Part shown: positions 1 to 50,263 of the stretch, piece by piece | How positions within the stretch are numbered: the first letter of the stretch is position 1 | Layout of the letters: each line of letters begins with the position of its first letter | Assembly (NCBI GenBank): GCA_029975555.1 | Contig: JARKOY010000032.1 | Span: forward strand, 1 to 50,263 | DNA from: Spirochaetia bacterium | GTDB lineage: Bacteria > Spirochaetota > Spirochaetia > Treponematales > Rectinemataceae | DNA: 50,263 nucleotides | Direction: 5' to 3' | The notes under the pieces: generated by a model | Database searches by the model: none | What the model was told of the DNA's origin: nothing | What the model saw: only the letters and a program-made list of their open reading frames with translations | Position numbers and translations under genes: made by a program

Positions 1-1
1 C

Positions 2-223
2 TTCCGCATCCGCTGGCCTACCTCCCACCACCCCCGCACCCATGCCGAGGCCTGCGGCATCAAGGCGTCCTTAATGCACCACCTCGAACACCGCTTCTTC
101 TCTGCCCGCGCCTTCCTCTCCCGCTCCCCCTTGACCCCTCCCATGCTCAAAACCTGGAAAAAGCTTTGGCACACCCCAGGAGGGCACAAGCCTGCCTACC
201 TTCCCTCCCTGGCACTCGATTGA
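2..223 (+). CDS. C-terminal fragment of a probable transposase (left-truncated by window edge)
   Basis: Frame 2 is open from the window edge for 73 codons and ends in TGA at 221-223. The peptide is basic and rich in His, Arg and Trp (for example HHPRTHAEACGIKASLMHH). I do not recognise its family from residues alone. The link to a mobile element comes from context: about 50 bases after the stop lies a 21-base sequence (274-294) that recurs, with one difference, as the right terminus of an element remnant at 12752-12772. The fragment is therefore read as the end of an insertion-sequence ORF whose start lies outside the window. It could instead be the tail of an unrelated host gene. Confidence 0.4.
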   Translation, partial: FRIRWPTSHHPRTHAEACGIKASLMHHLEHRFFSARAFLSRSPLTPPMLKTWKKLWHTPGGHKPAYLPSLALD

Positions 224-273
224 GGCACTCGCTTATGGAATATCCATCTATGCCCTTCTTAATCCCAAGCCTA

Positions 274-294
274 TACCCAAGGTTGAGAGCACTA
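274..294. repeat. Terminal repeat of an insertion-like element
   Basis: The sequence starts TACCCAAGG and ends CACTA. It matches the right end of the 12520-12772 remnant at 20 of 21 positions, and the inverted left end of that remnant less well. It stops one base before the murB stop codon (296-298, minus strand), so the element abuts murB without truncating it. Confidence 0.55.
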
Positions 295-295
295 A

Positions 296-1240
296 TCAGA
301 AGTCACCCACGAACAGCACTTCCGGTTCGAGATGCCACCCCCTCGCCGCCAACACCACCTCCTGGGCGTGCTCGATGAGCGCCCTCATGTCGCGGGCCGT
401 TGCGGCACCCAGATTGATGAAGATGTTCGCGTGCCAAGGCGAGATTGCGGCGTCGCCGATTCTGTAGCCGCGAAGGCCGAGCTCGTGCAAGATTTTGCCT
501 GTTGGTTCGCCGAAAACTCTGTTGTTCTTGAACATCGATCCTGCGCTCGGGTAATCGAAGTGGTGCTTCTGCATGCGGTCGGCCAGCCGTGCTCGCATGC
601 GCGCGGCAATTGCCTGAGGATTGTCGGGCGTGAGAACGAAGGTGGCGGCGCCGACGGTCGAACCTGCCAGCCCTTCGCCCGGCATGAAGGGAGAGCGCTT
701 GTAGGACCATGGGAGCGAGGCCGCCGAAACCTTCTGGATGGAGCCTAGTGTGTCGAGGTGCCATATCTCATCGACGTGCAAAGATATCTCGTCGTCGTAG
801 CAGCGCGCGTTCATGTAGATTGCACCTCCTACGCTGCCCGGCATGCCGTAAAAATTCTCGAGCCCGGAGAGTCCGCGCGCGAGGGCTTCCTCGCAGAGCA
901 AGGACACCGAGGCGCCGCACGCCGCATAGAGCAAGACGCGGCCCCCCTTCAGGCCAGAAACAGGGTATATGGAGGAAATAAGCCCTGTGTCGATCACAGC
1001 CCCGCGGATTCCCTTGTCTCCCACAAGAATATTGGCCCCACCGCCGAGGAGGAAGACGGGGATGGCTGCATTCTCCAACCTTCGGAGCACTTCGGCAAGC
1101 GCTCGAATGGACCGGGGCCTCACGTAGAGGTCGGCCGGTCCGCCGATCTTGAACGTGGTGTGTGCCCGCATGGACTCGCTGAGTGCGACGGAACATTGCT
1201 CAGTATTGATTTTTTGGGCAATTTGCCATAGCTTTTCCAT
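296..1240 (-). CDS. murB: UDP-N-acetylenolpyruvoylglucosamine reductase MurB
   Basis: This FAD enzyme makes UDP-N-acetylmuramate from the enolpyruvyl intermediate using NADPH, in the cytoplasmic stage of peptidoglycan synthesis. Visible in the 314 residues: the N-terminal [11 protein letters not shown] segment, the FAD-binding [10 protein letters not shown] loop, [14 protein letters not shown], the YKRSPF segment, the catalytic-serine block SAGSMFKN, and the C-terminal LEPEV with the active-site Glu. Length and motif order are normal and nothing is missing. The start ATG at 1238-1240 has no clear Shine-Dalgarno sequence; instead a promoter (TTGCCT, 17 bp, GATACT) ends 8 nt upstream, so the mRNA may be leaderless. 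It is divergent from cysS. Confidence 0.95.
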
Positions 1241-1248
1241 ACAAGGGC

Positions 1249-1277
1249 AGTATCTTCGGTTTATGCTTCAAAGGCAA
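1249..1277 (-). promoter_or_regulatory. Promoter of murB
   Basis: Read on the minus strand: TTGCCT (1277-1272), 17-bp spacer, GATACT (1254-1249). The expected transcription start falls on or next to the murB ATG at 1240, which leaves essentially no 5' leader. Confidence 0.5.
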
Positions 1278-1305
1278 GAAGGTGTGGCCGACTGTGAGGG
1301 ACGAC

Positions 1306-2733
1306 ATGCACGATTTGTATCTGTTCAACACGATGGGGAGAAGCATCCAGCGTTTCGAGCCTCTGCACGACCATAAGGTCGGATTCTACGGCTGCGGCCC
1401 CACTGTCTATAACTTTGCCCACATAGGCAACCTCAGAACCTATATCTTCGAGGATATCCTCGTCAGGACACTCAGGCGCTTCGGCTATGAGGTGACACAC
1501 GTGATGAACATCACGGATGTCGGACACCTTTCGGGCGACGACGACACCGGCGAGGACAAGATGGTCAGGTCTGCCCGCGAGCGTGGAAAATCGGTGCTCG
1601 AGATCGCACAGTTCTATACGGATGCGTTCTTTCTCGACGCAGAACGCCTCCACATCCAAAGGCCGACCATCGTCTGCAGGGCGACTGAGCATATCCAAGA
1701 CATGATCGACCTCATACGGCGCATTGAGGCAAACGGCTATACCTATGTCGCGGGCGGCAACCTGTACTTCGACGTGTCGAAGTTCGACCATTACGGCGAG
1801 CTCGCGGGCCTGCAGCTCGACCAGCTCAAGGCCGGGGCGCGCGTCGACGTCGATCCCAACAAGCGCAACCCGTTCGACTTCGTGCTCTGGTTCACGAAGT
1901 CGAAGTTCGAACACCAGGCGCTCCTGTGGGACAGCCCCTGGGGAAGAGGATATCCGGGATGGCACATCGAGTGCTCGGCGATGAGCATGAAATATCTGGG
2001 AGAGCAGTTCGACATCCATGCGGGCGGCGTCGATCACATCAGCGTCCACCACACGAACGAAATCGCCCAGTCCGAGGCCGCGACAGGGCACAAGTGGGTC
2101 AACTACTGGATGCACGCGGAGTTTCTCGTGCTCGATAAAGGCAAGATGTCCAAGTCCTCGGGGAGTTTTTTGACGCTCCAGACCCTCGTCGACAGGGGTT
2201 ATGACCCGCTCGACTACCGCTATTTCTGCCTTGGCGGCCACTATCGCAGCCAACTGTCCTTCTCGTGGGAGGGGCTCGACCAGGCGCGGGCGGCCAGGCT
2301 TTCGCTGGTCGACAGGGTGATCGCACTCAATGAGAGTGCTGGGGAGGCTGCGCCGATTGCCCGCCTCAGCGAACGTGCGATGCAGTACCGCAGGGCCTTC
2401 GACGATGCTCTCGCCGATGACCTCGCGATGCCGCGCGCGCTCGCGCAAGTATGGACCATGCTGAAGGATGCCGCGCTGGCGCCCGCCGAGGCCTTGGCCC
2501 TCATCGTCGATATGGATGACATCCTCGGCCTTGGATTGTCAGCGGCCCGGAGGAGGGAGGCATCCCTCGATGCAGAGACGGTTCGCTGGATCGAGGAGCA
2601 GATACACAAACGCGCCGTTGCGAAGAAGTCCCGCGATTTCGCCACTGCCGATGCAATTCGAAACGAACTCAAGGCAAAGGGCATTCAGCTCGAGGACAGA
2701 CCGGACGGCACGGTCTGGAAACTGGTGCGATGA
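1306..2733 (+). CDS. cysS: Cysteinyl-tRNA synthetase
   Basis: This class I aminoacyl-tRNA synthetase charges tRNA-Cys in the cytoplasm. It shows the Zn-binding cysteine and HIGH signature in [16 protein letters not shown] near the N-terminus, further Zn ligands in HIECSAMS and [13 protein letters not shown], and the KMSKSSGSF loop, followed by a helical anticodon-binding C-terminus ending GTVWKLVR. At 475 residues the length is typical. A GTG at 1282 is in frame, but the ATG at 1306 is preferred: it has a GAGGG box 6 nt upstream, and MHDLYLFNT is the normal family beginning. The gene is transcribed away from murB, with about 65 bp between the two starts. Confidence 0.95.
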
Positions 2734-2769
2734 TGCTGCGGATTCCGCTGTAACAAAAGGACCGATAGA

Positions 2770-3366
2770 TTGTTCAACAATAAGGATGATGGGCAGAGGC
2801 CTGAGTTTGAGCGTATTTTTGCGCAAAACGTCGACTTGCTTTTGCGCATTGCGGTGCGTATCACCAACGACTGGGAGTCCGCCGAAGATGTCGTCCAGGA
2901 TGCATTCGGCAAGCTGATTGAGAAGCGCATGCATTTTCCTTCGGATGAAGACGCGCGTTTTTGGCTCATTCGCGTCGTGAAAAATGGAGCGATCAACCTG
3001 TCCAAGCGGAAGGTGAGAGAATTCAAAGCCTACGAACATTGGTGGAACGCAGAGACGACGCAGGCAAAGACTTCGGCGAGCGCCGTATTCCGGGGTGAGG
3101 AAGACAGCCAGAATGCGGGCACGGATCAGTCGGCAGAACACGAGCTCTTGATGAAGGAATCCGCCCAGGAAGTTCGAGACGCGCTCATGAGACTGCCGGA
3201 GAAACTGCGCGTCGTCCTGATTTTGAAAGAATACGAGGGCATGAGTTATAAGGAAATTGCGAAAGTGCTCGGTATCACGGAAGGGAATGTCAAGGTGAGG
3301 GCATTCCGCGCGCGAGAAGCGCTGTTTTCGCTGTTGGATGAGGGAGGTTCCCATGTGTCCCGATGA
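2770..3366 (+). CDS. ECF-type RNA polymerase sigma factor
   Basis: This alternative sigma factor has 198 residues. Region 2 is seen as LLLRIAVRITNDWESAEDVVQDAFGKL and ARFWLIRVVKNGAINLSKR; a linker of about 60 residues is followed by region 4, LPEKLRVVLILKEYEGMSYKEIAKVLGITEGNVKVRAFRAREAL, which reads the -35 element. The start is a TTG at 2770 with an AAAGGA box 8 nt upstream; no in-frame ATG lies nearby. It overlaps the next gene by 14 bp, and that gene encodes a zinc-finger anti-sigma factor, so this is a standard sigma/anti-sigma pair. I see no recognisable self-regulated promoter upstream. The inducing signal is unknown. Confidence 0.92.
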   Translation: MFNNKDDGQRPEFERIFAQNVDLLLRIAVRITNDWESAEDVVQDAFGKLIEKRMHFPSDEDARFWLIRVVKNGAINLSKRKVREFKAYEHWWNAETTQAKTSASAVFRGEEDSQNAGTDQSAEHELLMKESAQEVRDALMRLPEKLRVVLILKEYEGMSYKEIAKVLGITEGNVKVRAFRAREALFSLLDEGGSHVSR

Positions 3367-3988
3367 AACCCTGTTGACTGCCTATGTCGATGACGAAGTG
3401 CCGTCGCCGTGGAAGGAACGAATCGAGGCGCATCTGGACCAGTGTGCGCGGTGCAGGAGCCGTGTCGCGCAGTACCGCGCCCTGATGGCGGCGCTGCATG
3501 TGGCCGATGCCGTCGATGACGCGCATCTGGAGCAGGCGGCGCAGCGCATTCATGCCTCGCTCGACGACAGGCTCTCGAAACTCTCTCTTCTGCCTCACGG
3601 GAACACCCTCTTCGACAGATTCTTCGAAAGATACCCACTCATTTCCATGCTCGGTTCAAGAAGAGTGTCGGTGCCGCTGCCGCTATTGGCCGCTTCCCTG
3701 CTCCTCCTCGTATTTTTTGCCGGACTGGCCTTTGGGCTCTTTGGCGTGCACAGAAATGGAGGACAGTCCATGGTGCTGAGCACAAAGCTTCCCGCAGCCA
3801 CGAGCGCCAACATCGAGAGCCTGGTTTCGACGCTTTCGCAGACGGATCAATCTCAGTTCGTCACCATCAGGGCGCCGGGGAACTTCTCTCAGCCCCTCAC
3901 GAACACAACCCCCGTCTATGTGATCTACAACGCCGCCGACCAAAAGCCGACGATCATGGCAATTCCTGTCCAGGGAGAGGAACGATGA
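3353..3988 (+). CDS. Zinc-finger anti-sigma factor, single-pass membrane protein
   Basis: The N-terminal 40 residues carry a ZAS-type zinc finger (HLDQCARC, i.e. His-x3-Cys-x2-Cys, after MCPDETLLTAYVDDEV), which normally holds the cognate ECF sigma factor inactive. A hydrophobic stretch rich in Leu, Ala and Phe around residues 105-130 (VPLPLLAASLLLLVFFAG) is one membrane span, and about 75 residues follow on the outer face. The start is ATG 3353, behind a perfect AGGGAGG box at 3341-3347; an earlier in-frame ATG at 3338 overlaps that box and is rejected. The stop overlaps the next start as ATGA, so translation is probably coupled. The 211-residue length is ordinary for this class. Confidence 0.9.
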   Translation: MCPDETLLTAYVDDEVPSPWKERIEAHLDQCARCRSRVAQYRALMAALHVADAVDDAHLEQAAQRIHASLDDRLSKLSLLPHGNTLFDRFFERYPLISMLGSRRVSVPLPLLAASLLLLVFFAGLAFGLFGVHRNGGQSMVLSTKLPAATSANIESLVSTLSQTDQSQFVTIRAPGNFSQPLTNTTPVYVIYNAADQKPTIMAIPVQGEER

Positions 3989-4611
3989 GGCTTAGGCTCC
4001 TTTTTCTGGTGATGTTTGCGGTGCTGGCTACCGCAGGCCTGTGGTCGCAGACCCAGCCCTTGCCGCCATCGCCGCAGGTTGCAAGGCCGACTCCTGTCCA
4101 AGCGCAGCCACAGGCGGGATACCCTTCGCCCCGCAAAGAAGCCTCTCCGCCCATGTCGGAGGCACCTCTGAATGCGCCAGTATTTCAATTTCATCTCCGG
4201 ACGGCATTTTTGCTCACCCCTGCAATGGTTGCGGCGATACAATCGGCATCGCTCAGTGGCCAGAGCTCAAAATCGAATCAGAATTCCTCTTCCAACAGAG
4301 AAGATGGCCCTGCGTGGGAATCTCCGGTTCTGAGGGAGGTGAGCCTCGCTTCCCCCTTAGGGATAAAAATACAGAGCGAGCAGATCGTGGCGGTCATTGT
4401 GTTCATGCCGATAGAGCTAGTCAAGCAGAATCTCACCATGCTCGTGCAGAATCAGATTTTTGTCCGGAATCCCGACAGTTCGATTCAGATGAATACGTCC
4501 GTGCACACCATACGCGTTCCGATCGGAGCATTGTTCTACTACTATCCTTTGGGAGGGGATCCCAAACAGGGGGCACCCGTGGCGATAGAGATACTTGTCA
4601 ATCAGAAGTGA
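3985..4611 (+). CDS. Exported protein of unknown function in the sigma-factor operon
   Basis: There are 208 residues. The first 20 (MRLRLLFLVMFAVLATAGLW) form a signal peptide without a lipobox cysteine. A Pro/Gln-rich linker follows (QPLPPSPQVARPTPVQAQP), then a domain of about 140 residues with many Gln and Ser and a beta-rich C-terminus (VHTIRVPIGALFYYYPLGG, GAPVAIEILVNQK). I do not recognise the family. It starts inside the stop of the anti-sigma gene (ATGA) and is followed after 3 bp by the TIG-transglutaminase gene, so all four genes look like one transcript. A role in the envelope or periplasm is inferred from the signal peptide and neighbours. Confidence 0.8.
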   Translation: MRLRLLFLVMFAVLATAGLWSQTQPLPPSPQVARPTPVQAQPQAGYPSPRKEASPPMSEAPLNAPVFQFHLRTAFLLTPAMVAAIQSASLSGQSSKSNQNSSSNREDGPAWESPVLREVSLASPLGIKIQSEQIVAVIVFMPIELVKQNLTMLVQNQIFVRNPDSSIQMNTSVHTIRVPIGALFYYYPLGGDPKQGAPVAIEILVNQK

Positions 4612-4614
4612 CGC

Positions 4615-6255
4615 ATGAGACGGCGTTCGGTCCTCAGAGGAGGAGCACTGCTCTTCCTGTTTCTCGCAGGAGGACTCTTATTCTTTTTCTGGAGACTGTA
4701 TCCGACGCTCTCCGTCATCGATCCTGTGACCCCTTTCCCCGGCGATACTGTCTCCATCGTGGGGCGCAATTTGGGCGAAGCGCCCGGCGAGCTTCTTTTT
4801 GATGGCATCGCCCTGTCTGCGCGCGCGATTCAATCTTGGGGTCCCACGTACATTACGTTCAAAATGCCGAACGATGTCGATTCCGCCGTGGTGAGAGTTA
4901 AGACGGCATTCGGCACCTCGAATCCCCTCATGCTCGCAAGTTCCCTGGCCGTACCAAAGCCGCAGGCGTCACAGGCGGCAGCGGAGATCCGGCCCAACAT
5001 CACGGGAGTAAAACCCACGGCGAACCTGCAGATCGGAAAGTCCATCGTGGTAAACGGCAGTCATTTTGGGGAGCCAGAAGAACGCGCGGCCATCTTTTTC
5101 ACCAAAGTTCCGTCGATCTCTGCGATCGAGACAGAGAATCTCGACAATTTCATCAGGGTCGAGTCGACGAGCCTCCTCGTGGACAGGTGGAGCGACACGT
5201 CGATCGCCCTGCACGTGCCTGACGGGGTAGAAAGCGGCTATCTCTTCGTGAAGACGAAAAACGGAGTGTCGAACACCTACCCCGTCTTTTTTTCGCGCTC
5301 CCTCGGCAAAACCTTGCGGGGCAACGCCTCAAGGTACGTCATGGAGCACAGGGTCATCCTCTACGTTGTGGCCTCCCTGCCAGAAGGCAGTCTTGCCCTC
5401 TTCCTCCCGAAACCTGCGGCCACGCAGTACCAGACTGCTGAAACGACCATCGAGCGCGGCGAGGAGCATCTGAGCGCCGACCGTGAAGGTTGGCAAGAAT
5501 ATCGATTTGACCATCAAGACGCACCCAAAGGCAAGCTCGAAATAGTCCGGCATTTTCTCGTGGATACGTCTGAGGTCAGGGCGGACATCAATGTCAATGC
5601 TGTCCAAAGTGTAGTATCTGAGCCGCCTGCGTTTTTGGTCCCGTACCTTAAGCCCGATGCGCTCGTTCCATCCGACGACGAGATGATCGTGTCGCAGGCG
5701 CGTGCAATCCAGAAAAAAGAGAAGAATCCCTTCAGACAGGTGGCCCTTGCCGCCCAGTGGGTATTTTCGAACATCGCGCTGGACAAGCCTGCCCAAGACC
5801 CTCCCGTCGATGCGCGTTCGGCGTTGAAAAGCAAGACCGGCAGCATGCGGGACTTGATTCTGATCGACTGCGCCCTGCTGCGCGCCATGGGTGTTCCTGC
5901 AGTGTCTGTGTCAGGATTTCTCGTCACCGACGACATGCGGCTTATCCCTCACTATTGGGGAGAATATTACCTAGTGGGCATAGGCTGGATACCCTTCGAT
6001 CCAGCCTTGGCGACGGGCAATGTTCCTTCTGGTTTTGTGCCTGCATTTTCTGAGAGGCTCACGTATTATCGCGGCATCGACAGCAAGCACATCGCGATGG
6101 GGCGAGGATACCGACCCTTGCCTCCGGTTCAACCCGAGGCTCAGAAGAAGGTCAGAATCCCTTGGTCGTTCTCCGAATACGACGAGGTCTCACAAGGTCT
6201 CAGCTATACGGCCATCTGGGAACAGCCTGCGCTTCTGCCTTCAGCATCTCGGTGA
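4615..6255 (+). CDS. Membrane-anchored protein with TIG/IPT domains and a transglutaminase-like domain
   Basis: There are 546 residues. An N-terminal anchor (residues about 8-28, LRGGALLFLFLAGGLLFFF) is followed by two Ig-like IPT/TIG modules. The first is near 35-105, with PFPGDTVSIVGRNLGE and VVRVKTAFGTSNPLML; the second is near 130-230, with IGKSIVVNGSHFGEPE and GYLFVKTKNGVSNTYPV. A transglutaminase-like core follows at about 380-465: Cys near 418 (IDCALLRAMGVPAVSVSGF), His near 445 (PHYWGEYYL) and Asp near 461 (WIPFDPAL), so the papain-like triad is complete. The likely role is a periplasmic or surface protein that processes or crosslinks proteins or peptides; the substrate is unknown. 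It lies 3 bp behind the preceding gene. Confidence 0.85.
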   Translation: MRRRSVLRGGALLFLFLAGGLLFFFWRLYPTLSVIDPVTPFPGDTVSIVGRNLGEAPGELLFDGIALSARAIQSWGPTYITFKMPNDVDSAVVRVKTAFGTSNPLMLASSLAVPKPQASQAAAEIRPNITGVKPTANLQIGKSIVVNGSHFGEPEERAAIFFTKVPSISAIETENLDNFIRVESTSLLVDRWSDTSIALHVPDGVESGYLFVKTKNGVSNTYPVFFSRSLGKTLRGNASRYVMEHRVILYVVASLPEGSLALFLPKPAATQYQTAETTIERGEEHLSADREGWQEYRFDHQDAPKGKLEIVRHFLVDTSEVRADINVNAVQSVVSEPPAFLVPYLKPDALVPSDDEMIVSQARAIQKKEKNPFRQVALAAQWVFSNIALDKPAQDPPVDARSALKSKTGSMRDLILIDCALLRAMGVPAVSVSGFLVTDDMRLIPHYWGEYYLVGIGWIPFDPALATGNVPSGFVPAFSERLTYYRGIDSKHIAMGRGYRPLPPVQPEAQKKVRIPWSFSEYDEVSQGLSYTAIWEQPALLPSASR

Positions 6256-6291
6256 AGAAGAAGCGGCCACAGCAAGGCATGCCAGCCCCCT

Positions 6292-6319
6292 TTGGTAGAT
6301 AGAGAAAGTGCCTTATGCT
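6292..6319 (+). promoter_or_regulatory. Possible promoter of glyA
   Basis: TTGGTA (6292-6297), 16-bp spacer, TATGCT (6314-6319). A second -10-like TACAAT overlaps at 6319-6324. It lies 18-24 bp before the glyA Shine-Dalgarno and start region. Confidence 0.4.
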
Positions 6320-6342
6320 ACAATGCGGGCTGGGAGGGAGTT

Positions 6343-7626
6343 ATGTCGTACATTCAGTCCATGGATCCTGAACTCTATGCGGCGATGGAGGCAGAAGAGA
6401 GGCGACAGAGGGACAAGCTCGAGCTCATCGCGAGTGAGAATTATACTTCTAAAGCAGTGTTGGAAGCCGTCGGCTCCGTGCTGACGAACAAATACGCCGA
6501 GGGCTATCCCGGCAAGCGCTATTACGGCGGCTGCGAATTTGTCGACATCGCGGAAAACCTGGCGCGCGACAGGGCGAAGAAGTTGTTCGGCGCGGACCAC
6601 GCGAATGTGCAGCCGCACTCCGGAAGCCAGGCGAACATGGGGGTTCTCTTTGCAGCGCTGAATCCCGGCGACACGATTATGGGCATGAGCCTGGCCCACG
6701 GCGGACACCTGACCCACGGAGCCCCCGTCTCGTTTTCAGGAAAGTTCTATAACGTGGTGAGTTATGGCGTAAATCATGATACTGAGACTATCGATTTCGA
6801 TGAGGTGGCGCACCTGGCCAGGGAACACAGGCCGAGGCTCATCATCGCCGGAGCGAGCGCATATTCGCGGATCATCGATTTCGAAGTCTTCCGCAGGATT
6901 GCCGACGAAGTGGGGGCCTACCTCATGGTCGACATGGCGCACATCGCGGGCATCGTCGCCGTGGGCAGGCACCCGAGTCCCATCCCCGTCGCCGATTTCA
7001 CTACCACGACGACGCACAAGACTCTGCGCGGCCCGCGCGGCGGCATGATTCTTGTCGGGCGGGATAAGGAGAATGACCGCGGGATCAGGACGCCGAAGGG
7101 CGATGCGCTGCGCAAGTGGTCCGAGGTGATCGACAGCATGATCATGCCGGGCATTCAGGGCGGCCCCCTCATGCACGTCATCGCGGGCAAGGCCGTCGCT
7201 CTCAAGGAGGCGCTTGAGCCGGGCTTCGCCGAGTACATCGACCGCGTGCTCTTGAATGCCAAGGTGATGGCCCAGGCGCTCAGCGCAGGGGGCGCACGCA
7301 TCGTGTCTGGCGGCACCGACAACCACCTCATGCTCGTGGACCTGACGCCGCTCGGAATTACGGGCAGGGAAGCGGAGAAGTGGCTCGATGAGGCGAACAT
7401 CACGGTCAACAAGAACGGTATCCCCTTCGACACAAAGAGCCCCTTCGTGACGAGCGGCATCCGCGTGGGGACGCCGGCCGTGACGACGCGCGGCATGGGT
7501 CCTGCCGAGATGGAGCAGATCGCCTCATTCATCATGGATGTCCTCAAGTCCAAGGGCGATGCGCAGGTGATCGCGCGCGTCAAGCAGGAAGTGCTCGCGC
7601 TGACGGAGCGTTTCCCGCTTCCATAA
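6343..7626 (+). CDS. glyA: Serine hydroxymethyltransferase
   Basis: This PLP enzyme interconverts serine and glycine while charging tetrahydrofolate with a one-carbon unit. Seen in its 427 residues: [11 protein letters not shown], the [20 protein letters not shown] block, the AHGGHLTHG folate-site segment, [10 protein letters not shown], and the PLP lysine in [15 protein letters not shown] at about residue 226. The start at ATG 6343 has a GGGAGGGAG box just upstream and matches the family beginning; in-frame TTG and GTG codons further up are rejected. queG follows after 11 bp and is probably cotranscribed. Nothing is missing. Confidence 0.96.
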
Positions 7627-7637
7627 GCAAGATACGC

Positions 7638-8789
7638 ATGCAAGGGGATGCTCCACCAACACTGCGCGGCGAGGCTGGTGCGCTGACGGCGCGCTGGCTT
7701 CTTTTTCATGCGCAAGAGCAGGGTTTCTTTTCGTATGCAGTGCTCGAAAAGCAAGCGTGGGAGAGCGTGCTCCTGGAGCGGGGAGTCGTTGGGGGAGGAG
7801 TTTCAGAAACTCCGCACTCGACGCCGGCGGGCCGGCGCTGGGTACCGGACGATGGGGCGGTAGAGGGCAGGATAGGCGCGGGCCAGGCCCGCGCATCGCA
7901 GATGGTCCGCGCGCGCTATGGGCTCGATTCGGCGGGCGCCATGCTCGTGGTCGCGCTGCGCTATGCCTCTGACGTGGCACCAGAACCGGCGGCAGCCCGA
8001 GCGGGGCGAGGGCTGCCGCCTCTGCCGCTCCCCGTGCCCGGGAAATCGGTGGCGACGATAGGGCGGTTTGCGCGCGGCAACTGGTATGGGGAGATCGGCG
8101 CCCGACTGGCGGCGTGCGCGGCGGCGACTGCAAAACAGATGGCGGCGGCCGGTATGCCTTTTTTCCCACCGAAGCGCTGGCAGCGCTTCTCGAACTCCAG
8201 GTTCCCCGAGAAGGCGCTCGCGGTGGCGGCGGGGCTTGGCACCATTGGGCGAAACGGCCTACTCATCACGGAGGCCCCGTGTTCTGGCGACGCATCTTCC
8301 GCGGTCCTGCTCGGCCTTTTGCTCCTGCCCTTCGACATCGAGACGGCCTCGATTCCTCCGAGGCGCCCGCCGATGCTGCCCCTGTCGCGCTGCGGCAACT
8401 GCCGCAGGTGCATCGACGCATGCCCGACCAAGGCCCTGCACTTTGGGCCTCAGCCTACATTCGAACGAGAGCGCTGTGTGCAGCACTACAGCTCCCGCGT
8501 GGGGGCCCTGCCGGCCCTTATCGAGACCTCGTGGCAGGATCAACTCTATGGATGCGACCTGTGCCTAGAGGCTTGCCCCTACTTCAGGCCCGACGCCGAG
8601 GCCCGCACGGATCGTGGAATGATAGGCGGCGCCTTGGACGCCGAGTCAATCGCTGGCATGGACGATGGTCAGTTGCGCGCCCTTCTGAAGGGGACCTCGC
8701 TCGACCAAAAGTGGATAGAGCCTGGAGCGTTGAGGAGAAATGCCACGTTGGCGCTGAGAAAGCCCAAGGAGCCGCGCGGGGCGCAATGA
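7638..8789 (+). CDS. queG: Epoxyqueuosine reductase
   Basis: This cobalamin- and Fe-S-dependent enzyme performs the last step of queuosine synthesis in tRNA wobble position 34, reducing epoxyqueuosine to queuosine. The 383 residues show the N-terminal half with VATIGRFARGNWY (family: Y-rich dihydro-flavin-like cobalamin fold), the GLGTIGRNGLLIT segment, and two ferredoxin-type 4Fe-4S motifs, CGNCRRCIDACPTKAL near residue 251 and YGCDLCLEACPY near 303. The N-terminal part (residues 40-140) contains an unusually Ala/Pro/Gly-rich insertion compared with typical QueG. The gene is close behind glyA; no other queuosine gene is in the window. Confidence 0.88.
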   Translation: MQGDAPPTLRGEAGALTARWLLFHAQEQGFFSYAVLEKQAWESVLLERGVVGGGVSETPHSTPAGRRWVPDDGAVEGRIGAGQARASQMVRARYGLDSAGAMLVVALRYASDVAPEPAAARAGRGLPPLPLPVPGKSVATIGRFARGNWYGEIGARLAACAAATAKQMAAAGMPFFPPKRWQRFSNSRFPEKALAVAAGLGTIGRNGLLITEAPCSGDASSAVLLGLLLLPFDIETASIPPRRPPMLPLSRCGNCRRCIDACPTKALHFGPQPTFERERCVQHYSSRVGALPALIETSWQDQLYGCDLCLEACPYFRPDAEARTDRGMIGGALDAESIAGMDDGQLRALLKGTSLDQKWIEPGALRRNATLALRKPKEPRGAQ

Positions 8790-8832
8790 AGGCCGGGTAG
8801 GGTTGGCTGTATCCTCGTTTCGCATAAATTGC

Positions 8833-8838
8833 TATACT
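8833..8838 (+). promoter_or_regulatory. -10 box of epmA
   Basis: TATACT lies 8 nt before the ATG at 8847 and there is no Shine-Dalgarno sequence between them. The -35 region is not convincing. A start site at or next to the ATG would make the mRNA leaderless. Confidence 0.45.
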
Positions 8839-8846
8839 CTCTCCCC

Positions 8847-9809
8847 ATGGATATCGAAATCATGCAGGCTAGGTCGCGCATGGTGACCGCCTTGCGCGAA
8901 TTTTTTCTCTCGCGAGGCTACCTCGAAGTCGACACGCCGGCCCTCGCGCCCTCTCTCATCCCCGAATCCTGCCTCGAGGTTTTCGCGACCGAGTATGTGC
9001 ATCCGACGGAAAAAGGCCGACTGCTCTACCTTATTCCCTCCCCCGAGATATGGATGAAGAAGGTGATCGCCGCGACAGGGCGGAGCGTCTTTCAGCTCTG
9101 CAAGGCCTGGCGCAACGCAGAATCCATATCGCGCATCCACAACCCTGAATTTACGATGCTCGAATATTACGGCGTCGGGCTCACCAGTGAGGACAACATA
9201 GGCCTGACCGAGGAACTTTTCGACGCGCTCGCCGACGAGAAGACGCCGCCGCATGCTCGCCCACCTTTTCGTGTGATGAGCATGCGCGAGGCTTTTTCTG
9301 AGTTTGCCCGCGCGGACCTCGACGCGCTTGCCGAGCCTGAGTCCATGCGCGCCGCATGCCGGGAGCGTGGGCTTCTGGTGGCTTCCGACGCATCGTGGGA
9401 CGACGCCTTCAATGTGCTCTTTTTAAGCCTCGTCGAGCCGGCGCTTCCCCAGGACAGACCCCTCGTGCTCGACCGCTATCCTGCGGGCATAGAGTGCCTG
9501 GCGGCGGACATCCCCGGCACGATGTACAAGGAACGCTGGGAGCTCTATGTCGATGGCATCGAAATCGCCAACTGCTTCACCGAAATGGCGAATCCTGAGG
9601 CAGTCCGCAGGTATTTTTCGTCTCAAAGCACAAAGAAGAAGGCGGCGCTCGTCCCACACCGCATCGATGACTCCTACGCGTCGATATTCGACCATTTTCC
9701 GCCATGTTCCGGCGTCGCACTCGGTTTCGAGCGCCTCATGATGGTGCTTCTGGGGAAAAGATCGATCGCCGATGTCCTCCTCTTTCCTTTCGAGGCGTTC
9801 TTTGGCTGA
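8847..9809 (+). CDS. epmA: EF-P lysine ligase EpmA (GenX/PoxA-type LysRS paralogue)
   Basis: The protein is a class II aminoacyl-tRNA-synthetase catalytic domain without an anticodon-binding domain. EpmA family members activate (R)-beta-lysine or lysine and attach it to a conserved lysine of elongation factor P. The 320 residues contain motif 1 (EVDTPALAPSLIPE), motif 2 (KAWRNAE...RIHNPEFTMLEYY, about residues 85-110) and motif 3 (GVALGFERLMMVLLG, about 290). The absence of an OB-fold N-terminus separates it from true LysRS. The target gene efp begins 120 bp downstream. No EpmB (lysine 2,3-aminomutase) gene is in this window. ATG 8847 is taken as start. Confidence 0.88.
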   Translation: MDIEIMQARSRMVTALREFFLSRGYLEVDTPALAPSLIPESCLEVFATEYVHPTEKGRLLYLIPSPEIWMKKVIAATGRSVFQLCKAWRNAESISRIHNPEFTMLEYYGVGLTSEDNIGLTEELFDALADEKTPPHARPPFRVMSMREAFSEFARADLDALAEPESMRAACRERGLLVASDASWDDAFNVLFLSLVEPALPQDRPLVLDRYPAGIECLAADIPGTMYKERWELYVDGIEIANCFTEMANPEAVRRYFSSQSTKKKAALVPHRIDDSYASIFDHFPPCSGVALGFERLMMVLLGKRSIADVLLFPFEAFFG

Positions 9810-9862
9810 TCCTCCTGTCTGGACGCGGGACGCTGCAGACAGGCAGCAAATGCCCCTCCAGC

Positions 9863-9892
9863 TTTACACACACGCCGTTTCCGGGCTAGTAT
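9863..9892 (+). promoter_or_regulatory. Promoter of efp
   Basis: TTTACA (9863-9868), 18-bp spacer, TAGTAT (9887-9892), with an overlapping TATAGT at 9890-9895. The start site would give a leader of about 30 nt that contains the efp Shine-Dalgarno sequence, so this unit is not leaderless. Confidence 0.5.
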
Positions 9893-9929
9893 AGTGCGAT
9901 TTAATGCTTTATCTATCGAGGACAAATCT

Positions 9930-10493
9930 ATGGTTCGTGGTGGTGATATCGGAATCGGAACATGTCTTCTCATCAACGGCACGCCGCATATAGTCGTCGA
10001 ACGCGAATTTGTGAATCCCGGCAAGGGTGCGGCCTTTGCCAGGGTGAAGGCGAAGAACCTCAAGAACGGCAACGTGATCACGCAGACGATCAAGACCGCC
10101 GACTTCGTCGAAGACGCCCAGGTCGATCTCGTCGACTGCCAGTACCAGTACGGCGACGGCGAGGTCTTTCACTTTATGAACAATGAGAACTTCGACCAGT
10201 TCGAGATTCCCGTCGCTGGGCACGAGGATCGCGCTCCTTACCTCAAAGAGGGCGAAACCTATACGATCGTCATGTGGGAAGGCGAGCCCATCGACATCAA
10301 GATTCCTTACAAGATGGTCTTCACCGTCGCGGAGAGCGAGAACTACATCCGCGGCGACACGGTGTCCGGGGCGACGAAGCCCGTGACCACCGAGACGGGC
10401 CTCGTGGTGCGCGTGCCGCTTTTCATCAAGCAGGGAGAGAAGATACTCGTCAACACGGAGACGAACGAATACGTTGAGCGCGTCAACGAATAA
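9930..10493 (+). CDS. efp: Translation elongation factor P
   Basis: EF-P relieves ribosomes stalled at polyproline. At 187 residues it has normal length with three beta-barrel domains: KOW-like N-domain (IVVEREFVNPGKGAAFARVK), middle domain (FHFMNNENFDQFEIP), and OB-like C-domain (GDTVSGATKPVTTETGLVVRVPLFI, ending ETNEYVERVN). The modification site is Lys32 in NPGKG, the residue that EpmA charges; the epmA gene is immediately upstream. ATG 9930 is chosen: it has GAGGA 7 nt upstream and gives the canonical length. A GTG at 9894 in frame would overlap the -10 box. Confidence 0.95.
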   Translation: MVRGGDIGIGTCLLINGTPHIVVEREFVNPGKGAAFARVKAKNLKNGNVITQTIKTADFVEDAQVDLVDCQYQYGDGEVFHFMNNENFDQFEIPVAGHEDRAPYLKEGETYTIVMWEGEPIDIKIPYKMVFTVAESENYIRGDTVSGATKPVTTETGLVVRVPLFIKQGEKILVNTETNEYVERVNE

Positions 10494-11919
10494 TCCTGAT
10501 GAGTCGGGCTGTCCGCTCGATTCCCTCGTCAATAAAACAATCGATGTTGCCTACCGAGGCGTGCGGCTCAAGTTCGACTTGTCGCACGCCTTATTTTCGT
10601 CCTTCGACGTCGACGCGGGGACGCGCCTGCTCATGAAAGAGATCGCCCACGAGCCTGGGATCGTCGGTGCAAGGCGCCTTTTGGACGCAGGGTGCGGGAC
10701 GGGGATAATCGGGATAAGCCTCGCGGCATCCTGCCCGGCAATGGACGTTGTCATGCGCGACCGCGACTTCCGCGCCGTGGCTTTTGCCGCACGGAACGCG
10801 GCGCGAAACGGCCTTCCTGTGGAGCTGTATGGTCCAGGCGGCACGCGGCTTGAGCTCTGCTGCACGCGCCGTTTTTCGAAGGTGAAGGTGGGGGAGAGAG
10901 TGGCGCCGCTCGGCGCGGAGGCGGGCCTGCTCTGCGAGCCTGATGCACGAGCTTTGTACGACGCAGTCGTGTCCAACCTTCCTGCCAAGGCGGGTCCGCC
11001 GGTGCTGGCGGGGTATTTCGAGGCCGTGCGCGCAAGGCTCGTGCGCCCTGGCGGCACCTTTGCCTTTGTGATCGTGGCGCCGCTTGCAGAGAAGGCCCGC
11101 GCGTGGTGTGCCGAGGCTGGCCTCCTCCTCAGGCGGACCATTTCGACGAAGAACCACATGGTCGCGATTGCACAGGTCCCCGAGGAGCTCCCCGCGGAGA
11201 ACCCCAAGGTAGCTCCTTGCCGATGGTTTGCACCCTACCTGCGCTCGCACACGCAGAAGAGAATCGCTGGCGTCGATCTCGCCTGGGACGGCGTCCATGG
11301 CCTCCCAGAATTCGACGAACCTTCCTACGCCACGAGCTGCACCCTTGCGCTCGCGCGGAAAGTCTTCGCCGGCCTCCTCGTGCGGCGCGCCCTCGTGATC
11401 GAGCCGGGCGTCGGCATCGTTCCTGTCTGGATGCGCGCGGTGTTGGGGCCCCAGGAGATTATCCTCAAATCCCACGATGCGCTCGCCCTCGCTGCGTCTT
11501 TGCACAATCTTAGGAACACCGACTTTCGTGGCGTCGTGCTCGTGCCTGAGCCTGCATTTTTGGAGGTGGGGGTGCAGGAAGGGCAAATGCCGATGAACGG
11601 GGTAGAAGAACGTCTCGATGGTGGTGGAGTGTCATCAGGGGCAGCCCCAGTCGTCATCGCCACATCGACGCGCGGGCCTCTCGAGGCGGCGAGCATCGAT
11701 GCCGTCGTGCTCTTTCTTGAGGATATTCCGGCTTTCGACGTGGCGGCCTATTACTGGCCGCTCATCTCAAAGGTAGTCAAAAGTGGGGGCGTGGCTCTCA
11801 TCGTAGGAGAGAGCACCAAGACCGAGCGAGCCATGCGCCAGAAACCGCCGGGTTTTTCGAAATATCCTTTCGTGGAGCGCAGGAAAGGCTGGGAGGCAGT
11901 CGCGTTCCGGCGTGATTGA
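10474..11919 (+). CDS. RsmC-like AdoMet-dependent methyltransferase with a degenerate second domain
   Basis: There are 481 residues. The N-terminal half is a Rossmann methyltransferase: motif I LLDAGCGTGIIGISLA (about residue 68), acidic loop MRDRDFRAVAFAARNAARNG, and SNLPAKAG (about 166), which corresponds to the NPPF-type catalytic motif of rRNA/tRNA guanine-N2 or glutamine methylases with Leu-Pro-Ala in place of Pro-Pro-Phe. The C-terminal half (about 250-481) looks like a decayed copy of the same fold (ALVIEPGVGIVPVWM; AYYWPLISKVVKSGGVALIV). The best guess is 16S or 23S rRNA G-N2 methylation, not certain. A TTG start at 10474 overlaps efp by 20 bp; a later GTG at 10561 is an alternative. 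Confidence 0.65.
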   Translation: MSASTNNPDESGCPLDSLVNKTIDVAYRGVRLKFDLSHALFSSFDVDAGTRLLMKEIAHEPGIVGARRLLDAGCGTGIIGISLAASCPAMDVVMRDRDFRAVAFAARNAARNGLPVELYGPGGTRLELCCTRRFSKVKVGERVAPLGAEAGLLCEPDARALYDAVVSNLPAKAGPPVLAGYFEAVRARLVRPGGTFAFVIVAPLAEKARAWCAEAGLLLRRTISTKNHMVAIAQVPEELPAENPKVAPCRWFAPYLRSHTQKRIAGVDLAWDGVHGLPEFDEPSYATSCTLALARKVFAGLLVRRALVIEPGVGIVPVWMRAVLGPQEIILKSHDALALAASLHNLRNTDFRGVVLVPEPAFLEVGVQEGQMPMNGVEERLDGGGVSSGAAPVVIATSTRGPLEAASIDAVVLFLEDIPAFDVAAYYWPLISKVVKSGGVALIVGESTKTERAMRQKPPGFSKYPFVERRKGWEAVAFRRD

Positions 11920-11940
11920 CCTGCGATCGAGCCGAATTAT

Positions 11941-11969
11941 TTGATTTTTCATAATTCTCTATTATATTT
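11941..11969 (+). promoter_or_regulatory. Strong promoter of the 11975 gene
   Basis: TTGATT (11941-11946), 17-bp spacer, TATATT (11964-11969), in a local AT-rich patch. The ATG follows 5 nt after the -10 box with no ribosome-binding site, so the transcript should start at the initiation codon. Confidence 0.65.
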
Positions 11970-11974
11970 AGAAT

Positions 11975-12493
11975 ATGAAAAAGTCAGAGAGGCTGATTTT
12001 GGAATCTCAGAGCCCCGACGAATATGTCGCGAATTCCCTGAAGTCACGACTGAGCCCAGCAGAAAAGGCAAAATTGGCCCGTCTCTGGATGGAGCGCACG
12101 GGCTATACCCGCGAAGATATAATCCGAGCGCGCAATCGGAACGCCTATTGGCGCAAGCGCAAAATGGAAGGTGCCGCGGAACGCACCAAACGCCGCATGG
12201 AAGCGCACGACTACTCGCAGGGTAAGAACGTTGAGTGGACGCGCGAGCGCCTCGCCGAATTTTTGACGTTGAACCGCAAAGACGCATACGGACGCTATCT
12301 GCGTCGCGATTGGGAACTTGCGGAACACTTCGGGACCAGCATCCCTTCGATTCAGTACCTGCGCCGCAAATACAATAAAGTGAAGAAGATGCTCGGCCCC
12401 GGGGCCAAACGCGAGAAGATACTCGATTACATGAGCTGTTCCGAGCTTGTGCTGCAGCACGGTGGCCCGAAATCGCGCAGGCGCAGGCGCTGA
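11975..12493 (+). CDS. Small basic protein of unknown function
   Basis: The 172 residues are very rich in Arg and Lys, ending GPKSRRRRR. I do not recognise the family. The middle (residues about 45-85, EDIIRARNRNAYWRKRKMEGAAERTKRRMEAHDY) is a long charged helix. The segment from about 90 to 135 (TRERLAEFLTLNRKDAYGRYLRRDWELAEHFGTSIPSIQYLRRKYN) reads like a helix-turn-helix, which suggests a DNA- or RNA-binding protein. It has its own strong promoter and stands alone between the methyltransferase gene and an element remnant. Codon use fits the neighbours apart from the AT-rich promoter. Confidence 0.7.
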   Translation: MKKSERLILESQSPDEYVANSLKSRLSPAEKAKLARLWMERTGYTREDIIRARNRNAYWRKRKMEGAAERTKRRMEAHDYSQGKNVEWTRERLAEFLTLNRKDAYGRYLRRDWELAEHFGTSIPSIQYLRRKYNKVKKMLGPGAKREKILDYMSCSELVLQHGGPKSRRRRR

Positions 12494-12519
12494 GTGCACC
12501 TCTCGGGGGACCAAAATAT

Positions 12520-12772
12520 TAGTGTTCCTAAGCTTGGGTACAAGATATGTAATTAAAAGAAGCGTTTTTTCGACATGTTGTAGGAAGTTTGTACCGATAC
12601 CGCCGACCAGCGGAGGATGATAGAGTTCGATGTCGTTGTGCTTGGTGAGATAGAGATGCCGGTCTGGAGCATGCTTAGTACAATTGTTCGCTTTAAAAGT
12701 CCTGGCGCTTCAGACTATCGTGTGGGGAATGGCTGAAGCGCCTAGCTTCTTTACCCAAGGTTGAGAACACTA
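12520..12772. mobile_element. 253-bp remnant or miniature derivative of an insertion-like element
   Basis: The left end (12520-12540) and right end (12752-12772) are inverted repeats that agree at 18 of 21 positions; both end in CACTA and contain TACCCAAG. The right end also matches 274-294 at the window's left edge. Inside, on the minus strand from about 12703 to past 12520, a frame of about 60 codons is open (containing DRHLYLTKHNDIELYHPP). It looks like a leftover coding piece, but I cannot assign it. No target duplication is visible. This element fills the gap between the basic-protein gene and recG; nothing else is seen there except the hairpin listed separately. Confidence 0.6.
12704..12742. 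terminator. Hairpin, possible recG terminator
   Basis: GGCGCTTCAG (12704-12713) and CTGAAGCGCC (12733-12742) are perfect 10-base complements around a 19-base loop. Read on the minus strand, the stem is followed by AGGACTTTT, a weak T-run, 60 bp beyond the recG stop. It lies inside the element remnant, so the element may supply the terminator. Confidence 0.45.
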
Positions 12773-12801
12773 CTCAAAGGCTCTTCTACACTTCTCTGCC
12801 C

Positions 12802-14850
12802 CTACTTTTCTGAAAAAGGACTTGCCCGCGCGAGCACCTGTCGGATCACCTCGTGATCTGGCTCGGAGAGCGCCGGATCGGACTCGATGACAGCGAACGC
12901 ATCGTGCCTCGCCTGTTTCAACAGTTCGAAATCGGTGCGCATGTCGGCAATGGTGAGGCGCAGGTCTCCCGATTGCTCGATGCCGAGCATGTCGCCTGGG
13001 CCCCGTATCTTGAGGTCCTCTTCCGCAATCGCAAAGCCGTCGGTCGTCTCATAGAGTGCCTTGAGTCTGAGCCTCCCTTCCTCCGTGAGATCTTTGGAAT
13101 ACACGAGGAAACAGTATCCCTGATGTGAACCCCGCCCGATCCTCCCACGCAGCTGATGCAGCGCCGAAAGGCCAAAGCGCTCGGCGTGCTCTATCACCAT
13201 CACCGTCGCGTTGGGCACATCCACCCCCACCTCCACCACCGTGGTCGCCACGAGCACCGAAAGCTCCCCTGCGGCGAACTTGGTCATCACCTCCATCTTG
13301 GCCTCGTCGCCGAGCCTGGAGTGCAGAAGCCCCACCTTGAACTCGGGGAACACCTCCTTGGCGAGATGGGACGCCATGGACTCGGCGTCGCGGAGGTCAA
13401 GCCTCTCCGATCCACTGATCACAGGATAGACGAAGTAGGCCTGGCGGCCCTCCTTAAGTTTCCCGCGCGTGAACTCATACACGCTGCGCCGCCGGTCCTC
13501 GTGGGCGAGGTGCGTGACGACAGGTCTGCGGCCCGGCGGCAGATGTCGGATCGTCGAGACCTGCAGGTCGCCGAAGAAGGTGAGCGCGAGGCTGCGAGGG
13601 ATGGGGGTCGCGGTCATCATGAGGAAGTCGGGAACACGTCCTTTCTTGTAGAGGGCTATTCGTTGGAGCACGCCGAAGCGTTGCTGTTCGTCGATGATCA
13701 CCAGTTCGAGGTTTTTGAACGAGACGTCGTCCGAAAAGAGCGCGTGGGTGCCGATCGCGATGTCGATTTCGCCGTTTTTCAGCGCGGCGAGGAGGGGAGG
13801 GCGCGCCGCACTCGATACGGAGCCCGTCACGAAGGCGAGCCTCACCCCGAGGGGCTCCACGAGGTGGGCGGCGATCGTGGCGTGCTGGCGTGCCAAAAGC
13901 TCGGTGGGCGCCATGATCGCCACCTGTCCTCCCCGCTCGACCGCATGAAGGGCGGCCAGAATCGCGACGATCGTCTTGCCTGAGCCCACATCTCCCTGCA
14001 GGAGGCGGGCCATCGGATACGGCCTGTGCATGTCCTCGACGATTTCCCTGAGCACGGATTCTTGATCCTCCGTGAGCGCATAGGGCAGGCGTTCGCGCAT
14101 CTGGCGGGAGAGCACTCCCGGCGAAGCTCTGCGCTCGATGACTTTGGCGCGCCGAGAGCGCATGCGCAGCGCAATGCCGAGCTGAAAGTAGAAGAGCTCC
14201 TCGTAGGCTAGCATGTCGTGGGCACGCTTGGCTTCTTCCCAGGATGAGGGGAAGTGAATCGCACGCAGAGCCTCGGATTTGGAAGGCAAACCGTGGGCTG
14301 ACCGCAGCGAACGCGGAATTTCGTCTTCAATGTGGGGTGCGAATTTCGAGAGCGCGAGCCTGATCATCTTCCTGAGCGCCATCTGGTTGAGGCGCTCGCT
14401 CAGCGCATACACCGGAGACAGGGCGGACTCCGGCCGGATCTCCCCCTCCACGCGCTGTATCTCGAATGCGGAAGACTGAATTTCGCCGTACTTGAACTGG
14501 AATTTGCCGTAGACTTGCACCGTGGAGCCGACAGGCGCCATCTGCTCCAGAAAAGGCCTGTTGAAGCACAGAAGCGCAGCCTCGCCGGAAGTATCGGCCA
14601 CGATGATCTTGAGCGTGCGCATTCTGCCAAAGCCGAACCACTCGTGGCGGAGGACCTGTGCAGTCGTATACACCTTGCCCTCGGCGAAGCGCGAAAACGG
14701 AACGGGTTTGGTCTTGTCCTCGTAATCGCGGGGCAGGTGGAGAAGAAGGTCGGCCACCGTGTGGATGCCGAGATTGTCGAGCGCCCTCAGCGTCGCAGGC
14801 CCCGTGCCCTTCAAGATGCGGACATCCTGCGTCAGTTCCCTTAAAAACAC
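12802..14850 (-). CDS. recG: ATP-dependent DNA helicase RecG
   Basis: RecG reverses stalled replication forks and branch-migrates Holliday junctions. The 682 residues show the N-terminal wedge/OB domain (GTGPATLRALDNLGIHTVADLLLHLPRDYEDK; SGEAALLCFNRPF), Walker A LLQGDVGSGKTIVA, the RecG-type DExx box IIDEQQRFGV, MTATPIPRSLALTFFGDL, motif V/VI VVEVGVDVPNATVMVIEHAERFGLSALHQLRGRIGRG, and the wedge-hook tail RLRLKALYETTDGFAIAEEDLKIRGPGDMLG. The length is normal. A GTG start at 14850 gives the family beginning. A TATACT box 7 nt upstream and the absence of a Shine-Dalgarno sequence again suggest a leaderless message. It is divergent from the M32 gene. Confidence 0.95.
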   Translation of the reverse strand: MFLRELTQDVRILKGTGPATLRALDNLGIHTVADLLLHLPRDYEDKTKPVPFSRFAEGKVYTTAQVLRHEWFGFGRMRTLKIIVADTSGEAALLCFNRPFLEQMAPVGSTVQVYGKFQFKYGEIQSSAFEIQRVEGEIRPESALSPVYALSERLNQMALRKMIRLALSKFAPHIEDEIPRSLRSAHGLPSKSEALRAIHFPSSWEEAKRAHDMLAYEELFYFQLGIALRMRSRRAKVIERRASPGVLSRQMRERLPYALTEDQESVLREIVEDMHRPYPMARLLQGDVGSGKTIVAILAALHAVERGGQVAIMAPTELLARQHATIAAHLVEPLGVRLAFVTGSVSSAARPPLLAALKNGEIDIAIGTHALFSDDVSFKNLELVIIDEQQRFGVLQRIALYKKGRVPDFLMMTATPIPRSLALTFFGDLQVSTIRHLPPGRRPVVTHLAHEDRRRSVYEFTRGKLKEGRQAYFVYPVISGSERLDLRDAESMASHLAKEVFPEFKVGLLHSRLGDEAKMEVMTKFAAGELSVLVATTVVEVGVDVPNATVMVIEHAERFGLSALHQLRGRIGRGSHQGYCFLVYSKDLTEEGRLRLKALYETTDGFAIAEEDLKIRGPGDMLGIEQSGDLRLTIADMRTDFELLKQARHDAFAVIESDPALSEPDHEVIRQVLARASPFSEK

Positions 14851-14857
14851 GATGTTC

Positions 14858-14863
14858 AGTATA
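14858..14863 (-). promoter_or_regulatory. -10 box of recG
   Basis: TATACT on the minus strand, 7 nt before the GTG start at 14850. No strong -35 element was recognised. Confidence 0.4.
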
Positions 14864-14913
14864 CAAAGAGAAGCCTTCTGGTGCTACACTGTACCAGCAA
14901 AAAGGAGGAAACG

Positions 14914-16413
14914 ATGCACAAAGAGACCGCTCGTCTTATCGAGCTCGACCGCGAACACAGCCTTGTCGTCCATATCGGGGCCATCCTCGGCTGGGACCAA
15001 GAGACCTACATGCCTCCGAAGGCGATCGAGGAGAGAGCATCCCAGCTCGCCCTTCTGGAAGGAATTGCGCACCAGAAGGCCGTCAACCCAGAGATTGGGG
15101 AACTGCTCGCGGCCCTTGAGGCAAAAAGCGATCTTTCCGACGATGAGAAGGCCTATGTCCGCGTCGTGCGGCGTGACTACGACCGCGAGACGAAGCTGCC
15201 TGAGTCTTTCGTGACCGAATACGCGAAGGCGGCGAGCATCTCGCAGGCCACATGGGCGGAGGCCAAGAAAAACAACGATTTTAAGACCTTCGAGCCCCAC
15301 CTTGCGCGCATGGTGGAGCTCAATAGAGCGCGCGCAGGGTATCTCAATCCGAACGCAAAGCCCTACGACGTACTCCTCGATCTGTACGAACCAGGAAGCA
15401 CGCAGCAGTCGATCGCCGCAGTGTTCTCGAAGATGAAGACCTACCTCGTCGACATCTTGAGCAAGATCCGGAGTCGGCCCCAGATCGAGGACACATGTGC
15501 GGGCCGCCGCGTGAGCCCACGAACGCAGGAGCGCATCAGCAGCTACTGCATGAAGGTGCTCCACTACGAGCGCGACAGAGGCCGCCTCGATGTGTCGGCG
15601 CATCCTTTTACGACGACGCTCGGCGCCGACGACGTGCGCATCACGACGCGCTATGTCGAGGATTATTTCCCTTCGAGCCTGTTCAGCACGATCCACGAAT
15701 CTGGGCACGCGCTCTACGAGATGGGCATCGATCCAAACCCCGATTTTCGGGGTACAAAGCTCGCCGAGGCTGCCTCGATGGCCGTCCACGAGTCCCAGTC
15801 GAGGCTCTGGGAGAACATCGTCGGCCGCTCGTACGCCTTCTGGGAGAGGAATTTCCAGGCGCTCAGCGCCCTGCTCGGGGAGGCAGGCGAAGGGCTCGAC
15901 CTCGAGAGTTTTGTAAAGTCGGTCAACAGAGTGAGCCCCTCGCTCATCCGCACCGAGGCGGACGAGGTGACCTACGGCCTCCACGTCATCGCGCGCTTTG
16001 AGCTGGAGTCTGCCCTGTTCGACGGCAGCCTCGATGTCCGGGATGTTCCGGAAGCCTGGCATGCGAAGTACCGTGACCTGCTCGGCATCGAGGCGCCGGA
16101 TGACCGCCAGGGATGCCTTCAGGATGTACACTGGTCCATGGGAGCCTTCGGCTATTTTCCGAGCTACGCGCTGGGAAACCTCTACGGCGCGCAGTTCTGG
16201 GCGAGGCTCCAAAAAGACGTGCCCGACATCGAGGCGCGCATCGCCGGAGGGGATACCCTGTCGGTGCTCACCTGGCTCCGCACCAATGTGCACGTGCACG
16301 GCTCGCGCTATACGCCGGGCGAGCTTATCGAAAAGGTGACGGGCCAGCCGCTCGATCCTGTATGGTTCGAGCAGTATCTGCGCGAGAAATATTCGAAGAT
16401 TTACGGATTCTGA
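14914..16413 (+). CDS. Thermostable carboxypeptidase, M32 family
   Basis: This cytoplasmic zinc metallocarboxypeptidase removes C-terminal residues from peptides. The 499 residues contain the M32 zinc motif FSTIHESGHALYEMGI (HExxH near residue 260), the third ligand region in SMAVHESQSRLWENIVGRS (about 290), RRVSPRTQERIS upstream, and the C-terminal YTPGELIEKVTGQPLDP signature. The length matches the family. ATG 14914 is set by AAGGAGG at 14902-14908. It stands alone on the plus strand, divergent from recG, and its 3' neighbour is the glycosylase gene. No signal peptide. Confidence 0.92.
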   Translation: MHKETARLIELDREHSLVVHIGAILGWDQETYMPPKAIEERASQLALLEGIAHQKAVNPEIGELLAALEAKSDLSDDEKAYVRVVRRDYDRETKLPESFVTEYAKAASISQATWAEAKKNNDFKTFEPHLARMVELNRARAGYLNPNAKPYDVLLDLYEPGSTQQSIAAVFSKMKTYLVDILSKIRSRPQIEDTCAGRRVSPRTQERISSYCMKVLHYERDRGRLDVSAHPFTTTLGADDVRITTRYVEDYFPSSLFSTIHESGHALYEMGIDPNPDFRGTKLAEAASMAVHESQSRLWENIVGRSYAFWERNFQALSALLGEAGEGLDLESFVKSVNRVSPSLIRTEADEVTYGLHVIARFELESALFDGSLDVRDVPEAWHAKYRDLLGIEAPDDRQGCLQDVHWSMGAFGYFPSYALGNLYGAQFWARLQKDVPDIEARIAGGDTLSVLTWLRTNVHVHGSRYTPGELIEKVTGQPLDPVWFEQYLREKYSKIYGF

Positions 16414-16474
16414 ACGATCGCTGCCCTCGTGATTGTTCGCCGCAGCGATGTCTGACTATGGAGTGAAGCGCATT

Positions 16475-16957
16475 ATGAGACTCTGGACCATTCACCCCAA
16501 ATATCTCGACCAAAAGGGGCTGGTGGCGCTGTGGAGAGAAGGTCTTCTCGCGCAAAAAGTGCTGGAAGGTGCGACGAGAGGATATAGGAATCATCCTCAG
16601 CTGATACGATTTAAGACATCTTCTGATCCAATGGCCGCAATACATCGGTATTTGCTCGAGGTATACAGAGAAGCGCAGGCAAGGGGATATTCATTCGATA
16701 AGAGCAAGATTGGGGATGACGCCACAGACCTTGAAAAGAAAATAGAAGTGACGATCGGGCAAGTGCAGTATGAACACAAGTTGTTACAACAGAAGATGAT
16801 GCGACGAGACAAGGAGCGATCCCTTCGGCTTCGGGAGGAGAAAGCTCCGTGCGTCAACGCGGTATTTACCGTTGTAGAAGGTGGGGTAGAGGCCTGGGAG
16901 CACGTGAAAGAAGAAGTTGCCGCCATGGGCGGCGTGTCCTTCAGCGCCTTCGAATGA
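16475..16957 (+). CDS. Pyrimidine-dimer DNA glycosylase-type protein (endonuclease V family)
   Basis: The 160 residues begin MRLWTIHPKYLDQKGLVALW and continue REGLLAQKVLEGATRGYRNHPQLIRF, the hallmark of the small family around T4 endonuclease V, which excises UV-induced cyclobutane dimers by N-terminal amine chemistry. The Arg/His-rich block (GYRNHPQL) and the C-terminal part with a Lys/Arg-rich helix are as expected. ATG 16475 is preferred to in-frame starts further upstream because the family begins at MRLW. Its 3' end overlaps the convergent hisD end by 17 bp. Catalytic activity is assumed from the family, since members in bacteria are mostly uncharacterised. Confidence 0.75.
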   Translation: MRLWTIHPKYLDQKGLVALWREGLLAQKVLEGATRGYRNHPQLIRFKTSSDPMAAIHRYLLEVYREAQARGYSFDKSKIGDDATDLEKKIEVTIGQVQYEHKLLQQKMMRRDKERSLRLREEKAPCVNAVFTVVEGGVEAWEHVKEEVAAMGGVSFSAFE

Positions 16958-18200
16958 GGGCCGCCCTCGCGTGGGCCTCGAGGCCCTCTAGACGGGCGAA
17001 GGCGGCGGTGTCCTCGATGAGCGTGGAAGGGTTCTCGATCGAAAGCCAGGTCCGAGCCCGCAGAAAGTGCAGGACCGACAGGCCGGCCGCAAACCTCGAC
17101 GCTCCGCCCGTGGGAAGTGTGTGGTTCGGCCCTGCGCCGTAGTCGCCGAAGACCTCGGCCGACCCAGCGCCGAGGAAGATGGCCCCGGCATTTCTGACGC
17201 TTTTGGCAAGCTCGGCGGGGTTGGCCGTGGCGAGTTCGAGATGTTCGGGCGCGCAGCGGTTGACGCCGAGGACGGCGCGCTCAAGGTCGGGCTCCACGCA
17301 GCAGAAGCCGTTGTCGAGGGCCGCGCGGGCGATGCTGTGGTTCGGCTCGGGCAGGGCGGCGAGCTGTACGGAGAGTTCTTCTTCGATTTGCTCTGCCAGC
17401 GTTTCGTCCGTGACGATGAGGGCTGGCACGGCGTCGGGCGAGTGCTCGGCCTGTGCGAGGAGGTCGGCGGCGACCACTTCCGGCTGGGCAGTGTCGTCGG
17501 CGATGACGAGGAGCTCCGAGGGGCCTGCGGGCGCCTCGGTTCCGACGAGGCCGAAGAGGAGGCGCTTGGCGGCGGCGACGTACTTGCCGCCCGGGCCGAC
17601 GATCACGTCGCACCTCGGCACGGCGACGCCGAAGGCGAGCGCGGCCACCGCGTGGGCGCCGCCGCAGCGGAGAAAGCCGTTTGCGCCTGCGAGCCAGGCA
17701 GCGGCCAACGTTTCCCGGGTGGGCTTGGGCCCCGCGCACCAGACTTCTTCGACGCCCGCGGCCTTGGCCGGCACCACGGTCATGATCGCGCTGGAGGGGA
17801 GGGGAAAGGCGCCGCCCGGGACGTAACAGCCGGCGCGCGCCACGGGCACGAACTCGTGCCCGTGGCGGCCGCCCGGTGCCGGCAGCGCGAGGGGGGCAAG
17901 GCAGGCCCGCTGGGCGGCCGCAAAGGCCGCGACGCGGCCTTTGGCGCGCGCAAAAAGCTCGGCGGTCGTGCGGGGCAGCGAATCGTAGGCCGCCTTCATC
18001 TCGTCGCGGGAGATGAGGAACGGCTCATCCGTGGAGAGCCCGTCGAACTTCACCGCCCATTCCCTGAGCGCCGCCTCTTTCCCCTTGCGGACCGCGTCGA
18101 TTGCAGATAACGCGACGGCATCGACCGTGGGGTCGAAGAGCCGCTGGGACGGCTCTGGAATTTCATCGATCGTAATTCTTCTTAGTGTATGCTTTTCCAT
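16941..18200 (-). CDS. hisD: Histidinol dehydrogenase
   Basis: This zinc enzyme oxidises histidinol to histidine in two NAD-dependent steps, the last reaction of the pathway. The 419 residues show GCYVPGGAFPLPSSAIM, the DVIVGPGGKYVA nucleotide segment, the Zn ligands in LLAQAEHSPDA and GDYGAGPNHTLPTGG, and the catalytic Glu-His in RCAPEHLELA; a final His near the C-terminus (GLEAHARA) completes the set. Its start overlaps the end of the hisA-IE gene by 19 bp, so it is the last gene of the operon, although in many bacteria hisD is near the front. Confidence 0.95.
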   Translation of the reverse strand: MEKHTLRRITIDEIPEPSQRLFDPTVDAVALSAIDAVRKGKEAALREWAVKFDGLSTDEPFLISRDEMKAAYDSLPRTTAELFARAKGRVAAFAAAQRACLAPLALPAPGGRHGHEFVPVARAGCYVPGGAFPLPSSAIMTVVPAKAAGVEEVWCAGPKPTRETLAAAWLAGANGFLRCGGAHAVAALAFGVAVPRCDVIVGPGGKYVAAAKRLLFGLVGTEAPAGPSELLVIADDTAQPEVVAADLLAQAEHSPDAVPALIVTDETLAEQIEEELSVQLAALPEPNHSIARAALDNGFCCVEPDLERAVLGVNRCAPEHLELATANPAELAKSVRNAGAIFLGAGSAEVFGDYGAGPNHTLPTGGASRFAAGLSVLHFLRARTWLSIENPSTLIEDTAAFARLEGLEAHARAALIRRR

Positions 18201-19495
18201 TCTGTCGCACCTTCCGGACCATCAAAGCCGGGCTTCGCGTTGCCGCCCCTGCGCGTGACGCGGAGCGAGCGCCGCTCGAGCTCTGCCTCGATGTCCTCGA
18301 GGCTTCCTCCCATGCTGATCGTCTTCACGAGCGCGAAGTACATGAGGTCCGCCGCCTCCGCCACGGCCTCCTCCTTCGTCTTCGACTGCGCGAGCTCCTC
18401 CGCCTCTTCCCGCAGTTTGGACGCGAGGAGCGCCTCGTCGGAGAAGAGCCTGCGCGTGTAGGAGCCAGGCGGCGCATCCTTCAGGCGGTGCGCGATGGTG
18501 CGGTTCAGTTTTTCGAGCCCGTAGCCGTCGTCGAAGCACGTGCGCCGCCCCAGGTGGCAGAAGCCCGCGCCGTTCTGGCGCACGGTGAAGCGTATGGCGT
18601 CGCGGTCGCAGTCGAGATCGGCGCGCAGGAGCCTCTGGTCGTTGCCTGAGCTTTCTCCCTTGACCCACAGGCCCCTGGACCGCGAGTGGTAGGTCCCTTT
18701 CCCTGTTTCCAGGGCGAGCTTCAGGCTTTCTCGGCTGGAATACACTAGCCCCAAGAGCTTTCCCGACTCGTCGCACACGAGGGTGGGCCACAGGCCGTCA
18801 GGCCTGTCCGTCTTGAGCGGTGCCGCGAAGGCGTCGGCGAGGGAAAGGTCCCCCAGGACAAGCGAGGTGCCCGCCTGGATGTCCGCGCCCAACGCGTCGA
18901 GGGCGGCGATGTCGGCGACGCCGCGCGCGCCTCCGGCTGCGCCGCCTGCAAAGGTGAATTTCCTGTCTGGCGCCCGCGCGATGAGGGCCTTGGCCCGCTC
19001 TAGGTCGATGCCGCACTGGTCTCCCTCGGTTTCGATGAAGGTGACCAGAAACCCTGCCACATAGGGCGCGAGCGCGCTGATCGCTTCCCCCACCGTGCCT
19101 TCGCGTGGCTTTGTCCACCCCTCGACCATGATCGTCTCGTTGCGGCTGTCGAGCGCGGCGATGAGGCGCTCGCGCGGCAGCTTTGCGAGGAATTCGGGCC
19201 TGGCCGCCGTGCCGAGCATGATGTAGCGCGCACCGGCGTTGAGGTATTCGGTGGCGAGTTCCGGCGTGCGGATGCCTCCCCCGACGCGCACACGGTATGT
19301 TCTGCACAGGGAGAGGATGAGCTCTCGATTCGTGCCCCTGCCCATGGCGGCATCCAGGTCCACGACCGCAAATTCTCCGATGCGGGAATAGCGCTCCGCA
19401 AGTTCAAGGGGGCTGCCTGCGTCCAGGGGGGGCTGTTTGCCGCCTCGGAGCTGCACGGCCCTGCCGTTCATGATGTCGATGCTCGGTACGATCAT
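18182..19495 (-). CDS. hisAIE: HisA-HisI-HisE trifunctional fusion
   Basis: One 437-residue frame carries three consecutive histidine steps. Residues 1-240 are HisA (ProFAR isomerase barrel): MIVPSIDIMNGRAVQLRGG with the catalytic Asp, VDLDAAMG, second Asp in IAALDSRNETIMVEGW, LTFAGGAAGG. Residues about 245-340 are HisI (PRA-CH): DGLWPTLVCDE, GLWVKGESSGNDQ, metal motif DCDRDA (about 295) and CHLGRRTCF (about 316). Residues about 345-437 are HisE (PRA-PH): YTRRLF, LREEAEELAQSKTKEEAVAEAADLMY with the acidic metal site. No stop or frame change separates the parts. ATG 19495 overlaps the hisF stop as ATGA. HisI-HisE fusions are common; HisA joined in front is unusual. Confidence 0.92.
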   Translation of the reverse strand: MIVPSIDIMNGRAVQLRGGKQPPLDAGSPLELAERYSRIGEFAVVDLDAAMGRGTNRELILSLCRTYRVRVGGGIRTPELATEYLNAGARYIMLGTAARPEFLAKLPRERLIAALDSRNETIMVEGWTKPREGTVGEAISALAPYVAGFLVTFIETEGDQCGIDLERAKALIARAPDRKFTFAGGAAGGARGVADIAALDALGADIQAGTSLVLGDLSLADAFAAPLKTDRPDGLWPTLVCDESGKLLGLVYSSRESLKLALETGKGTYHSRSRGLWVKGESSGNDQRLLRADLDCDRDAIRFTVRQNGAGFCHLGRRTCFDDGYGLEKLNRTIAHRLKDAPPGSYTRRLFSDEALLASKLREEAEELAQSKTKEEAVAEAADLMYFALVKTISMGGSLEDIEAELERRSLRVTRRGGNAKPGFDGPEGATEWKSIH

Positions 19496-20259
19496 AGCCT
19501 GACCTCCACATTGTGCTCTGCAAGATAATTCTTTATTTCTGAAATAGAGAGTTCTCCGCGGTGGAAAATCCCCGCGGCGAGGAGGGCGGAGGCGCCGCTC
19601 TGGTATCCCTCCAGAAAGTGTTCCAGCCTGGATGCACCTCCGGAGGCGACCACGGGGATGCCGACAGCGCGCGCGACGAGGCGTAGGAGCGTGCACTCGT
19701 AGCCGAGGCTCGTGCCGTCTCTGTCGATCGAGGTGAGGAGTATTTCGCCCGCACCCCGGCTGGCCACCTCTTTCGCCCAGGCCACTGCGTCGAGCCCCGT
19801 CGACACGGCGCCTGCTGCGATCTTCACCTCGTAGCCCGAGGGCATTGCGCCGTTCTGTGCCGCATCGATAGCCACCACCGCGCACTGTACGCCGAACTGG
19901 CTCGCGATGTCGCCTATGATCTTCGGGGTGCGGACTGCGGCGCTGTTGACCGACACGCGGTCAGCTCCGGAATCGAGGAGGCGCGCGGCATCGTCGATCG
20001 TCGCGATGCCGCCGCCCACGGTGATGGGGATGGCGATGCCGCGCCGAATGCGCGCCACCTCCTTGGCCATGGTTTTTCTGCCCTCCACGGTGGCGCTGAT
20101 GTCGAGGAAGGTGAGCTCGTCTGCGCCCTGTTCTTCGTAGAGGCGCGCGCGCTCGAGGGGGTCGCCCGAGTCGACGAGGTGCTCGAACTGCACGCCCTTG
20201 ACCACGCGTCCGTCTTTGAAGTCGAGGCATGGGATGATTCTGACCGCAAGTCCGCTCAT
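19492..20259 (-). CDS. hisF: Imidazole glycerol-phosphate synthase cyclase subunit
   Basis: A (beta/alpha)8 barrel that, with HisH, makes imidazole glycerol phosphate and AICAR from PRFAR. The 255 residues show the catalytic Asp in IIPCLDFKDGRVVKG, GADELTFLDISAT, the PITVGGGI phosphate loop, GADRVSVNSAAV, the second Asp in VVAIDAAQNG, and DRDGTSLGYE. ATG 20259 overlaps the hisH stop (ATGA) and has AAGGAGGAG upstream. An in-frame start 33 bp further up is not used because MSGLAVRIIPCLD is the family beginning. Confidence 0.96.
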   Translation of the reverse strand: MSGLAVRIIPCLDFKDGRVVKGVQFEHLVDSGDPLERARLYEEQGADELTFLDISATVEGRKTMAKEVARIRRGIAIPITVGGGIATIDDAARLLDSGADRVSVNSAAVRTPKIIGDIASQFGVQCAVVAIDAAQNGAMPSGYEVKIAAGAVSTGLDAVAWAKEVASRGAGEILLTSIDRDGTSLGYECTLLRLVARAVGIPVVASGGASRLEHFLEGYQSGASALLAAGIFHRGELSISEIKNYLAEHNVEVRL

Positions 20260-20948
20260 ACACTCCTCCTTGCGCCGTTGAGATCGAGCCACCGGGCGAA
20301 GAGCTGTGTGCCGAAGGCACCCGACAATTCAGGATGAAATTGACAGAGGAGAAGGGATGGTCTGCCGTTCCGCCACGCCTCGAGGGCGGAGACGAAGGGA
20401 CTGCCGTAGGTGGTGGTGGCTGCGGCGATGGAGTCGAAGCTCCGAGCACCCGAAACCCCATTCACACTGAGTTCTGGGCGCGCGCCCGAGGCAGCGGCGC
20501 CGAGTCCGTAGCTGTTCGCGAAATAGACCCAGCCTGGCTGCAGAAGGCGGGCTTCAGGCTCAGGTTCGAGCCTGTTCCAGCCGAGTTGGGGTAAAGCAAG
20601 CCCACCTTCCAGCCTGCGCACCGTTCCCTTGAAGATGCCGAGGCCCTTCACGCCCTCGGATTCCTCGCTTGCCTCGAAGAAGAGCTGCATGCCGAGGCAG
20701 ATGCCCGCGGTGGGCAGGCCCTCGGCGACGCGGCGCTTGAGCGCGGTGTCGAGCCCCTCTCCCTTCAGCTTCTGCATGGCGGGGCCGAAGGCGCCGACGC
20801 CGGGCAGAATGACGGCCCGCGCGCAGGCCACGTGTTCCGGGGTCGCGCTGACGACGGGCTCCATGCCGAGGCGCTCCGCGAGCGCGCGCACGGAGGCGAG
20901 GTTCGCGACGCCCGTCTCCACGATGACGAGCTGTGGTCTCTCGCTCAT
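20256..20948 (-). CDS. hisH: Imidazole glycerol-phosphate synthase glutaminase subunit
   Basis: This class I glutamine amidotransferase feeds ammonia to HisF. The 230 residues contain VILPGVGAFGPAM, the nucleophile in AGICLGMQLFFE, PQLGWN, and the His-Glu pair in QFHPELSG, so the triad is complete. It is somewhat longer than the usual 200-210 residues because of a loop around residues 150-190 (GLGAAASGARPELSVNGVSGA) that is low-complexity. Start and stop overlap neighbours by 4 bp on both sides. Confidence 0.95.
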   Translation of the reverse strand: MSERPQLVIVETGVANLASVRALAERLGMEPVVSATPEHVACARAVILPGVGAFGPAMQKLKGEGLDTALKRRVAEGLPTAGICLGMQLFFEASEESEGVKGLGIFKGTVRRLEGGLALPQLGWNRLEPEPEARLLQPGWVYFANSYGLGAAASGARPELSVNGVSGARSFDSIAAATTTYGSPFVSALEAWRNGRPSLLLCQFHPELSGAFGTQLFARWLDLNGARRSV

Positions 20949-21562
20949 AGACCGGCCCCTTGCACATCGATGGCCGCCTCGCCCTTCGTGCTGCTGCTCG
21001 CTGCACCGCCCCGGGGCTCCAGGGCCATCCTGAGGGCGAGCGCCGCGGCTTTGAAGAGTGCCTCGGCCCTATGGTGGTCGTTCTCTCCGCGCAGGATGTC
21101 GAGGTGCAGCGTGAGGCCTGCGTTCGCCGCGAAGCTCTGAAAGAAGTGCGCGATGTTGCAGGTCGAGAGCATGCCGAGCGATGGTGCAGCGAAGCTGCCT
21201 TCGAAGACGCAGCAGCTGCGCCCCGAGATGTCGACCACGGCCCGCGCGAGGGCCTCGTCCATGGGCGCATAGGCGTAGCCGAAGCGCGCGCGGCCTGTTC
21301 CAGAAGGCACGAGCTTCGCAAAGGCCTTTCCCAGCGCGATGGCCACATCCTCGACGCTGTGGTGATCGTCGACGTCGAGGTCTCCCTTGCAGGTTACGGA
21401 CAAGCTCCAGCCCGCGTGAAAGGCGAGCTGCGTGAGCATGTGGTTGAAAAATCCGAGGCCGGTGTCGACCTCGATCGGCCCAGGTTCGAAGGTGAGGGAA
21501 AGGGAAACGTCCGTCTCCTTCGTCCTGCGCCGGACGCCTGCCGTTTCTTTTTGAGTCGTCAT
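20945..21562 (-). CDS. hisB: Imidazoleglycerol-phosphate dehydratase
   Basis: This manganese enzyme dehydrates IGP to imidazole-acetol phosphate. The 205 residues include TGLGFFNHMLTQLAFHAGW, the metal motif DVDDHHSVEDVAIALG, GYAYAPMDEALARAVVDISGR and the second motif ENDHHRAEALFKAAALAL. It is the monofunctional form: no HAD-type histidinol-phosphatase domain is fused, and no histidinol-phosphatase gene is found elsewhere in the operon. It overlaps hisC and hisH by 4 bp each. Confidence 0.96.
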   Translation of the reverse strand: MTTQKETAGVRRRTKETDVSLSLTFEPGPIEVDTGLGFFNHMLTQLAFHAGWSLSVTCKGDLDVDDHHSVEDVAIALGKAFAKLVPSGTGRARFGYAYAPMDEALARAVVDISGRSCCVFEGSFAAPSLGMLSTCNIAHFFQSFAANAGLTLHLDILRGENDHHRAEALFKAAALALRMALEPRGGAASSSTKGEAAIDVQGAGL

Positions 21563-22587
21563 GTGCGTGCCTCCTTGGTCATCCCCATGGTGTTCCCCAC
21601 GGAGGTGAGGGCCTCCGTGAGCTGGGTGAATTCCCTTGCCTCGCCCGGCACGGTGATCCGCACGAGGTTCTCATAGCCAAGCTTTCCCTGCCAGGTTCTC
21701 ACGAATATCTCTTTTTCACGCAACGCCCTGGCGAACGCCTGTGCCTCCTCTGTCTTGAGGAGTACGAAATTTGCCTCGCTCTCGGAGACGAGAAAGCCCA
21801 TGCCTTTCAGGAAGGAGCTCAGTTCTCGCACCTCGCGCCTGATCTCGTCGACGAAGGCTCTCACGATTTTTGCATCGAGGGCGAGCGCGCGCCGCCCCGC
21901 CTCAATGGCTGAGCTCGACAGCGAGAAGGGTGGCCCCGCCTCCGCGAGTCGCGCGATGACGCCTTCCATCCGGGGATTGCCCGCGATGTACCCGATGCGG
22001 AAGCCCGCGAGTCCCCTCGATTTCGAAAAACTCCCCGACACGAGGACGTTCGGAAAGGCGAAGGCATCGGTGGGCGTCGCGCCATTTGGGGAGAAATCCT
22101 CGTAGGTTGCGTCAAAAATGAATATAGTCCCGGACTCGCGGCAGGCCGCGGCGATCTGTGCAAGGTCCGCCCGGCTGAGCACGCAGCCCGAAGGATTGTC
22201 CGGGCTCGCGAGGATAAGGAGCTGCGGACGTTTTTCTTCAAGGACTCTGCAGATTTCTTCTAAAGGGAAGGGGCCGAAGGGGTCTTTGGGGATCGATTCA
22301 TACATCGCAAAGGAGCGCTGCGCCGCGGCGAGGAATTCGACGAAGCCTGGGTGGGTGCTCATCACAAGGCCGCCAGGGCCTGCGAGCGTCCGGACGGCGC
22401 GGTCGATCGCATCGTCGGCGCCGGCGGTGGCGAGCACGCACGAAGCGGGCAACCCAAGCCGCGCCGCGAGGGGCTCTTCCAAGAGACTCCGCACGGGGTA
22501 GCGGCGGGCGATTTCTGGGCTCAGTATCTGCCGCAGGTCGTTTTCCGAGAGAAGACAGCGGCCCTCGTTGGCATCGAGTCGAAGCAT
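21559..22587 (-). CDS. hisC: Histidinol-phosphate aminotransferase
   Basis: A fold-type I PLP aminotransferase that converts imidazole-acetol phosphate to histidinol phosphate with glutamate. The 342 residues show the N-terminal LDANEG, LATAGADDAID, SPDNPSGCVLS, IFDATYEDF, and the PLP lysine in SGSFSKSRGLAGFRIGY, with the C-terminal LVRITVPGE Arg. The start ATG 22587 has an AAGGAGG box and lies 10 bp behind hisG. Confidence 0.93.
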   Translation of the reverse strand: MLRLDANEGRCLLSENDLRQILSPEIARRYPVRSLLEEPLAARLGLPASCVLATAGADDAIDRAVRTLAGPGGLVMSTHPGFVEFLAAAQRSFAMYESIPKDPFGPFPLEEICRVLEEKRPQLLILASPDNPSGCVLSRADLAQIAAACRESGTIFIFDATYEDFSPNGATPTDAFAFPNVLVSGSFSKSRGLAGFRIGYIAGNPRMEGVIARLAEAGPPFSLSSSAIEAGRRALALDAKIVRAFVDEIRREVRELSSFLKGMGFLVSESEANFVLLKTEEAQAFARALREKEIFVRTWQGKLGYENLVRITVPGEAREFTQLTEALTSVGNTMGMTKEART

Positions 22588-22597
22588 GACGACCTCC

Positions 22598-23539
22598 TTA
22601 CGGTACGAGCTGAGACATCTGGGTCACCACGATGTCCGTGCCGCCGCGCCGCTTGATTTCTGGAATGAGGCTCGCGAGCATGTCGCGGGGCGCCGCCACC
22701 TTGACCGCGAAGGCGTCTCCTCCCCCGAGCGGAGACATGGTTGGGGCTCTCAGGCAGGGGAGTATCGCGACGAGCTGCTCGAGCAGCTCGGCCGAGACGT
22801 TGACCTCGAGCATCACTCTGCGCCTCGCCTCGAGCACGGACTTAAAGAGGAGGATGAGGGAATCGGCGGCCTCCCTTTTTGCCGAAATGCGCATCGCTTC
22901 CTTTGAGGCGTATAGCCGCGTCGAGCTCGTCATGAGCGTATCGATGATCTCAAGCTTGTTGATGCGCAGCGTCGTGCCCGTCGCGCAGTTGTCGATGATG
23001 ATATCCGCATCCTCTGGAGGGAAGACCTCGGTTGCCCCGTAGGAGCGCACGAACTCCGCTCCGGGGAGGTTTTTCTCGATCCATGACTTTGCGAGGCCCT
23101 CGTACTCGGACGCGATGATGGGCGTGCGCCCGCAGGCTGCCCTGAGCGCGTTCAAATCGCCCCGCGAGGCGCGGAAGGCTGCGGCGACGGGCTCGGTCGC
23201 GGCGGCCACGATCGTCACCGGATCCAGGCCCGTATCCAAAAGTTCGACCAGGTCCGCGCCGAGTTCCTGCACCCAGTCTGCGCCCGCAAAGCCGATGTCC
23301 CGGCTTCCCGCCTGCAGCATCTCCACAATGTTCTGCGGCTTTAAGAGCTTGGCCTCGTACTCGATGCCCTTCGACACCGGGGCGTTCGCCTTGCCGTTGC
23401 CGATGCGCGGTCTGTATTCGCGCTCGTCCACCGAAACCGGAAGACCTGCGTCGTTAAACAGTTCGATCACTTTCGCCTGCATCCTGCCCTTGGGAAGGCC
23501 AATCCTGAGCTCGCACTTCCCGCCTTCGTTGTCGTTCAT
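22598..23539 (-). CDS. hisG: ATP phosphoribosyltransferase, long form
   Basis: The first, feedback-regulated enzyme of histidine synthesis: it joins PRPP and ATP. The 313 residues comprise the catalytic part (RIGLPKGRMQAKVIELF, FAGADWVQELGADLVELLDTGLDPVTIVAAA, the PRPP loop DIIIDNCATGTTLRINKLEII) and the C-terminal ACT-like HisG_C regulatory domain (VNVSAELLEQLVAILPCLRAPTMSPLG), so it is the long, HisZ-independent form. ATG 23539 has AGGAG 9 nt upstream and is the normal family start. The same frame stays open upstream to ATG 23758 through the attenuator (see the leader entry); I regard that part as leader, not HisG. Confidence 0.93.
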   Translation of the reverse strand: MNDNEGGKCELRIGLPKGRMQAKVIELFNDAGLPVSVDEREYRPRIGNGKANAPVSKGIEYEAKLLKPQNIVEMLQAGSRDIGFAGADWVQELGADLVELLDTGLDPVTIVAAATEPVAAAFRASRGDLNALRAACGRTPIIASEYEGLAKSWIEKNLPGAEFVRSYGATEVFPPEDADIIIDNCATGTTLRINKLEIIDTLMTSSTRLYASKEAMRISAKREAADSLILLFKSVLEARRRVMLEVNVSAELLEQLVAILPCLRAPTMSPLGGGDAFAVKVAAPRDMLASLIPEIKRRGGTDIVVTQMSQLVP

Positions 23540-23563
23540 CTTTATCTCCTCTTCCCGTCCTTG

Positions 23564-23713
23564 GGAAAAAAGAAACCGGCCTCTGTCTGGAGCCGGCTTT
23601 TCGGAGACATGCGCCAACGAAAAAGCCGGCCCCACGGAGCCGGCTTCGGTTTCAGATTCACCTGTCGGGCCTACACCCACACCGCACCACGGCTCCATAC
23701 GCCAAAGCCGCGA
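23564..23713 (-). promoter_or_regulatory. his operon attenuator (six alternating arms)
   Basis: Reading the minus strand from the His codons: arm A 23713-23703 (CGCGGCTTTGG), B 23696-23690 (GGAGCCG), C 23647-23636 (GAAGCCGGCTCC), D 23633-23618 (GGGGCCGGCTTTTTCG), E 23604-23589 (CCGAAAAGCCGGCTCC), F 23583-23566 (GAGGCCGGTTTC then six T). A:B, C:D and E:F can pair; so can B:C (7 exact pairs) and D:E (about 15 pairs with one bulge). E:F plus the T-run is an intrinsic terminator just before hisG. This mirrors the alternating AB/CD/EF versus BC/DE scheme known from enterobacterial his attenuation. The pairing was done by eye, with no folding energies. Confidence 0.7.
23566..23604 (-). terminator. 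Attenuator terminator (arms E:F)
   Basis: GCCGG/CCGGC-type stem with one mismatch, followed on the minus strand by TTTCTTTTTTCCC. It sits 27 bp before the hisG start, so it can only act as a conditional terminator of the his transcript. Confidence 0.7.
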
Positions 23714-23758
23714 TGATGATGGAGGACGGACGCCTTTCCGACAGATAGGGTATTCATA
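23714..23758 (-). other. Start of a his leader reading frame with three consecutive His codons
   Basis: ATG at 23758-23756, 9 nt after the -10 box, opens MNTLSVGKASVLHHH; the three CAT codons are at 23722-23714 and directly touch arm A of the attenuator. In this frame no stop occurs before hisG: it runs on in frame into hisG. In the next frame a TAG lies at 23673-23671, where a classical leader peptide would be expected to end. Either one base differs from the functional sequence, or the regulation is unusual. Listed as a leader start only. Confidence 0.6.
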
Positions 23759-23767
23759 TTAAAATTA

Positions 23768-23796
23768 TTATCTCAGTTTCTTCGGAGAGAGTCAAG
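23768..23796 (-). promoter_or_regulatory. Promoter of the his operon
   Basis: TTGACT (23796-23791), exactly 17 bp, GATAAT (23773-23768) on the minus strand. This is the closest match to the sigma-70 consensus in the window. The expected start is only about 3 nt before the leader ATG. Confidence 0.8.
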
Positions 23797-23823
23797 ACCC
23801 CTATGAGTCCTGGGGCGGTCATT

Positions 23824-24867
23824 TCAGTTTTTCCAAATTTTTTTGTTCCGCTCCAACAGTGCCGAGAGAAAAGCCAGCGCGAGCCCCTGCCCCCACCCCT
23901 GGACCCGCTTGCGCGGCACGCGGCGGTAATCCTCCCTGCTGGCCATCACCGCGGTGCCCGCCGAAACGCCGCGGACCGAGCCGTCGGGACCGATGTTGTT
24001 CATCACCGCCCCATAGGCGAGCACGATATGCCTCGCGTGCAAAGGGTACCCATAGAGCACCATCGCCGCGGCAATGCCCGCCGTAGCTGACGTCTCCTCA
24101 TACGATTCAGGATCATCGAGGATCGTGTGCCATGCTCCCGACGCGGACTGCAGCCGCGCGAGCGCCGCGAGCAGGTCGCGCAGGGAACCATCGATTTCCA
24201 TGAACTCGGGATACATGTAGTCGATGAGCCGCAGGGCTTCGGCCATGGTGATGGCCGCCCATGCGTTGGCCCGCGCCCAGTGCTGCCCCGAAAGGTGACT
24301 GTGGCTTTCCTCGTCCCACGCATGGAAGTAGAGGTCGGTCTCTGAGTCCTGCAGCAGTTCCTCGTGCCAGTGGTACTGGGCGAGCGCGTCCTTGACGAGC
24401 GCGGCATCGTCGAGCGTAAGGCCTGCGCGGAGCATGAAGAGCGCGGCCATAAACAGCGTGTCGGCCCACGCCTGGCCTGGAAAATCGTTGTGCGCGGAGA
24501 CGGTGTGCTGGAGCACGCCCTCGCCGAAGCGGAGCGCTTCCTTTTTCAGATATTCGGTCTTTCGGATGACGAGATCGAGGTACTTCTGCGCTCCTGTCGC
24601 CTCGTACAGATCGAGGAGGCAGTGCCCCATCGCCATGGCGTTCACCATGAAGGGCGGCAGTCCCAGCTCGAGGTATTCGTCCACCCATGAGGCGAGGCGC
24701 TCCATGTATTCGGCCCTGCCCGTGGCGCGCCAGGCTTTGCCGATGCCGTAGAACGCCACACCTCCGGGCCAGTCCCAGCGGAAATCCATGCTGAAGGTCC
24801 TTTGGACGAGGAGGTCTATCGTCCGTTCGAGTTCGGATGTGTCGATGGTGTCCAGTGGATTGCCCAT
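23824..24867 (-). CDS. Unsaturated rhamnogalacturonyl hydrolase, GH105 family (YteR/YesR-like)
   Basis: GH105 enzymes hydrolyse the unsaturated galacturonyl residue left by pectate or rhamnogalacturonan lyases. The 347 residues show the alpha6/alpha6 barrel pattern: DWPGGVAFYGIGKA, FPGQAWADTLFMAALFMLRAG with the likely catalytic Asp near residue 135, HWARANAWAAITMAEAL, SGAWHTILDDPESYEETSATAGIAAAM. No signal peptide, so it acts on imported oligosaccharide in the cytoplasm. AAGGAG lies before ATG 24867. It is the last gene of the ABC transporter operon, 48 bp behind the permease gene, which matches the rhamnogalacturonan cluster logic of Bacillus. Confidence 0.88.
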   Translation of the reverse strand: MGNPLDTIDTSELERTIDLLVQRTFSMDFRWDWPGGVAFYGIGKAWRATGRAEYMERLASWVDEYLELGLPPFMVNAMAMGHCLLDLYEATGAQKYLDLVIRKTEYLKKEALRFGEGVLQHTVSAHNDFPGQAWADTLFMAALFMLRAGLTLDDAALVKDALAQYHWHEELLQDSETDLYFHAWDEESHSHLSGQHWARANAWAAITMAEALRLIDYMYPEFMEIDGSLRDLLAALARLQSASGAWHTILDDPESYEETSATAGIAAAMVLYGYPLHARHIVLAYGAVMNNIGPDGSVRGVSAGTAVMASREDYRRVPRKRVQGWGQGLALAFLSALLERNKKIWKN

Positions 24868-24915
24868 GGCAGATGCTCCTTTTTGGTTTGTGCGACAATG
24901 CCGGCCTCAGGGGGC

Positions 24916-25770
24916 TTAGCCCTTGAGTCCCGTCGTGGCGATGCCCTGCACGAGGAATCGCTGGAAGGCGATGAACAGGACTATGACGGGTATGAGGCTC
25001 AGAAACGACATCGCGAATATCGCCCCCCAGTCGGTGAGGCCCGAAGGATCGGAGAAAGAGCGCAGGGCCACCGACAGCGTGTAGCGTTTTGGGTTGTTCA
25101 GGTAGATGAGGGGAGCGAAGAAATCGTTCCACGTCCAGTAGAACGAGAAGATCGATCCTGTGAACAGCGCCGGTTTCATGAGGGGCAGGTGCACGGACCA
25201 GAAGATGCGGCCGCGCGAGCATCCGTCGATCTGCGCCGCCTCGTCCAGTTCGAGGGGAATGCCGCGCATGAACTGGACGAACATGAAGATGAAGAAGGCC
25301 TGACCGAAGAGTCGCGGCACGATGAGGGGCAGATAGGTGTTTACCCACCCGAGTTTGCTGAAGACGATGTACTGCGGAATGATCAATATCTGTGGCGGGA
25401 TCATCATGGTGACGAGCATGCAGGCGAAGAGGAAGTTTTTCCCCTTGAACCGTATGCGCGCAAATCCGAACGCCACCACCGCCGAAGAGACGATTGTGAA
25501 GGCTGTGGCCAGCACGGTGTAGACAAGGGAATTGCGGTAATACACCGTAAAGGAGACGCCGCCGAATCCCTTCCATCCGTTGATGTAGTTCTCGAGCGTC
25601 GGATGCTCGGGAAAGAGGGAATACACCTTCCGCCATATTTCGGAGGGTCCTTTCAATGATGATCCTGCCAGCCAGAGGATGGGATAGACCATCAAGAGGC
25701 CGCACGCAGCGGTAAAGACGTGGAATAAGAGGGTACGACTCACCCTGTGGGCAGTGCTCTGGGCTTTCAT
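24916..25770 (-). CDS. Sugar ABC transporter permease (MalG/YesQ type)
   Basis: A six-span inner-membrane permease of 284 residues. The EAA loop that docks the ATPase is ELDEAAQIDGCSRGRIFWSVHLPLMKPAL. It begins with a hydrophobic span TLLFHVFTAACGLLMVYPILWL and ends FQRFLVQGIATTGLKG, typical of carbohydrate-uptake permeases of the CUT1 class. Its start overlaps the other permease stop by 4 bp. No ATPase gene is in the operon, as is common for CUT1 systems that share one MsmX-like ATPase. Confidence 0.92.
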   Translation of the reverse strand: MKAQSTAHRVSRTLLFHVFTAACGLLMVYPILWLAGSSLKGPSEIWRKVYSLFPEHPTLENYINGWKGFGGVSFTVYYRNSLVYTVLATAFTIVSSAVVAFGFARIRFKGKNFLFACMLVTMMIPPQILIIPQYIVFSKLGWVNTYLPLIVPRLFGQAFFIFMFVQFMRGIPLELDEAAQIDGCSRGRIFWSVHLPLMKPALFTGSIFSFYWTWNDFFAPLIYLNNPKRYTLSVALRSFSDPSGLTDWGAIFAMSFLSLIPVIVLFIAFQRFLVQGIATTGLKG

Positions 25771-26687
25771 TTGACCTCCGATTCGTAGAAGACCCAGCGG
25801 GACGAAGTCTTGAATATGACGAGCGTGAGCAAGGCCGTCACGAGCATCAGAATCCAGGCCATCGCCGAGGCGTAGCCCATCTGGAAATTCTCGAACCCGC
25901 GCTTGTAGAGATAGAGGGCGTAGAAATTCGTCGTGTCGAGGGGTCCCCCGTTGGTGATGATGAGGGCCGGCGTGAACACGATGAGGCCGTTAATGGTCTG
26001 CATGACGAGGTTGAAGAAGATGATCGGCGTGAGCTGGGGTATGGTGATTGAGAAGAACTTGCGCACTGGGCCTGCCCCGTCGATGTCCGCCGATTCGTAC
26101 AGTTCGTAAGGAATCTGTTTGAGCCCGGCCAGGAATATCAGCATGGCCGAGCCGAATTGCCAGGCTGCCAGCAGGATGAGCGTCCATATCGCGAACTGTG
26201 GGTCGGCCAGCCACAGCCGTTTGCCGGGCAAGCCAAAGAGGCGCAGGAACGCGTTCACAAGGCCGTCGCCGCCGAATATCTGCCGCCACATGACGGCCAC
26301 GGCGACCGAATCGCCCACGACCGAGGGGACGTAGAAAAGGGCGCGGTACAGGGCGACGCCCCGCCTGCTCGTGTTGAGCAGCATGGCGACCGAAAGGGCG
26401 ACGATCAGGCGCAGGGGCACGGCGGTGAGCGCATAATACAGGGTGGCCCTGACCGACTTCCAGTATCGGGGATCCTCAAAGAACATCTTTTTGAAATTCT
26501 GTAGTCCCACCCAGCGCGGTGGCGAGAGAATGTCGTAGTTGGTAAAAGAGAGGAAGATGCTGGCGATGATGGGGATCACCGTCAGCGCAAGAAAACCGAA
26601 GAGCCATGGGCTTATGAACAGATACCCCGCAAGGTTGTCGAGCCTCTGCCGTCCCGCCGATGCCGAAGTCGTCGCCCTTTTCTTCAT
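25767..26687 (-). CDS. Sugar ABC transporter permease (MalF/YesP type)
   Basis: The 306 residues contain six predicted spans, starting LAGYLFISPWLFGFLALTVIP, and the EAA loop ELYESADIDGAGPVRKFFSITIPQLTPI. It pairs with the MalG-type permease directly downstream. Together with the binding protein and GH105 enzyme it should import unsaturated oligogalacturonides or rhamnogalacturonan disaccharides; the substrate is inferred from the hydrolase and the regulators. Confidence 0.92.
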   Translation of the reverse strand: MKKRATTSASAGRQRLDNLAGYLFISPWLFGFLALTVIPIIASIFLSFTNYDILSPPRWVGLQNFKKMFFEDPRYWKSVRATLYYALTAVPLRLIVALSVAMLLNTSRRGVALYRALFYVPSVVGDSVAVAVMWRQIFGGDGLVNAFLRLFGLPGKRLWLADPQFAIWTLILLAAWQFGSAMLIFLAGLKQIPYELYESADIDGAGPVRKFFSITIPQLTPIIFFNLVMQTINGLIVFTPALIITNGGPLDTTNFYALYLYKRGFENFQMGYASAMAWILMLVTALLTLVIFKTSSRWVFYESEVK

Positions 26688-26697
26688 AACCAGTTCC

Positions 26698-27993
26698 TTA
26701 CGGTCGCTTGAGTATTTCCGTGGCCTGGATGCGCAGCTGCTTCGCCGCCTCTTCGGGCGTCAGCACGCCGTAGAAAACCTGTTCTCTGATGAGCGGCACA
26801 TACACGTTCGCGCGTATCTCGGCGTGGCGCGCCGGTTCGGGTGGAGGCGTGGGTGCGGCATCTTTGGCCACGCGGTCCATGTACTCGAAGACTACTTTAT
26901 TGATGGGCGAGACAGTCTGCTTGAGCGCCTCGCGCACCTTGGCGGAGATGGGCACGCCGCGCTCGGCGTTCAGGATGAGGTTCGCCTCGACCGAGTTGGT
27001 CCAGAAGTCGATGAATTTGGCAGCCTCTTCCTTGTTCTTCGACTGGGACGTGATGGAGAGGAACATCGATGGTTTCAGGAAGTTGCCGGGAAGCCCGGTC
27101 TTCTTGTGGCGCGGGATGTGGACGACCGCGAAGTTCCTGCCGGGGCCTGCGGCCGTGGCCACGGTGACCACCTGGTTGGACCAGACGGCCTCGATCGCCG
27201 ACTTGCCGGTGACGATGGCGTCCATCTGAACATTGCCGGTGGCCCCGCCGAAACTGCTCATGTATTCCTGGTAGGTGGGGGCGGCGCCCGCCTTGATCAA
27301 CCTCTGGAGCATCTTGAGGAAGTTGACGAGCAGCGCGTCGTCCTTGTATGCGAGCGACTTGCCGTCGGCGGAGTACAGAAACTGACCGTCCGACAGATAG
27401 TTGGCCTTCCATGCCAGTTCATCCACCTCGAAGCCGCCGCCGATGCCGTAGATGCCCAGCTTTTCATGCAGCTGCAGGGCGATCTTTTCGAACTCGTCCC
27501 AGGTCCAGTCCTGCGAGGGCAGGGGGATTCCGGCCTTTTTGAACGCGTCGACGTCCAGCATCATGGCGTAGGAGTTAGATCCTGCGCTTATCGCATAGAG
27601 CTTGCCGTTGATCGTGCCGGAGTCGAGGATCGGTTTTGCCACGTCGGAGAGGTTGATAGTCTTGTTTTGCACGAATGGATCGAGCGGTTCGAGTAGGTTG
27701 CGGCTCTGCCACTCCGTGATGCGCGAGTAGTCCTGCTGCATGATGTCGGGCAGCTGACCGCCCGCCGCCATCGTCGTCATCTTCATCCAGTAGTCGTCGA
27801 AGCCGGCAAATTCGTAGCTGATCGAGACGTTGGGGTGGAGCTTCTGGTACAGCTCGATGACCTTGATGGTCGCTTCGTGGCGCACCTGCGAGCCCCACCA
27901 CGCGAACTTCAGTTCCACTTTTTTTGTCTGCCCAAAGGCTCCCGCGAGCGCGATCAAGGCCAGGCAGAGCAGCGAAATGAGCTTTCTCTTCAT
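26698..27993 (-). CDS. Sugar-binding protein of the ABC transporter
   Basis: A family 1 extracellular solute-binding protein of 431 residues. The N-terminal signal peptide MKRKLISLLCLALIALAGAFG has no lipobox Cys, so the protein should be a soluble periplasmic protein, which fits a diderm cell. The mature part starts KKVELKFAWWGSQVRHEATIKVIE and shows PDIMQQDYSRITEW and GKLYAISAGSNSYAMMLD. ATG 27993 has GGAGG upstream; an in-frame ATG 33 bp earlier is rejected because it precedes the signal peptide. It is the first gene of the operon; the divergent neighbour is the response regulator. Confidence 0.9.
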   Translation of the reverse strand: MKRKLISLLCLALIALAGAFGQTKKVELKFAWWGSQVRHEATIKVIELYQKLHPNVSISYEFAGFDDYWMKMTTMAAGGQLPDIMQQDYSRITEWQSRNLLEPLDPFVQNKTINLSDVAKPILDSGTINGKLYAISAGSNSYAMMLDVDAFKKAGIPLPSQDWTWDEFEKIALQLHEKLGIYGIGGGFEVDELAWKANYLSDGQFLYSADGKSLAYKDDALLVNFLKMLQRLIKAGAAPTYQEYMSSFGGATGNVQMDAIVTGKSAIEAVWSNQVVTVATAAGPGRNFAVVHIPRHKKTGLPGNFLKPSMFLSITSQSKNKEEAAKFIDFWTNSVEANLILNAERGVPISAKVREALKQTVSPINKVVFEYMDRVAKDAAPTPPPEPARHAEIRANVYVPLIREQVFYGVLTPEEAAKQLRIQATEILKRP

Positions 27994-28096
27994 AGATACC
28001 TCCACGCGAAAATCGAGATGATTCAATTCTAATACCCCTCTTCCAGTCGCATAGGTGCGTTGACTTCATGAAAGGTATCATTTGTTCAGGTCGAAC

Positions 28097-28126
28097 TTGA
28101 CGCCGCTTTTCCCGCCGAGCTACAAT
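28097..28126 (+). promoter_or_regulatory. Promoter of the response-regulator gene
   Basis: TTGACG (28097-28102), 18-bp spacer, TACAAT (28121-28126). The GTG start codon begins at 28133, where transcription is expected to begin. Confidence 0.6.
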
Positions 28127-28132
28127 CGTCGC

Positions 28133-28930
28133 GTGCACAGAGTCCTGATTGTCGACGACGAGGCCGAGATCCGCTCGGCCCTGGCGACGTACTACCCATG
28201 GACGGAGCTCGGTTTTGTCGTGGCGGGGCAGGCTGCCGGGTCCAAAGAGGCCCGTGCCGTCATCGAAAAAGAGCACATCGACGTGGTGCTGTGCGACATA
28301 CGGATGCCGGGCGAATCGGGCCTGGAGTTCGCCGCATGGCTGTCCAAGGTTCATCCTGCGACGCGGATTGTCCTCCTAAGCGCCTACCGTAAATTCGAGT
28401 ATGCCCAGGAAGCATTCAAATATGGCGTTCGTGGCTACCTCGTAAAACCGCCGACGGAGGAGGAATTCCGCACGGTTTTCGGTGTAGTGGCCAAGGAACT
28501 CGCCCAAGAATCCGAGGAAAGACTCCGTTCGGCCGACCGGGCACAGTCGGCGATGGGAGGTCCAGTTTCTGAAGAGGACCACCTGAGGAACTCTGTCCTG
28601 GACGATGTCTTTGCCTACCTCCGCGGAAATTGCCGCAGCGCGTGCTTGAAGACGGCGGCGAAGATCGCGCGGATGAACTCCACCTACTTCTCCACCTGGT
28701 TCAGGTCGAAGACAGGGCGCACCTTTCATGACGCCCTGACCGAGCTCCGTATGACAAAGGCGGTGTACCTTCTGCTCGAGCAGGGGAAAAGCGTGGTGGA
28801 GACAAGCGAGGAAGTGGGGTACGAAAACCCAAAAAACTTCAGCAGGGCCTTCAGGCGTCATTTTGGCATGAGCCCCAAGGCCTACGCAAGGCTCACGCTT
28901 GAACACCGCCAGAAGGAAAGCGCAGGCTGA
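28133..28930 (+). CDS. AraC-type response regulator (YesN-like)
   Basis: The 265 residues comprise an N-terminal receiver (VLIVDDEAEIRS; phospho-acceptor Asp in VVLCDIRMPGESG near residue 55; Lys in GYLVKPP near 104), a short linker, and a C-terminal AraC double helix-turn-helix (AAKIARMNSTYFSTWFRSKTG; VVETSEEVGYENPKNFSRAFRRHFGMSPKAY). It very likely activates the divergent transporter operon in response to the kinase encoded tail to tail with it. GTG 28133 gives the exact receiver beginning and fits the promoter; upstream codons would overlap the -10 box. Confidence 0.9.
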   Translation: MHRVLIVDDEAEIRSALATYYPWTELGFVVAGQAAGSKEARAVIEKEHIDVVLCDIRMPGESGLEFAAWLSKVHPATRIVLLSAYRKFEYAQEAFKYGVRGYLVKPPTEEEFRTVFGVVAKELAQESEERLRSADRAQSAMGGPVSEEDHLRNSVLDDVFAYLRGNCRSACLKTAAKIARMNSTYFSTWFRSKTGRTFHDALTELRMTKAVYLLLEQGKSVVETSEEVGYENPKNFSRAFRRHFGMSPKAYARLTLEHRQKESAG

Positions 28931-30764
28931 TCTTTGTGCCCTTGCCCGGTTCGCTCTCGATGCTGTAGGATGCCCCTTCTCCGTAGGCGAGCAGAAGTCG
29001 ACGCACCGTGTTCACAAGCCCGATATGCCCGGGATTCTCTTCTTCGGCTGCTATCAGGGCCTTGATCTTGGCAACCTGTTCGGCCGTCATGCCCGCGCCG
29101 TCGTCTTCGACCTCGACGCGCACGAAGCCTGGCTCTTCGTCGCGCCGCGAACGGACGCGGACCAGACCGTGATGCTTCCCCTGTGAAAAGCCGTGCTCCA
29201 GGGCATTCTCGACCAGAGGCTGAAGCATGAGCTTGATGCACGGCGTATTCGAAAGCTCTGGATCCTCTGACCACTCGCAGCGAAAGCGGGGCCCAAACCG
29301 ACGCTGCTGAAGTTCCATGTAGCGCCGGGCATGGGAGAATTCAGCGCCGAGCGTCGCCTGGGCCTTGGCGTCCGCCAGCCCGTAGGCGAGCATGGCGGAG
29401 AGCTGTTCCACCATTTCGGAGACGACATTCCTTCCGCCCGTCAACTGCATGGCCTTGAAGGCGATCGTCGTCAGCGTGTTGAACAGAAAATGAGGGTTCA
29501 TCTGCGCCTGCAGGGCGGTGAGCTCCAGCGTCCGCTGGCGCAACTCCCGCTCCGAAAGTTGCACCTTGTAGTAGTCGTGCTCCACGAAGGTCTTGAGCAC
29601 CGAGAGCACCACATAGTCCTGGGCCTCGTTTTTCGACGTGTGGAAGGGGGGAAGGGGTTTGCCCTGCCTCGCTGCGTCGACGATGTCGAGAATCCCGTCC
29701 AGGAGCTTGAAGTTGCGGCGCGCGAGCGCCAAGGCGAGCGCCACTCCCACGACGAAGGCCAGGAGCGCGAGCAAGCCTCCTATGCCCATAATTCGGTTTG
29801 GAATGCGCCTGAACTCCTCGCTGGAGCTCAAAAGGAAGTAGGCGAAGGGGAAGCGATCCGACACGAGCGAAGCCACAAGATAGTCGGCGTCCCCGAGCTT
29901 TAGGGAACGGAGAGACGTTGTGTGGGCGGTGGAGTAGAGGGAACTTTCGGTCGCCTCCGGTGTAACGGACTGGGCGACGGAAAGACCGGCCAGCAGATTT
30001 CCCACGACGTTTCCTTCCGCGTCTCCCAATTTCATGCCGGCGATAACCTTTCCGCTCCTTCTGTCCACGAGGAGGTAGCGGCCGCCCGCCGATTCGGCCG
30101 CCTTGGCCAGGACCGCGTCGAGCCTCCGGATGTCGATGTTGACTGCGAGGACCCCCTTCCGTTCCAGTGTCCCTGTTCCCAGGATGTTGCGGTAGAAAGA
30201 GAGCATCGGCACCGTGAGGGGCAGGTTGTTCAGCGGACGATACTCCCTCACCACAGTCCAGGGCGTCATTTCGTCCGCGTGGGACTCGACGCCCGAGAGC
30301 CAGGAAGCATCTTCATAGCTCTCGCTGGGGACCAACCCCGAGGTCGAGGTGAGAATGAGTGGGGAAGGTCCCTGGGTGGCCACGGCGATGGAGTGGATGT
30401 ACTGGCGGCTGTTGACCGCCGAGGCGATGAGGCTCTGAAGGCTCTTGTACAGCTTGAGGTCGGCATAAGAGGGTATACCCGTCCTGAGCAGGTACTCCGC
30501 CCCCCTCGAAAGCTCAGGATCCGTTGCCAGGCTGAGCGCGATCGAGTCCGCCTCGCTGAACCAGAGCTCCAGGTTGGTCGCAACCTGCTGGAGATTTTTT
30601 TCTTTCAGCGCCGAGAGCTCTCTTATGACGATATGCTGGGAGAGGATGATGGCGACGGCGCCGAGCAGCACGAAAAAACTGAAGGGCAGAATAGCAATCC
30701 AGAGGTAGCTCCGGTAGAGACGGCGCCGATAGCGCGCACTGCGGGGATCCACAGACTCATCCAT
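28893..30764 (-). CDS. Sensor histidine kinase (YesM-like, His_kinase/HATPase)
   Basis: The 623 residues contain: first membrane span at about 18-45 (SYLWIAILPFSFFVLLGAVAIIL), a large extracytoplasmic Cache-like sensor to about 320, second span GIGGLLALLAFVVGVALAL, then the LytS/YesM-type phospho-acceptor in QMNPHFLFNTLTTIAF near residue 424, and an HATPase domain with LMLQPLVENALEHGF (N box) and VEVEDDGAGM (G1). It overlaps the response-regulator 3' end by 38 bp in convergent orientation. ATG 30764 is chosen: a TATACT box ends 9 nt upstream, and the longer upstream frame shows no family similarity. The ligand is likely a pectin-derived sugar. Confidence 0.9.
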   Translation of the reverse strand: MDESVDPRSARYRRRLYRSYLWIAILPFSFFVLLGAVAIILSQHIVIRELSALKEKNLQQVATNLELWFSEADSIALSLATDPELSRGAEYLLRTGIPSYADLKLYKSLQSLIASAVNSRQYIHSIAVATQGPSPLILTSTSGLVPSESYEDASWLSGVESHADEMTPWTVVREYRPLNNLPLTVPMLSFYRNILGTGTLERKGVLAVNIDIRRLDAVLAKAAESAGGRYLLVDRRSGKVIAGMKLGDAEGNVVGNLLAGLSVAQSVTPEATESSLYSTAHTTSLRSLKLGDADYLVASLVSDRFPFAYFLLSSSEEFRRIPNRIMGIGGLLALLAFVVGVALALALARRNFKLLDGILDIVDAARQGKPLPPFHTSKNEAQDYVVLSVLKTFVEHDYYKVQLSERELRQRTLELTALQAQMNPHFLFNTLTTIAFKAMQLTGGRNVVSEMVEQLSAMLAYGLADAKAQATLGAEFSHARRYMELQQRRFGPRFRCEWSEDPELSNTPCIKLMLQPLVENALEHGFSQGKHHGLVRVRSRRDEEPGFVRVEVEDDGAGMTAEQVAKIKALIAAEEENPGHIGLVNTVRRLLLAYGEGASYSIESEPGKGTKISLRFPSGGVQA

Positions 30765-30773
30765 AATACTACA

Positions 30774-30779
30774 AGTATA
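30774..30779 (-). promoter_or_regulatory. -10 box of the histidine-kinase gene
   Basis: TATACT on the minus strand, 9 nt before ATG 30764; a TTGCGG 19 bp upstream may be the -35. No Shine-Dalgarno sequence is present. Confidence 0.4.
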
Positions 30780-30853
30780 GATTTCTCCCGGACTGCCCCG
30801 CAATCGGCCTGGACAGCATCCGTCCCCTCGCCAAAGGCTCGTCAATCCACTAT

Positions 30854-31763
30854 CATGGAGCGTACAGGCGGCGCAATGCACACGACTGACCATGCCAAGA
30901 AGGGCTCTTTGCCCGGGCCCGAATCCCATCCTCGCGGGCGCGGAGAGGCGGCGATCATCTATCCCGTCATCTCGCGCCGCGCCCGAGGACTGTCGCTCGG
31001 CGTCAATCTCTTTCCCGACCGGAAGCGCTGCACGTACAATTGCCCTTACTGCGAGGTGCGGCCGTTTTCGAATCCTGATGTGCGGATCAGTGTCGGCGCG
31101 GTGGAGGCCGAGCTGCGCGCCTTTTTCGCGCAGGACTGGAAAATATATTCCGGGCAGTTCGAGCTCAAGGACATCTCCGTGTCGGGCAACGGGGAACCGA
31201 CGCTCTCGCCTCTTCTGGAGGAAGCCCTCGAGGCCGCCTTCGCCGTGCTCCGAGACATGGAGGGCACCGAGCCCAGCTTCGCCCGCGTCCCGGTCGTGCT
31301 CATCACCAATTCGACGGGCTTTTTGAAGCCGACCATCTGCGACATGCTCGCGCGGTTCAGCCGGAAGGTGCGCCTCCAGGTCTGGGCCAAGCTCGACGGA
31401 GGCTCGCCGGCCATGCACCGCCTTCTTTCCGGCGCTGAGTTTGAATACGGGCGCATCGTCGACGCGATCGCGGATTTTGCGGCGCGCGTGCCGGTCACAC
31501 TGCAGACGATGGTCTGCCGGGACAGCCGCAGTGGGCAGGTTCTGTTCGACGCCGAAGAGTACCTGGCGACGCTTCAGTCTCTCGGGCGGAAGAACGCACG
31601 GATCGCTGCGATTCAGCTCTACACTGTGGCGAGGCCTCCCGCCGAGCCTTGGATTGCGGGCCTGGACGATGCACAGATGCGGGCAATCGCCGGGCGCGTG
31701 CGGGCCGCGCTTCCTGGATGGATCGAGGTCGAGTGCTTCGGCCGGACAGGATCTCTCGAATGA
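30854..31763 (+). CDS. Radical SAM protein (COG0731-like)
   Basis: About 300 residues. The 4Fe-4S/AdoMet motif is CTYNCPYC (Cys-x3-Cys-x2-Cys) after ARGLSLGVNLFPDRKR, followed by SVSGNGEPTL and VLITNSTGF, which are typical of the COG0731 group of radical SAM proteins (relatives of wybutosine TYW1). The exact reaction is not known. Two ATGs are possible, 30854 and 30875; neither has a strong ribosome-binding site, and the motif-bearing part begins well after both. The stop overlaps the PHP gene start (ATGA). The longer upstream frame is antisense to the kinase and is not used. Confidence 0.82.
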
Positions 31764-32623
31764 GCCTCGTGGACCTCCACACCCACTCGAGCGCCTCCGA
31801 CGGCGAGCTTAGCCCTGCTGCCCTCATCGAGAAGGCCCGTGCCCTCGGTCTTTCGACGATCGCGCTCACCGACCACGACACCGTCAGTGGCATCGTCGAG
31901 GCGCGCGGCGCCGCAGCGCAGGCGGGGATCGAGTTCATCTCCGGCATCGAGATCGAGATCGACTTCGAGCCTGGCGAATTTCATCTGTTGGGGTATGGCA
32001 TTGACGAGCGCTCGCCGGTTCTTGTCGAGGCGGTGGAGCGGCTCGCCGAAGCCCGTCACGAGCGCAACGCGGCGATCCTCGAGCGCATCGCCGCCGCAGG
32101 CCTGCCCCTCGACACCGCGAAAATCGCCGAGCTCTCCCGTGAGTCGTACGTAGGGCGGCCGCACCTTGCGGACCTCCTCGTCCAGGCCCGCTGCGCCCGC
32201 AGCCGGCAGGACGCCTTCGACCGATACCTTGGGAAGGGGCGTCCATTCTATATAAAGAAATCGTGTCTGCCCCTCGATGAGGCCCTCTCGGTGATCCGCG
32301 CGGCAGGCGGCATCGCAGTGGTGGCCCACCCCTATTCGCTCTTTGTGTCTAAGGCCATGCTCGGCAAGTTCTTTTCCGAATGGATGGAGATGGGCATCGG
32401 CGGCATCGAGGCCTATCATCCCACGGCCAAGTACGGGCAGTGCGTGATCCTGGAGCGCATGGCCCGCGAGCGAGGCATGTTCGTGACCGCTGGCTCCGAC
32501 TTTCACGGAAAAGCGAGGCCCGAATGCGGACTTGGGCGCACCGCGGGCAACATGTCCATAGATCGGCGCTTCCGCGACGAACTTGTCGGTGCACTTGCGC
32601 GTCATGCCCCCCGCAGAGGCTAG
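31760..32623 (+). CDS. PHP-domain phosphoesterase (RNase AM/YciV type)
   Basis: The 287 residues show the PHP metal motifs in order: DLHTHSSASDGELSP, LTDHDTVSG, GIEIEID, VGRPHLADLL, VAHPYSL, AGSDFHG. This arrangement, with length near 290, fits the 3',5'-nucleoside bisphosphate phosphatase/5'-3' exoribonuclease group, which recycles pAp or trims rRNA 5' ends. Histidinol-phosphate phosphatases of the HisK type share the PHP fold but usually differ in motif spacing. It is coupled to the radical SAM gene and convergent with the permease gene (49-bp gap). Confidence 0.85.
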   Translation: MSLVDLHTHSSASDGELSPAALIEKARALGLSTIALTDHDTVSGIVEARGAAAQAGIEFISGIEIEIDFEPGEFHLLGYGIDERSPVLVEAVERLAEARHERNAAILERIAAAGLPLDTAKIAELSRESYVGRPHLADLLVQARCARSRQDAFDRYLGKGRPFYIKKSCLPLDEALSVIRAAGGIAVVAHPYSLFVSKAMLGKFFSEWMEMGIGGIEAYHPTAKYGQCVILERMARERGMFVTAGSDFHGKARPECGLGRTAGNMSIDRRFRDELVGALARHAPRRG

Positions 32624-32672
32624 GAGGCACCTTGGCCAAGTGATGCTCGTTGAGAATCTCGCCGAAGTTGGG

Positions 32673-33809
32673 CTAGGATCTGCCTTCTTCCTTTTGAGGA
32701 GGTGGCGCTTTGACAGAGGTCTCTTTGGGAGCGCCCTCGCTCTCCTCGTTGAGGGCCCGGTACAGCTCGCCGGCCGCGATGAAGAGCACGAGCACGAGAG
32801 GCCCGAGAATAATGCCGTTGAAGCCGAAGACCACCAGTCCCCCCGCAATCGAGAAGAATAACAGCAGAGGGTGTACCTTGAGCTGCCCGCCCAGCACCAC
32901 GGGCCTTATAAAATTGTCGAGCGCCGAGACGGCGATCCCGGCACAGACCAAAAACACGATTGCCATGACGATGTCGCCCTTCAGCGCGATGGAGATGCTC
33001 ATCGGCACCCACACGATCGAAGTGCCGAGCATGGGGATGAAGGACGAAATCGCGGTGAGGACTGCGAGGAGCACATTGTTCTTAAACCCAAAGATGAGGC
33101 TGACGATGAACATCATGAGACCCTGGAACAGGGCGACGAGAAAATAACCCAGGACGAGCTGCCTGCCCGTTTCCTTAAGCTTCCGCATAAAAAGGCGCGT
33201 GTGCTGAGGGTCGATGGGCATCAGCGAGACGAGCGTCTCGCCCAGCGATGTGCCGTCCATCAACAGATAGTACAGCGTAAACATGATGAAGAGGATCGCG
33301 ACGAGAAACTGCGCGACGTTCTTTATGAGCGATGTCGAGAGACGGATGACCTGGTTGGCCCCCGAGGCGAGCATGGACTGCAGCTCTTTTGTCAGGTCGA
33401 GTGCGCGTATGTCGAATGACTCGCCCAAGAAGGACTGAATCGCTGTGCCGATCTGGCTCTGTGGGTCGATTCTGAACTTGTCCGCGTTGGCCTCGAAGAA
33501 GTGGGCGCCCGACTTCAAGAGATCGGCCAGCTGCTTGGTGGTCGCCACCGCGAGAAACCCGAGGGGAACCAGCAGAATGAGGACACCCAACACCGCAAGG
33601 ACGATCGCGCTGACATGAGAGCCGAAGGTCTTCTTGCCCCGCGCACGCTCAGGACCGCTCACCTTCCTGTGGAGAGGCTCGAGGAACACATACAAAATGC
33701 CGCTCCAGAGAATGACCGTCAGAAAAGGGTAGAAGAGCCTCGCCACGAGCAGGAACAGTAAAAGAAACAGAATGAAAAAAGAGACTTTCCGCGGGTTGAG
33801 CGTTCTCAT
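32673..33809 (-). CDS. AI-2E family transporter (UPF0118)
   Basis: The 378 residues contain a paired N-terminal span (FFILFLLLFLLVARLFYPFLTVILWSGIL), a soluble insertion of about 90 residues (GAHFFEANADKF), then about six further spans with the family block ISSFIPMLGTSIVWVP and GGQLKVHPLLLFFSIAGGL. Members export autoinducer-2 or act in Na+/H+ exchange; the substrate here is not defined. The hydrophilic C-terminus is Pro/Lys/Glu-rich. ATG 33809 follows a TATCAT box by 8 nt. Confidence 0.9.
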   Translation of the reverse strand: MRTLNPRKVSFFILFLLLFLLVARLFYPFLTVILWSGILYVFLEPLHRKVSGPERARGKKTFGSHVSAIVLAVLGVLILLVPLGFLAVATTKQLADLLKSGAHFFEANADKFRIDPQSQIGTAIQSFLGESFDIRALDLTKELQSMLASGANQVIRLSTSLIKNVAQFLVAILFIMFTLYYLLMDGTSLGETLVSLMPIDPQHTRLFMRKLKETGRQLVLGYFLVALFQGLMMFIVSLIFGFKNNVLLAVLTAISSFIPMLGTSIVWVPMSISIALKGDIVMAIVFLVCAGIAVSALDNFIRPVVLGGQLKVHPLLLFFSIAGGLVVFGFNGIILGPLVLVLFIAAGELYRALNEESEGAPKETSVKAPPPQKEEGRS

Positions 33810-33817
33810 GGCCTCGT

Positions 33818-33823
33818 ATGATA
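33818..33823 (-). promoter_or_regulatory. -10 box of the AI-2E transporter gene
   Basis: TATCAT on the minus strand, 8 nt before ATG 33809, with only GAGG in between. The -35 is poor. Confidence 0.3.
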
Positions 33824-33863
33824 AATGTTTTTACGGCGTGTGAATAGATGCCGTTCTGGGCGC

Positions 33864-33927
33864 GCCCCCTTGCAGACGAACATGCTCTTCAGCGCTCCTC
33901 TCGCGAAGGCGCCCCTGCAAGGGGGGC
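33864..33927. repeat. Long inverted repeat between the S9 peptidase and AI-2E genes
   Basis: GCCCCCTTGCAG (33864-33875) and CTGCAAGGGGGGC (33915-33927) are complementary over 12 bases, with a 39-base loop that has a further short GCGC pairing. It directly follows the S9 stop. There is no T-run, so it could be a Rho-type or stabilising hairpin, or an element end. Confidence 0.5.
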
Positions 33928-33931
33928 TTGT

Positions 33932-35929
33932 TCACTGTGCCTCGGCTTTTTTGAGGTGCTCGTTGAACCACCTCGTGATCTCCTCGAGCCGCCTCACCCG
34001 GTGCTTTGGTAGCCCGCTGCGGCTGAGCTCGTGGTTTTCGCCTCTGAAGATGCACATGCGCGCCTCTACGCCGTGGTATTTGAGGGCCGTGAACATCTGG
34101 ATGCCTTCGGCCAGCCAGCAGCGGTAGTCCTCGTCGCTGTGGAGCAAGAGCGTCGGCGTGCGCACGCGGTCGGCGTACTTCAGGGGAGAGTGCCACCACA
34201 GCTTTTCAGGGTCGGACCATGGAGTTGCTCCGATCTGGTCGGCATTGAAGTAGTACCCGATGTCGGTGGTGTTGGATTTCGAGAGCCAGGTGGAGATGCT
34301 CCGCTGGGAGGCCGCCGCCTTGAAGCGGTCCGTGTGGCCGATGATCCAGTTCGTCATGAAACCGCCGTAGGAACCGCCCGTGACGCCCATGCGGTCGGCA
34401 TCCATCCATGGGTTCCGTGCGAGGCAGGTGTCCACGAAGGTCATGATGTCGCGGTAGTCCACCGTGCCGTATTTGCCCCGTATGTCGGCAAATTTGGCGC
34501 CCTTGCCGTCGCTCCCCGTGGGGTTGCAGAATATGACCGCGTACCCGCAGGCGGCCCAGTACTGCATCTCGTGGAAGAACACGGAGCCGTAGACTGCCTT
34601 GGGGCCGCCGTGGATGTCGAGGATGACGGGATACTTGGCATTCGGGTCGAAGTCCACCGGCTTCATTATCCAGCCGCGTATCGTATCGCCGACCTCGTTG
34701 GTGAAGGTGAGAGTCTCAGGCGTTGAGACCTCGTAGCCCTCGATGGCGCTGGCGTTCATAGTGGTGAGGCGGGTCTCGCTCCCGTCTTTTTCGATGCGGT
34801 AGAGCTCGGGGCCGTCGTTGCCCCGCATGGCGATGGCCACGAAGCTTGTGCCGCAGAGGACGAAGTCCTGGATGAGGCCGCCAGCCTTGGTGACGCGCCC
34901 GATCTTCCGGCTTTTAAGGTCGATGGACATGATGTGGGAGCTGTCGTCGATAGTCTCGATGAAATAGACGACGCCATCTTGGAGCTGCCATTCGGGTTCG
35001 TGCCCTCCTGACATCTTCACGTCGCTGCCCACTGAATTTCCGCCGTTGTAGTCGTGGCTGTCGTCGATGGTGATCTTTTCTCCGGAGACATAATTGTAGA
35101 GGAAGAAGTCACCGTTCTGGTTGAGGCCGTACTCCTTGCGGTCTGTCCCCTGGAGGAGGATGGTGTTGGCCGCGACAAAGATGAAATTTTGGTGATCGAA
35201 GTCTTTATTTTCGAAGGAGATGTCCGCGGGCGCATCATTTCCTCTGAGCAGGTAGAGCCTGTTGCTCGTGTCCATCTTGTCGGTGAAGCGCCTTGCGATG
35301 AAGACGAGATCCCTCGACTCCTCGTCGAACTTGAAGGACAACACATCCGTAAAGGGGTCGGTCACCGCCGTCACCTCGCCGCCACAGCAGCGGTAGAGCC
35401 GGTTTCGTTTTTTGTTGGTGATGCCCCGACCGTTGTGCCAGAACGGAATCTCGTCGAGCACGATGTAGTCGCCCTCCTCCTTGAGCGCCTTGACAGCCTT
35501 CTCCTCGTCCTCGCAGGAGAGCCGCTCCACCATTGGGTCGTAAGTGGCGGTGAAGAAGTACTCGTCTTCCGAGATGAACACGATGTCGGTTACGGACATG
35601 GGAAAGCGGGCGAACTCCTGCGCCTCCCCGAAGCCGAGATCGAGGCGTTGGAACACGGTGAGAGGGAGCTTCTTCTCGATGCGTTCCTTATCCTTCTCTT
35701 TCCGTATGTCAGGGAAGATGAGACTGTCTCCGAGCCAGTACAGCGACTGGACCTCTCCAGAGGAGGTCAGTGGGCGCACCGCCGCACCGTCGAACAGGTA
35801 GATGTCGGAGGAGTATTTGTTGTCTTCGACGCTGGCCCGTTTTCCGATAAAGGCGACATAGTTGCCGCGCGCCTTCAGACTCGAAGGAAAGAGATACCTC
35901 GTGAAATGGTCGATCGCTACGTGTTTCAT
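33932..35929 (-). CDS. Prolyl oligopeptidase family serine peptidase (S9)
   Basis: The 665 residues comprise an N-terminal beta-propeller (residues about 1-400, with repeats such as DIYLFDGAAVRPLTSSGEVQSLYWLGD) and a C-terminal alpha/beta hydrolase. The nucleophile is in GVTGGSYGGFMTNW near residue 520, the Asp in LLLHSDEDYRCWLAE and the His in GENHELSRSG, so the triad is complete; YPVILDIHGGPKAVYG forms the oxyanion wall. It acts on oligopeptides, most likely acylaminoacyl- or dipeptidyl-peptidase type; no signal peptide, so cytoplasmic. ATG 35929 has GGAGG upstream; longer in-frame starts enter the rsmI gene antisense. Confidence 0.92.
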   Translation of the reverse strand: MKHVAIDHFTRYLFPSSLKARGNYVAFIGKRASVEDNKYSSDIYLFDGAAVRPLTSSGEVQSLYWLGDSLIFPDIRKEKDKERIEKKLPLTVFQRLDLGFGEAQEFARFPMSVTDIVFISEDEYFFTATYDPMVERLSCEDEEKAVKALKEEGDYIVLDEIPFWHNGRGITNKKRNRLYRCCGGEVTAVTDPFTDVLSFKFDEESRDLVFIARRFTDKMDTSNRLYLLRGNDAPADISFENKDFDHQNFIFVAANTILLQGTDRKEYGLNQNGDFFLYNYVSGEKITIDDSHDYNGGNSVGSDVKMSGGHEPEWQLQDGVVYFIETIDDSSHIMSIDLKSRKIGRVTKAGGLIQDFVLCGTSFVAIAMRGNDGPELYRIEKDGSETRLTTMNASAIEGYEVSTPETLTFTNEVGDTIRGWIMKPVDFDPNAKYPVILDIHGGPKAVYGSVFFHEMQYWAACGYAVIFCNPTGSDGKGAKFADIRGKYGTVDYRDIMTFVDTCLARNPWMDADRMGVTGGSYGGFMTNWIIGHTDRFKAAASQRSISTWLSKSNTTDIGYYFNADQIGATPWSDPEKLWWHSPLKYADRVRTPTLLLHSDEDYRCWLAEGIQMFTALKYHGVEARMCIFRGENHELSRSGLPKHRVRRLEEITRWFNEHLKKAEAQ

Positions 35930-36047
35930 CGTTCCTCCATCAGTGGTTGCTGCGCCGCACGAGCGCAGCCCAGCACTATTCTTCCTCGTTTCTCTCTCGT
36001 CGCCAAGAGGGGGCGGCGCTAGACAGGACAGGCGCTCCTCGTGCAGT

Positions 36048-36731
36048 ATGGTAAACGTGAGTACGCTGTATATGGTCGCCACGCCCATCGGCAACCTGGG
36101 TGACATCACGCTGCGGGCGCTCGAGACGCTGAAGGCGGTCGACACGGTCGCCTGCGAGGACACGCGGCACACGCTCAAGCTGCTCTCGCACTTCGATATC
36201 CACAAGCCACTGGTCTCCTGCCACGCGAACGATGAGCAGCGGGGTGCGGCGCGCGTCGCCGACCTTCTGGACGAGGGCAAGGACGTCGCCTACTGCTCCG
36301 ACGCCGGCACACCGGGGCTCTCCGACCCGGGTGCCGTGCTGGTGCGCGAGGCGCGCAGCAGGGGGCACAGGGTTGTCCCCATACCGGGCCCCAGCGCCTT
36401 TGCCGCCCTTATCAGCGCTGCCGGCGTTTCGGGGCGGACCTTCCTCTTCGACGGCTTTCTTTCTCCAAAGCCCGGGAAGCGGCGGGCGAGGCTCAAGGAG
36501 CTATTGTCGAGGGGCGAATCCTTCGTGCTCTACGAGTCTCCTTTCCGGGTCGGCAAGCTCCTCGCCGACATCGCCTCGATCGAGCCGGACAGAATGGTGT
36601 GCGTCGGCAGAGAGCTCACCAAAGTCCACGAGGAGATCGTCGAAGGAACCGCTGCGGAGCTCGCCGCGCGCTTTCCCGCCGAATCGGCGAAGGGAGAGTT
36701 CTGCCTCATCGTGCGGGGGGATGCCCTGTGA
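36048..36731 (+). CDS. rsmI: 16S rRNA 2'-O-ribose C1402 methyltransferase RsmI
   Basis: RsmI methylates the ribose of C1402 in the decoding centre. The 227 residues show the tetrapyrrole-methylase fold: LYMVATPIGNLGDITLRALE, VACEDTRHTLKLLSHF, SDAGTPGLSDPG, VVPIPGPSAFAALISAAG and FLFDGFLSPKPGKRRARL. They also show YESPFRV and the C-terminal KGEFCLIV. ATG 36048 or GTG 36057 could initiate; the second fits the family start better and neither has a clear ribosome-binding site. The stop overlaps the next ATG by one base (TGATG). Confidence 0.93.
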   Translation: MVNVSTLYMVATPIGNLGDITLRALETLKAVDTVACEDTRHTLKLLSHFDIHKPLVSCHANDEQRGAARVADLLDEGKDVAYCSDAGTPGLSDPGAVLVREARSRGHRVVPIPGPSAFAALISAAGVSGRTFLFDGFLSPKPGKRRARLKELLSRGESFVLYESPFRVGKLLADIASIEPDRMVCVGRELTKVHEEIVEGTAAELAARFPAESAKGEFCLIVRGDAL

Positions 36732-37552
36732 TGGACCTCCGCCACTTCGCCAACCTCCACGGCCGCGCCAGAACCCGCAAGGCCGTCCTCATCCTCGAGC
36801 GCATCGAGCGAGAGTGGCACACCTTAGATGAGTCCTCTCGCGCGCGCTTGCTCGGCTATGCCGGGGACCTCGCCGAGTTCATGGCCGCCTCCGACGAAAG
36901 CCCAGGGGAAATCGTCCTCGCGTGCCGAAATTTTCTTGCCGATCTTGCAATAACCGCCTCTCCAGCGGGCCACGGCGCCGATCCTTCGCGGGACGCGCTC
37001 AGGGCCATCAACCGTTTTCGCCACACCCTTGCGGCAATCTCAGGCCAGAGCCCCGCCGACTGGGACTTCGTCGCGGCGCCGCGCCCACCCCAGACCCACG
37101 CCCTTCGCCAACCCGGCATGCGCGCCTACCTCGAGGACATCCGCTCTCCCTTCAACGTGGGGAGCATTTTCCGCACGGCGGAGGCCCTCGGCTTCGAGGA
37201 GATCATCCTCTCCCCCGAATGCGCGGACCCCCTGCACCCCCGCGCCTTGCGCACCGCCATGGGGACCATCGAGCGCCTGCCATGGCGCCGCGCCCCGATT
37301 TCGGCGCTCGCGGCGATGGAAGGAGTCTTTGCGCTCGAGGTCGGCGGCACCGCCCTGCAGAAGTTCGACTTTCCTCTGCCCGGCGTCATGGTACTGGGCT
37401 CCGAAGAGCTCGGCGTGTCTCGGGAGGCCCTCGGCCTCTGCAGCTGCGGACGCGTCGAAATCCCCCTCGTGGGCTCCAAGGCCTCCCTCAACGTCGCCAC
37501 AGCCTTCGGCATCGCCGGCTTTGCCTGGCTGGGGGGCCGACCCAAGGAGTGA
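36731..37552 (+). CDS. SpoU/TrmH-family RNA 2'-O-methyltransferase
   Basis: The 273 residues have the trefoil-knot SPOUT motifs in the C-terminal 160 residues: motif 1 LEDIRSPFNVGSIFRTAEALGF, motif 2 MVLGSEELGVS and motif 3 IPLVGSKASLNVATAFGIA. The N-terminal 110 residues are helical and unusual (DESSRARLLGYAGDLAEFM). The substrate could be rRNA or tRNA; sequence alone does not say. It begins one base inside the rsmI stop, so the two rRNA/tRNA methylases are translationally coupled. Confidence 0.88.
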   Translation: MDLRHFANLHGRARTRKAVLILERIEREWHTLDESSRARLLGYAGDLAEFMAASDESPGEIVLACRNFLADLAITASPAGHGADPSRDALRAINRFRHTLAAISGQSPADWDFVAAPRPPQTHALRQPGMRAYLEDIRSPFNVGSIFRTAEALGFEEIILSPECADPLHPRALRTAMGTIERLPWRRAPISALAAMEGVFALEVGGTALQKFDFPLPGVMVLGSEELGVSREALGLCSCGRVEIPLVGSKASLNVATAFGIAGFAWLGGRPKE

Positions 37553-37578
37553 GGGACGAAGGCCAAAGATGCGGCTTA

Positions 37579-37608
37579 TTGTATGGATATTCTTGACCAT
37601 TGTATAAT
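37579..37608 (+). promoter_or_regulatory. Promoter of the giant M14-like gene
   Basis: TTGTAT (37579-37584), 18-bp spacer, perfect TATAAT (37603-37608). The ATG follows 5 nt later without a ribosome-binding site. Confidence 0.65.
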
Positions 37609-37613
37609 TGCAC

Positions 37614-40600
37614 ATGCAAAGCATTGAAATTGACCCGAATGCCCCTGAATTTGTAAAAAGAGCGGCAGTAGAAGCCGCTGCGGTCCTTGGTTTTCGTTCT
37701 GTTTCTCTCACGTTCCCTGTGCTTTTTTTTAAGAGCAACCATGAAATGTCGAGCGATGCAATGCGTCTCGAATGGGACAGTTCCCTTGAAAAGTCTTTTG
37801 AACTATCAAGAGTTGGAAAATCTTTTCTTGTACGTCTGCGAGATCAAAAAGGCGTTTTGCCTGCGCTCGCAGAAGCTTCCATGATGTTAGCGAAAGAACA
37901 TACATCCGCCGATCAAGTGAAGGACACGCCCCCGGAACCATTCAAAAAGCCGGGAGCGATGGAGTCCGGTTTGACTCCATCGCCGAAGCGGCGTGGCCTT
38001 GAATCACTTTTCTCAAAGGGTTTTTTGATTAAGGATAGGGATTTCGATTTTCTGCCTGATATGATCGATGCTCGCGTCGTGTTGAGGAAAGATTTTGATA
38101 ATTATGAACTTGCAGCAGCATGCGACATAGCTGCTCGGCTTGGAATAGAAACACTTGGCCTTGACGTGCCCATTCTTTGCAGTGCAGAAGACTGCGCTCA
38201 AAAAAGGCCATCGACCACATGTCTCGCATGTAAGGCTAAAAACGTCATTAAGATAATTCCTTCTACTACATGCGAAATTGGGATGTCTGCCGCCAGCCAA
38301 GAAGAAATTTCAATAGAGATAAGAGGCAGCGGCAACGAATTGGTGAGAATGGTAACCGAATTGTGCCAAGGTCCCGCTCACTCGCAGCATGGATTCATGA
38401 ACAGCTGGGAAGAACTGTGCGAAGAGCTGAGGGCTTCGGCTGCCATGAAGGACCTTGATGGGCAGCTTGCATGGCTTTCGACGATCCTCTCGGGGCTTGA
38501 AAAAGAAAGAAACGTGAGCGGCACATCGTCTCAACGGGAAGCATCCCCTGTCATTGAGGCCTTATTCGATCTCCCAGGAGAACAAGAGATCGATGAGCTC
38601 GAGAAGCTCTTTCCTGAAGTGCGTTTCAAGAACAGACATTCGTTGGAGCCTTTGGCCGAAGGGGAATTTTTCTTCGCGGACGAGATCGATGTCTGCCGAA
38701 AAATACTTGATGGGCTTTATGATCTTGTAAGAAAAGGGGACGAAGTAGATCTGACCATTGTTACAGGGGCTTCTCGCAGGACGCGCGAGGCGCTTGCCCG
38801 AGAAATTCTAAACAATTTCGAAGCACGCGATCCTTCCCGAGTGGAAGTCCACGTCATAGAATCTTTCAAACAGGGGTTCAGCTGGATCAGAGATGTTGTC
38901 CTCGAGAGGCTAAAATCGATCGACGGGCTTGCCAAAATACGCATTGGATTCTCCTCTTTCCTTGCAGACGGGAGAACAAGGTGGAATGATGAGGATGGCA
39001 CCATTCCTACCATACATGCGAAAAGAGAAGCAAAACCCGATGCCTGGATGGATTCGCCCATCAGGCTTTTGCAGGAGCTGTATCCAATCGACGATATACT
39101 TGCGATGGAACTTACCCTGCCGCGGGAATGTATAGAATTCCACCTTCTTTCTGATGTATCCGAACCGGGGTATCGACTTGAAGCATTCAATCAGAAAGGA
39201 GTGAAGGTTTTTGATGCCTCCTATTCTCTTTCTTTTTCAGAGAGGCCCTACTTAGACGAATTTCCGCTGATTGGCAAGGTGCATCCAGGCACAGGCAGGA
39301 TTCTCCTCAAGATAAACGGCAAGAGCATTGCAGATATCAAAGTTCGGACCGATCTCGAGCGCGTATGGGACTGCTATCAGGCTGAAATCCTTCCGATGCT
39401 CGGAAAGCTCGTACGAGAAAAGCATATGCGAAATGGAGCCTCGGTGCCTGCGGCAGAACTGCAGCCCTATTTTGCCAGACTTGACATCGAGGTCGGAGTG
39501 AATGGCTCGGACGAGGCCCTGCCTGTCAGGAACGATAGAATATCTTCTCTTGAATCTCTGCATGAGGACATCTATTTCGTAGGATTGGATTATTTTCAGA
39601 CCCTCGGAATCGCATTGGGAGCAAAAGGCATCGATGCCCCGGGCTTGATTGTCCCCCATATCCATGAAACTTCGGGTGCGCCATTTCTGCGTTTTTCGTT
39701 GACGCGGAAGGCATCAGAGACCCCTGCAATCGTATTCGGAAGCGAAGTGATGCAGTCGCCAGTGGCTGAAAATGATGTTGATGTATATGTATCGAATTTC
39801 AGGTGGGATGCCGAGCGGCATGTACTTATTCCATATATCGTTGCACGCGTGAGAGAAGAAAGGGACCTGTCGCAGGTGCCAGGCTTTTCTTCACTCAAGG
39901 AAGCATTCTCGGTATTTCTGAGCAATTGGGCTAAAAGAAAGAAACCTGGCTGCAGTGAACTCGTGCTGCACGATGGCGTCGAAGGGCATCAGGACATCAG
40001 AATGGTATCTCAGACTCAGATTGAGATGTCTGATCCTGAAATTGGAAATCTCGATTTCCTTGAGGAGATGTCCAACAAGCTCATCACGTATACCGAATAC
40101 CTTCACATCATTGAGACACTGAAACGCATTCCTGATATACGAGTGATCCGGGTCGCTCGATCCCTGCTCGGAAGGGATATCTACGCCATTGAAATACTCC
40201 CCCACCTCCCAGGGTATGTCTCGCGGACGAAGATGATTGATAGGCGGCCTGTCTGTGTCATCAACTGTCGCCACCATGCGAATGAGGTCTCGAGCACGAA
40301 TTCTGCATTCAGGTTGATCGCCGAGTTGCTCCGGAAAAAGGAAGCCTTCGATCTGCCTGATCTGCCCAATCTTATAATTGTTCCTATGGAAAACGTGGAC
40401 GGGGTCGAAATCCACAAAGAACTTGCAGCCGAGCATCCGGAGTGGATGCTGCACACCGCGCGATACAATTCCCTCGGAAAAGAAATAGCCCTCGAATATT
40501 TTCATGACTCAACCATGCATACCGAAGCGTTGGCGTTTACCCGGATATGGCGCGCATGGCTTCCTGACGTCATTGTAGATGACCATGGCGTGCCGACGCA

Positions 40601-41156
40601 CGAATGGTGCCAGCAGTTCTCGGGCTACAGTTCGCCTTGGTTTAAGGGGTTCTGGATGCCCCGTGCCCTGCTTTATGCTTATTTCTGGTACGTGAATGAA
40701 AAAGAATACGATGCTAACAAGGTCGTGGATGAGGCCATCGTCAACCTGCTTGCCGAAACAATCGCTGCAGATCCCGAGATGGCGGCCCTCAATGTGGAAT
40801 GGCGCGAGCGATATGAAAAATACGCTCATCGATGGATGCCTCGGCTTTTCCCTGCAGAATACTGTTCCGGATTGATCGTCTATTGGATTTCTTTCCCATA
40901 TCGAGCTGACTATCATTATGCCGCGGTCCGGTTCCCCTGGATTACCGCGACAAGCTTCGTGTCAGAGGTTGCAGACGAAACCGCGACGGGGGAATACCTA
41001 GATCTTTGCGCACGAGTCCATATGCTGAATGACTGGTCTGCAATCACGTCAATCCTGAAATCGACAAGCGAGAGAAAGGAACATGTTTGGATTGAGGATG
41101 CACGCCTGTCGATGTACAGTGCAAGAATTCGACCTCCAAAGGTGGTAAAACAATAA
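37614..41156 (+). CDS. Very large M14-like zinc carboxypeptidase with a 750-residue N-terminal region of unknown function
   Basis: There are 1180 residues, two to three times the size of usual M14 enzymes. The C-terminal part (about 840-1150) holds the M14 features: RSLLGRDIYAIEIL, the zinc pair in NCRHHANEVSS (His and Glu near 887-890), VPMENVDGVEIH, the third ligand in VDDHGVPTHEW near 988, and a candidate catalytic Glu in FVSEVADE. The N-terminal region has no motif I recognise; it includes a Cys cluster near residues 185-205 (CSAEDCAQKRPSTTCLACKAKN) that could bind metal. No signal peptide. The GC content is visibly lower than in flanking genes, which suggests separate origin. It precedes a putative pyroglutamyl-peptide operon and is probably its partner. 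Confidence 0.75.
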   Translation: MQSIEIDPNAPEFVKRAAVEAAAVLGFRSVSLTFPVLFFKSNHEMSSDAMRLEWDSSLEKSFELSRVGKSFLVRLRDQKGVLPALAEASMMLAKEHTSADQVKDTPPEPFKKPGAMESGLTPSPKRRGLESLFSKGFLIKDRDFDFLPDMIDARVVLRKDFDNYELAAACDIAARLGIETLGLDVPILCSAEDCAQKRPSTTCLACKAKNVIKIIPSTTCEIGMSAASQEEISIEIRGSGNELVRMVTELCQGPAHSQHGFMNSWEELCEELRASAAMKDLDGQLAWLSTILSGLEKERNVSGTSSQREASPVIEALFDLPGEQEIDELEKLFPEVRFKNRHSLEPLAEGEFFFADEIDVCRKILDGLYDLVRKGDEVDLTIVTGASRRTREALAREILNNFEARDPSRVEVHVIESFKQGFSWIRDVVLERLKSIDGLAKIRIGFSSFLADGRTRWNDEDGTIPTIHAKREAKPDAWMDSPIRLLQELYPIDDILAMELTLPRECIEFHLLSDVSEPGYRLEAFNQKGVKVFDASYSLSFSERPYLDEFPLIGKVHPGTGRILLKINGKSIADIKVRTDLERVWDCYQAEILPMLGKLVREKHMRNGASVPAAELQPYFARLDIEVGVNGSDEALPVRNDRISSLESLHEDIYFVGLDYFQTLGIALGAKGIDAPGLIVPHIHETSGAPFLRFSLTRKASETPAIVFGSEVMQSPVAENDVDVYVSNFRWDAERHVLIPYIVARVREERDLSQVPGFSSLKEAFSVFLSNWAKRKKPGCSELVLHDGVEGHQDIRMVSQTQIEMSDPEIGNLDFLEEMSNKLITYTEYLHIIETLKRIPDIRVIRVARSLLGRDIYAIEILPHLPGYVSRTKMIDRRPVCVINCRHHANEVSSTNSAFRLIAELLRKKEAFDLPDLPNLIIVPMENVDGVEIHKELAAEHPEWMLHTARYNSLGKEIALEYFHDSTMHTEALAFTRIWRAWLPDVIVDDHGVPTHEWCQQFSGYSSPWFKGFWMPRALLYAYFWYVNEKEYDANKVVDEAIVNLLAETIAADPEMAALNVEWRERYEKYAHRWMPRLFPAEYCSGLIVYWISFPYRADYHYAAVRFPWITATSFVSEVADETATGEYLDLCARVHMLNDWSAITSILKSTSERKEHVWIEDARLSMYSARIRPPKVVKQ

Positions 41157-41164
41157 AAATAGCA

Positions 41165-41195
41165 TTGACTCAGGCATGGATACATGCAAAATAAT
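41165..41195 (+). promoter_or_regulatory. Possible promoter of the DUF969 operon
   Basis: TTGACT at 41165-41170 with an AATAAT at 41190-41195 (19-bp spacer, longer than ideal). The implied leader of about 45 nt contains the AAGGAGG box of the next gene. Confidence 0.3.
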
Positions 41196-41244
41196 ACAAA
41201 ACCGCCGTCATGGCGTTACAGAGTGCATTCAGAAGGAGGGTAAG

Positions 41245-41919
41245 ATGATCAAACTCATCGGCGTCGCGATCGTCATCTTAGGCTTTGCGCTGAAGCTAGA
41301 TAACATCGCGATCATCCTTGTGGCTGGCTTCGTCACTGGCCTCGTCGGGGGGATGGATATAGTGAAAATCCTCGAGACCATCGGTAACAGCTTCGTGGCC
41401 AACCGCAGTATGGCGATCTTCATCGTCATCATGCTCGTCACAGGAACGCTGGAGCGCAATGGCCTCCGCGAAATGGCGGCCAAGTTAATCGGCAAGATTA
41501 AAAATGCGACTGCCGGCATGGTCATTGGTGCATATGGAGTTCTGCGCCTCATACTCGCGGCCTTTAACGTGAGCCTCGGCGGCACGGCCGGCTTTGTGCG
41601 CCCCGTCGTCATGCCGATGGCCATTGGAGCGGTGGAGGCCAAGCACGGCAAGGCCGACGAGAAACACGTCGAGGAGCTCAAGGGTATGAGCGCCGGGATG
41701 GAGAACGTCACCTGGTTCTTCGGCCAGGTTCTCTTCGTCGGCGGCTCAGGCGCCCTTCTCGTCCAGTCCACGTTGAAGCAGCTCGGCTATGAGACTGACC
41801 TGGCGTCCCTCGCAAAGGTCGAGATTCCCGTGGCGCTCTTTGCGCTCATCGTTGCGGGCATCCTGTATTACTTCAAGGATCGCCACCTCGATAAGACCAT
41901 ATACGGACAGAAGAAGTAG
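41245..41919 (+). CDS. DUF969-family membrane protein
   Basis: The 224 residues contain five or six hydrophobic segments (IKLIGVAIVILGFAL; AIILVAGFVTGLVGG; AIFIVIMLVTGTL; IPVALFALIVAGILYYF). It shows the DUF969 pattern AFNVSLGGTAGFVRPVVMPMAIGA. The family always accompanies DUF979, and such pairs occur near oxoproline- and peptide-handling genes, so a two-part transporter for pyroglutamate or a related compound is a reasonable inference, not proven. ATG 41245 follows AAGGAGG at 41233-41239. Confidence 0.85.
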   Translation: MIKLIGVAIVILGFALKLDNIAIILVAGFVTGLVGGMDIVKILETIGNSFVANRSMAIFIVIMLVTGTLERNGLREMAAKLIGKIKNATAGMVIGAYGVLRLILAAFNVSLGGTAGFVRPVVMPMAIGAVEAKHGKADEKHVEELKGMSAGMENVTWFFGQVLFVGGSGALLVQSTLKQLGYETDLASLAKVEIPVALFALIVAGILYYFKDRHLDKTIYGQKK

Positions 41920-41945
41920 GGAGGGCCAACGATATACAATTCTTC

Positions 41946-42878
41946 ATGGATCCTAAGATCGCCATCGGAACTAAGCTCCTCGAGTGCCTCTATATCCTCA
42001 TGGGACTTGTCGCCGGCTATGCGGGCATAAAAACGCTTTTTGAGAAAGAGCACAAGGCAAAGATCGGCACCGCGGTGTTCTGGTGTTCCCTTGCCGTCAT
42101 CCTCGTGTTCGGCCGTTGGTTGCCTAAGCTTTGGAGCGGCATCCTCGTCATCGTTATGGCCATCCCCGCCGTGCTCGGCCAGGTCAAGGCCGGCCCGAAC
42201 GGAGGCCCGAGCAAAGAATACACCGAGGCACAGGCGAAAAAGATCGGCTACAAGATCTTCATCCCGACCCTCATGATGGGCACCATGGCCATCATCTTCG
42301 CCGTATTCACGAAGGTGAGCCCTCTCGTGGGCGTGGGTGTCGGCGTCATCATCGCAGCCATCCTCCTCATGATCTTTTCGAAGAACAATAAACCGAAAAC
42401 CTTCCTCGACGACTCGAAGCGCATGCTCGACATCGTTGGTCCGCTCTCGATGCTGCCCATGCTCCTTGCCGCCCTCGGCGCGATCTTCACCACCGCCGGG
42501 GTAGGCCAGGTCATCGCCGACCTCGTCAGCAAGGTTATTCCCCAGGGTAACATGACGGTCGGCATCATCGTCTACGCCGTGGCCATGGCCATTTTCACGA
42601 TGATCATGGGCAACGCCTTTGCAGCTATCACAGTCATTACGGTCGGCATCGGCGGGCCCTTCGTCCTAGCCCTCGGCGCAAACCCGACGGTCATAGGCAT
42701 GCTCGCACTGACCTGCGGTTACTGCGGTACGCTCAGCACCCCGATGGCGGCGAACTTCAACATCGTGCCTGTCGCCATTCTCGACATGAAGGGCAGGTAC
42801 AACGTCATCAAGAATCAGCTCATCGTGGCCGGCATTATGCTCACCTTTCAGATCTGCTACATGCTGATCGCGAAGTAA
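41946..42878 (+). CDS. DUF979-family membrane protein
   Basis: The 310 residues are mostly hydrophobic, with about eight spans and the conserved TCGYCGTLSTPMAANFNIVPVAILDMKGRYNVIKNQ region near the C-terminus, typical of DUF979. It is the partner of the preceding DUF969 protein (26-bp gap). ATG 41946 has no good ribosome-binding site: GGGAGG lies about 20 nt upstream. A TACAAT 5 nt before the ATG may be chance. Confidence 0.85.
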   Translation: MDPKIAIGTKLLECLYILMGLVAGYAGIKTLFEKEHKAKIGTAVFWCSLAVILVFGRWLPKLWSGILVIVMAIPAVLGQVKAGPNGGPSKEYTEAQAKKIGYKIFIPTLMMGTMAIIFAVFTKVSPLVGVGVGVIIAAILLMIFSKNNKPKTFLDDSKRMLDIVGPLSMLPMLLAALGAIFTTAGVGQVIADLVSKVIPQGNMTVGIIVYAVAMAIFTMIMGNAFAAITVITVGIGGPFVLALGANPTVIGMLALTCGYCGTLSTPMAANFNIVPVAILDMKGRYNVIKNQLIVAGIMLTFQICYMLIAK

Positions 42879-42974
42879 GGTTTTCGAGATCGATTCCGGT
42901 AGGCGGCGACCACGTTGGTTCTCCCCCAGCGAGGCGTCGCCGTCTGCCTCATCCAGAGATAGGAGTGAATTCGT

Positions 42975-43619
42975 ATGCGTATCCTTGTGACCGGCTTTGA
43001 TCCATTCGGAGGCGAGAAGATCAACCCTGCCTACGAGGCGGTGAAACGTTTGCCCGACAGGATCGGCAACGCCGAGATCCAGAAGTTGGAGATCCCCACG
43101 GTATTCGGTACGTGCGACAAGGTCGTGGCCGCCTTCGTGCGCGAGAAGAGGCCAGACGTCGTGCTTTCGATCGGTCAGGCTGGTGGCCGCTTCGACGTCA
43201 CCGTCGAGCGGGTCGCGATCAACCTCGTTGACGGCCGTATCCCCGACAATGAGGGCAACCAACCTATCGATCAGCCCATCAGGGCAGACGGCCCCAGCGC
43301 CTACTTCTCAACCCTCCCTGTGAAAACCATGGTGGAGGCCATCAGAGCTAAGGGCATCCCTGCGAGCGTCTCGTACACCGCCGGCGCCTACGTCTGCAAC
43401 TACATCATGTACTGTGAACTCGACATGGCGGCCACTCAGTTCCCATGGCTGCGCTGTGGCTTCATCCATGTTCCTTACATGCCAGCCCAGGCGATAGGCA
43501 AGCCGGCGCCCGTGCCCACGATGTCGGTGGAGAACATGGCAGTTGCCATTGAGGCCGCTATAGGCGCGATAATCGCCTCAGACTCGGACATCCATACGAA
43601 GGAAGGGGCGATCAGCTAG
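42975..43619 (+). CDS. pcp: Pyroglutamyl-peptidase I (pyrrolidone-carboxylate peptidase)
   Basis: This C15 cysteine peptidase removes N-terminal pyroglutamate. The 214 residues carry the catalytic Glu in VERVAIN (about 77), Cys in SYTAGAYVCNYIMY (about 139) and His in CGFIHVPYMP (about 163), with the N-terminal ILVTGFDPFGGEKINPA and VLSIGQAGGR. The triad is complete. An AGGAG box precedes ATG 42975. With DUF969/DUF979 and an aminopeptidase it suggests uptake and cleavage of pyroglutamyl peptides or release of free pyroglutamate. Confidence 0.95.
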   Translation: MRILVTGFDPFGGEKINPAYEAVKRLPDRIGNAEIQKLEIPTVFGTCDKVVAAFVREKRPDVVLSIGQAGGRFDVTVERVAINLVDGRIPDNEGNQPIDQPIRADGPSAYFSTLPVKTMVEAIRAKGIPASVSYTAGAYVCNYIMYCELDMAATQFPWLRCGFIHVPYMPAQAIGKPAPVPTMSVENMAVAIEAAIGAIIASDSDIHTKEGAIS

Positions 43620-43623
43620 CCCG

Positions 43624-44592
43624 ATGCCTATTTCCCTACACGAAGGAGCTGGCATTGTCGTGCGCGAATGGCTCCGTGTGAAGCGAGGAGAGCGCCTTAC
43701 GATTGTCACCGACGAACTTCACGTGGTTGAGGCAATGGCAATGTACTCGCACGCGCAAGATGCCGGGGCTTCGCCTTTCGTCCTCGTCGTGCCGAGCGCG
43801 AGTCCTCAATCCGGAGAAGGATTTGACGATCGATGTGCCGCGTTCCTCAACGCCGACGCGATAATCGGCGCGAGCCATTATTCCATCATGACAACCCGCG
43901 CCATACGCGACATGGTCCGCTCGGGCTCGCGATTTTTATCGATACCACTTTCCACAAACGACGGCACATCTCTCCTCGAGAGCGAGTTCATGACCATGGA
44001 CGTGGAGCAGGCTGGCCGCGTGGGCTCCAGGGTCGCTTCCCGCTTCGCCGGCGTTCGGGAGGTTCATGTGACCACCCCGGTCGGCACTGACCTGCGCTTT
44101 TCGGTGGAGGGCCGTGGAGGCAATCTCTTCCGAGGGCTCTGCGACCAGCCAGGGATATCGACTTCGGCGAGCTTCGAATTTTCGATCTCGGTTGTCGAGG
44201 ATGCTACCGAGGGAACGCTTGTCCTCGACGGATCGATGGGGTACATCGGGCTCGTCGAAGAGCCGGTCCGAATACATTTCAAACAAGGGCGCATCGTCAG
44301 CATAGAGGCGAATCGCTCCGGTCACAGACTCGCTTCCTACGTAGACAGCTTCCGCGACGAGCGCATGTACATTGCGGGGGAGCTTGGCATCGGTCTCAAC
44401 ACAAAGGCCCACTGCGCAGGCCGTTCCTACATCGAGGACGAGTCTGCCTACGGCACCTTTCACGTGGGGATCGGCCGCAACGTTGCTCTTGGCGGAAAGC
44501 ACTACGCCAACGGCCACTTCGACCTCGTGGCCCACGCTCCCACCATCGAACTCGATGGTGCACCGCTCATGCAAGGCGGTGTCCTCCTTTAG
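43624..44592 (+). CDS. M29-like aminopeptidase (AmpS/aminopeptidase T type)
   Basis: The 322 residues are similar in layout to the M29 zinc aminopeptidases. The metal and catalytic residues are recognisable: Glu in AGELGIGLN, Glu in SYIEDESAYGTFHVGIGRN with His in FHVG, and His-x-Asp in ANGHFDLVAH. The N-terminal domain (GIVVREWLRVKRGERLTIVTD) matches the family start. It is 4 bp behind pcp and probably releases amino acids after pyroglutamate removal. It is somewhat shorter than the 400-residue AmpS proteins. Confidence 0.82.
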   Translation: MPISLHEGAGIVVREWLRVKRGERLTIVTDELHVVEAMAMYSHAQDAGASPFVLVVPSASPQSGEGFDDRCAAFLNADAIIGASHYSIMTTRAIRDMVRSGSRFLSIPLSTNDGTSLLESEFMTMDVEQAGRVGSRVASRFAGVREVHVTTPVGTDLRFSVEGRGGNLFRGLCDQPGISTSASFEFSISVVEDATEGTLVLDGSMGYIGLVEEPVRIHFKQGRIVSIEANRSGHRLASYVDSFRDERMYIAGELGIGLNTKAHCAGRSYIEDESAYGTFHVGIGRNVALGGKHYANGHFDLVAHAPTIELDGAPLMQGGVLL

Positions 44593-44595
44593 GGC

Positions 44596-44868
44596 TCATC
44601 CGTGGGGCCTTCCGCGTGCAAGCTCCTTGGGTGCCTTTCCTGTGTCGCGCAAACTCTGTCGATTCTTCTTCATGCTGACCACATAGTTAGGGTAGTTGTC
44701 CTCGATCCTTTCCAGATTTCCGAACTCCGGCGCCGCCGTTGCCTCGTCTACGATGAGGTGAGCTGCCTGCACATAAAGCCTTCTGCCAGCCTTTTCCGCC
44801 ACAAAATCGATCTCAAGTCCATCGCGATGCCAACCGGCGCGCGCTGAGCATTTCGCATAGAAATTGGC
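44596..44868 (-). pseudogene. Remnant of a DUF4143-type AAA ATPase, C-terminal end only
   Basis: On the minus strand 91 codons are open (44868-44596). They include DGLEIDFVAEKAGRRLYVQ and EFGNLERIEDNYPNYVVSM, which closely resemble the C-terminal DUF4143 domain of prokaryotic AAA ATPases. The reading frame is closed by a TGA just upstream (44871-44869), no ATPase part exists, and the last 25 residues (KKNRQSLRDTGKAPKELARG) no longer look like the family. This is a decayed fragment, a sign of earlier turnover at the start of the accessory locus. It fills most of the gap between the aminopeptidase and helicase genes. Confidence 0.65.
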
Positions 44869-44895
44869 TCATGTGCGGTATTCTGTTTGGAAGGC

Positions 44896-44918
44896 AATAG
44901 TAGTAAAATAGCACTATT
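44896..44918. repeat. Small palindrome before the helicase gene
   Basis: AATAGT (44896-44901) and ACTATT (44913-44918) are inverted with 11 bases between, in a short AT-rich stretch that should hold the promoter of the defence operon. It could be an operator; no clear -10/-35 pair is visible. Confidence 0.25.
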
Positions 44919-44950
44919 GTAATGCAAATTCGGAGCACCTGAGAGGACTC

Positions 44951-47839
44951 ATGGCAGCCATCACCCCACACCACGCGAAATACTACGCCCTCGACCTTAC
45001 CCGGCGCGCACCTGAAGGGATGGATCGCCTTTCTATGTCGCTGTTCAATGCCGAAGTCGATCTAAATCCGCACCAAATCGAGGCTGCTCTCTTTGCCCTG
45101 CAGTCCCCCCTTTCAAAGGGCGTGCTCCTCGCCGATGAAGTCGGGCTAGGAAAGACGATCGAAGCGGGGATCGTGCTCTGTCAGTATTGGGCAGAACGCA
45201 GAAGGCGAATTCTGGTGATCTGCCCTGCATCCATTCGCAAGCAATGGGCGCTTGAGCTTGAGGAAAAATTCAACCTTCCTGCCATCGTCCTCGACGCCAA
45301 GTCATATGGGCAGGCGAAGAAAGAAGGCCGCCAACCCTTGGCATCGTCAGCCATCATTATTCTCTCCTTCAATTTTGCCAACACGATAAAAGAAGAAATT
45401 CAGGCAAATTCCTGGGACATCGTCGTTATCGATGAAGCCCACAAACTGCGCAATGCCTATCGCCCAAGTAACAAGATTGGCCAAGGCATCCGCTGGGCGA
45501 CCGAGGATTGCCGGAAAATTCTTCTTACCGCCACGCCGCTCCAGAATTCGCTCATGGAGCTTTATGGCCTTGCTACACTCATCGATGAGCACCTTTTAGG
45601 CGACCCAAACTCCTTCAGGATGCAGTACGCCAATGCGAATGGTAATTTAGGCGCCCTGAGGAAGCGCATTACTTCTTTTTGCAAGCGTACGTTGCGCAAT
45701 CAGGTCACTGAGTACATCCGCTATACCGAACGGCATGCCATTACTAGACCCTTTTGCCCTACCGATGATGAACAGGCTTTCTACGAGGCAGTATCCGAAT
45801 TTTTAAGGAGAGAAGAAAGCTACGCCCTCCCAAAGCGGCAGCGGCATTTGACTGTACTTATTCTCCGCAAGCTCCTTGCCTCTTCTTCCAAAGCCATCGC
45901 GACAACCCTGGATATGCTCCGTATGCGCCTCGAGCACATGCGCACGGAAGCTGGCTTCTCTGACCAGGAATTTGCAGAAAGCCTCATTGAGGAAGAGGAC
46001 ATAGAAACCGAACTTCTCGATGAAATACTCGATGCATCGCCCGACGATGCAGCATTAGTTTCCACCGAAGAAATAGACAGAGAAAAGCTTGAAGAGGAAA
46101 TTGCAACACTCAAAAGGCTGGCTTCGTGGGCCCATGGCATCGACGAAGACACCAAATCGAAAACGCTGCTCAAAGCTCTGGAAATTGGCTTTAAGAAAAT
46201 GCAGGAGCTGGGCGCAGCTCGCAAAGCAGTCATCTTTACCGAATCGCGCAAGACTCAGGAATACTTGAAATCGTTTCTGGAACAGCACGGCTACCAGGGG
46301 CAGATAGTGCGCTTCAACGGCTCGAACAGCGACCCAGAATCGACCGATATCCATACTCAATGGGTTGCCCGCAATCGTGATACAGGCCGCGTTTCAGGCT
46401 CTCGCGACGTCGATGTCAGGACCGCGCTGATAGAGCATTTCCGCGACCATGCGACCCTCATGATTGCGACCGAAGCAGCAGCGGAGGGTATCAACCTGCA
46501 ATTCTGCTCCTTGGTCGTGAATTACGACCTGCCCTGGAATCCCCAGCGGATAGAGCAGCGTATCGGGCGTTGCCACCGCTACGGACAGAAACACGATGTA
46601 GTGGTAATTAATTTTCTGAATGAACGCAACGAGGCAGATCGTCGAGTGTTACAGCTTCTAACAGAGAAATTTCAGCTTTTCAACGGTGTATTCGGCGCAT
46701 CTGACGAAATATTGGGCAGCATCGAATCCGGAGTCGACTTCGAACGGCGTATTCTGGCGATATATCAAGAATGTCGCACTCCTGAGGAAATCGATGCGGC
46801 GTTCAAAGCACTTCAGCAAGAACTGGACGAGCAGATCCGTTCACGGCTTGAGGATACCCGCCGCACGCTCTTCGAATATTTCGACGAAGACGTACACCAG
46901 AGACTTCGTCTTCGGCTTGCAGATGCGCAGGCGCAGCTGGATCGCTTCAGCAAGCGATTCTGGGTGCTCACTAAGGCAATGCTGGAACAAAATGCGCATT
47001 TTTTCGATTCGGATCTGACCTTTGATCTGCATACCCCTCCGGTGAAAAGTATTCCACGCGGTCGGTACCATCTCATTTCAAAAACACCACTCAAAACCGC
47101 GGAAGCGGTGGCTGAACCAGCAGGAAGATACCTGTATCGGCTGTCGCATCCGCTCGGTGAATATGTCATCGAGCAGGCAAAAAATGCCGCCACACCTCCG
47201 TATCACATTGTCTTCGACGTGACCAATTACCCGGCCAAGCTGAGCGTCGTCGAATCCCTGAAAGGCACATCGGGCTGGCTGGTGCTCACAAAACTCACCA
47301 TTGATTCTTACGAGCACGAGGAGTACCTGCTTTTTTCCGGATTTACCGATGAAGGGAAATCTCTTGACCAAGAAACCTTCGAAAAGCTGTTTCTGTGCGA
47401 AGGATATGCTCAAAAGCCTGTTGAAATTCCTACAACGACCCTCGAGCGATTGTCTGCAGAGGCCGATCTCTACGTCCGAGCGACTATCAACCAATCGCTC
47501 GAACGGAATAACCGCCATTTCAACGAGGCCCGCGAGAAACTCGAAAAGTGGGCGGATGATATGATCCTCGCGGCAGAGAAAGCGCTTGCGGACACAAAGG
47601 AACAGATAAAAGCGCTGCGCCGCCAATCACGGCAAGTAACTACGCTTGAAGAGCAGCACACAATCCAGGAACAGCTGCAAAAGCTCGAGCGCCAGCAGCG
47701 GCGGCAGCGCCAAGAAATCTTCAAGGTAGAAGACGAGATAATGGAAAAGCGCGATGCGCTCATCGATCAGCTCGAAAAGCGCCTCTCACAAAAAAAGACT
47801 GTCGAGTCGATTTTTATTATCAGATGGCTTGTCCTGTAG
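44951..47839 (+). CDS. SNF2-family helicase of a restriction-type locus
   Basis: The 962 residues carry: N-terminal NPHQIEAALFAL (Q-like motif), Walker A in ADEVGLGKTIEAG (about residue 63), DEAH box VVIDEAHKLRN (about 160), LLTATPLQNSLMELYGL (about 193), motif V/VI TEAAAEGINLQFCSLVVNYDLPWNPQRIEQRIGRCHRYGQ (split here: RIEQRIGRCHRYGQ near 530). The tail from about 860 to 950 is a charged coiled coil (EKLERQQRRQRQEIFKVEDEI). It resembles RapA-like SNF2 helicases found beside DNA methyltransferases. GAGAGGA precedes ATG 44951. The methyltransferase gene starts 24 bp downstream, so both belong to one operon. Confidence 0.88.
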   Translation: MAAITPHHAKYYALDLTRRAPEGMDRLSMSLFNAEVDLNPHQIEAALFALQSPLSKGVLLADEVGLGKTIEAGIVLCQYWAERRRRILVICPASIRKQWALELEEKFNLPAIVLDAKSYGQAKKEGRQPLASSAIIILSFNFANTIKEEIQANSWDIVVIDEAHKLRNAYRPSNKIGQGIRWATEDCRKILLTATPLQNSLMELYGLATLIDEHLLGDPNSFRMQYANANGNLGALRKRITSFCKRTLRNQVTEYIRYTERHAITRPFCPTDDEQAFYEAVSEFLRREESYALPKRQRHLTVLILRKLLASSSKAIATTLDMLRMRLEHMRTEAGFSDQEFAESLIEEEDIETELLDEILDASPDDAALVSTEEIDREKLEEEIATLKRLASWAHGIDEDTKSKTLLKALEIGFKKMQELGAARKAVIFTESRKTQEYLKSFLEQHGYQGQIVRFNGSNSDPESTDIHTQWVARNRDTGRVSGSRDVDVRTALIEHFRDHATLMIATEAAAEGINLQFCSLVVNYDLPWNPQRIEQRIGRCHRYGQKHDVVVINFLNERNEADRRVLQLLTEKFQLFNGVFGASDEILGSIESGVDFERRILAIYQECRTPEEIDAAFKALQQELDEQIRSRLEDTRRTLFEYFDEDVHQRLRLRLADAQAQLDRFSKRFWVLTKAMLEQNAHFFDSDLTFDLHTPPVKSIPRGRYHLISKTPLKTAEAVAEPAGRYLYRLSHPLGEYVIEQAKNAATPPYHIVFDVTNYPAKLSVVESLKGTSGWLVLTKLTIDSYEHEEYLLFSGFTDEGKSLDQETFEKLFLCEGYAQKPVEIPTTTLERLSAEADLYVRATINQSLERNNRHFNEAREKLEKWADDMILAAEKALADTKEQIKALRRQSRQVTTLEEQHTIQEQLQKLERQQRRQRQEIFKVEDEIMEKRDALIDQLEKRLSQKKTVESIFIIRWLVL

Positions 47840-47863
47840 TACATCGCATGAGAGGATAGGAGC

Positions 47864-50152
47864 ATGAATCCACGGTACGAAAAACTAAAAAACCTGTTAA
47901 GAGAACTCTTTCAACTCAACGAACCTGACTTGGACTTTGGCCTGTATCGCATCATGCGCGCGAAGAGCGTGGAAGTGACGAAGTTCCTCGATGAAGAGCT
48001 CCTCCCGCAGGTGCAGGAGGCGTTTTCTCGATACAGGTCGGCAGACAAAGAAGAGACAGAACAGGAACTGCATCGCGCGATCGAACAGGCGACCGCGCTG
48101 GGTTTGGATCCTGAAGCCACTCCGAAAGTCAGGGAACTGCGCGAAAAAGTCGCCGCAACGTCCGTCGATGTGGCAGCCCTCGAAAGCGAAGTCTACGACC
48201 ACCTCTACAGTTTTTTCCGCCGCTACTACGCAGAGGGCGACTTTCTCAGTAAGCGCGTCTATAAGCCTGGCGTGTACGCAATTCCCTACGAAGGGGAGGA
48301 AGTCAAACTCTATTGGGCGAACTACGATCAATACTACATCAAGACGAGCGAATACCTTCGGGAGTATTCGTTCAGGCTCAATCCCGGCAACGAGGCGAAT
48401 TCCATGCGGGTACACTTCCGCCTCGTCGACGCGACGGAAGGCGAGCACGGAAACATCAAGGAACAGGAAGGCAAAAAGCGCAGATTCAAACTCGCCCAGG
48501 AGCATCCTGTCGCCATTGAGCACGGCGAACTTGTCGTCCGCTTTACGTTCGAGCCACAACCTGAGGAACAAAAGGAACTCAATGCAGCAGCCGAGCGGAC
48601 CATCCTGAGCATGACCGATCCTGCGCTTGTGCCATGGCTGGAACTATTACAAAAGCCCCACAAGCGATCAGACGGCACCGTGTCGGACAGTACGCGCCTC
48701 CGGGTGCACGTCGATCGCTACACCGCGCGCAACACCTTTGACTACTTCATTCACAAGGATCTGGGGACATTCCTGCGCCGCGAGCTCGATTTCTACATCA
48801 AGAACGAAGTGATGCACCTCGATGACATCGAACAGGAAGGCGCGCCCCGAGTCGAACAGTACCTTTCCAAAATCAAGGTCATACGCTCGATCGCAGGAAA
48901 GATCATCGATTTTCTTGCCCAGCTCGAGGATTTTCAGAAAAAGCTCTGGCTCAAGAAAAAATTCGTCACCGAAACGAGCTGGTGCATCCGCATCGGCATT
49001 ATCCCCGAGGAATTCTATCCCGAAATTGCAAGAACCTCGGCGCAGTGGGACGAGTGGAATGCCTTGCACCACTTCGAGGGTGAAGCCTTCGGGGCAGCGG
49101 CAGGTGAGCTTTTTGCGGCGCAGCATGGCCCGGGGACCATCGAGTTTCTCAAAGCGCACCCCACGCTCATGATCGATACTCGCCACTTCAGCGCCGACTT
49201 TACCGACCGCCTTCTGTCGGCATTGGGCGATATCGACGAACAGACCGATGGCGTGCTCGTTCACAGTGAGAATTTCCAGGCGCTCAATCTGATGCAGAGG
49301 AAGTATCGGCAAAAAATCAAATGTGTGTACATCGATCCGCCGTATAATTCAAAAACAACAGAAATTTTATATAAGAATGACTACAAACACTCATCATGGC
49401 TATCTCTTATGGACAATCGATTAATGCTAAGTAAATTTCTTGCTTCTGCGGGCGGTTCTCACATCATTGCAATTGATGAAAATGAACAAGAAGTTCTTGG
49501 TAGACTTATATCAAACCATTTTCAGAATCATGAAAAAATATGCATTGCAATTATTCATAACAAGAAAGGTATCCAAGGAAACTATTTTTCATATAATCAT
49601 GATTATGCCTATTTTTGCATTCCGTTTGAGCTTTCTGAAGCTCATGGGAAATCTCTAGAAAAATCAGAATGGGAGTATTCAAACCTTAGAAAATGGGGAA
49701 GAGAATCTGAACGTGAAACTGCAAGAAACTGTTTCTATCCAATATATGTGGAAGGCGATCAAATTGTTGGGTTCGGAAAAGTATGTGATGACAGCTTCCA
49801 TCCAGGTAAGTCCAATATAATAGAGAATAAAGCCAATAATAGAATTGCTGTTTATCCAGTTGATTCACAAGGGATCGAAAGAAAATGGCGCTATGCAAGA
49901 CAATCGATTGAAAGCATTAAGCACCTTCTTAAGGTATATGTAACAACCTCTGGTGAAATACAAATATTAAAAGCTAAATCAGAAATCCAACCCAAAACAG
50001 TATGGGACGATTCTCGATATATTGCTGGTGACTATGGAACAAAGTGGCTCACTGACTTAGGAATAAAAATTAAAGATGACTTATATCCAAAATCAATTTA
50101 TACAGTTATGTGTATTCCTAATCTTCTAGACTTACGATATAGTATGGAATAG
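47864..50152 (+). pseudogene. Beta-class N6-adenine DNA methyltransferase, cut off by an insertion sequence
   Basis: The first 749 residues are native. There is a long N-terminal region with a coiled-coil beginning (FLDEELLPQVQEAFSRY), then the catalytic DPPYNSKTTEILYKNDYKHSSWLS (about residue 490), typical of type III Mod-like methylases. In this class the target-recognition domain and the AdoMet motif (FxGSGTT) follow DPPY; the recognition part is present but the AdoMet motif is absent. After KSIYTVM the frame reads into an IS end (50111), adding 13 foreign residues before TAG. The enzyme should therefore be inactive. GC content falls sharply just after DPPY. An AGGAG box precedes ATG 47864. 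Confidence 0.85.
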
Positions 50153-50263
50153 GAGATGGAAATGGATGTATCAGTAAAGATTGCGAAGCAGCGGTTAAGT
50201 GTGTTGGAGCTTGCTGAACGACTCGGCAACATAACGGAGGCGTGCCGCCGGCGAGGCATGGAC
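50111..50263 (+). mobile_element. Left end of an insertion sequence (runs off the window)
   Basis: The methyltransferase homology ends at about 50110 and the next bases are TGTATTCC, a TGT terminus common in the IS3/IS481 groups. A transposase gene starts 51 bp in. The right end, and so the target duplication, lies outside the window. Confidence 0.7.
50162..50263 (+). CDS. Transposase, N-terminal 34 codons (IS481-like)
   Basis: The visible residues include LSVLELAERLGNITEACRRR, a helix-turn-helix typical of the N-terminus of IS481-type and related integrase-core transposases. AGGAG at 50151-50155 lies 6 nt before ATG 50162; an ATG at 50156 is too close to that box. The catalytic DDE part lies beyond the window. 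Confidence 0.75.
   Translation, partial: MDVSVKIAKQRLSVLELAERLGNITEACRRRGMD

Follow-up and report, generated by a model that had tools for sequence, protein, structure and literature searches.

A candidate ribosome-mediated his attenuator, conserved in Spirochaetota, with a probably leaderless leader peptide

The histidine operon and its leader region

We analysed a 50,263-nucleotide stretch of DNA from a Spirochaetia bacterium (contig JARKOY010000032.1; hereinafter the window), the reverse strand of which encodes a series of histidine biosynthesis genes. The order after the leader is hisG, an aminotransferase gene (hisC-like), hisB, hisH, hisF, a HisA-HisI-HisE fusion and hisD (Table 1). The fusion is a single open reading frame (ORF; 18182-19495, minus strand) with the HisA, HisI (PRA-CH) and HisE (PRA-PH) domains in series.

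A sequence-only reading of the locus had described a near-consensus promoter with an ATG just downstream, three tandem CAT codons, and six complementary arms ending in a terminator before hisG; each of these could be located, the terminator hairpins being two in tandem with U-rich tails. Promoter-like sites number 2, as against 0.2 per shuffled sequence, and the leader ATG lies 9 nt after the -10 box with no Shine-Dalgarno sequence. Translation of the leader ORF yields a single frame of 87 nt from the ATG (23757-23755) to the TAG (23673-23671), i.e., 29 codons including the stop, and the CAT codons are in frame with both.

Table 1. Coordinates of the leader elements and the presumed controlled genes in the window
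Feature	Position	Strand	Remarks
Sigma70-type promoter, TTGACT-17-GATAAT	23767..23795	-	Motif match; counterpart in 30/30 relatives
His leader peptide ORF	23671..23757	-	28 aa + TAG, MNTLSVGKASVLHHHRGFGVWSRGAVWV then stop; from translation and counterparts in relatives
Putative sensing codons, three tandem CAT (His)	23713..23721	-	His run in 30/30 relatives
Arm A (1)	23702..23718	-	Overlaps His codons; predicted to pair with B if untranslated
Arm B (2)	23685..23698	-	Within leader ORF, just before stop; partner A or C
Arm C (3)	23635..23648	-	B:C, antiterminator; C:D, terminator 1
Arm D (4) with U-rich tail	23619..23633	-	C:D, terminator 1
Terminator 1 (C:D)	23622-23647	-	-18.6 kcal/mol
Arm E (5)	23589..23604	-	D:E possible, duplex -27.4 kcal/mol
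Arm F (6) with U-tract	23566..23583	-	E:F, terminator 2
Terminator 2 (E:F)	23573-23599	-	-12.6 kcal/mol
hisG, ATP phosphoribosyltransferase	22598..23539	-	HisG + HisG_C domains; good Shine-Dalgarno upstream (GGGAAGAGGAGA)
Rest of presumed controlled operon	16941..22587	-	hisC-like, hisB, hisH, hisF, hisA-hisI-hisE fusion, hisD

Conservation and covariation of the leader

HisG was found in 46 of 59 related genomes. Judged by HisG, the nearest named relatives are themselves Spirochaetota, namely Spirochaetaceae/Spirochaetales MAGs and Rectinema subterraneum. We aligned 30 hisG loci from the genome itself and from its genus, family and order (Spirochaetota, Rectinema and neighbours) and read their upstream regions. 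Each of the 30 possesses a leader ORF that contains 3-7 His codons and ends at its own stop, and between this stop and hisG lies a G+C-rich hairpin followed by a U-rich tail (the hairpins of L017, L018, L021 and L023 were assigned by hand). The window leader, with just 3 His in 28 codons, stands at the lowest end of this range.

The pairing of the arms is likewise conserved. In the alignment of these leaders (alignment A2), 98.7% of the cells of the B:C helix are paired, with 16 double-change cells, and the C:D helix has 98.3% paired, with 39 double-change cells. For either helix, the scores for pairing and for covariation lie above all those obtained with shuffles or slid registers. Moreover, the same change (A-U to G-C, C-G to U-A) is carried jointly through B, C and D, the pattern that would follow from a need for C to pair with B as well as with D. 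The A:B pairing is kept in 79% of cells and displays no covariation, rendering the proposed no-translation state less certain. The sequence-only reading had staked its case on the conservation of the CAT run and of the compensatory pairs, and both are indeed conserved, as is the in-frame stop.

Beyond the aligned set, 15 more distant hisG loci include five with a His-run leader of up to six tandem His (L111, L113, L114, L116 and L118), four of which (all but L116) represent a more distant family with the same layout and up to 6 tandem His codons; no His-run leader was found at the other 10. A search of 393 Spirochaetota genomes with a covariance model of the leader (R1) returned strong matches that are his leaders, within the order only, while the weaker matches outside the order, among those inspected, are plain terminators or, once, a leucine leader. 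At about 1039-1160 (plus strand) of locus L139, from another Spirochaetota family, we observed a Leu-rich leader (MNQNFFTTMLLLQLLLM followed by a stop) and a terminator before a gene that, judged by eye, resembles leuA or a related synthase.

The promoter and a probable leaderless start

Counted from the first base of the -35 box, the leader start codon follows after 35-40 nt in every one of the 30 leaders (mean 38.1, s.d. 1.4); with this spacing it would lie at about +1 to +5 of the transcript. The mean best Shine-Dalgarno match in these leaders is 2.3 of 6 at the leader starts versus 4.9 of 6 at the hisG starts. Both the promoter spacing and the missing Shine-Dalgarno sequence are consistent with a leaderless mRNA, the transcription start itself being a prediction, and we consider the leader-peptide mRNA to be probably leaderless.

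The alternative best able to survive these data is a classical attenuator transcribed from a promoter further upstream and hence endowed with a longer 5' UTR. Such an arrangement could accommodate the weak -10 boxes seen in several relatives and the predicted nature of the transcription start. However, it leaves aside the -35-like hexamer held at nearly constant distance in every aligned leader, and a similar spacing recurs among 28 named loci that we analysed beyond the window's own set (two from other Spirochaetota): in 24 of the 28 the -35 element starts 35-41 nt before the start codon, as against 21% in shuffled upstream sequence. The Shine-Dalgarno match at the leader start is also poor in these 28 loci. 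We therefore regard a longer 5' UTR as unlikely and retain the leaderless start as the favoured reading.

Computed folding and the proposed switch

The window leader folds at -94.8 kcal/mol, compared with -74.7 kcal/mol for shuffled sequences (z -4.5), and its alternative folds are mutually exclusive. To represent the positions of the ribosome, we folded the leaders either with a footprint on the His codons and the RNA extended to the end of arm C, or with a footprint at the stop codon and the RNA extended to the end of the hairpin. The first setting gives a B:C helix of 6-13 bp (mean 9.5) in 30/30 leaders, and in the second, where the ribosome covers arm B, the terminator folds in 30/30. Extending the stalled-state fold across all of terminator 1 lets C:D beat B:C at equilibrium in many relatives but not in the window leader; hence, in those relatives the switch would need B:C to form first, as in known systems.

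In the eight leaders of the window's genus (L001-L008) the second hairpin, E:F, follows, and D can pair with E in a duplex of -17.5 to -28.4 kcal/mol, so that stalling could block both terminators. The alternation of AB/CD/EF with BC/DE advanced in the sequence-only reading is accordingly found within this genus; elsewhere in the family many leaders have a single terminator, and the six-arm layout is not general. In computed folding D:E can also out-compete C:D at equilibrium, and termination at the first hairpin would then depend on kinetics, C:D having to form ahead of the synthesis of arm E.

These results bring together three features of amino-acid attenuators: a short ORF with tandem regulated codons and its own stop (30/30 loci), an intrinsic terminator located after the leader ORF but ahead of the first structural gene (from sequence and fold), and a mutually exclusive antiterminator upon stalling at the regulatory codons (from computed folding and covariation). 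We propose, with a probability of about 0.9, that transcription of hisG-hisC-hisB-hisH-hisF-hisA(IE)-hisD is controlled by the leader, which would act as a ribosome-mediated attenuator sensing charged tRNA-His. Conservation, covariation and ribosome-position folding thus lend support to the earlier suggestion that the logic of enterobacterial his attenuation operates in an unrelated lineage.

In the proposed mechanism, transcription would start at, or a few bases from, the leader AUG, and a ribosome would initiate at the 5' end of the mRNA without a Shine-Dalgarno sequence. With ample His-tRNA, the ribosome would reach the TAG and cover arm B, allowing C:D to form as terminator 1, with E:F as a probable back-up, such that transcription ends before hisG. 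With scarce His-tRNA, it would stall on the CAT run and cover arm A, whereupon B would pair with C and, as we infer for the situation in vivo, D with E, blocking both terminators and permitting transcription of the operon. Should the leader not be translated, A:B would form and leave C free for the terminator.

It is also conceivable that the switch acts mainly on the translation of hisG, by masking its ribosome-binding site, rather than on termination: the minimum-energy fold of the window leader does pair a UUCCC/GGGAA stem just before the hisG Shine-Dalgarno sequence. Nevertheless, the U-tailed hairpins and the covarying C:D stem point to intrinsic termination, and we judge masking to be improbable as the principal mode of action.

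Other readings of the leader

Given a structured leader and a terminator before an amino-acid operon, a T-box or another tRNA- or metabolite-binding riboswitch might be envisaged, with the His ORF being incidental. At the gathering score the window has no match to any Rfam family, including T-box, and the matches on the leader up to an E-value of 10 are chance-level hits to miRNA/sRNA and Thr_leader models, with no T-box or riboswitch among them. Together with the conservation of the His run and stop, and the location of the covarying arms where ribosome-mediated control needs them, this makes a riboswitch very improbable.

The sequence-only reading had further held that the frame with the His codons lacks a stop and runs into hisG, and from this had proposed either a one-base change in the assembly or strain between the His codons and the TAG or ribosomes passing through the hairpins under a non-classical control. 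The claimed missing stop does not exist: the ATG, CAT run and TAG share one frame, and the suggested check in relatives shows that the His-run peptide has its own stop, before the terminator, in all 30. The slip is explained by the hisG frame, which by chance stays open upstream as far as an ATG at 23698, so that two frames were merged; as the distance from 23721 to 23539 (182) is no multiple of 3, the His codons and hisG lie in different frames, and neither frameshift, sequencing error nor read-through is necessary. With translation leaving it no support, we discard this reading, along with frameshift or assembly error, as having practically no chance of being right. We also note that the hisG frame (22598-23698, minus strand) is open through both terminators to that ATG, so that automatic annotation may wrongly lengthen hisG by 53 codons.

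Relationship to known attenuators

The proposed attenuator resembles hisL of E. coli and Salmonella (Rfam RF00514) in its tandem His codons, short ORF, alternation of A:B/C:D/E:F with B:C/D:E and terminator before hisG. However, it differs from the latter in several respects. There is no sequence-family match: RF00514 matches 0 of the 30 relatives while matching the E. coli positive control, and it is absent even among the matches to the window leader up to an E-value of 10. The tandem His codons number 7 in E. coli hisL versus 3 in the window leader, and no strong promoter abuts the hisL start codon in the upstream 100 nt (the best hexamer pairs match 7 of 12 positions), whereas the window promoter does so. 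Finally, unlike in E. coli hisL, C:D of the window leader is itself a U-tailed hairpin, giving it two tandem terminators.

His-leader attenuators are also known among Firmicutes, in the B. cereus group, Peptostreptococcaceae and Erysipelotrichales (PMC9413887, PMC2965389). These likewise have 3-5 His codons in a row and a terminator with an antiterminator upstream of his genes; they belong to a different phylum from the window's, and the comparison made here is one of layout. The word Spirochaetes is absent from both papers.

With respect to the predicted position of the AUG at or near the 5' end of the mRNA, the window leader is comparable to the leaderless leader peptides trpL of S. meliloti (PMC7298713), the mycobacterial polycysteine ORFs (Canestrari 2020, a title cited in PMC13236596) and that of C. 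glutamicum ilvBNC (discussed in PMC11857589). Those concern Trp, Cys and branched-chain amino acids, respectively, in other phyla, in contrast to His here. In the open-licence literature we found no description of a leaderless leader peptide for histidine, nor of his attenuation in Spirochaetota, Planctomycetota or Gemmatimonadota.

Similar leaders in other phyla

A His-rich ORF lies upstream in 52 of 80 named hisG loci, many of the 52 being from MAGs labelled Planctomycetota/Phycisphaerae, Gemmatimonadota, Deltaproteobacteria, Myxococcota and Acidobacteria. These phylum labels can be wrong, since L103 and L104 share identical leaders under different phylum names. No Rfam family matches at the gathering score in 20 loci from the set of other phyla. 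Even samples of hisG loci from three phyla contained a His leader ORF upstream of hisG in 6 of 25 loci from Planctomycetota, 17 of 30 from Gemmatimonadota and 4 of 29 from Myxococcota, and in 26 of the 27 leaders a -35-like hexamer precedes the start codon by 34-42 nt. At hisG loci of Planctomycetota and Myxococcota with a weaker profile match (E above 1e-90, mostly of the PKGSLQ type) the His leader is absent (0/28), which serves as an internal control against chance.

A second hisG lineage, of the PNKGRLS type, was observed in Gemmatimonadota (L205, L207-L209 and L211-L215) with a His leader whose start codon is likewise preceded, at equal spacing, by a promoter-like hexamer. This suggests convergence or transfer of the leader.

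On balance, we lean towards the view that widespread, uncatalogued, leaderless His-leader attenuators control hisG in Spirochaetota, Planctomycetota, Gemmatimonadota, Myxococcota and perhaps others. In these the peptide would start at the 5' end of the mRNA and CCGGC-type arms would switch between antiterminator and terminator; the leaders would be tied to some hisG lineages, and none was seen with hisG of the PKGSLQ type among the loci examined from these phyla.

Implications

Taken together, the locus appears to harbour a conserved, classical ribosome-mediated his attenuator, with a leader peptide that is probably leaderless, in a lineage for which we found no earlier description of one. Leader-peptide control of histidine synthesis, which the literature we found describes for Proteobacteria, Actinobacteria and Firmicutes, would thereby also cover Spirochaetota and no fewer than three further phyla, and Rfam-based annotation misses these His leaders. 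The conserved, apparently leaderless start suggests that sensing ribosomes may commonly be loaded by initiation at a bare 5' end; if so, this would tie the firing of the promoter directly to the sensor.
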